DNA of 34,708 bases from Actinomycetota bacterium (GTDB lineage Bacteria > Actinomycetota > Actinomycetes > Mycobacteriales > Pseudonocardiaceae). The position numbers were made by a program, and so were the translations under genes. Under the pieces are notes generated by a model that was given only the letters and a program-made list of their open reading frames with translations, ran no database searches and had not been told where the DNA came from. Within the stretch, counting starts at the first letter, position 1; every line of letters begins with the position of its first letter. Of this stretch, positions 1-34,708 are shown piece by piece. The stretch spans positions 1 through 34,708 of the forward strand of contig JAJPIR010000163.1 in the NCBI GenBank assembly GCA_021324675.1, read 5' to 3'.

Positions 1-72
1 GAGGCAGCGCGTGACCGGTTCGCACGTAGGGTAGATGCGGGACGTTCACAAGACGGGAAGGACGGGACGGCA

Positions 73-438
73 GTGTTGCAGCCCTACGTTCCCCTGGTGC
101 TGATGCTGTTGCTGGCGGGGGCGTTCGCGGTCTTCTCCGTAGTGGTGGCGCCTCACCTCGGGCCGCGCCGCTACAACAAAGCCAAGCTCGACGCCTATGA
201 ATGCGGTATCGAACCGTCCCCGCAACCGGTTGCGGGTGGCGGGCGGATGCCGGTGGCGTACTACCTCACAGCAATGCTGTTCATTTTGTTCGATATTGAA
301 ATGGTCTTCTTGTACCCGTTCGCGGTGGCCGCGGGCTCACTGGGCCTGTTCGGCCTGGTGGAGATCGTGCTGTTCATCATCACGGTCGGTTTCGCCTACG
401 CGTACGTGTGGCGACGCGGCGGGCTGGACTGGAACTGA
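73..438 (+). CDS. nuoA: NADH-quinone oxidoreductase subunit A
   Basis: Small membrane subunit of complex I, 121 aa, the usual family length. Three hydrophobic helices are visible (about residues 5-27, 65-86 and 92-113). The conserved loop YECGIEP (about 42-48) between helices 1 and 2 carries the Cys that lines the quinone-access region in the family. The start is GTG at 73, behind a purine-rich AAGGACGGGACGG stretch. The stop lies two bases before the nuoB ATG, so the pair is almost certainly co-translated. It is the first gene of the nuo operon. Only 72 bases precede it here, so the operon promoter cannot be judged. Confidence 0.96.
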
Positions 439-440
439 TT

Positions 441-1040
441 ATGGGTTTAGAAGAAAAACTTCCCAGTGGGATCCTGCTGACCACGGTGGAAAAGGTGATC
501 AACTGGACCCGCAAGTCGTCGCTGTGGCCGGCCACCTTCGGGCTGGCCTGCTGCGCGATCGAGATGATGACCACCGGTGCACCCCGCTATGACCTGGCCC
601 GGTTCGGCATGGAGGTGTTCCGCGCATCCCCGCGCCAGGCCGACTTGATGATTGTGGCCGGCCGGGTCAGCAACAAGATGGCCCCGGTGCTGCGCCAGAT
701 CTACGACCAGATGCCCGAACCGCGCTGGGTGCTGTCGATGGGGGTGTGCGCCTCCACCGGAGGGATGTTCAACAACTACGCGATCGTGCAGGGCGTGGAC
801 CACATCGTCCCGGTGGATATGTACCTGCCCGGTTGCCCACCACGTCCAGAGATGCTCATCGACGCGATCCTCAAATTGCACGCCAAGATCATGGACGAGC
901 CACTCGGGCCGAAGCGGGCCGCAGAGAAGGCCGGCCACCGCACCGAGCTGCTGCCGTCCTCGGTGGCCTACGGCCCCCAGAAGGAACCCAGGCCATCCGG
1001 GAGCGGCCGGTCCAGGGTCGTCGAGGCTCGGAAGCAGTGA
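441..1040 (+). CDS. nuoB: NADH-quinone oxidoreductase subunit B
   Basis: Peripheral-arm subunit that holds cluster N2, the [4Fe-4S] centre that passes electrons to quinone; 199 aa. The four expected ligands are present: the tandem pair Cys37-Cys38 (LACCAIEMM), Cys103 (MGVCASTGG) and Cys132 (PGCPPRPE). I chose ATG 441 because MGLEEKLP matches the family N-terminus and the gene abuts nuoA; an in-frame ATG at 408 would overlap nuoA. The C-terminus (about 160-199) is basic and low-complexity, as in other actinobacteria. The stop overlaps the nuoC GTG start (GTGA). Confidence 0.97.
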
Positions 1041-1822
1041 CCACCATGGCGACAACCTCCGACAGCAGCGATAACAACAGCGACAACAAGGACCTCACGC
1101 CGGGCCGGACTTCCTCGGCTGAGATGACCTCGGCCGAACAGGCTGAGCACGAGGCCCGCGGCGGGGTGGTTGCCGGCCGGGCTCGGCAGGGCATGTTCGG
1201 CGTCCAAGGCTGGGGAGACACCTCCGGGTACGGCGGGTTGGTGTTGCCCGCTTACGTACCGCCAGCCGCGCAGCGTCCCTACGGCAACGGCTTTGACGAG
1301 CTCACCGACGAACTGCTGGCCGCGATGCGTGAGCGGGACGTGCCCGCCGCGGCCATCCAGCAGATCACCGTGGACCGCGGAGAGATCACCTACTACGTGC
1401 AGCGGGATCACCTGGTCGCGCTGTGCCGCACGCTACGAGACGATCCGGCGCTGCGCTTCGAGCTGTGCAGCTCGGTTTCCGGTGTGGACTATGGCACCGA
1501 GGTCCCTCAGCGGCTGCACGTGACGTATCACCTGACGTCGATGACCTACCGGCGGCGGATCCGGCTTGAAGTCGCCGTCGACGTGGATGACGCTCACGTG
1601 CCCAGCGTGGTCGAGGTTTACCCGACCGCAGACTGGCACGAGCGGGAGACCTGGGACATGTTCGGCGTCGTCTTCGACGGCCACCCGGCGTTGACTCGCA
1701 TCCTCATGCCGGACGACTGGGATGGTTTCCCGCAACGCAAGGACTACCCGCTCGGCGGGATCCCGGTGGAGTACAAGGGCGCCGAGATCCCCCCGCCGGA
1801 CCAGCGGAGGGCGTACTCCTGA
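1037..1822 (+). CDS. nuoC: NADH-quinone oxidoreductase subunit C
   Basis: 30-kDa-type peripheral subunit that packs against NuoD near the quinone site; 261 aa from GTG 1037. The first ~45 residues are Ser/Thr/Asp/Glu-rich and probably disordered. The folded domain follows, with the family signature [17 protein letters not shown] (about residues 200-216) and the C-terminal [13 protein letters not shown] 1037 overlaps the nuoB stop by four bases, typical of translational coupling. ATG 1046, three codons later and 11 nt after GGAAG, is an equally possible start. The stop overlaps the nuoD ATG by one base. Confidence 0.95.
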
Positions 1823-3252
1823 TGAGCCGGCGAAAAGATCGAAAAGACAGCCGCGGAAGCAGCAAGACCAAAACCCGGAACACCGAGCCCGCGCACACCG
1901 TCGGCAGCGGGACCACCGACACGACGACCCAGACGGCGGAGCCTGATCCCTACGCTGCCACCTCCCGGGAAACCACCGAGGGGCGGGTGTACACGGTCAC
2001 CGGCGGTGACTGGGACGGCATGCTCGACGACTGGCGGCACGACGAACGAATCGTGGTCAACATGGGGCCGCAGCACCCGTCTACACACGGCGTGTTGCGG
2101 CTGGTGCTGGAGCTGGAAGGGGAGGTTGTCACCCAGGCTCGATCTGTGATCGGCTACCTGCACACCGGTATCGAGAAGAACTGCGAGTACCGGACGTGGA
2201 CCCAGGGCGTCACCTTCGTCACCCGGGCTGACTACCTGTCGCCCCTGTTCAACGAGGCGGCCTACTGCCTGGCGACCGAGAAACTGCTGGGTATCACTGT
2301 GCCGCGGCGCGCTCAGGTGATCCGGGTGCTGCTCATGGAGCTCAACCGGATTGGTTCGCACCTAGTGGCCATCGCCACCGGCGGCATGGAGCTGGGCGCG
2401 CTGACCGGGATGACCGCCGGTTTCCGGGAGCGGGAAGAGGTCCTGCACCTGCTGGAGTTCCTCACCGGTCTGCGGATGAACCATGCCTTCATCCGGCCCG
2501 GGGGCGTCGCTCAGGATCTGCCTGACGGCTACGACGCCAAGATCCGGGACTTCATGAAAGTGATGGACTCCCGGCTACCCGACTACGACAAGCTGCTTAC
2601 CGGGCAGCCCATCTGGAAAGACCGCTTGCGCAACGTGGCCTACCTGCCGCTGGATGGTTGCCTGCAGTTGGGCGTCACCGGCCCGATCCTGCGCAGTGCA
2701 GGGCTGGAATGGGACCTGCGCAAGGTGCAGCCCTACTGCGGCTACGAGGAGTACGACTTCGAGGTCCCCACCTCCACCGACGCCGACGCCTACGCCCGCT
2801 ACGTGCTGCGCCTGGAGGAGATCCACCAATCACTCAAGATCGTCGGACAATGCCTGGGCAAGCTGGAACCCGGCCGGGTGATGGTGGACGACCCCAAGAT
2901 CGCCTGGCCGGCCCAGCTGACCATCGGTTCCGACGGCATGGGTAACTCGCTCGAGCACGTGCGCAAGATCATGGGACAGTCGATGGAGGCGCTGATCCAC
3001 CATTTCAAGCTGGTCACCGAGGGCTTCGCGGTGCCCCCAGGCCAGGTCTACGTCGCGGTGGAGTCGCCACGCGGGGAGCTCGGCGCTCACCTGGTGTCTG
3101 ACGGCGGCACCCGGCCGTTGCGGGTACACATGCGCGATCCCAGCTTCGTCAACTTGCAGTCCATGCCGGCGATGTGCGAGGGCGGCCTGGTGGCTGATGT
3201 CATCGCCGCGGTGGCCTCGATCGACCCGGTGATGGGAGGGGTAGACCGGTGA
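1822..3252 (+). CDS. nuoD: NADH-quinone oxidoreductase subunit D
   Basis: 49-kDa-type subunit forming the quinone cavity with NuoB, related to the [NiFe]-hydrogenase large subunit but lacking Ni ligands; 476 aa. The core begins near residue 80 with [13 protein letters not shown]. His89 and Tyr138 (TRADY) sit at the spacing of the two quinone-head-group residues known from the Thermus enzyme. The C-terminus [26 protein letters not shown] is typical. The first ~60 residues are a hydrophilic, basic then Thr-rich tail absent from short bacterial homologues. The start ATG overlaps the nuoC stop, and the stop overlaps the nuoE GTG. Confidence 0.97.
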
Positions 3253-3380
3253 GTTCTGAAGAACCGCTTGCGGGTTCGAGCGTGAACTCCGAAGAACCGC
3301 TTGCGGATTCGAGCATGAACTCCGAAGAACCGCTTGCGGGTTCGAGCATGAACTCCGAAGAACCGCTTGCGGGTTCGAGC
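3249..3380 (+). repeat. Four tandem 33-bp in-frame repeats, each opening with a start codon
   Basis: Units at 3249-3281, 3282-3314, 3315-3347 and 3348-3380 are nearly identical. They begin GTG, GTG, ATG, ATG, and a fifth ATG follows at 3381. Each unit carries GAACC-N7-GGTTC, a 5-bp inverted repeat, and the junctions form GTTC-N6-GAAC. The 33-bp period keeps the frame, so copy number could vary without breaking nuoE. Confidence 0.95.
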
Positions 3381-4241
3381 ATGTACCCCGCCGACCACGA
3401 CGAGCCGGTCGGCACCCCGGCGTTCACCGCTCGACCGGTGGCCGCGGAGGCAGCCCCGGACCAGGCCGCGCCGACGACATTGTCCACCGCGCAGGACGTT
3501 CCCGTGGAGCGGCCCGTGCAGGTGGACACCGGTGTGTTCGACGAGTTGACGCGGCAACGGGCGCGGGAGATCATCGCGCGTTACCCGCAGTCGCGTTCAG
3601 CACTGCTGCCGCTGCTGCATCTGGTGCAGAGCGCCGAGGGATACGTCAGCCAGGCTGGGATCTCATTCTGTGCGGAGCTGCTGGAGCTGACTACCGCAGA
3701 GGTGAGCACGGTGGCCACCTTCTACACCATGTTCAAGCGCAGGCCCAGTGGCGAGCACCTGGTCAGTGTGTGCACCAACACGCTGTGCGCGGCGCTGGGT
3801 GGTGACGAGATCTACGCGACGTTGTGCAAGAAACTCGGCGTAGGCCACGAGGAGACCGCCGGACGGCCGGGTTCTCCCGGCTCAATCACCCTGGAGCATG
3901 CCGAATGCCTGGCCGCCTGCGACCTGGCACCGGTATTGCAGGTCAACTACGAGTTCTACGACAACCAGACTCCGCAGTCGGCCGTTGCATTGGTGGAGGC
4001 ACTGCAACGCGGCGAGCGACCAGCACCGACCCGCGGCGCGCCGTTAACGGACTGGCGCAATACCGAGTTGCAGCTGGCCGGCTTCTTCGGTGAGCCGCAG
4101 CAACTACGTGACGCGGTGGATGGGCCGTCGGCTGCGCCCGAGACGCTGGCTGGTAACCGGCTCGCCGAGGAAAGGGGCTGGCAGGCCCCAGCAATGCCTG
4201 ATAACCCCCCGCCGCTTCCGACCGTTGCAGAGAAGAAGTGA
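3249..4241 (+). CDS. nuoE: NADH-quinone oxidoreductase subunit E with repeat-built N-terminus
   Basis: 24-kDa-type subunit carrying [2Fe-2S] cluster N1a beside the NADH site; 330 aa, long for the family (usually about 160-250). Ligands Cys175/Cys180 (VCTNTLC) and Cys220/Cys224 (ECLAAC) are present. The catalytic domain spans about residues 95-265. Residues 1-44 are four 11-residue repeats of the type [11 protein letters not shown], followed by a disordered linker. GTG 3249 has a strong GGGAGGGG seven bases upstream and overlaps the nuoD stop, so translation should begin there and include the repeats. ATG 3381, just after the repeats, would give a conventional 286-aa protein but has no Shine-Dalgarno. 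Confidence 0.95.
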
Positions 4242-4284
4242 CCAGCTCACCGCTTTTGCCGAGCCCCAGGACAAGGAGACAGGC

Positions 4285-5604
4285 GTGACCGAGCGGACGC
4301 TCACCCCGGTGCTGACCCGGCGGTGGGCCGCGCCCAAATCCTGGACGATCGACACCTATACCCGGCTCGACGGCTACACCGCGCTGCGCACCGCGCTGGC
4401 CGCGGATCCCGACCGGTTGATCCAACTGATCAAGGATTCCGGCCTGCGAGGGCGTGGTGGGGCCGGTTTCCCCACCGGCATGAAGTGGGGCTTTATCCCC
4501 CAGGCTAAACCGGGGGAGCAACCTACCGGGCCCGCGGCGAAACCCACCTACCTGGTGATTAACGCGGACGAGGGCGAGCCAGGGACGTGCAAGGACGTGC
4601 CACTGATGATGGCCGACCCGCACTCGCTGGTGGAAGGTTGCATCATCACCGCCTACGCGATCCGCGCTCACCGGTGCTTCATCTATGTCCGTGGCGAGGT
4701 GGTGCACTGCCTGCGCCGGGTACACAACGCGGTCAACGAGGCCTACGCCGCCGGTTACCTCGGCAAGAACATTCTCGGCTCGGGGTTTGACCTGGACATC
4801 GTGGTGCACGCCGGCGCGGGGGCCTACGAAGCCGGTGAGGAAACGGCGCTGCTGAACTCGTTGGAGGGCTTTCGCGCCGAGCCCCGGCTCAAGCCACCCT
4901 TCCCGGCCACGTCTGGCCTCTACGCCGCACCCACCGTGGTGAACAACGTCGAGACCATCTGCACCGTGCCGTACATCGTCAACGGCGGCTCGGAGTGGTT
5001 CCGGATGATGGGCCGCGAGAAGTCCCCCGGCCCCAAGATCTACTCAATCTCCGGGCACGTGCAGCGACCCGGACAGTACGAGGCACCTTTGGGCACGACG
5101 TTGCGCGAGTTGCTGGAGTTGGCCGGCGGGACGAAAGGTGAGCTGAAGTTCTGGACGCCGGGAGGTTCGTCGACTCCGCTGCTGACCGCCAAGCACCTGG
5201 ACGTTCCGCTGGACTTCGAGGGCGCTGCCGAGGCCGGTTCCATGCTGGGCACGACCGCGGTGATGGTGTTCAACACCACCGTGAGCGTGCCGTGGGCGGT
5301 GATGAAGTGGACCGAGTTCTACGAACACGAGTCGTGCGGTAAGTGCACCCCCTGCCGGGAGGGAACGTACTGGCTGACGCAGATCCTGCAGCGAATGGTG
5401 CGTAAAGAGGGCACTCCATCGGACGTGGAAACCATGCTGGACGTCTGTGACAACATTTTCGGGCGCTCATTCTGCGCGCTCGGGGACGGAGCGGTCAGCC
5501 CCATCAGGAGTGGCATCAAGTATTTCCGGCAGGAATTCCTGGATCTGTGCGCCCAACAACCCGGGCAGCACAAGCAGGCCGTGCTGAGCGGATCAGCCAG
5601 ATGA
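4285..5604 (+). CDS. nuoF: NADH-quinone oxidoreductase subunit F
   Basis: 51-kDa-type subunit that binds NADH and FMN and holds cluster N3; 439 aa. The glycine-rich [14 protein letters not shown] (about residues 55-68) and [19 protein letters not shown] (about 175-193) form the nucleotide and flavin sites. The N3 ligands are Cys351, Cys354 and Cys357 (SCGKCTPC) plus Cys397 (SFCALGDGA). I chose GTG 4285 because AAGGAG lies six bases upstream and the product starts like homologues ([13 protein letters not shown]). An in-frame ATG at 4090 lies inside nuoE and is rejected. The 43-bp gap after nuoE is the largest break in the first half of the operon. Confidence 0.97.
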
Positions 5605-8090
5605 GTGTGGCAGCCCAGACCAGTGGCGGCGACACGCGGCCGGTGCCCGAGGACCACGTGCGGCTGACCATCGACGGCCGCGAGGTCGATGCGCCCAAGG
5701 GTGAATTGATCATCCGCACCTGCGAGCGCTTGGGCATCATCGTCCCGCGGTTTTGCGATCACCCCCTGCTCGACCCGGTCGCCGCCTGCCGGCAATGCCT
5801 GGTCGAGGTGGAGATGGGTGGGCGCCCGATGCCCAAACCGCAACCGAGCTGCGCTGTCACCGTTGCCGACGGCATGGTCGTCAAGACGCAGCACACCTCG
5901 GCGGTCGCCGACAAGGCGCAGCAGGGCGTGATGGAGCTGCTGCTCATCAATCACCCCCTGGACTGCCCGATCTGCGACAAGGGCGGCGAATGCCCGCTGC
6001 AAAACCAGGCGCTGTCCAACGGTCGAGCTGATTCCCGGTTCGTCGATACCAAACGGACCTTCGCCAAGCCGATCGCCATCTCCAGTCAGGTGCTGCTGGA
6101 CCGGGAACGTTGCGTGCTGTGCGCACGCTGCACCCGCTTCTCCGAACAGATCGCCGGGGACGCCTTCATCGACATGCTCGAGCGCGGTCCCGGCCAGCAG
6201 GTTGGGGTAGCTGCCGACAAACCGTTCCAGTCCTACTTCTCCGGCAACACCATCCAGATCTGCCCAGTAGGTGCGCTGACCAGCGCCGCTTACCGGTTCC
6301 GGTCCCGGCCGTTCGATCTGGTGTCCACCCGCGGGGTGTGCGAGCACTGCGCCAGTGGCTGCGCGATACGTACCGACTGGCGGCGCGGCATCGTGCTGCG
6401 CCGGCTGGCCGGTCATGACCCGCAGGTCAACCAGGAGTGGAACTGCGACAAGGGCCGCTTTGCCTTCGTCTACGCCACCGCCAATGATCGGATCACCCAG
6501 CCGTTGGTGCGGGAATCTATCGGCGGCGACCTGAAGCCGGCGTCATGGACTGAAGCGCTGGAGACTGCGGCCCAAGGATTGCTCGGTGCGAAGAACACCG
6601 GCGTCGGGGTCCTGCCGGGTGGCCGGCTGACGATGGAGGACGCCTACGCCTACGCGAAATTCGCCCGGGTAGCGCTGGGCACCAACGACATCGATTTCCG
6701 CGCCCGGCCACACAGCGCCGAGGAACTGGACTTTCTCGCCGCCCACGTGGTCGGTGTCACCCCGGACAACGGGGGAGTGACCTACGACGAACTGTCTGCC
6801 GCCCCCGCGGTGCTCTGCGTGGCCTTCGAGCCCGAGGAAGAGTCGCCGATCGTCTACCTGCGGCTGCGCCGCGCCGCTAGGGACCGCGGGATGCGGGTAT
6901 GGCACCTGGGTCAATTCACCACGCCCGCGGTACGCCGCACCTTCGGAACACTGCTGCGGGTGCTGCCCGGCAGCGAACCTGAAGCACTCGACGCCCTCGA
7001 ACCCGAGGTCCGTGAGGCGTTGAGCAAGCAGGGCGCGGTGTTGCTGGTCGGCGAGCGGGCCGCCGAGGTGCCCGGGCTCTACACCGCGGTGGCCCGGGTA
7101 GCCGCGGACACCGGCGCCCGGCTCGCCTGGGTCCCGCGGCGGGCCGGTGAGCGAGGCGCGCTGGAAGCCGGCGCGGTGCCGACCCTGCTGCCCGGGGGCC
7201 GGCTGGTCACCGACGACGTCGCACGGGCGGAAGTCGAGCGGGCCTGGGGGGTGACGCTGCCGAGCCGGCCGGGCCGTGACACCGCGGGAATCCTCGCCGC
7301 CGCGGCGGCTGGGCAACTGGGTGGCCTCGTCATCGGCGGGGTTGACCCTTTCGATCTGCCCGATCCCCGGCTGGCTGAGCAGGCCCTGAGCCGAGCCCGA
7401 TTCGTGTTGAGCCTGGAGATGCGACCCTCCGCGGTGACCCAGGCGGCCGACGTCGTGCTCCCGATCGTGCCCCCCGTTGAGAAATCCGGCAGCTACCTCG
7501 ACTGGGAGGGCCGGCGCCGGGAGTTCGGCACCACCATCAGGTCCGTCACCGCCTCCGTGCCGGACTGCCGGGTGCTCGACAGCCTCGGCATCGAGATGGA
7601 CGTCGACTTGTTCACCCAGACGCCCGCCGCGGCATGGGCCGGGTACACCGCGCTCGGCACCTACCGCAACATTAAACGTGACACCAGCCGTCACACTGGC
7701 CGCCAAGTTCCCGGCAAGGACACTGTCCCGGAGGTGGGCGAGGGAAGAGTGCTGCTGGCCACCTGGCGCAGGCTGCTGGACAACGGGTCGATGCAGGTCG
7801 GTGAACCGCACTTGGCTGCCACCGCACGCCCAGCCGTGGCCCTGCTGTCCGAGACCACCGCCGCCGACCTCGGGGTGGACCTGGGTGGGCGGGTCACAGT
7901 GTCAACTCAACGCGGATCGATCACGCTGCCGGTCGCTGCCGCCGACCTGCCGCCGGGAGTGGTGTGGCTACCGGGCAACTCTGGACCCGCTACGGTTCGC
8001 CGCAGCCTCGGTGTGGGACACGGCGCGGTGGTGACGGTGCGTAGCGGCAACGGCGGAAGTTCCAAGACTGCGTGGGGGAGACACTCATGA
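5601..8090 (+). CDS. nuoG: NADH-quinone oxidoreductase subunit G
   Basis: 75-kDa-type iron-sulfur subunit of the electron-input module; 829 aa. The N-terminal [2Fe-2S] ferredoxin domain has Cys52, Cys63, Cys66 and Cys84. A His/Cys cluster motif follows in [17 protein letters not shown], then a 4Fe-4S set in [21 protein letters not shown]. The molybdopterin-oxidoreductase-like domain starts with C-x2-C-x3-C-x27-C (CEHCASGC ... NCDKGRF). This is the extra N7 cluster motif kept in only some bacterial lineages. The rest is a catalytically dead molybdopterin-type fold. ATG overlaps the nuoF stop (ATGA). Confidence 0.96.
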
Positions 8091-9430
8091 CACCCACGGG
8101 GGCCTTGCTCGCCCACGACCCGCTGTGGCTCATCATCATCAAGGTCGTGGCGGTCTTCGTGTTCCTCCAGGTCATGACATTGTTCATGATCTGGCTGGAG
8201 CGCCGGGTGGTGGGACGGATGCAGCATCGGGTGGGCCCCAACCGGGTGGGCCCCTTCGGGCTGCTGCAGTCCCTGGCCGACGGGCTGAAACTCGCGTTCA
8301 AGGAAGATATCCAGCCGGTACTGGCTGACCGCTGGGTGTACATCCTGGCTCCAGTGATCTCGACGGTCACCGCCTTCACCGCGTTCGCCGTGATCCCGCT
8401 GGGCGGCCAGGTCTCCATTTTCGGGCACCAGACCGCGTTGCAAGTCACTGATCTGTCAGTCGGTGTGCTGGTGGTGCTGGCCTGCTCGTCGCTGGGCGTC
8501 TACGGCATCGTGCTGTCCGGCTGGGCGTCTGGCTCGCCCTACCCGCTGCTGGGCTCATTGCGCTCCGCCGCGCAAGTGATCTCGTACGAGATCGCCCTCG
8601 GCATGTCGATCGTCGCGGTGATCCTCTATTCCGGCTCGCTGTCCACCGCCGACATCGTCGATGCGCAGTCCCGGCAGTGGTGGTTTGTGTTCCTGCTGTT
8701 CCCCAGCTTTGTGGTGTTCTGCGTGTCGATGGTCGGGGAAACCAACCGGGCGCCGTTCGACCTGCCTGAGGCAGAGTCAGAGCTGGTCGGTGGTTTCCAC
8801 ACCGAGTACTCGTCGCTGAAGTTCGCGCTGTTCTTCCTTGCCGAATACGTCAACATGGTCACCGTCTCGGCGATGGCGACGACATTGTTCCTCGGCGGTT
8901 GGCATGCTCCCTGGCCGCTGTCCGGCGGCCCGTTCGACCGCGGATGGTGGGGCCTGCTGTGGTTCATCAGCAAGATGCTGGTGTTCCTGTTCGTGTTCAT
9001 CTGGCTGCGCGGAACTCTGCCCCGGCTGCGTTACGACCAATTCATGGCGGTCGGGTGGAAACTGCTGGTGCCCGGCAGCCTGGTATGGATCGTGCTGGTC
9101 TCCACCGCACGTGCGCTGCGCAGCACCTCTGTCACACCGGTAGAAATTCTCGTGGTCGGCGGCATCCTGCTGGTCATGCTGGTGGTCGTCGCCTTCCTGC
9201 TGCCCCAGGGCGGGAAGACCGCGCAGACCGCAGCTGCGGGCAACGGTGCCACCAAGCGTGCTGGCCAAGCGCCCACTGCCGGTTCTGATTACCCACTGCC
9301 CCCACTAGACCTGGTAGTGCCGCCACCGCCGCCTCGGCGCGCTGCGATGACCGCGACCGGCGCCAGCGCTGATGGCGCTAGCGACGGTGGGCCACCGGCA
9401 CGGAGGGAGGATGGCCATGGGACTACTTGA
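8087..9430 (+). CDS. nuoH: NADH-quinone oxidoreductase subunit H
   Basis: Membrane subunit at the junction of the peripheral and membrane arms, contributing to the quinone channel; 447 aa with about eight or nine hydrophobic helices in residues 10-375. Signature segments are visible: [23 protein letters not shown] near residue 45 and [17 protein letters not shown] near 220. The last ~75 residues are a hydrophilic Pro/Ala tail ([16 protein letters not shown]), an extension seen in actinobacteria. ATG 8087 has GGGGGAG six bases upstream and overlaps the nuoG stop. The 3' end overlaps nuoI by 14 bases. Confidence 0.95.
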
Positions 9431-9956
9431 TCCAGTCAAAGGTTTCGGGGTCACCTTCTCGACGATGTTCAAGAAGGTGGTGACCGAGGAGTATCCCGAG
9501 GTCAAAAAGATTCCCGCGCCGCGGTTTCACGGCCGACACCAGCTCAACCGGCACCCGGACGGGCTGGAGAAGTGTGTGGGATGCGAGCTTTGCGCCTGGG
9601 CTTGCCCAGCCGACGCCATCTACGTCGAGGGTGGCGACAACACCGATCAGGCCCGCTACTCGCCGGGAGAGCGCTACGGTGAGATCTACCAGATCAACTA
9701 CCTGCGGTGTATCGGCTGCGGGTTGTGCATCGAGGCCTGCCCGACCCGCGCGCTGACCATGACCAACGAGTACGAGGTGGCCGACGACAACCGGCAAGAT
9801 CTGATCTACACCAAGGAGGACCTGCTGGCGCCGCTGCTGCCCGGAATGGAGCCGCCTCCGCATCCGATGCGGCTGGGCGAGACTGAGCAGGACTACTACG
9901 TGCAGGGCCCGAGGCTGGAGCGGCGGGCGGGATCGGTCGGCGAGGAAGAGCTGTGA
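9417..9956 (+). CDS. nuoI: NADH-quinone oxidoreductase subunit I
   Basis: 8Fe ferredoxin-type subunit carrying clusters N6a and N6b, linking NuoG to NuoB; 179 aa. Two classic motifs are present: [15 protein letters not shown] (about residues 50-64) and [16 protein letters not shown] (about 97-112). ATG 9417 is preferred because GGAGGGAGG lies six bases upstream. ATG 9411, two codons earlier, directly abuts that Shine-Dalgarno and is less likely. The gene overlaps the end of nuoH, and its stop overlaps the nuoJ GTG. Confidence 0.96.
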
Positions 9957-10819
9957 GCCCGCTTAGCGTTCTGCTGGCTCCGCTGGCGCCTTCCGCGGAC
10001 ACCGTCGGCCTTGGTGAGGCCATCGCGTTCTGGATTCTGGGTCCGCTGGCTTTGGCCGGGGGACTGGGGATGGTCTTCGCGCGCAACGCGGTGCATTCGG
10101 CACTGTGGCTGGCGCAGGCCATGCTCTGCCTAGGCGCCCTGTACATGGTGGAGCAGGCGCCGTTCCTGGGTTTCGTGCAGATCATCGTCTATACCGGCGC
10201 GATAATGATGCTGTTCCTGTTCGTGCTGATGCTGGTCGGCAAGGAAAGCGCCGAGTCGGTGGTCGAAGTGCTGCGCGGCCAGCGCGTCGCGGCAGCACTG
10301 GGTGGGATCGGCCTGGCTGTCCTGCTGGCAGCGATGCTGGGCCGGGCCGTCACCGGGCTGACCTCGGTGGGGTTGGCCGCCCCCAACACCACTGGCGGGG
10401 GCAACGTTCCCAACCTCGGCCGGCTGCTGTTCACCGACTACCTGTTCCCCTTCGAGCTCACCTCGGCGTTGCTGATCACCGCTGCGGTGGGTGCCATGGT
10501 GCTGGCATACACAGAACGGACCAAGGAGGGCAGGTTGACCCAACGCGAGCGGGTGGAGGCCCGGATCCGCGGGCCGCGTCCCTCTCCGCTACCCGGCCCA
10601 GGGGTATTCGCCACGCTGAACTCGGTTGCCACCCCCGCGCTGCTCCCGGACGGTTCACCGGCTCCGGAGTCACGGTCCGAGCTGCTTGAATCAACCGGTC
10701 CCGACCGTCTGAACGCCGACCTGCGCAGCGTCGCCAGCGCCGGAGTAGAACCTCCGGCGCGTGCCTTGCGCGGACCGGCGGTACCGCCTCCAGCCAACGA
10801 GGAGGGCGGAAAGTCGTGA
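9953..10819 (+). CDS. nuoJ: NADH-quinone oxidoreductase subunit J
   Basis: Membrane subunit with five predicted helices in residues 15-190; 288 aa. Helix 3 contains [16 protein letters not shown], the segment known for conformational change (pi-bulge) in complex I coupling. After residue ~190 comes a ~100-residue hydrophilic, Pro/Ser-rich tail (ending [11 protein letters not shown]) that is not part of the core fold. Such tails are common in actinobacterial NuoJ. GTG 9953 overlaps the nuoI stop by four bases. Confidence 0.94.
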
Positions 10820-10850
10820 TCGTGGTTCGACCCTGCAAGCAGGTCTCGCG

Positions 10851-11150
10851 GTGAGCCCGACGTACTACCTGTTGCTGTCGGCGCTGCTGTTCACCATCGG
10901 CGCCGCCGGTGTCTTGGTGCGCCGCAACGCAGTGGTGGTGTTCATGTGCATCGAGCTGATGCTCAACGCGGTGAACCTCACCTTGATCACTTTCTCCCGG
11001 ATCAACGGCACGCTGGATGGCCAGATCATGGCGTTTTTCGTGATGGTGGTGGCTGCTGCCGAGGTGGTGGTGGGGCTGGCCATCATCATGGCGATTTTCA
11101 AGACGCGGCGATCGGCTTCGGTCGACGACGCAAATCTGCTCAAGTACTGA
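10851..11150 (+). CDS. nuoK: NADH-quinone oxidoreductase subunit K
   Basis: Small three-helix membrane subunit, 99 aa, exactly the family size. The conserved Glu residues of the proton path are seen in [11 protein letters not shown] (helix 2) and [10 protein letters not shown] (helix 3). GTG 10851 gives the family N-terminus ([13 protein letters not shown]). It lies 31 bases after nuoJ with only a weak AGCAGG upstream. An in-frame ATG at 10761 is inside nuoJ and rejected. Confidence 0.95.
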
Positions 11151-11159
11151 GGGGACGCA

Positions 11160-13106
11160 GTGGGCGAGGTCTTGGCCCCAGTGGCTGTCACTGGCGGCAT
11201 CGCGCAATCTGCCTGGCTGCTTGTTGTGTTGCCCGTCATCGGTGCCTTCATATTGCTGGTTGGTGGTCGCCGCACCGATGCCTGGGGGCACCTGTTGGGC
11301 TGCGCGACGGTGCTCATCTCCTTCGTCTACGGCCTGATGGTGTTCATCGAATGGCTGGGCTTTGACGCCGCCGAGCGGACCCGGGAGCTGGGCCTGGGTA
11401 CCTGGTTCGCGGTCAACTCCCTCCAGGTGAGCTACGGCCTGCGGCTCGATCCGCTGTCGCTGGCGTTCGTCTTGCTCATCACCGGGGTCGGCGGCCTGAT
11501 CCATCTCTACTCGATCGGCTACATGGAGCACGATCCCGGGCGGCGCCGGTTCTTCGGGTACTTCAACCTGTTCATCGCCGCGATGCTGACCCTGGTGCTG
11601 GCCAACAACTTCGTCACGCTCTATCTGGGCTGGGAAGGCGTGGGCCTGGCCTCCTACCTGCTGATCGGTTGGTACCAGGACCGGCCCAGTGCTGCTACGG
11701 CGGCAAAGAAGGCGTTCTTGATGAACCGGGTCGGCGACGTCGGCCTGGCTCTGGCGATCTTTTTGATCTGGCGCTCGCTAGGCACCGTGCAGTTCTCCGA
11801 GGTGTTCGCGCGTGCCGGGCAGATCAGCGCGCCGATGCTCGTGGCAATCACCTTGTTGCTGCTGCTCGGGGCCTGCGGTAAGTCCGGCCAGTTCCCGCTG
11901 CAGGCCTGGTTGCCCGACGCGATGGAAGGCCCGACCCCGGTCTCGGCACTGATCCACGCTGCGACGATGGTGACCGCCGGGGTGTACCTGATCGCCCGGT
12001 GCAGCCCGCTGTACAACCTCAGCACCACGGGCCGGCTGGCTGTCGCGGCCGTGGGAACCATCACCCTGCTGATCGGGTCGATCATCGGATGCGCCTACGA
12101 CGACATCAAGAAGGTGCTGGCCTACTCCACGGTCAGCCAGATCGGGTACATGATTCTCGCCGTCGGGTTGGGACCGGCCGGTTACGCGCTGGGCATCGCG
12201 CACCTGCTTACCCACGGTTTCTTCAAGGCCGTGCTGTTCCTCGGGGCGGGCTCGGTGATGCACGCGATGCACGACGAGGTGGACATGCGCCGGATGGGCG
12301 GGTTGCGCCAACACCTCCCGATCACCTTCGCCCTGTTCAGCACGGGTTACCTGGCGCTGATCGGGTTCCCGTTCCTGTCCGGCTTCTATTCCAAGGATGC
12401 GATCATCGAGGCGGCGTTCGGGGCGGGCGGCAGTGCCGGCCCGTGGTTCGGCGTTATCGCGCTGCTCGCGGCGGGGCTGACCGCGTTCTACATGACCCGC
12501 CTGATGCTCATGACGTTCTTCGGCGAGGAGCGCTGGCGCAACCTGCGCACCGCCGACGGCAAGTCCTACCACCCGCACGAGTGCCCGCCGGTGATGTGGG
12601 GTCCGATGGTGCTGCTGGCCATCGGTTCGCTGATCGCCGGTTTCATCCTGGTCTCAGGGGAACGGTTGGCGCACTGGCTGGAACCCTCAGTGGGAGCGCT
12701 GGTACCGGTGGAGTCCACCGCCACGGCGATCGCGGTGCCGCTGTTGACGGTGCTGGTCTCCGCTGCTGGTGTGGCGGTGGCGTGGCTGGTCATCGGCCGC
12801 AACCCGGTGCCAGTGGTCAAACCCGAACCCGTGTCGCTGCCGGTGGCCGCCGCCCGCGCTGACCTGTACGCCAACGCGATCAACGAGGCGATCATCGCGC
12901 GTCCCGGCACCTGGCTGACCCGGGCGCTGGTGTTCGTGGACAACAAGGGCATCGACGGGATCGTCAACGGCACCGCCGCGTTGCTTGGTGGCACATCGGG
13001 CCGGCTGCGCCGGTTGCAGACCGGTTTCGTGCGCAGCTACGCGTTGGGAATGCTCGGCGCCGGCATCGTGGTGATCGCATTCCTGGTGGCGGTGAGCTAC
13101 TCATGA
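11160..13106 (+). CDS. nuoL: NADH-quinone oxidoreductase subunit L
   Basis: Largest antiporter-like proton-pumping subunit, 648 aa, with about sixteen helices including the lateral-helix region at the C-terminus. Key charged residues are present: Glu159 in GWEGVGLASYLLIGW and Lys241 in ACGKSGQFPLQAWLPDAMEGPTPVSA is quoted here only as ACGKSGQFPLQAW. The start GTG 11160 follows AGGGG by five bases and lies nine bases after nuoK. The stop overlaps the nuoM ATG. Confidence 0.96.
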   Translation: MGEVLAPVAVTGGIAQSAWLLVVLPVIGAFILLVGGRRTDAWGHLLGCATVLISFVYGLMVFIEWLGFDAAERTRELGLGTWFAVNSLQVSYGLRLDPLSLAFVLLITGVGGLIHLYSIGYMEHDPGRRRFFGYFNLFIAAMLTLVLANNFVTLYLGWEGVGLASYLLIGWYQDRPSAATAAKKAFLMNRVGDVGLALAIFLIWRSLGTVQFSEVFARAGQISAPMLVAITLLLLLGACGKSGQFPLQAWLPDAMEGPTPVSALIHAATMVTAGVYLIARCSPLYNLSTTGRLAVAAVGTITLLIGSIIGCAYDDIKKVLAYSTVSQIGYMILAVGLGPAGYALGIAHLLTHGFFKAVLFLGAGSVMHAMHDEVDMRRMGGLRQHLPITFALFSTGYLALIGFPFLSGFYSKDAIIEAAFGAGGSAGPWFGVIALLAAGLTAFYMTRLMLMTFFGEERWRNLRTADGKSYHPHECPPVMWGPMVLLAIGSLIAGFILVSGERLAHWLEPSVGALVPVESTATAIAVPLLTVLVSAAGVAVAWLVIGRNPVPVVKPEPVSLPVAAARADLYANAINEAIIARPGTWLTRALVFVDNKGIDGIVNGTAALLGGTSGRLRRLQTGFVRSYALGMLGAGIVVIAFLVAVSYS

Positions 13107-14689
13107 ACGGGGGCGCCGTGCTGCTGGCCATGATCCTGCTGCCGCTGATCGGTGCTGCGGTGGTTGCGCTGATGCGCAGCTCACCGGTGGCGGCCAAGGC
13201 CACCGGTCTGGGGTTCGCCCTGGTCGAACTGGTGCTGGCCGCGGCGGCCTGGTCTGGTTACCAGCCCGGCGGCGGGCGGCTGCAACTGACCCTGTCGGTC
13301 CCGTGGATCCCTGCGTTCGGGACCCGCTTCGCGCTCGGCGTGGACGGCATCGCCCTGGTGATGATCGCGCTGATCGGCGTGCTGGTGCCGATCGTGATGG
13401 GTTCCTCCTGGGCGGAGAAGCTGCCCGAGGGGCGCACCCCAGCTGGTTTCTACGCCCAGATCCTGGTGCTGGAGTCGATGCTCGTCGGCGTGTTCGCCGC
13501 CACCGACGTCTTCCTGTTCTACCTGTTCTTTGAGGTCATGCTGGTGCCGATGTACTTCCTGATCGGACGCTTCGGCGGTCCGAGACGGCAGTACGCCGCA
13601 GTGAAATTCTTCTTGTACTCGCTGCTGGGCGGGTTGGTGATGCTGGCGAGCGTGATCGGCCTGTTCGTGGTGAGCGGGCAGCGGCTTGGGCATGGCACCT
13701 TTGACTGGGCCGCATTGGAGCGCATCGCCAGCACCATCCCGACCAGCACGCAGATCTGGTTGTTCCTTGGTTTCTTCGTCGCCTTCGCCATCAAGGCACC
13801 GCTGGTGCCCTTCCACACCTGGCTGCCCGATGCCGGTGCAGAAGCACCGGTAGGTGCCGGTGTGCTGCTCGTCGGTGTGATGGACAAGGTCGGCATCTAC
13901 GGCTTTCTGCGCTACTGCCTGCCGCTGTTCCCCGCCGCGTCGCGCACGCTGGCGCCGCTGGTGCTGGTGCTGGCTGTCGCGGGGATCCTCTACGCCGCGC
14001 TGCTGGCCGTCGGCCAATCCGACATGAAGCGGTTCGTGGCCTACACCTCGGTGTCGCACTTCGGGTTCATCGCGCTCGGCGTGTTCGCCTTCTCCACTCA
14101 GGCCCAGGCCGGTGCTGTGCTGTACATGGTCAACCACGGCATTTCCACCGGGATGCTGTTCATCGTGATCGGCATGCTGATCGGGCGCGGCGGCTCGCGG
14201 CTCATCAGTGACTACGGCGGGGTGGCCGCGCTGGCGCCGGTACTGGCCGGGATGACGCTGCTCGCTGGGCTGTCCGCGCTGTCGCTGCCCGGCACCAACT
14301 CGTTCGTGTCGGAGTTCCTGGTCCTGATCGGCTCGTTCCCCCGGCAACCGGTGTTCACCGTCATCGCCACCACGGGGATGATCCTGGCCGCGTTGTACGT
14401 GCTGTGGTTCTATCAGCGGGTCATGCAAGGCCCGGCGCGAGGCGCAGCCGTGGTCGGTGCGCTGGACGGGCCCGGTGCCGCCACCGCACCGGAAGCTGGC
14501 GCGCACCGGAAACGGATCGATTTCCCAGACCTGTCGATCCGCGAGATCGTGGTGCTGGTCCCCCTCGCGGCGCTGATCTTGCTGCTGGGATTCTTCCCAC
14601 AGCCGGTGCTGAATGTGATCACACCGTCGGTTGGTGCCACAGTCACCGAGGTCGGCCTGTCCGACCCGGTCGGGCAGGGAGGCAGCTGA
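13103..14689 (+). CDS. nuoM: NADH-quinone oxidoreductase subunit M
   Basis: Antiporter-like proton-pumping subunit, 528 aa, about fourteen helices. Glu144 in FFEVMLVPMYFLIG sits at the same number as the essential Glu of E. coli NuoM. Lys231 in IKAPLVPFHTWLPDA is the broken-helix lysine. A short hydrophilic insert (GAATAPEAGAHRKRID, about residues 455-475) precedes the last helix. ATG 13103 overlaps the nuoL stop as ATGA. The stop is followed after one base by the nuoN GTG. Confidence 0.96.
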   Translation: MNGGAVLLAMILLPLIGAAVVALMRSSPVAAKATGLGFALVELVLAAAAWSGYQPGGGRLQLTLSVPWIPAFGTRFALGVDGIALVMIALIGVLVPIVMGSSWAEKLPEGRTPAGFYAQILVLESMLVGVFAATDVFLFYLFFEVMLVPMYFLIGRFGGPRRQYAAVKFFLYSLLGGLVMLASVIGLFVVSGQRLGHGTFDWAALERIASTIPTSTQIWLFLGFFVAFAIKAPLVPFHTWLPDAGAEAPVGAGVLLVGVMDKVGIYGFLRYCLPLFPAASRTLAPLVLVLAVAGILYAALLAVGQSDMKRFVAYTSVSHFGFIALGVFAFSTQAQAGAVLYMVNHGISTGMLFIVIGMLIGRGGSRLISDYGGVAALAPVLAGMTLLAGLSALSLPGTNSFVSEFLVLIGSFPRQPVFTVIATTGMILAALYVLWFYQRVMQGPARGAAVVGALDGPGAATAPEAGAHRKRIDFPDLSIREIVVLVPLAALILLLGFFPQPVLNVITPSVGATVTEVGLSDPVGQGGS

Positions 14690-14690
14690 G

Positions 14691-16271
14691 GTGCTCGGAT
14701 TCTTGACGCAGGTCCAGCACGTGACGGCGCCCGCGGTTGATTACGGCGCGATAGCCCCGATCTTGATCGTTTTCAGCGGGGCTTGCATCTCAGTGCTGGT
14801 GGAGGCATTCGTGGCCCGCCCGGCGCGGTGGTCGGCCCAGGTCGCCCTTACCGTGCTTACCCTGGCTGCCGCCGGTGCCGCACTGGGCATGCACCTGTAT
14901 ACGCGCGGTGCGACACCCCTGGTGACGCTTGCCGGGACGATCGCCGTCGACGGCCCCGGGCTGTTCTTGTGGGGCACGCTGCTCGCCTTGAGCGTGGGAG
15001 CGATGTTGCTTATCGCCGATCGCACCGTCGAGCCAGGTGGCGCGTTCACCCCGGACGCAGCAGTACGCCCGGGCACCACAGCTGATCGTGCACAGGCCGT
15101 GGGCACCATCGCCCACACCGAGACCACGATGCAGACCGAAGTGTTCCCGCTGTTCTTGTTCTCCCTCGGCGGCATGATGGTCTTCACCGCGGCCAACGAC
15201 CTGCTCACCATGTTCATCGCCCTGGAAGTGCTGTCCCTGCCGCTGTACCTGATGGCTGGGATGGCCCGGCGGCGCCGGCTGCTGTCCCAGGAGGCAGCCG
15301 TCAAATACTTCCTCCTGGGAGCGTTCTCCTCTGCCTTTTTCCTGTACGGGGTGGCGTTGCTGTACGGCTACGCCGGCTCGGTCCAGCTGTCCCGTATCGC
15401 CGAGGCATCGGCCGGTACCGACCGGCCAGACACCTTGCTGTTTGGTGGGCTGGCGCTGCTCATCATCGGGCTGCTGTTCAAGGGTTCAGTGGGGCCGTTC
15501 CACACCTGGACGCCTGACGTCTACCAGGGCGCCGCCACGCCGGTGACGGCGTTCATGGCAGCCTGTACCAAGGTCGCCGCCTTCGGCGCGATCCTGCGGG
15601 TGCTGACGGTGGGGTTCGAGGGCACCCGTTGGGAGTGGCGCGGGCTGCTGTGGGGTGTGGCGATCGTGTCGATGGTGATCGGCGCGGTCCTGGGCCTCAC
15701 CCAGACCGACATCAAACGCATGATCGCCTACTCGTCAATCGCGCACGCCGGCTTCCTGCTGGTGGGCGCGATCGCCCTGACCACCCAAGGGCTGTCCGGC
15801 ACGATGTTCTACCTGCTCGCCTACGGGTTCACCACCCTGGCCGCGTTCGGGGTGGTGACCCTGGTTCGCGACGCGGACGGTGAGGCCACCCACTTGTCGC
15901 AGTGGGCTGGGCTGGCCAAGCGCTCGCCGCTGACCGCCGCGGTGTTCGCGTTCCTGCTCTTCGCGCTCGCTGGGATCCCGCTGACAAGTGGGTTCACCGG
16001 CAAGTTCGCGGTATTCAGCGCCGCGCTGGCAGACGGGATGGCGCCGCTGGTGGTGGTGGCGCTCGTGGCCAGCGCGGTGGCCGCGTTCTTCTACCTGCGG
16101 GTGGTCGTGTTGATGTACTTCAGCGAACCGGCCGCCGATGGACCCACGGTGAGCGTGCCCGGCACCTTCACCACGGCCGCGATCACGCTCGGCGTCGTGG
16201 TGACTCTGCTGCTTGGTGTGGTGCCCACCTTCGCCCTCGACTGGGCCGGCCTCGGCGGCTTTGCCTCGTGA
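14691..16271 (+). CDS. nuoN: NADH-quinone oxidoreductase subunit N
   Basis: Third antiporter-like subunit, 526 aa, about fourteen helices. Glu179 in ALEVLSLPLYLMAG and Lys264 in LLFKGSVGPFHTWTPD are the expected proton-path residues. A hydrophilic loop (about residues 112-145) with Thr/Ala/Asp content interrupts the early helices. GTG 14691 has AGGGAGG eight bases upstream. An in-frame ATG at 14631 lies in nuoM and is rejected. It ends the complex I operon proper, but the next gene starts seven bases later with no terminator between. Confidence 0.95.
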   Translation: MLGFLTQVQHVTAPAVDYGAIAPILIVFSGACISVLVEAFVARPARWSAQVALTVLTLAAAGAALGMHLYTRGATPLVTLAGTIAVDGPGLFLWGTLLALSVGAMLLIADRTVEPGGAFTPDAAVRPGTTADRAQAVGTIAHTETTMQTEVFPLFLFSLGGMMVFTAANDLLTMFIALEVLSLPLYLMAGMARRRRLLSQEAAVKYFLLGAFSSAFFLYGVALLYGYAGSVQLSRIAEASAGTDRPDTLLFGGLALLIIGLLFKGSVGPFHTWTPDVYQGAATPVTAFMAACTKVAAFGAILRVLTVGFEGTRWEWRGLLWGVAIVSMVIGAVLGLTQTDIKRMIAYSSIAHAGFLLVGAIALTTQGLSGTMFYLLAYGFTTLAAFGVVTLVRDADGEATHLSQWAGLAKRSPLTAAVFAFLLFALAGIPLTSGFTGKFAVFSAALADGMAPLVVVALVASAVAAFFYLRVVVLMYFSEPAADGPTVSVPGTFTTAAITLGVVVTLLLGVVPTFALDWAGLGGFAS

Positions 16272-16278
16272 TCCGGGT

Positions 16279-17292
16279 ATGAGTAGATCGACATCCGAGC
16301 AACTCGCCGGTGTGGAACTGGCCGATCCTGAGCTGCGCGCCATGCTGGAGCAGGGTCTGGAACAGGTCGAGGAGTTGCTGCATCGCGAGGTGCAGAGCGA
16401 CTTCCGGTTCCTCACCGAAACATCACTGCATCTCGTCGACGCCGGAGGTAAACGGTTCCGGCCGCTGTTCACCTTGCTTGCCGGCCACTTCGGGCCGGAT
16501 CAGGGACGAAAATCCGAGGTCGTACGGGCAGCTGCGGTGGTCGAACTGGTCCACCTGGCCACGCTGTACCACGACGATGTGATGGACGAGGCCACCATGC
16601 GCCGTGGCGCGGTCAGTGCCAATGCCCGCTGGGACAACACGGTGGCGATCCTTACCGGTGACTTCCTTTTCGCCCATGCCTCCAGGCTGGTCGCCGACCT
16701 CGGGCCCGATGCGGTGCGCATCATCGCCTGCACCTTCGCCGAGCTGGTCACCGGTCAGATGCGGGAAACCTTGGGTCCGGTCGACGGTGCTGATCCGGTA
16801 GACCATTACCTGGCTGTGGTGTCGGAGAAAACTGGTTCCCTGATCGCCACCGCAGGTCGTTACGGCGCCATGTTTTCCGGTGCGGATCAGGAGCGGATCG
16901 AGGCGGTGTGCCGCTTTGGAAAGACCATCGGTACCGCGTTCCAGATCTCCGACGACATCATCGATATCGCCTCACCGGCGGCCCAGTCTGGCAAGACACC
17001 GGGGACCGATCTGCGGGAGGGCGTCCGGACACTGCCCATGCTCTACGCATTGGCAGACGGCGGGCCCAACGGCGACCGGTTGCGCGCCTTACTGGCTGGC
17101 CCGCTGACCGATGATGCGCTGATCGCCGAGGCGCTGTGGCGGCTGCGGGAGTCACCCGGCCTGGATCGGGCGGTGCGTGCGTTGCGCTCCTACACCGACG
17201 CGGCTCACCGCGAGCTCGCCGTGCTCCCCCCGTGCCCCGCCCGCGACGCCCTCGCCTCTGTCACCGACTACCTGGCCGCCCGCACCGGCTAA
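16279..17292 (+). CDS. Long-chain trans-polyprenyl diphosphate synthase
   Basis: Class I prenyltransferase that extends allylic diphosphates with isopentenyl diphosphate; 337 aa. The first Asp-rich motif is DDVMD (Asp99-Asp103) after LYH, and the second is DDIID (Asp225-Asp229). GGKRFRP near residue 55 binds isopentenyl diphosphate, and GQMRE is also present. Small residues rather than bulky ones precede the first motif region, consistent with a long product, but chain length cannot be read reliably. The gene follows nuoN by seven bases, so it is probably co-transcribed. I infer it makes the menaquinone side chain, like the grcC1/hepT-type synthases of actinobacteria. ATG 16279 has no clear Shine-Dalgarno, so coupling to nuoN is likely. 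Confidence 0.9.
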   Translation: MSRSTSEQLAGVELADPELRAMLEQGLEQVEELLHREVQSDFRFLTETSLHLVDAGGKRFRPLFTLLAGHFGPDQGRKSEVVRAAAVVELVHLATLYHDDVMDEATMRRGAVSANARWDNTVAILTGDFLFAHASRLVADLGPDAVRIIACTFAELVTGQMRETLGPVDGADPVDHYLAVVSEKTGSLIATAGRYGAMFSGADQERIEAVCRFGKTIGTAFQISDDIIDIASPAAQSGKTPGTDLREGVRTLPMLYALADGGPNGDRLRALLAGPLTDDALIAEALWRLRESPGLDRAVRALRSYTDAAHRELAVLPPCPARDALASVTDYLAARTG

Positions 17293-17329
17293 CTTCCCCC
17301 TTCGACCGCGCCCTCTTTAACGCGATGGG

Positions 17330-18085
17330 TTAGAGAGCTCGCGAGCGCAGGGAAGCCAGTTGCGGGGCCGTCTCATAGGCGACCGCGTCGGCATGCTGGG
17401 GCATCGCCGCGGTGGCCCGCAGGGCGGCTTTGGTGGCGATGACCAGCTCCCGGGCAGCGTCGGCAGCTCGACGCGCAAGATCCACGGCGGCAGCCACCAC
17501 CGCCTGCTGCGCAGCTGGTGACCGCGGATCGGCATCGACCTCGATCAGCCGGTGCACCAGCCCGGTGCGTAGCGCTTCGGCTGCGTCCATTGGCTGACCG
17601 AACAGCGCCATCGCAGCTGTGGTTTGCCAGCCCACAGCGCGCTGTGCCAGCCATGTCATGCCCCCACCGGGATGCAAACCCAGCTGCAGGAACCGTGCGT
17701 CGAACATCGCGCCCGGGCCGGCCAGGCGCACATCGCAAGCCAGGGCAAGGTTGAGCCCGGCGCCCACGGCCGGCCCGTTGACGGCCGCAATCGTGGGCAG
17801 GGCGGCATTGGCCACAGCGAGGAACCCGGCGTAAATACCGTGCAGATCAGTTTCGGAACCGGACTGTCCGGCGGCGGCCAGCGCGGTGAGATCAGCACCG
17901 GCGCAGAACGCCGGTGGCGCCCCGGTGATCACCACGGCGTGCACGGACTCGTCGCGATCGCATTCGGCGATGGCGCCGGCCAACTGACCGGACAGCTCCA
18001 GGCCCAGCGCGTTGCGGCGGCCGGGATCGGACAGCGTGAGGATCGCTACCCGACCATCATGCTCATGCGTGCGTAGCAGTGTCAT
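17330..18085 (-). CDS. Crotonase-fold enoyl-CoA hydratase/isomerase family protein
   Basis: 251 aa, standard crotonase length. Oxyanion-hole segments are intact: AFCAGADLTAL (about residues 59-69) and NGPAVGAGLNLALACD (about 103-118). Neither hydratase glutamate is present by my alignment to rat enoyl-CoA hydratase. The Glu144 site is Phe132 (RFLQLGLHPGGG) and the Glu164 site is Ala158. Family members lacking both usually catalyse other CoA-thioester chemistry or are degenerate, so the substrate is unknown. The ATG overlaps the stop of the upstream Lrp-type gene (ATGA), so the two form an operon. It converges on the prenyl synthase with 37 bases between. Confidence 0.85.
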   Translation of the reverse strand: MTLLRTHEHDGRVAILTLSDPGRRNALGLELSGQLAGAIAECDRDESVHAVVITGAPPAFCAGADLTALAAAGQSGSETDLHGIYAGFLAVANAALPTIAAVNGPAVGAGLNLALACDVRLAGPGAMFDARFLQLGLHPGGGMTWLAQRAVGWQTTAAMALFGQPMDAAEALRTGLVHRLIEVDADPRSPAAQQAVVAAAVDLARRAADAARELVIATKAALRATAAMPQHADAVAYETAPQLASLRSRAL

Positions 18086-18531
18086 GACAGGTCCCAGCCC
18101 CTTGAGCCACTCACGAGTGTGGATAACACCACGGTGGAGATCGTGCGGTCGACGAAGTCAAGCGCCCGCAGCCGTTCCAGCGCTGACTCGAGATGCGCAA
18201 TACCGCTTGCGCGCAGGTGCACTATGGCATCGGCGGCGCCGGAGACGGTGTAAGCCTCGACCACCTCTGGCAGCGAGAGCAGGCCATCCCGGATCCGGAA
18301 CGGCGCTACGTTGCCCCGGCAGTGCACCTCCACGAACGCCTCGGTACCCCAGCCCAGCGCCCCCGGATCCACCACGGCAGTAAAGCCGCGCAGCACGCCT
18401 GTATCGAGCAGCTTGTCTACCCGGCGCTTGACCGCGGGTGCCGATAGCCCTACGGCACTGCCGATCTCGGAATAGCTGGACCGCCCGTCGGCAACCAGTC
18501 GCGCAACGATCTGCCGATCAATCGGGTTCAT
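18082..18531 (-). CDS. Lrp/AsnC-family transcriptional regulator
   Basis: 149 aa. The N-terminal winged HTH is at about residues 3-48 (SYSEIGSAVGLSAPAVKRRVDKLL) and the C-terminal ligand-binding RAM/AsnC domain at about 60-135. I start at ATG 18531 (MNPIDRQIVARL). Longer in-frame starts would run into the divergent gene and add non-homologous residues. It is divergent from a ddaH-like gene 74 bases away. M. tuberculosis has a similar Lrp-ddaH pair (Rv2324/Rv2323c), so it likely senses an amino acid such as arginine or ornithine and controls that gene. It is followed by the crotonase gene with a four-base overlap. Confidence 0.9.
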   Translation of the reverse strand: MNPIDRQIVARLVADGRSSYSEIGSAVGLSAPAVKRRVDKLLDTGVLRGFTAVVDPGALGWGTEAFVEVHCRGNVAPFRIRDGLLSLPEVVEAYTVSGAADAIVHLRASGIAHLESALERLRALDFVDRTISTVVLSTLVSGSRGWDLS

Positions 18532-18605
18532 AAGCAATATTCTGATGGTTAGTGGGAGGGACTGCCACATTGGCTGCCGTATGCTCGCCGACATAGCATC
18601 GAAGT
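18532..18605. promoter_or_regulatory. Divergent promoter region between lrp-type gene and ddaH-like gene
   Basis: The 74-bp gap is locally A+T-rich next to the regulator start (AAGCAATATTCTGAT). This fits an Lrp-type binding site but shows no exact consensus. On the + strand TTGGCT (18570-18575) and TAGCAT (18594-18599) are 18 bases apart. This weak promoter would begin transcription at or very near the ddaH ATG, so that mRNA may be leaderless. Confidence 0.35.
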
Positions 18606-19448
18606 ATGTCGTTGCCTCTGCAGCTGGTGAGCCCGCCGCGGGTCGGGACCGCGCGCCGGTATCTGATGTGCCCACCGTGGTATTTCGCGGTGAGTTACGC
18701 GATCAATCCCTGGATGGACCCCACCCGGCCGATCGACGCCACGCTGGCGATGAAGCAGTGGACGGCGCTTGTCGACACCTACCGCGCGCTGGGGCATACC
18801 GTGGAGCTGATCAATCCGGAGCCAGGGCTGCCGGACATGGTCTTCGCGGCTAACGGGGCTACCGTGATCGATGGCACCGTGCTGGGTGTGCGTTTCCGCA
18901 ACGCGGAGCGCGCCGCGGAGGCCCAGCACTACCGGAACTGGTTGCTTGCACACAGCGTGCCGGACGTGGTGATACCCAGCGCCGTGAATGAGGGAGCCGG
19001 GGACCTGATGTGGACCGGCTCGCTGCTGCTGGCTGGCGCGGGTTTCCGCACCGAGCAGGCCGCCCACCAGGAAGCCCAGGAAGTGCTTGGCGTCCCGGTG
19101 GTCTCACTGCAGCTGGTCGATCCCCGCTATTACCACCTCGACACCTGCCTGCTGGTGCTCGACGACTCACCGGACTCGCCGCTGATCGCTTATTACCCAC
19201 CAGCGTTCTCACCTGGCACCCAGCGGGTCCTGACCCGGTTGTTTCCGGACGCGGTGATCGCAAGTACGGCAGACGCGGCATGCTTGGGTCTCAACGGCGT
19301 GTCCGACGGCGGATCGGTGGTCCTCCCAGTGGAAGCCCAGAACCTCGGCCGGGCTCTTGCCGCTCGCGGCTTCGAACCGATATTCGTCGATGTCTCCGAA
19401 CTCCGCCGAGCCGGTGGCGGACCCAAATGCTGCACACTTGCCCTGTAG
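18606..19448 (+). CDS. ddaH: Amidinotransferase-fold hydrolase (DDAH / arginine dihydrolase type)
   Basis: 280 aa, a single-domain pentein of the guanidine-modifying superfamily. Catalytic features are visible: PDMVFAANG (about residues 77-85), His177 in YYHLDTCL, and Cys275/Cys276 in GGGPKCCTLAL at the extreme C-terminus. Homologues in mycobacteria (Rv2323c) are annotated dimethylarginine dimethylaminohydrolase. The MCPPWYFAVSYAINPWM opening also resembles the arginine dihydrolase (ArgZ/AgrE) group, so the substrate could be arginine itself. No ornithine aminotransferase follows here. No Shine-Dalgarno precedes the ATG. Confidence 0.85.
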   Translation: MSLPLQLVSPPRVGTARRYLMCPPWYFAVSYAINPWMDPTRPIDATLAMKQWTALVDTYRALGHTVELINPEPGLPDMVFAANGATVIDGTVLGVRFRNAERAAEAQHYRNWLLAHSVPDVVIPSAVNEGAGDLMWTGSLLLAGAGFRTEQAAHQEAQEVLGVPVVSLQLVDPRYYHLDTCLLVLDDSPDSPLIAYYPPAFSPGTQRVLTRLFPDAVIASTADAACLGLNGVSDGGSVVLPVEAQNLGRALAARGFEPIFVDVSELRRAGGGPKCCTLAL

Positions 19449-19452
19449 TCCG

Positions 19453-19526
19453 CGTGTCGTGCTCTCGTGCCCCTCGTGTCGCGCTCTAGCGGCCGGCGTG
19501 TCGGGCTCTCGTGAGCACTGTGTCGC
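19453..19526 (+). repeat. 22-bp tandem repeat, about 3.3 copies
   Basis: Units start at 19453, 19475 and 19497, with a partial fourth at 19519. The shared core is CGTGTCGnGCTCTCGTG. The array lies in the 180-base gap between the ddaH-like gene and htpX, and no protein-coding role is evident. Confidence 0.8.
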
Positions 19527-19628
19527 CTCGCCGCTTGCTTGGCGCATGCGCTTCAGCGCGTTGGAACCCTCCATCGACCTGGCACGTTGCACTGAGCGGA
19601 ACCTGAGGGCAACGGGAGGCTGACCGCA

Positions 19629-20495
19629 GTGCACAACCATTTCAACGGGCTGAAGACCGCGCTGCTGCTCGGCGGGTTGTCGGCATTGGTGGTGCTGGTC
19701 GGAGTGCCATTCGGCCGTACCGGCGTGCTTGTCGCGCTGGTATTCGCAGTCGGCATGAACGCTTACGCCTACTTCAACTCCGACAAGTTGGCGTTGCGAG
19801 CGATGCATGCCCAGCCGGTGTCGGAGGCTGAGCAGCCGGTGATGTACCGGATCGTGCGCGAACTGGCCACCGATGCCCGCCAGCCGATGCCGCGGCTGTA
19901 CGTCAGCCCGACGCAGGCCCCCAATGCGTTTGCCACCGGCCGCAACCCGCGCCATGCCGCGGTGTGCTGCACTGTCGGAATTCTCGAGTTACTGAATGAG
20001 CGGGAACTGCGCGGGGTGCTCGGCCACGAGCTATCACACGTCTACAACCGGGACATCCTCATTTCATCTGTCGCCGGCGCGCTGGCCGGAATGGTGACGG
20101 CGCTGTCGAACCTGGCGATGTTCGCCGGGCTGTTCGGCGGTGGGGACGAGGATCGCCCGAACCCGTTCGCGATGCTGTTCATCGCCCTTCTTGGACCGAT
20201 CGCCGCCGGCATCGTGCAGATGGCGGTGAGTCGCTCGCGGGAATACCAGGCTGACGCGTCCGGTGCGACGCTCACCGGTGACCCGCTGGCTCTGGCCAGC
20301 GCGCTGCGCAAGCTGGAGCGCGGTACGCAGCTGGCGCCGCTTCGTCCCGAACCGCAACTGGCCGCGCAGTCCCACCTCATGATCGCAAACCCGTTCCGGC
20401 CGGGTGAGGGTGCGGCGCGGTTGTTTTCCACCCACCCACCCATCGCCGATCGCGTGCAGCGCCTAGAGGAGATGGCTCGCCGCCAGCTGTCCTGA
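19629..20495 (+). CDS. htpX: HtpX-type membrane zinc metalloprotease
   Basis: 288 aa M48 peptidase that degrades damaged membrane proteins at the cytoplasmic face. Two N-terminal helices (about residues 9-28 and 32-48) come first. Zinc motif HELSH is at 133-137 with the third ligand Glu205 in [10 protein letters not shown]. Two further helices (about 150-170 and 178-200) lie between them. GTG 19629 has GGGAGG nine bases upstream. M. tuberculosis likewise has htpX next to a prenyl synthase (Rv0562/Rv0563). It converges on rmlA with only eight bases between stops. Confidence 0.95.
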
Positions 20496-20503
20496 CGAAT
20501 GTG

Positions 20504-21382
20504 TCAAGACCTCGACGCCGGCCTGGCGATGTCCATGATGTACTGACCGTAGCTGGAATTTGCCATGGCCAAGCCCAGGGCGTAGCAGGCGTCGGTGCTG
20601 ATAAAGCCCATGCGGAGCGCGATTTCCTCTAGGCAGGCGATCCGGATCCCCTGGCGATGTTCGAGTACCTGCACGTACTGGCTCGCTTCGAGCAGCGATT
20701 CGTGAGTACCGGTGTCCAACCAGGCGAACCCCCGCCCCAGGTCGATCAGAACAGCCCGTCCTTGCCGCACATAGTGCATGTTCACGTCGGTGATCTCGAG
20801 TTCACCGCGGGCTGACGGAGTCAGCGAGCGAGCGATCTTCACGACTTCGTTGTCATAGAAGTACAGGCCGGTGATCGCTTTATTTGACCGGGGTAACGCC
20901 GGCTTCTCCTCGATGGAGAGCAACGTGCCAGCAGCATCAACCTCGGCAACACCGTAGCGTTGCGGATCTTTGACCGCGTAGCCGAACAGCACGCAACCGT
21001 CCAGGCTGGCTGCGCACTCCCGGAGTCGGCTGGAGAAGCCAGGACCGTAAAAAATGTTGTCACCGAGCACGAGCGCGACAGAGTCGTCTGCGATGAAATC
21101 CGCGCCGATGACGAAAGCCTCGGCCAAGCCGTTCGGGTGGGCCTGTTCCGCGTAACTCAATCGCAACCCCAGCGCGCTGCCATCACCGAGCAGCCGGTGG
21201 AACAGAGGAAGGTCGGTCGGTGTCGAGATAATCAGGATGTCCTGGATGCCGGCCAACATGAGCACTGACAGCGGGTAGTACACCATCGGTTTGTCGTAGA
21301 CCGGCAACAGCTGCTTGCAGACGGCTTGGGTGATCGGATGCAGCCGGGTGCCGGTGCCACCGGCCAGAATGATCCCTTTCAT
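20504..21382 (-). CDS. rmlA: Glucose-1-phosphate thymidylyltransferase
   Basis: 292 aa. It activates glucose-1-phosphate to dTDP-glucose, the first step to dTDP-rhamnose. The nucleotide-binding opening [16 protein letters not shown] and the motif [16 protein letters not shown] are intact, as are LGDNIFYG (about residue 108) and the C-terminal [10 protein letters not shown]. Start ATG 21382 is set by the universal MKGIILAGG start. It lacks a Shine-Dalgarno. Directly upstream is a short copy of the yajQ 3' end whose TGA overlaps this ATG. No rmlB/C/D genes are nearby. Confidence 0.95.
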
Positions 21383-21400
21383 CGATAATCGGTGAACTGC
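21379..21400 (-). repeat. 22-bp direct repeat, copy A (yajQ-tail-like)
   Basis: Identical at 20 of 22 positions to 22333-22354. On the minus strand it reads codons for QFTDYR then TGA, against QFTNYR-TGA at the true yajQ end. Its TGA overlaps the rmlA ATG as ATGA. Confidence 0.7.
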
Positions 21401-21771
21401 GTGGTAGCTGCGAAAAGCCGGGGCGTGTCTGCCCGACGCTGTCTCTGAACTGCGCCAACCATGCTCATCCCTGCCGTCGTCAGCCAGTGGTGCTCCCCGC
21501 CGTTTGTACCCCATGCGTACCCGGAGACGAACGAGGGTGTTGTTACATGATGGCTACCCGGTTGCTGACGGGGTGCAGGTTGGCGTGACAATCAGCGGAT
21601 ATCTGGAGCCCGAACCGGTATTGTCGATCCGACGGTAGTGGCTTTCGAACGGGGTCAATATACAAGTCAGGACAGTCGCGGCGTTTATTTGCCGTCGTGA
21701 TTTAAACCTGAACCGAGAACCTCTTGCGGTAGGTCGCGTCAATCAGCGGCCCTGCAATTGTCTTGTGGATC
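21401..21771. other. Non-coding, relatively low-G+C stretch upstream of rmlA
   Basis: No convincing gene on either strand. It contains A+T-rich tracts (for example around 21655-21675 and 21690-21712) unlike the flanking genes. No strong terminator is visible; a weak GGC...GCC stem around 21680-21700 could end the short transcript from the right. Confidence 0.5.
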
Positions 21772-21849
21772 TCAGCTCAGAATCGTACTGACGGTGGTGA
21801 AGATGCTAGTGAGCAGGGTGTTGACCTGGTCCAGTATGGCGGAAATCAT
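21772..21849 (-). CDS. 25-residue amphipathic peptide (micro-ORF)
   Basis: ATG 21849 to TGA 21772-21774, beginning MISAILDQVNTLL and ending TVSTILS. Hydrophobic residues fall at 2, 5, 6, 9, 12, 13, 16, 17, 20, 23 and 24, a textbook one-sided helix. The other face is Ser/Thr/Asn/Gln with a single Asp and no Lys or Arg. GAAAGGATC (21865-21857) resembles the anti-anti-SD sequence eight or nine bases upstream, and a promoter with TTGACA and TATCAT lies 65-92 bases upstream. I know no family for it. Short secreted or membrane-active peptides (phenol-soluble-modulin-like, or small helical porins of mycolic-acid bacteria) are structural analogies only. Confidence 0.6.
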   Translation of the reverse strand: MISAILDQVNTLLTSIFTTVSTILS

Positions 21850-21913
21850 GTCGAGTGATCCTTTCGTAATGCCACAAAAGCGGCTGACCCAAAGGAATGG
21901 TCGACCCCAACCG

Positions 21914-21941
21914 ATGATAGCCACAACATTGCACCTGTCAA
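21914..21941 (-). promoter_or_regulatory. Sigma-70-type promoter driving the micro-ORF
   Basis: On the minus strand a perfect -35 TTGACA (21941-21936) is followed after 16 bases by TATCAT (21919-21914). Transcription would begin near 21907, giving a leader of about 57 nt with a Shine-Dalgarno before ATG 21849. It is the best consensus promoter I can see in the window. Confidence 0.65.
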
Positions 21942-21949
21942 GTTGTCAC

Positions 21950-22332
21950 CTTGAAACGTCCTGCACGCAGAAGGATCAACTGATTTCGGAAAGTGACATG
22001 ATTGGTTGCGGTGTATTAATGCTTGGGTACGGTCCGTAACGAAGAAAGTATAGGCACCGGGCATTCACGGCTGCGCTGGCCGAGGGCAGAGATCGGTTAT
22101 ACCAGCTCGTACCCGAGGTGCTGCCCCCTGGGTAGGTCGCGGCCCTGAGGGTAGCCGCTCGATGACATTACGCGACAGTGTGGGCAAGATCGGACCGGTT
22201 AATACGTCCAACGAGCTCGGCCATGCTGCTTATCCTGGTTTAGGCCGGTGCGGAGGCTTAATGACGAATGTGCCAGATCATCAGCACTGTGCGCTCCATC
22301 GATGCAGGTCATGCCCATACGAGCGGTCGGAA
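21950..22332. other. Gap between the micro-ORF promoter and yajQ
   Basis: No supported gene. A 41-codon + strand ORF at 22261-22386 starts four bases after GGAGG and encodes a Cys/His-rich run (HQHCALHRCRSC), but it runs antisense into yajQ and is not trusted. The G+C is lower than in flanking genes. Confidence 0.4.
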
Positions 22333-22354
22333 TCATCGATAGTTGGTGAACTGC
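22333..22354 (-). repeat. 22-bp direct repeat, copy B (yajQ 3' end)
   Basis: The terminal codons QFTNYR-TGA of yajQ. Copy A at 21379-21400 has the same orientation and differs at two bases. The two copies bracket about 0.93 kb. Confidence 0.7.
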
Positions 22355-22824
22355 AAGGCGACGCCAAAGTCGCGGCCCTTCAGTAGGGCGATGACGGCCT
22401 GGAGATCATCCTTCTTCTTGCCCGAGACGCGCAGCTGGTCGCCCTGGATCTGGGTCTGCACACCCTTGAGCTTCTCGTCCCGGACCGCCTTGGCGATTTC
22501 CTTGGCTTTGTCCTGGCTGATGCCTTGCAGGATGCGACCAGTGGTCCGGTAGATCTTGCCTGAGACGGCCGGCTCGTCAACGTCGAAGGCCTTCAGCGAG
22601 ATGCCTCGCTTGACCAGCTTGCTCTTGACCACGTCGATGGCGGCGCGGCACCGTTCCTCGGTGTCGGCCTCGATCGTCATCGCGTCGTTACCGGTCCAGG
22701 TGACTTTCGCGCCGGTGCCGCGGAAGTCAAACCGGGTCGCCAGTTCTTTGGCCGCCTGGTTGAGCGCGTTATCCACTTCCTGCCGGTCGACCTTGCTGAC
22801 CACATCGAACGACGGATCTGCCAC
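22333..22824 (-). CDS. yajQ: YajQ family nucleotide-binding protein
   Basis: 163 aa, standard length, cytoplasmic. The family signature is clear: [20 protein letters not shown] at the start, TRFDFRGT near 32, [19 protein letters not shown] near 125, and the universal end ALQFTNYR. It is the orthologue of M. tuberculosis Rv0566c. Members bind nucleotides or RNA, and some bind cyclic di-GMP; the role here is unproven. GTG 22824 follows a perfect AAAGGAGG by four bases. Its 3' 22 bases recur at 21379-21400. Confidence 0.95.
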
Positions 22825-22908
22825 CGTGCCTCCTTTCCTCGGGCGGTGCCGACCTTACTCGTCAGGCCGGTCGCCACCGCGTGTCACGGATTGTGTATCG
22901 TGTCCAGC

Positions 22909-22925
22909 GGCCGGTGCGTCCGGCC
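22909..22925 (+). promoter_or_regulatory. GC-rich hairpin just upstream of tRNA-Tyr
   Basis: Perfect inverted repeat GGCCGG-TGCGT-CCGGCC ending four bases before the mature tRNA 5' end. It may lie in the pre-tRNA leader; no T-run follows, so it is not a simple terminator. Confidence 0.45.
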
Positions 22926-22929
22926 ACCA

Positions 22930-23012
22930 GGCGGGTTGCCCGAGCGGCCAATGGGAGCGGACTGTAAATCCGTCGGCTGATGCCTTCCAAGGTTCGAATC
23001 CTTGACCCGCCA
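22930..23012 (+). tRNA. tRNA-Tyr (anticodon GTA)
   Basis: 83 nt with the long variable arm expected of bacterial tRNA-Tyr. The acceptor stem pairs GGCGGGT (22930-22936) with ACCCGCC (23005-23011), with discriminator A. The anticodon GTA is at 22964-22966 in a CTGTAAA loop. The T arm contains GGTTCGAATCC. The 3' CCA is not encoded. It marks the left edge of a gene-decay region. Confidence 0.95.
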
Positions 23013-23217
23013 CGTAGCACAAACGGACTTCGCCGGAACGGACCAGGTTGGGGGCGGATCCGCGGATCTTCGCAGCATCTGGCGCTGTCTGTCGTGTCCG
23101 GTTGTCTCCTCCTCGGCGCAGCGCGACCACCCGGCATCCCGGAGGGCTACACGCCACCGGATCGCCGGCTGAGCTTGCCATGCTTGCCCCGGTGCACGGG
23201 ATGACCGCCCTCCGGGG

Positions 23218-23532
23218 GTGTACATCGCGGTCAGCGGTGAGATCGATTTGGGCAACGCCGCTGCGTTCGACAGCGAACTTCGGGCGGCGATCGCTGATCA
23301 ACTGCGTGCGGTCTCCGTCGACCTGACCGATTTGAGGTACCTGGATAGCGCGGGAATACGGATCCTTTTGGTGCTCGCATCTTGCTGAAAACCGCTGCGA
23401 GTCATCGGCCCAGCCGCAGCCCGAGTGCCGAACTCGTACGCTGGGGAGCTGGGGCGTCTGGGCGGCCCGGCAGAGCCCGACTGGGCCCTAGCTTGGGCCA
23501 GCTCTCGACGGACGGAGATTCAGCGACTGTGA
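23218..23532 (+). pseudogene. STAS-domain (anti-anti-sigma) gene with an in-frame stop
   Basis: Reading from GTG 23218 gives YIAVSGEIDLGNAAAF, then VDLTDLRYLDSAGIRILLVL, the core of a STAS antagonist with the phospho-acceptor Ser in LDSAG. TGA at 23386-23388 stops this frame after 56 residues. The same frame continues with KPLRVIGPAAARV, which matches the usual STAS C-terminal segment, up to TGA 23530-23532. The total is 104 codons, the normal STAS length. The N-terminal strand looks short. I read it as a decayed RsbV-like gene. A frameshift would explain the end less simply, because homology resumes in the same frame. Confidence 0.7.
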
Positions 23533-23539
23533 GCGACTT

Positions 23540-23566
23540 GTTACGCAGTTCCAACGTTAGCGTAAC
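23540..23566. promoter_or_regulatory. Inverted repeat upstream of the PAS gene
   Basis: Perfect 7-bp arms GTTACGC and GCGTAAC are separated by 13 bases, with an inner GTT-CC-AAC. It lies about 80 bases before the PAS start, in an A+T-rich stretch. It could be an operator or the 3' hairpin of the preceding remnant. Confidence 0.4.
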
Positions 23567-23645
23567 TATTAGTTAGCTATGGGTCCAATACCGTTACCTT
23601 CGTGGGTGTCTGTCTATCTCCGATAACTGAAGGGACTGGAGAGCC

Positions 23646-24017
23646 ATGACAGCGACAGAGTTTAAGCGGACTGAAGAAGATATGCTCGACTACCTCGATA
23701 ATGCCGCGATCGGGCTGCACTGGGTAGATGGTAACACCACAATCCTGTGGGCCAACCCGTCCGATTACGAGCCTCTCGGATACACTGCTGATGAGTACAT
23801 TGGACGCAGCATCACGGAATTTCACGCCGATCCTGACGTTATCAATGACATCCTAACCCGTCTTCTCGCGGGCGAGACCTTGTACAACTACAAGGCCAAG
23901 CTTTTATGCAAAGATGGTTCTACCATGAGCGTCCTGATCGCCTCCAGTGGCCTCTTCGATGAGAATAATAATCTCATGCACACCCGCTGTTTCACCATCA
24001 AGGACCCGTACGCGTAA
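23646..24017 (+). CDS. Standalone PAS-domain protein
   Basis: 123 aa, consisting of one PAS fold: the core is residues 15-118, with GLHWVDGNTTILWANPSDY, LGYTADEYIGRSITEFH and a LCKDGSTMSVLI strand pair, ending HTRCFTIKDPYA. The sequence resembles PAS sensor modules that normally sit upstream of histidine-kinase or PP2C domains. Here no effector domain follows. It could be a free sensor or scaffold protein, or a module cut off a larger protein. GGAGAG lies just upstream of ATG 23646. Its G+C is visibly lower than that of the nuo genes, hinting at transfer. Confidence 0.8.
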   Translation: MTATEFKRTEEDMLDYLDNAAIGLHWVDGNTTILWANPSDYEPLGYTADEYIGRSITEFHADPDVINDILTRLLAGETLYNYKAKLLCKDGSTMSVLIASSGLFDENNNLMHTRCFTIKDPYA

Positions 24018-24162
24018 GCACCCTGTACCAGCGCTCCGTACTTCAATGAAACGGTTCGGAAATGTATTTCTGTGCTCTTGGTGTATTAGCGCTACTTGTG
24101 CAAGCGCAGCCCGCGAGCCGAGGAGGCGGCACGAATCCTAACCAGGAGTACCAGTAGAAACA

Positions 24163-24187
24163 GGCCCTGTTCCGTGGGGACAGGGCC
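24163..24187. terminator. Strong hairpin downstream of the PAS gene
   Basis: GGCCCTGT and ACAGGGCC are perfect arms. Inner TCC/GGG pairing, including one T-G wobble, leaves a three-base GTG loop. CGTTTCG follows. It is probably a transcription terminator, 146 bases after the PAS stop. Confidence 0.65.
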
Positions 24188-24405
24188 CGTTTCGTGCTCA
24201 GCGGCGACGCGGGCCAAAGATTTGAATTTTAGAAGACATATGTGCCGACGGATTTTACAAACCGTCGCCAATGCCGCTGTTTCGTCTGCGGTTGCAGGGG
24301 GATGATCGCTCATGTGGTAGCCCTTGGGGAGTTGCGGGGTGGCGCGCAGGCCCCGCGCGAACCGCACTGGTGTCGTTCGATTCATGCCATCCTGTTGATC
24401 TGCCC

Positions 24406-24427
24406 CCCGCGGCGAGCGGGTATTTTT
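24406..24427 (+). terminator. Candidate intrinsic terminator
   Basis: CCCGC-GGCGA-GCGGG stem-loop is followed directly by TATTTTT, the classic layout. No intact gene lies immediately upstream, so it may be a relic. Confidence 0.45.
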
Positions 24428-24734
24428 GTATCGCGCCGACTGTGGTGGTGCACTTGCCGGGAACGCCCGCCGGCGCAGGGCGGCCAAGCCTTGGTCCGAG
24501 GTCACGTCGCGAGCGTTCACTGTCCATTCACTTGGTTACCCGAACTTTATCTCGCATTCCGGGCTCTGGGGAAACGGGAGCCGGGGATCGGCTGCGCAGC
24601 AGGCGTCTACGGTGTCATGCCGTAATCAGAGTCGTCTGCGCGTTGGTGCATTTATTTTTAGTCGCCTAATCGGGGGGTCGGGTGCGGCGCGGGAGCCGTA
24701 GCTTCAAATTGTCCCGCTAGGACTTGGAAGCGCA

Positions 24735-25121
24735 GTGTCACTAAACGTTCCCCCGGGCCTGATGGAGAAGGCGTAGCACGGCGCCGTCTCGGACGATTAA
24801 TTTGTGGACTGTATTCGTGAGTCATTGCCTTACGCATGGTCTGTGATCGAGCGGCTGGCGAAGGAGTTGGATACCACAGGCGTACCGTCGGCGCAGAACT
24901 TGGAGGTTCCGCCGGACGATGCCTCCTGGGGTGAGCTTTTCCGTTTGGTCGGTAGTGACGCGATGCGTCGAGCGGTTCAGCGTCGCTTCGGGGTGCGTAT
25001 GGCTTTTCAGAACTGTTGCCGGGTCGGCCTGTTCCGGCTCGACGCAACGAAGGAGGATGAGGAATTCATCTCGCCTCGCGCCCGGCTTCTCAACCAAGAT
25101 CCTTCGTTGGTGAATTGCTGA
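24735..25121 (+). pseudogene. Conserved actinobacterial DUF gene (SCO5389-like) with two in-frame stops
   Basis: From GTG 24735 the frame reads SLNVPPGLMEKA, stop TAG (24774-24776), HGAVSDD, stop TAA (24798-24800). It then continues FVDCIRESLPYAWSVIERL through FGVRMAFQNCCRVGLFRLD to the TGA at 25119-25121. As I recall the S. coelicolor SCO5389-type family (about 130 aa), its N-terminus aligns residue for residue across both stops, and the total of 128 codons matches. GGAAG precedes the GTG. The last 105 codons are open from GTG 24804, so a truncated protein is possible, but two nonsense codons point to a pseudogene. The family's function is unknown to me. Confidence 0.75.
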
Positions 25122-25285
25122 GGTTTCGCACAGAAAGGGAGCGTGCTTGATTGCTCGGCGCCCTCCCAGCATTGCAAAAATGCCCTCTCCTTGGCTTCTT
25201 GACGAGTCCCATCCTGAGGTTTCCGGCTATGGGGCCGGGCAGGCGCTATTGATAGGCGGTCATCCATGACTGGGGTGTCAGGTCG

Positions 25286-25759
25286 TCACTGTAGCTGCGC
25301 GGTTTCTGACGGGCGAGGCATCCTTGCTCGCAATCGCCCCACGGTGGTCGGTCGTTTACCAATGGCGGTGAAGCGATCGATCAACCCGGCCCCCATGTAG
25401 GGATCCTCCTCGGCTCGTTCGATGACGGTGCCCTCGGTGATTGCAAGCGGCTCGCATGAATGGGCGAGCATGATCAGTTCGTCGTTGGCACGCGAGACGT
25501 AGTCGGTTCTCGTGACCTCGGCGCCGACGGGTATACGAAGACGCGTTGCGATGTCAGCAGAAGCACGTTCCGGATGGGTATGGTGGCTATAGTTCGGGAT
25601 TCGCTCGAAGGCCAACGCCTCCTCGGCAAGCGGTGTACCGGGTTGGACTTGTAGTGCAGTGCCGAATCGTCTCACTAAAGGCCCGTAGCGGCGTACGTAC
25701 TCAGTCGACGAAATCCAGGCGATGACCGAGTACCAGTCCTGGGACGGCAAAGCACGCAA
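25286..25759 (-). pseudogene. GntR-family regulator remnant (UTRA domain fragment)
   Basis: The 157-codon frame encodes an UTRA ligand-binding segment: HHTHPERASADIATRLRIPV, TRTDYVSRANDELIMLAHSC, GLIDRFTAIGKRPTT and RARMPRPSE. The N-terminal winged HTH expected of GntR regulators is absent here and in the other frames upstream. The frame ends at SETAQLQ-TGA where homologues continue; the next codons RPDTPV still look related, after which similarity is lost. It is truncated at both ends and unlikely to bind DNA. GntR/UTRA regulators often control transfer of actinomycete integrative elements, which would fit this region, but that is inference. Confidence 0.65.
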
Positions 25760-26409
25760 CCGTCCGGGCCGGCCTCGACTCGACGAGGTGACAGGGCTTT
25801 CGTTGTGCCGGGTGACGGGCTCGCGCGGCGGCCGCGATGCTGCTCGTCATGGTCCCATTGTGGTAACCGGATAGGTCGCAGCTAACCCCTGCCCTGAGGT
25901 CCATCCGACCGCTGTGCTTGGCGTAGATGGTCTTCCTGCGAGAGCCCAGGCACACCACCCGCGCTTACATCCTCGCCGATCAGCTCTGTTCCCCATCGAG
26001 GTGCAGAGAGGCAGGCCGGCAGCCGCACCCACCACCATGCCGAGCGGCTTGGCGCGCTCACCGGGCATCGGATCGGTCGACCGTGACGCCTGGTCCTGGC
26101 GTGTGGGGCTCGCGTGCATTTCCCATGCTGCGCTGACTCGGAGGCACGGTCGTGATGAACGCTGCTCCGTTCAGGCGGTAGTGGTGCATCGGATGTCCCT
26201 AAGCCTTACCTTATAAGAGGAGATGCAAGTACAGATGCACGTACGCTACGCGCAGCGTCGGGGAGTCCAGGGGGTGGGGTTAGCCGCGGCAACAGCGCTT
26301 CGCCAGCAGAGTGGACGGAGGTCGTGACCAATGCCGATCCGCGCCACACTGCGCGCACCTATGTCGCACATACCTTACATTGCTGCTCGCTCATAAGAGA
26401 GGAAAGCGT
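25760..26409. other. 650-base gap, no supported gene
   Basis: All frames are short and motif-free. Two similar A+T-rich stretches occur: CCTTACCTTATAAGAGGAG at 26203-26221, and CCTTACATT followed by TCATAAGAGAGG at 26373-26402. The second supplies the Shine-Dalgarno of the next gene. The first could start a 34-codon ORF at 26223, but spacing and coding character are poor. Confidence 0.4.
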
Positions 26410-26688
26410 ATGCTGAAATTTGCTCAATTGCGGAGCAAAGCGGAAATTTTTGCCGAGATCGCACGTAACTACCCATGGGTTGGTGATATGCGCAGCGGCT
26501 GGGAGATTGAAAAATTTGACTTCAAACCGCCCACCGACAACTGGATGGACTCTTTCAAGCCGCTGGCCACATTCGAGCTGGAGCTGAAGAGCATGCCAGG
26601 GTTTGACAAATTCGATGTTTGGATCTGCGGAACAACTCCGCGGGGTGACGCGAAAACGGCTAAGGTTGGAACCATCGCAAAGAGGTAA
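26410..26688 (+). CDS. Small hypothetical protein, low G+C
   Basis: 92 aa from ATG 26410, with AGAGAGGA six to ten bases upstream. It is hydrophilic, with Phe/Trp/Lys enrichment (MLKFAQLRSKAEIFAEI, WEIEKFDFKPP, FDKFDVWICG), and has no signal peptide or helix long enough to span a membrane. I do not recognise the family. A+T-rich codons (AAA, TTT, GAA) set it apart from the nuo genes and match the nearby PAS gene, suggesting acquisition. An in-frame start at 26311 would add unrelated residues and lacks a Shine-Dalgarno. Confidence 0.6.
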   Translation: MLKFAQLRSKAEIFAEIARNYPWVGDMRSGWEIEKFDFKPPTDNWMDSFKPLATFELELKSMPGFDKFDVWICGTTPRGDAKTAKVGTIAKR

Positions 26689-26888
26689 TGGAGTCAGTGT
26701 GCTTTGCTGGATAGGTTGGCATATCGGGGAATCCTATCCACGTTCGGTACAGCGCATGAATGTGATCTTGCGGTCACCGGCGCCCGCTCCCGGACGCCCC
26801 TCTCGGCAGGAATCTCACATCGGTTTGGACTTCGGCCGCTAACACCGGGTGGCCGTGCGGCAGCACGGTGATTCCCGTGGATCGATGC

Positions 26889-26956
26889 CGGCTGGGCGGC
26901 CGGGGGATTCGGCGGCCGGGGGGATCCGGCTGCCGGGGGGATCCGGCGGCCGGTAG
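26889..26956 (+). repeat. 17-bp G-rich tandem repeat, about four copies
   Basis: Clear units start at 26906, 26923 and 26940 (GATCCGGCTGCCGGGGG type), with a degenerate one at 26889. Runs of five or six G recur every 17 bases on the + strand, so a G-quadruplex is possible. It sits in the 403-base gene-free gap (26689-27091), in which I see nothing else of note. Confidence 0.8.
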
Positions 26957-27091
26957 GCGATCGCTGGCTATAGCCATTGCTGCCCGGACGGTGTTCGCAT
27001 CGCCTCGGGCGTGCTGTTGTGATACCGAAGAGGCGGTAGCCAACGAGGTGGTGTGTGTCGCCGTTTCTCCTGGTGAGCATAGGGTGCTGGG

Positions 27092-27520
27092 ATGCAGGAG
27101 TCAGGGATTGGCGGCCCCGAATCCGGTCTCGGTGGTGGGTTGGGTCCGGCGGATGAGCAGCTGGTGCGGATCGAGAGCGCCCGGGTGGCGCACGCGGCAG
27201 GCGTAGCGCTGGTGGTCACGGTGGCCGGAGAGATCGATTTGTTGACCATCGATCGATTGCGCGCGGCGGTGGCCGCTGGATTCGAGGACCTGCGCGACGG
27301 CGAAATGCTCGTGATTGACCTGACGCCGGTGACCTTTATGGACTCGCGGGGTTTGCAGGCTCTGGTTGACGCCACCCAGGCCGCCCAGCGGCAGCGCGAA
27401 CCACTGCGGATCGTGGTCGATCACACCCGGCCGGTGATCCGGCCCATCCAGGTGACCGGGCTGGACGCTGTGCTGGCGCTGTATGACACCGTCGAGGATG
27501 CGGTGCACGCGTTACCGTGA
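27092..27520 (+). CDS. STAS-domain anti-sigma factor antagonist
   Basis: 142 aa. A Gly-rich leader (residues 1-25) is followed by an intact STAS fold: VVTVAGEIDLLTIDRL, then MLVIDLTPVTFMDSRGLQAL with the phosphorylatable Ser85, then LRIVVDHTRPVIRPIQVTGLDAVLALY. Proteins of this type bind HATPase-type anti-sigma kinases and release a sigma factor when dephosphorylated. Only a frameshifted HATPase remnant follows, so the local partner appears lost; the protein may act on a distant kinase. ATG 27092 has only a weak AGGGTGCTGGG before it. Confidence 0.87.
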   Translation: MQESGIGGPESGLGGGLGPADEQLVRIESARVAHAAGVALVVTVAGEIDLLTIDRLRAAVAAGFEDLRDGEMLVIDLTPVTFMDSRGLQALVDATQAAQRQREPLRIVVDHTRPVIRPIQVTGLDAVLALYDTVEDAVHALP

Positions 27521-27526
27521 TTATGG

Positions 27527-28137
27527 ATGCGGGAGGCGCGCTCCGGGTATCACGGTGTTGGAGACACCACGTTGCAGCAGATTCGGGTGCGGGAAACAAT
27601 GACGCCCGCAATGCCACCGACTGCTCATCCCGAAGAGATCCTGCCGCCGACGTCGTCCCCGGGTCAGGCGAGCCGTGGTGAGCGTTCTGGCTATCGACGA
27701 CGCTCACGGGAGTCGCAGAGGCTGCTATACGTGACATTGCTCGCAGAGCCGATCTCCATCTCAGTAGCCCGGGCTTCGGTGCGCCGCTGGCTTGCCGAGT
27801 GGTCATCGCACGCGGAGCAACTGAGGACGTCCTGCTGGCCCTCGACGAGGCCGTGTCAACGCAATCGAGCATGCCTATTCGGGCCAACCACCCGGGACGG
27901 TGGAAATCCGTGGGGGATCGAGGCGACACCGCTCGGGCAGTGCCGGGTGACAGTGATCGTACGCGACCATGGCTGCTGGCGGCGGCCACCGATCAACGAC
28001 GGGAACCGCCGCCGTGGCATCCCGCTCATGCGGCATGCATGGAAACCGTGACCATCGGCCAGCCCGACGGCAATCTCGTAGGAACGCGGATCGTGCTGCG
28101 CGGTAGGGCCGTGCCGCCGCGAGGCAAGCAGCGTTGA
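27527..28137 (+). pseudogene. Anti-sigma-type HATPase (RsbW-like) with multiple frameshifts
   Basis: Homology to GHKL serine-kinase/anti-sigma domains is spread across three frames. Frame of 27527 gives LLAEPISISVARASVRRWLAEW. Another frame gives EDVLLALDEAVS. One base short, a third frame gives NAIEHAYSGQPPGTVEIRGG, completing the N-box. The first frame returns with RVTVIVRDHGCWRRPP...RRRGIPLMR, and the second with METVTIGQPDGNLVGTRIVL. At least four indels are needed, so it cannot make a functional kinase. It begins just after the STAS gene, matching the usual antagonist/anti-sigma pair. The start of the original gene is unclear. Confidence 0.75.
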
Positions 28138-28281
28138 GGTTGCCGGTCGCAACCATCGAAGCCTACGGTGCAGGCTTCCTAGCCGTGGCGCAGCGATGCG
28201 CCTGCGTCGCAGCATTGAGACGGACCGGGCAGCGCGGCCGAGTAGGGTGAGCCCCGCCCGGCCGTGCGGCGGAGGTATTTG

Positions 28282-28548
28282 ATGAACCAACAGCAACCAT
28301 CCGAGGCCGAAACCTACAACCCGTGGACCATCGTTAACGTGGTGTTCCATCACCTGGCGGCGCAGGGTTTGCATCCCGTGCTCGGGGAGACCGGCGACCC
28401 CGGGGAGCCGGCCGCGCAACTGCTGCGCACGCTTGGCATCGAGCCGGCTGCGGAGGGGAACCGGCAGGTATCCCAGAAGGTTCGGCAGCACCTGTCCGAT
28501 CTCCGCGCCGCCATGCTCGGGGATGCTGACGGGCCTGGCGAGAGCTGA
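28282..28548 (+). CDS. Small conserved-looking hypothetical protein
   Basis: 88 aa from ATG 28282 with GGAGG six bases upstream. It is soluble, with the segment YNPWTIVNVVFHHLAAQGLHPVLGETGDPG followed by a helical C-terminal half (VSQKVRQHLSDLRAAML); only parts of that segment are needed to recognise relatives, for example NPWTIVNVVFHHL. It resembles short uncharacterised actinobacterial proteins I have seen, but I know no function. It converges on the first activator gene, 25 bases between stops. A TGAGAC half-site occurs at 28215-28220 upstream. Confidence 0.75.
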   Translation: MNQQQPSEAETYNPWTIVNVVFHHLAAQGLHPVLGETGDPGEPAAQLLRTLGIEPAAEGNRQVSQKVRQHLSDLRAAMLGDADGPGES

Positions 28549-28573
28549 CAAGCCCTACCTGGCCGCCTGGCCG

Positions 28574-30433
28574 TTACTTGGGCGCCGTACCCCGGTGCGG
28601 CACTCTGATGCCGTAGTACCGGATCTTGCGGTAAATCGTGGCCCGCGACATGCCGAGGTGGCGGGCAGCCTCGACACGGTTGCCGCCAGCGTTGACCAAC
28701 GCGTCGACGACCGCGTCCCGTTCGATGGACTCCAGGGGGCTGAGCACGCGCCGGGCAGTTGCCAACGCTTCCGGCGGTAGATCGGCGAGCTCAATCACTC
28801 CGGCGCGCCGGTGTGCCACGATCTTGCCCAGCATCTCCCGCAGTTGCTCGACGTTGCCTGGCCAGCGATTGCGCATGAGCTGCCGCATCACTTCCGCCGA
28901 GCAGGTCAGGTTGGCACCCCGGGTCAGCCGCGCGATCAGCATCCGGACCAGCTCGGGGAGGTCGTCGATGTGATGGCGCAATGGTGGCACCTGTACCGAA
29001 GCCGAGAAGCATCCGATCAGGTTGTCCAGTTGGGCGCTGCGGGGCGTGCTGCAGTTGCGCGTTGCTACCACCCAGCTGCGGGCATGGGCGCTATCACGCC
29101 GCGCCGTGGCCAGCAGCTCGGCCAGGGATTGAAGAACGTCGGCGGGCAGGCGGTCGACGTGCCGCAAGACCAGGGTGCCCGCCCGTAGCGCCAGCTCCTC
29201 GGCTACCGCGCCGAGCCACTCGTCAGCATCCGCGCAGTCGTCGGCGTCCAGGACCCGCAGGTGCGCGCCCGGCGTGCCGGCCCGGTGTGCCCCAGCCGCC
29301 ACCGTCAATTTGCCGACCCCTGGTTCACCTTCCAGATCTACCCACTCGCCTGCTCGCAGGTGCGCCTGGACCATCGCGCAGCACCGCATCCACGGCATGC
29401 TGGTACCGCTCACTCCAGGCATCGTGCGGCTGGGATCAGATATCCCGGGGGCCGTTGGCCGAGTCGCCGGCTCGGTGTCGAGCAGCTGCACCTGCACGAC
29501 GCCGCCGATCGCTGCTGACTCGCTCCAGCTCGGTTTGCAGCTCACCCGCGCGGTTGCCCCACTGGGCAGCGATGTGGTGAACACCCGAGACTTACCGCCG
29601 GCCAGGGCCTCGATGGCCTCCCCGAGCAAGGCCACCTGGTCGTGCGGGTCGATGAGCTCGCGAGCGCTGTCGTTCATCATCAGCAGGTCCGTGCTGATGG
29701 CCAGCACGCAACCACGATTGCGCCGGCAGGCCAGCAGGTAGTCGTGCAGCAGTGCAAGCTCCCGGCGGCCAACTTGCTCCAGCAGCGCCTCTTCTATCTG
29801 GGCGGCAATACTGGAGGCGGCTGCGATCATCGCCATATTGGCGTCGCTTCGCCAGCAGGTCAGATCCAGGATGCCCAGGATCTTGCCGGTGGTCGGATGG
29901 CGGATCGGGGCGCCAGCACAGGCCAGATCTTCCAGGTGTTCGACGTAATGCTCATGGCCGAAGACGTGCGCGGGGCCGCGACCTTCCAGCGCGGTGCCGA
30001 TCCCGTTGGTTCCGGCGAACTGCTCGGCGTAGCTGAACCCGGGCGCCAGCCAGACCCTGTCGAGTTTGTGCTCCAACCGGGAGTCGCCGGTGCGGCGGTC
30101 CAAGACCACGCCGGCAGCGTCGGTGAGGATGATGCTCAGCGCTTCGTCGGCGTGTTGCGCGGCTGCCGCGCTGATGGGTCCGTCCGCGCATCGAGCTAGG
30201 CGTGACTTGCGGTCGAAGTTGGGTTTGAAGGGCAGCTCAAGGTGATCGGTGGCGACGTGCCAGTCGCGGGATCGGGTCCACGACGCCAGAATGCTGTCCC
30301 GGACGGCGTCAGTGCTGACTGGTTCGGAGGTGAGAAACCGTTCCCGGGCCTGCGCCAAACCGGCGCCGCGCCGCGTGCCCCGGTTTCCGGTCGTCGCAGC
30401 GTTGCTGGCTGAGGGTAGGCGTGAGTCAGCCAA
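28574..30433 (-). CDS. GAF-AAA+-Fis transcriptional activator, paralogue 1 (MimR/AcoR type)
   Basis: 619 aa from TTG 30433. A GAF-like sensor (about residues 90-210, GFSYAEQFAGTNGIGTALEG, FGHEHYVEHLEDLACAGAPI) is followed by a second sensory region, an AAA+ domain and a C-terminal Fis HTH (VEAARHLGMSRATIYRKIRYYG). Walker A is GEPGVGK (Lys375) and the Walker-B-like Asp is 427. Only 52 residues separate them and no GAFTGA loop exists, so contact with sigma-54 is not expected, in line with actinobacteria lacking that factor. TTG 30433 has a perfect AAGGAGG eight bases upstream and gives an N-terminus as long as paralogue 2. ATG 30460 is the alternative. Known relatives activate acetoin or propane-oxidation genes. 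Confidence 0.88.
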   Translation of the reverse strand: MADSRLPSASNAATTGNRGTRRGAGLAQARERFLTSEPVSTDAVRDSILASWTRSRDWHVATDHLELPFKPNFDRKSRLARCADGPISAAAAQHADEALSIILTDAAGVVLDRRTGDSRLEHKLDRVWLAPGFSYAEQFAGTNGIGTALEGRGPAHVFGHEHYVEHLEDLACAGAPIRHPTTGKILGILDLTCWRSDANMAMIAAASSIAAQIEEALLEQVGRRELALLHDYLLACRRNRGCVLAISTDLLMMNDSARELIDPHDQVALLGEAIEALAGGKSRVFTTSLPSGATARVSCKPSWSESAAIGGVVQVQLLDTEPATRPTAPGISDPSRTMPGVSGTSMPWMRCCAMVQAHLRAGEWVDLEGEPGVGKLTVAAGAHRAGTPGAHLRVLDADDCADADEWLGAVAEELALRAGTLVLRHVDRLPADVLQSLAELLATARRDSAHARSWVVATRNCSTPRSAQLDNLIGCFSASVQVPPLRHHIDDLPELVRMLIARLTRGANLTCSAEVMRQLMRNRWPGNVEQLREMLGKIVAHRRAGVIELADLPPEALATARRVLSPLESIERDAVVDALVNAGGNRVEAARHLGMSRATIYRKIRYYGIRVPHRGTAPK

Positions 30434-30514
30434 GGGCGCTGCCTCCTTGGAGCTGGACATCCGACGTTAGTCGTTCCGCCGAGCCCACGGTAGGGAAGCG
30501 GGCGAGTTCGGACT

Positions 30515-30529
30515 GTCTCAAGTTGAGAC
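30515..30529. promoter_or_regulatory. Palindromic operator upstream of activator 1
   Basis: GTCTCA-AGT-TGAGAC, perfect 6-bp arms. The same arms and spacing recur at 33398-33412 upstream of activator 2. It lies 55 bases before ATG 30460 (82 before TTG 30433) and contains the stop codon of the methyltransferase gene. Confidence 0.7.
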
Positions 30530-31303
30530 TGTGGTATCTCCTGGCGACGGGTCGTCAGTTTTCTGCGGTGAGCTACCAACGAGGTAGCGAAAGCTGTTGT
30601 CCAGCCGGTACCCGCCTGTCGGTGTCCGGTAGCGGGCAAGCCCTTCCAACACGGCCCGGCGCACGGTGCCGGGGCTCGCCACGCCCAGCGCTCGCCGACC
30701 AAGGCCCGACCCCAGCAGACCGCGCAGCAATGCGTGTTCGTTGGGATACCAAAACGGGCATTTGACGTCGCCGACTTCCATCACAGCGATTCCAGCCAAC
30801 TGAGCCAACCGCTCGAGCCGGCCGTCATCCGACAGCTGTGGGGGATGCACGCCCGGGACCTGGCCAGCGGCACGCGGCAGCAGCCCGGACAGGGCTTGGC
30901 CGAAGGCGCGGATATCGCAGTTCTCTTCCTTGCCCCAAACCGTGACGACCACCGGCGCTGCAGGGCGCGCAACCCGGGCGGCCTCGCGCAGAGCCGTCAG
31001 CGGATTCGAAACGTGCATGATCGATTGCACGCAAGTGACGGCGTCGAAGCGGGCGGCCGGATAGGGCAGCGCCAGGATGTCGCCGACGTCAAAGATGCCC
31101 TCGGGCACCAGCGTGACAGCCTGCTTGATCTGCCTGGCGTCCCGGTCGATCCCGGTAACTTGCGCGCCACGGTCCGCGGCGATCCGGCACAGCCGTCCAG
31201 CTCCGCAACCCAGATCGAGCAGCAGGGTTCCGCGACCGACGCCTGCCCGGTGCAATACCCGCTCGATCAGCGGTGCACCCCAATTTTGTGGTCCCTCGTC
31301 CAC
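30518..31303 (-). CDS. Class I SAM-dependent methyltransferase
   Basis: 261 aa. The SAM-binding motif I LLLDLGCGAGR is at residues 27-37, followed by GIDRD (acidic end of strand 2), VGDILALPY and the DAVTCVQSIMHV segment. The layout fits small-molecule methyltransferases of the UbiE/Methyltransf_11 group; the substrate is unknown. It lies between the two activators on the same strand, 111 bases after activator 2. Its last codons and TGA fall inside the palindrome that precedes activator 1. GTG 31303 is the only plausible start and lacks a clear Shine-Dalgarno. Confidence 0.87.
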   Translation of the reverse strand: MDEGPQNWGAPLIERVLHRAGVGRGTLLLDLGCGAGRLCRIAADRGAQVTGIDRDARQIKQAVTLVPEGIFDVGDILALPYPAARFDAVTCVQSIMHVSNPLTALREAARVARPAAPVVVTVWGKEENCDIRAFGQALSGLLPRAAGQVPGVHPPQLSDDGRLERLAQLAGIAVMEVGDVKCPFWYPNEHALLRGLLGSGLGRRALGVASPGTVRRAVLEGLARYRTPTGGYRLDNSFRYLVGSSPQKTDDPSPGDTTVST

Positions 31304-31414
31304 AAAACGTCAATCTAACGCTGCACAGTGGCGCATGGTCAGCGGCGTGGTGATCGACGACATTCCAGATGTTCGTCCAGATGTGCCATGACGAACCTAA
31401 AAGTGGCAAGGCGA

Positions 31415-33283
31415 TCAGGTGCGAGCCGGGCGCTCCGGCACGAGCGGCATCCTGATCCCGTACTCGCGAATCTTGCGGTAGATCGTGGCGCGAGACATGC
31501 CAAGCTGCTGGGCGGCGCGGAGCTTGTTGCCCTCAGTGTTGAGCAAAGCCTGCACAATCGCATCGCGCTCCATGGATTCCAGCGGGGTAAGCAGCCGGCG
31601 GCTGCTCGCCCGGCACTCAGGCGGCAGGTCAGCTACCGTAATGACGCCCGTCCGGCGATTGGCGACGATCTTGCGCAAGGTCTGGTAGAGCTGTGTGATG
31701 TTGCCCGTCCACCGGTTTCGCATCAACATCCGCACCGCTTCGGGTGAGCACGACAGCGAACCGCCCTTGGTCAGCCGGGAAATAATGAACGGCACCAGCT
31801 CATAGAGGTCTTCAATGTGATGGCGCAACGGCGGAACCTGCACCGAGCGGGGGAAGCAGCGAAGCAGCCGGGCAAGGTCGCCGTCATAGTCCAGAAGTTG
31901 GTGGCCGCGGGTTGCCACCACCCACGGCCGAGCGATGTCGGTCGATTCGCGATGCGGCTCGAGTACGTCATACAGCGCCCGCAAGGCCTCGTCGGGCAGC
32001 TGGTCGATGTGGGTCAGGATGATCGTCTGAGTACCGCTGTCAATCTCCTCCGCGACCTCGTCCACCCACCGCGCGCAGTCGGTTGCCGTGGCGATCTCCG
32101 TCCCGTCGAACGCTCGCACGCGCCCGGCCGGCAGGTGACGCTGGTGTGTACCGCGGGCAATCGTCAGCTTGCCCACGCCAGGCTCGCCCTCCAACACCAG
32201 CCATTCCCCGGATTGGAAGTACCGATCGACGTCTCGGCAACACTTGGTCCACAGCATCCCGGAACCCGCAGCCGCCGGCAGGTTGACCGCCGGCTGCTTG
32301 ACGTCGTGACTGTGATCGACGGCAAGCGGCTGACTCAGCTGCACTTGAACAACCCCGCCGGTGACCGCGCGATCGTTCCAGCTGGGCTTACACAGCACTC
32401 GTGCTGTCGCACCGCTGGGCAGATCCAGGATCAGTAGCTGCCGGCCGCCCGTACTCAGTGCCTCGGTAGCCTGCGCCAGGATGGCTTGCTGATCTTCGGG
32501 CTCGAGGATCTCCCGGGCTCGATCGTTCATCATCAGCATGTCGTTGCTGATCGCCAGTACGGCGGCGTGACCGCGCCGGCACGTCTGGAGGTAGTCCTGC
32601 AGTAATGCCACCTCGTGCCGGCCAGCGTGCTCGAACAGAGCTTCTTCGATCCGCTTCGCGGCCGTCGTGGCGGCGGCCACCATCAGGGGGTTGGCATCCA
32701 CTCGCCAACAGGTCAGGTCGATGACGCCGACCAGCCTGCCGGTTATGGGGTCGTGAATGGGCGCGCCGGCACAAGCCAAGTCCTCAAGGTGCTCGACGTA
32801 GTGTTCGTGTCCGAAGACCTCAGCCGGGCCACGGCCTTCAAGCGCGGTGCCGATCCCGTTAGTTCCAACGTGCTGCTCGGAGTAGCTGAATCCGATGTCC
32901 AGCTTCACACCATCCAGATGCGCGCGAAGCGCCGGGTCGCCGGTGCGCCTGTCTAGCACCACACCCTGGGCGTCGGTCAGAACGATGCAGACCGGTTCGC
33001 CGGCAAGCTGGTCTGCGAGATCACTGATAACTTTGCTAGCGCTATAAGTAAGCCGCGTATCCCGATTTGGATTGGGGTCGTAAGGCAGATCAAAATGATC
33101 GGCGGGTACATTCCAGTTTCTGGATCGTGTCCAGGACGCCAGGATGCTATGGCGCACGACTCCGGGTTTTACGGGTTCCGCGGTGAGGAAACATTCCCGC
33201 GCGCTGGCCAGGAGCGGGCTGGCGCCGGGCGGCTCGCGTGCTGCGGCTCCCGATCGGTCGTCTCGCGGGTGCGCTTCGACCAC
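31415..33283 (-). CDS. GAF-AAA+-Fis transcriptional activator, paralogue 2 (MimR/AcoR type)
   Basis: 622 aa from GTG 33283, and co-linear with paralogue 1 over its whole length, sharing ILASWTRSR, FGHEHYVEHLEDLACAGAP and GMSRATIYRKIR. The GAF sensor, AAA+ region with GEPGVGK (Lys372) and C-terminal Fis HTH are present. GAFTGA is absent here too. GAAGGGG lies seven to eight bases before GTG 33283, and this start matches the paralogue's length; TTG 33352 would add 23 residues. It is divergent from the diiron monooxygenase gene, so it is the better candidate for its direct activator, as MimR is for mim genes in mycobacteria. Confidence 0.88.
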   Translation of the reverse strand: MVEAHPRDDRSGAAAREPPGASPLLASARECFLTAEPVKPGVVRHSILASWTRSRNWNVPADHFDLPYDPNPNRDTRLTYSASKVISDLADQLAGEPVCIVLTDAQGVVLDRRTGDPALRAHLDGVKLDIGFSYSEQHVGTNGIGTALEGRGPAEVFGHEHYVEHLEDLACAGAPIHDPITGRLVGVIDLTCWRVDANPLMVAAATTAAKRIEEALFEHAGRHEVALLQDYLQTCRRGHAAVLAISNDMLMMNDRAREILEPEDQQAILAQATEALSTGGRQLLILDLPSGATARVLCKPSWNDRAVTGGVVQVQLSQPLAVDHSHDVKQPAVNLPAAAGSGMLWTKCCRDVDRYFQSGEWLVLEGEPGVGKLTIARGTHQRHLPAGRVRAFDGTEIATATDCARWVDEVAEEIDSGTQTIILTHIDQLPDEALRALYDVLEPHRESTDIARPWVVATRGHQLLDYDGDLARLLRCFPRSVQVPPLRHHIEDLYELVPFIISRLTKGGSLSCSPEAVRMLMRNRWTGNITQLYQTLRKIVANRRTGVITVADLPPECRASSRRLLTPLESMERDAIVQALLNTEGNKLRAAQQLGMSRATIYRKIREYGIRMPLVPERPART

Positions 33284-33689
33284 AAGTCGCCCCTTCGGAA
33301 CCTCGATGATCCGTAGTGGCGGCGCTATGCCGACGTTGGCATCGTGCCTCAACCGGAGTGCCCCGCCGCACCCCAGGTTAGGCGCAATCAGGCCTATGTC
33401 TCATGTTGAGACGGTCGGCATTCACCCGTGGGTGTGTGATGCAACACATGGCATGGATGCCTTCCGGCGAGTGCCCGACGTGTTCTGGACCGCGGCGGGC
33501 GCCCCGCGTGGCGGCTGTGCCAGTGCCGGGGGAAGCGGGGATGTCATCGAAATGATGCGCCCAGCCCCGAGCGCTTCAGTCCATCAGCCAATGCACGTGA
33601 CCGTGACTTCAAGCATAGAGAAGCCAACCCGAGCAAGTGAACGACGCTGACGGCTAGCGCTGCAGCGCACACGGGTGAGGAGTGTGACC
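33284..33689. promoter_or_regulatory. Divergent control region between activator 2 and the monooxygenase
   Basis: 406 bases without a gene. It contains the palindrome at 33398-33412 and a second, looser inverted repeat TGTGT-N6-ACACA at 33433-33448. No convincing -10/-35 pair is seen for either direction. A GAGGAG Shine-Dalgarno lies just before the monooxygenase ATG. Confidence 0.5.
33398..33412. promoter_or_regulatory. Palindromic operator between activator 2 and the monooxygenase
   Basis: GTCTCA-TGT-TGAGAC with arms identical to those at 30515-30529. It lies 115 bases upstream of GTG 33283 and 277 bases upstream of the monooxygenase ATG, so it could serve either gene. Confidence 0.7.
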
Positions 33690-34708
33690 ATGAGTCGCCA
33701 GAGTGTGGCAAAGGCTCATCAGAAAATCCAGGAACTGGCCTGGGAACCGATGTATCACACGCCGTACCGGAAGTACGGCACTGACTACACCTTCCGCAAG
33801 GCGCAGAAGAGGGATCCGCTCAAGCAGGTACTGCGGTCATACTTCCCCATGCAGGAAGAGAAAGACCACCGCGTTTACGGGGCCTCCGACGGCGCGATCC
33901 GCGGCAACATGTTCCGCCAGGTGCAGGAGCGCTGGCTGGAGTGGCAAAAGCTGTTCCTGTCCATTATTCCTCTCCCTGAGATCTCGGCGGCCCGGTCCAT
34001 GCCGATGCTGTTCCACACGGTGCCCAACCCGGAGCTGCACAACGGCCAGGCCATCCAGATGATCGACGAGGTCAGGCACTCGACGATCCAGCAGAACCTC
34101 AAGCGCCTGTACATGCAGAACTACATCGACCCGGCGGGCTTCAACACGAGCCTGCGCAATTTCCACAATGACTACTGCGGCACGATCGGCCGGCAGTTCG
34201 CCGAAGGCTTCATCACCGGTGATGCCATCACCGCGGCGAGCATCTACCTGACGATTGTCGCCGAGACCGCGTTCACCAACACGCTGTTTGTCGCCATGCC
34301 CGCCGAGGCGGCAGCCAACGGCGACTACCTGCTGCCGACCGTGTTCCACTCGGTGCAGTCCGACGAGTCGCGGCATATCAGCAATGGCTACGCCACTTTG
34401 CTGATGGCGCTGTCTGATGAAAGCAACCACCAGCTGCTCGAGCGCGACCTGCGCTACGCATGGTGGAACAACCACCGGGTCGTCGACGCGGCGATCGGCA
34501 CCTTCATCGAGTACGGCACGAAGGACCGCCGCAAGGAGCGGGAAAGCTACGCCGAGATGTGGCGGCGGTGGATCTATGACGACTACTACCGCAGCTACCT
34601 TGTACCGCTTGAGAAGTACGGGCTGGTCATCCCGCACGACCTCATCGAAGAATCCTGGAACCAGATCTGGAACAAGGGGTACGTCCACGAGGTTGCGCAG
34701 TTCTTTGC
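33690..34708 (+). CDS. mimA: Propane/methane-type diiron monooxygenase hydroxylase alpha subunit (partial, 3' end outside window)
   Basis: 339 complete codons are visible and the frame runs off the window end. The protein matches soluble diiron monooxygenase large subunits of the MimA/PrmA group, which hydroxylate propane (and acetone or phenol in some strains) with NADH and O2. The six diiron ligands are present at canonical spacing: Glu97, Glu127, His130 (DEVRH), Glu192, Glu226 and His229 (DESRH). Thr196 matches the active-site Thr213 of methane monooxygenase, and Gln134 replaces its Cys151. ATG 33690 follows GAGGAG by seven bases. Reductase, small subunit and coupling protein genes should follow beyond the window. 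The name prmA applies equally. Confidence 0.93.
   Translation, partial: MSRQSVAKAHQKIQELAWEPMYHTPYRKYGTDYTFRKAQKRDPLKQVLRSYFPMQEEKDHRVYGASDGAIRGNMFRQVQERWLEWQKLFLSIIPLPEISAARSMPMLFHTVPNPELHNGQAIQMIDEVRHSTIQQNLKRLYMQNYIDPAGFNTSLRNFHNDYCGTIGRQFAEGFITGDAITAASIYLTIVAETAFTNTLFVAMPAEAAANGDYLLPTVFHSVQSDESRHISNGYATLLMALSDESNHQLLERDLRYAWWNNHRVVDAAIGTFIEYGTKDRRKERESYAEMWRRWIYDDYYRSYLVPLEKYGLVIPHDLIEESWNQIWNKGYVHEVAQFF

Follow-up and report, generated by a model that had tools for sequence, protein, structure and literature searches.

The DNA analysed here, called the window in the following, is a stretch of 34,708 nucleotides. Pfam assigns to it, in this order, NADH dehydrogenase subunits, a polyprenyl synthetase, an enoyl-CoA hydratase, an AsnC-type regulator and an M48 peptidase, followed by a nucleotidyl transferase and, beyond the small peptide gene described here, a DUF520 protein and a tRNA-Tyr. 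We take the M48 peptidase to be htpX, the nucleotidyl transferase to be rmlA and the DUF520 protein to be yajQ. The interval of approximately 950 bases that separates rmlA from yajQ contains the peptide gene, and all three genes share one strand. The distance from the end of yajQ to rmlA is 953 bases in the window; in the genomes G010, G002 and G008 it is 274, 1225 and 862 bases, respectively. A direct repeat of 22 bases (21379-21400 and 22333-22354, 91% identical, spacing 954) flanks this interval, the 3' end of yajQ being echoed across the start of rmlA, and may have been left behind by an insertion or duplication at this end of yajQ.

Some further features of the surroundings are worth recording. 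A stretch of 23 bases inside yajQ (22515-22537) is 83% identical to 22975-22997 within the tRNA-Tyr gene, probably by chance, and two proteins with GAF, AAA-lid and Fis-type HTH domains are encoded on the minus strand (28574-30460 and 31415-33352) with a methyltransferase between them, perhaps as a duplicated regulator pair. In two genomes, G001 (L007, 1501-3084) and G009 (L006, 1501-2077), a short stretch of the rmlA-side end of the interval recurs, and a transposase-like gene (Mu-type/rve and DUF4096 according to Pfam) lies no more than a few hundred bases further on. In G001, the transposase-like gene and rmlA have a methyltransferase gene between them, and the recurring stretch reads as a yajQ-like tail. 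Perhaps this is an insertion hot spot.

All elements of the peptide gene are found on the minus strand. A -35 box TTGACA (21936-21941) is separated by a spacer of 16 nt from a -10 box TATCAT (21914-21919), and from the position of the latter we infer a transcription start near 21907. The 5' leader would then extend from 21907 to 21850 and comprise 58 nt, close to the value of about 57 nt given in an earlier, sequence-only reading of this DNA. It is predicted to form a single hairpin that hides the Shine-Dalgarno sequence GAAAGGA (21859-21865). The open reading frame (21772-21849) consists of 25 codons and a TGA and encodes MISAILDQVNTLLTSIFTTVSTILS, which would be amphipathic if helical; its ATG occupies 21849-21847, the last codon ends at 21775 and the stop codon is at 21774-21772. 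The sequence-only reading had described the same succession of -35 box, -10 box, leader, Shine-Dalgarno sequence and ATG, and we find each element at its place. When both strands of the window were scanned for promoters with a spacing of 16-18 and a -10 box with A at position 2 and T at position 6, just one site reached at least 10 of 12 consensus bases, namely that of the peptide gene. Judged by this layout, the gene is self-contained: a sigma-70-type promoter close to consensus is followed by a leader of 58 nt and an ORF of 25 codons. An ORF on the opposite strand (21758-22039, 93 codons, TTG start) was also considered as the real gene and set aside, because its frame has stops in both the orthologue and the paralogue described below over the compared stretch.

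The hydrophobic residues of the peptide stand where the sequence-only reading had put them, and the absence of positive charge is borne out as well: there is no K, R or H, and D7 is the sole acidic residue. Among the 585 start-to-stop frames of 20-40 codons in the window (nested starts counted), the peptide is the only one with an Eisenberg moment of at least 0.43 and a mean hydrophobicity of at least 0.3, these thresholds being the peptide's own values. The helical moments are 0.431 for the window peptide, 0.412 for the orthologue and 0.363 for the paralogue, with peaks at 98-100 degrees, and they were reached by only 9, 3 and 1 of 100,000 residue shuffles, respectively. The three peptides (25, 25 and 32 amino acids) have one acidic residue each, and the face map of all three displays a hydroxyl face and an aliphatic face with a periodicity of 100 degrees over a length that would span a bilayer. 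AlphaFold2 run without an alignment on the 32-residue paralogue, the only one of the three modelled since 25 residues are below the length of the tool, predicts a single helix of residues 2-31 (mean pLDDT 94.8).

A search with the peptide in the 11 genomes of the genus gave one further copy, in G004, with 60% identity, an E-value of 0.006 and no stop. This copy is an orthologue, which was also found by DNA (658 of the 950 interval bases at 76% identity, E 9.8e-125). It is syntenic: rmlA and yajQ flank it as they do in the window, and the M48 peptidase gene is again the next one. A search of public genome contigs with the leader pattern returned one record, JAFAWY010000138.1 from a Pseudonocardiales metagenome-assembled genome, which is presumably the record of the orthologue itself. 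A second copy in the window's own genome (G000:C4), found by DNA similarity both with the interval (E 6.8e-20) and with the promoter and leader (E 8.3e-21), is a paralogue. Its promoter, leader and start are 79% identical to those of the window and its ORF encodes MVSAILSVISSSLDTVNTAIGSVLSTIGGIAS; the similarity tapers off upstream of the -35 box and shortly past the stop codon. The stretch around the paralogue has no long ORFs, and a transposase-like gene is approximately 0.5-0.7 kb away. The contig of the paralogue (L016, 9970-14362) further encodes a Trp-halogenase-like protein, a GCS2-type ligase and a LanC-like fragment, perhaps as part of a biosynthetic cluster. We rejected the idea that the peptide is a lanthipeptide precursor, as cysteine is absent in all copies, despite this LanC-like fragment.

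Promoter, leader, the region of the Shine-Dalgarno sequence and start codon, and the amphipathic pattern are common to all three copies. The -35 box is the same in all of them, and the -10 box is TATCAT in the orthologue and TATTAT in the paralogue. Between window and orthologue, the identity amounts to 89.5% in the leader, 85.3% in the promoter, 77.6% in the ORF and 76.3% in the rmlA-side flank, no inference being drawn at yajQ, where the alignment is poor. The ORF is therefore hardly more identical than the flank, and it is the intact frame that sets it apart: the flank of 392 nt has 20 deleted and 24 inserted bases, the ORF none. Frameshifting indels in a relative, which the sequence-only reading had named as speaking against the gene, are thus absent from the one orthologue. 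The leaders of the three copies differ in length by single nucleotides and no ORF differs out of frame. The 7 extra residues of the paralogue correspond to two helix turns, and the faces remain in phase.

The same reading had proposed to look for synonymous-biased change, and this is not what we found. Between window and orthologue 10 of the 25 residues differ, in line with the 10.2-10.3 expected if the same 17 nucleotide changes fell at random, so there is no synonymous bias. What is constrained in this pair is the kind of residue change. All 12 positions of the window peptide occupied by V, I, L, M or F have one of these five residues in the orthologue as well, an outcome reached in 1,703 of 50,000 random-mutation runs with these 17 changes. 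When a run had to match the open frame, the moment, the polarity and the lack of K, R, H, P and C all at once, by criteria picked after the peptides had been seen, 60 and 15 of 50,000 runs did so in the two directions. The gene for a short amphipathic peptide that the sequence-only reading had proposed is therefore well supported by a syntenic orthologue and a paralogue that keep promoter, leader, start and the 100-degree moment. We regard it as very probable that this unannotated and lineage-restricted small gene is real, and the two related copies suggest a real, uncharacterised small gene family.

The leader is the part that is conserved best. In the predicted hairpin of the window, an outer stem is formed by GUCGA (21901-21905) and UCGAC (21850-21854), the latter directly before the ATG, and its five pairs are identical in all three copies. 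Further inside, the anti-Shine-Dalgarno arm UCCUUU (21891-21896) pairs with 21859-21864, one pair of this stem being broken in the orthologue, and an apical stem-loop GCCGC-UUUU-GUGGC (21871-21884) is predicted in between. In the apical stem, a C-G pair is replaced by U-A in the orthologue, a compensatory change, and 2 of the 5 pairs are missing in the paralogue. In the predictions for all copies, UCCUU pairs with the Shine-Dalgarno sequence and GUCGA with the UCGAC beside the AUG. Even the unpaired bases of the leader are identical across the three copies. According to the model, the six paired Shine-Dalgarno bases in the window are at most 3% unpaired at 37 °C. In the orthologue, the unpaired fraction is about one third at three Shine-Dalgarno bases. 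An RNA thermometer is not favoured, as the modelled Shine-Dalgarno sequence of the window stays closed from 20 to 50 °C, with at most 12% unpaired at one base.

The window RNA from 21907 through the ATG has a predicted folding energy of -24.5 kcal/mol, compared with a mean of -13.7 for shuffled sequences (z -3.92), and none of 200 shuffles was as stable. The orthologue gives a similar result (z -3.79, 0 of 200), and the fold of the paralogue leader is weak (z -1.64, 11 of 200). The opposite strand of the window also folds at the leader (z -2.71), and the signal shrinks when coding sequence is added, to z -2.59 at 78 nt and -1.05 at 136 nt. Among random 60-mers of the GC-rich window, 286 of 2,000 fold as well as the leader by energy; it is only relative to its own composition that the leader stands out in folding. 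Across all three copies, 94.1% of the cells of the structure are paired, against at most 51.0% in slid controls, the structure having been derived from one of the three compared sequences, and this value was reached by 49 of 500 shuffles. Covariation is non-significant, with one compensatory pair, matched by 162 of 500 shuffles. Taken as a model, the hairpin likely locks the ribosome site. An Rfam scan of 20400-23400 gave the tRNA alone above threshold.

The distribution of the gene appears to be narrow. A DNA search with promoter and leader matched in 2 of 390 genomes of the family. The covariance model R1, which was built from the three known copies and scores for these by construction, gave matches in 2 of the 11 genomes of the genus and, with stricter filters and 8-9 candidates scored per genome listed, in 2 of 390 genomes of the family, 1 of 397 of the order and 1 of 396 of the phylum, the single genome being the window's own in the last two cases. 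No R1 match was obtained in 9 of the 11 genus genomes; four of these nine have a listed completeness of 87%, and several are split into hundreds of contigs. The gene could be of recent origin or frequently lost. A profile of the peptides, searched in 371 family genomes, recovered the three known places and seven weak matches (E 0.013-0.09), all within open frames of 110-719 amino acids and taken as chance. An rmlA-like gene is present in 10 of the 11 genus genomes. A homology-free scan upstream of rmlA at 11 loci, asking for a Shine-Dalgarno sequence, 18-45 amino acids, a moment above 0.3 and a shuffle fraction below 0.02, returned only the two known peptides; three of these loci reach just 645, 548 and 312 bases upstream of rmlA, so that absence is not established there. 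R1 applied without filters to 13 loci found the known copies alone, with the next best at E 3.1.

Mobile elements and family libraries contributed no relatives. In viral contigs, the single match of one pattern is considered chance, since no homologous start and peptide follow, and a second pattern had no match. The contig of the single match, an IMG/VR contig of 2,967 bases (L015, 1840-1905), carries the same GGTCGACCATTCCTT word and then, by eye, a hairpin-like stretch and AAAAGGA, which we judge to be chance. Searches of plasmids and of phage proteins gave no match, and in phage DNA six 24-base matches in terminase genes of Salmonella phages (E 0.5) are of chance level. None of the three peptides hits a family above cut-off in Pfam, PHROGs, PADLOC or NCBIfam; the last of these has a single line, for the paralogue, whose 11.2 bits fall short of the cut-off of 40. 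The window peptide has no match among PDB sequences. The statement of the sequence-only reading that no family matches holds in these resources. Among the matches listed in the open-access literature, none deals with the peptide or with a type I toxin from Pseudonocardiales. We do not favour a mycoloylated porin of the PorA/PorH type, since the record belongs to Pseudonocardiales, which are not known to have mycolic acids.

Type I toxin genes are controlled by an antitoxin RNA, and our scan of the three intervals did not reveal an opposing promoter-like site common to all copies. A site TTGACC-17-AATCAT (9 of 12) is present in the window and the orthologue and absent in the scan of the paralogue. 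The longest perfect complement to the leader within the intervals has 9 bases and occurs in one of the three. A pattern of 18 nt from the leader, searched with up to three mismatches, gave, beyond the known copies, just control-level matches with three mismatches in two genomes. A trans-acting RNA that pairs over a short stretch may still exist.

Small hydrophobic type I toxins of the Fst/Ldr type consist of a short membrane helix and are often chromosomal and present in several copies. Their motif, according to the relevant section of PMC8309996, is PXXXGC. This motif is absent, by eye, in our three peptides, and an antisense RNA was not found at the intervals. With 25, 25 and 32 amino acids, the peptides lie below the 60 amino acids of the size criterion for type I toxins and have the amphipathic pattern, a helix being predicted for one of them. 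Most known type I toxins are positively charged, as far as the consulted part of the same source (PMC8309996) goes, and in this respect the window peptide differs from them. A close parallel is TisB of the TisB/IstR-1 system of E. coli, described in the consulted passages of two sources (PMC8309996, PMC3919570) as an amphiphilic helix of 29 amino acids that forms narrow membrane pores and whose ribosome site is hidden by mRNA structure. Our gene resembles it in the predicted small amphipathic helix and the predicted inaccessible ribosome site, but here the scans gave neither an antitoxin RNA nor a standby site, positive charge is missing and the phylum is a different one. Homology to TisB was compared through the family libraries of Pfam, NCBIfam, PHROGs and PADLOC only.

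Two other groups of peptides come close in different respects. The synthetic peptides (LSSLLSL)3 and (LSLLLSL)3 of the DeGrado group have 21 residues with an aliphatic and a Ser face and form cation or proton channels in bilayers (PMC6824673, in the part on these designs). The window peptide shares the hydroxyl face, the aliphatic face and a similar length with them; unlike these designed peptides it is natural, Thr and Asn join Ser, there is one acidic residue, and the channel is putative. The alpha-type phenol-soluble modulins and LspU of Staphylococcus are, in the consulted portion of PMC12607899, likewise short amphipathic helices overlooked by annotation. Here, in contrast to them, there is no exporter gene among 29 neighbouring ORFs and no lysine, the leader is predicted to hide the Shine-Dalgarno sequence, and the host is an actinobacterium.

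Based on these features, the following mechanism can be proposed. Transcription would begin near 21907 from the near-consensus promoter. In the mRNA, the 5' arm UCCUUU is predicted to pair with AAAGGA of the Shine-Dalgarno sequence in a hairpin whose base closes right before the AUG. Since this hairpin would bury the Shine-Dalgarno sequence, the mRNA would be made and translated little. Opening of the hairpin by some trigger, or by breathing, would allow the peptide to be made. The peptide would then be one continuous alpha helix, as predicted for the 32-residue paralogue, with an aliphatic/aromatic face opposite a Ser/Thr/Asn face and a length that could span a bilayer. This helix may insert into the cytoplasmic membrane of the producer or lie on it, and several helices together could enclose a small pore lined by their polar faces. 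The reading we prefer, at a likelihood slightly below even, is that of a membrane-active and perhaps pore-forming peptide kept scarce by the hairpin of its own mRNA. By analogy, and with moderate confidence, a membrane-active peptide encoded behind a strong promoter and a locked ribosome site follows the logic of type I toxins such as TisB. Our description is thus that the gene may work in the manner of a type I toxin; we do not count it among these toxins, since no antitoxin RNA turned up in the scans described above. For the peptide itself, we infer that it may be expressed, act on the membrane, form a pore and be toxic.

There are other ways to explain such a gene. The peptide might leave the cell unprocessed and serve as a surfactant, an aggregation factor or a weak antimicrobial against neighbours. 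Its size, the predicted single helix without an obvious signal sequence, the two copies in one genome and the drift of the sequence with a preserved amphipathic pattern would all suit such a secreted surface-active peptide. However, Pfam reveals no exporter, such as the dedicated ABC exporter of phenol-soluble modulins, among the 19 ORFs of the window and the 10 ORFs of the paralogue contig (6 of these 29 have no family), and the paralogue sits near a transposase-like gene in a stretch without long ORFs. Moreover, phenol-soluble modulins and leaderless bacteriocins usually have lysines, and our peptide has neither K nor R, and one would hardly expect a locked ribosome site in the gene of an abundant secreted product. 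We therefore hold secretion to be improbable. The same degree of doubt applies to a small regulator of a membrane protein or a sensor of the membrane surface, i.e. a helix that binds its partner or surface harmlessly, as SpoVM and AcrZ do. The helix geometry would permit such a role and low toxicity would explain the strong promoter, but the change of 10 of 25 residues under a constant pattern fits lipid better than a specific protein partner, and the lack of a match in 9 of the 11 genus genomes also speaks against it.

The conservation of the leader raises the question whether the RNA is the product, in which case the hairpin would be functional in a structured small RNA and the ORF secondary or accidental. 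The leader is indeed better conserved than the ORF (identity 0.895 vs 0.776), including its unpaired bases in all three copies. Against this stand the frame and the amphipathic pattern of the ORF, which are rarely kept under random mutation, the length difference of the paralogue, which is a multiple of three and keeps the helix in phase, and the single-nucleotide length differences, which occur in the leader and have no out-of-frame counterpart in the ORFs. An RNA product is accordingly quite unlikely in our view. That the ORF is spurious and lies by chance downstream of a promoter-like sequence is highly improbable: it has just 25 codons, is found in only two genomes and lacks synonymous bias, but it exists in three homologous copies that retain promoter, leader, start and pattern, and one of these lies where the gene order is not shared. 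As for the sequence-only reading, its observation stands and its interpretation stands in part. The roles it had put forward, namely a membrane-active peptide, a pore former or a regulator of a membrane protein, would each be compatible with the gene; the predicted hairpin that hides the Shine-Dalgarno sequence and the second copy in the genome had been overlooked.

ORFs of such length are usually skipped by gene finders, and the family described here was recognised from the raw window and via relatives that preserve the biophysical pattern more than the sequence. If the peptide is indeed membrane-active and locked by its mRNA, type I-like regulation would extend to an actinobacterial lineage, and a natural charge-poor peptide would be at hand for asking whether helices of the Leu/Ser type form channels in living bacteria. 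In its most far-reaching form, the idea is that of a new actinobacterial family of natural channel peptides with a Ser/Thr-lined face and without a basic residue, a counterpart in nature to the designed Leu/Ser channels, silenced by a hairpin and released on demand to depolarise the membrane of the producer. We regard this form as speculative and rather unlikely. If true, it would represent a type I-like switch for dormancy or self-limitation outside the known toxin families.
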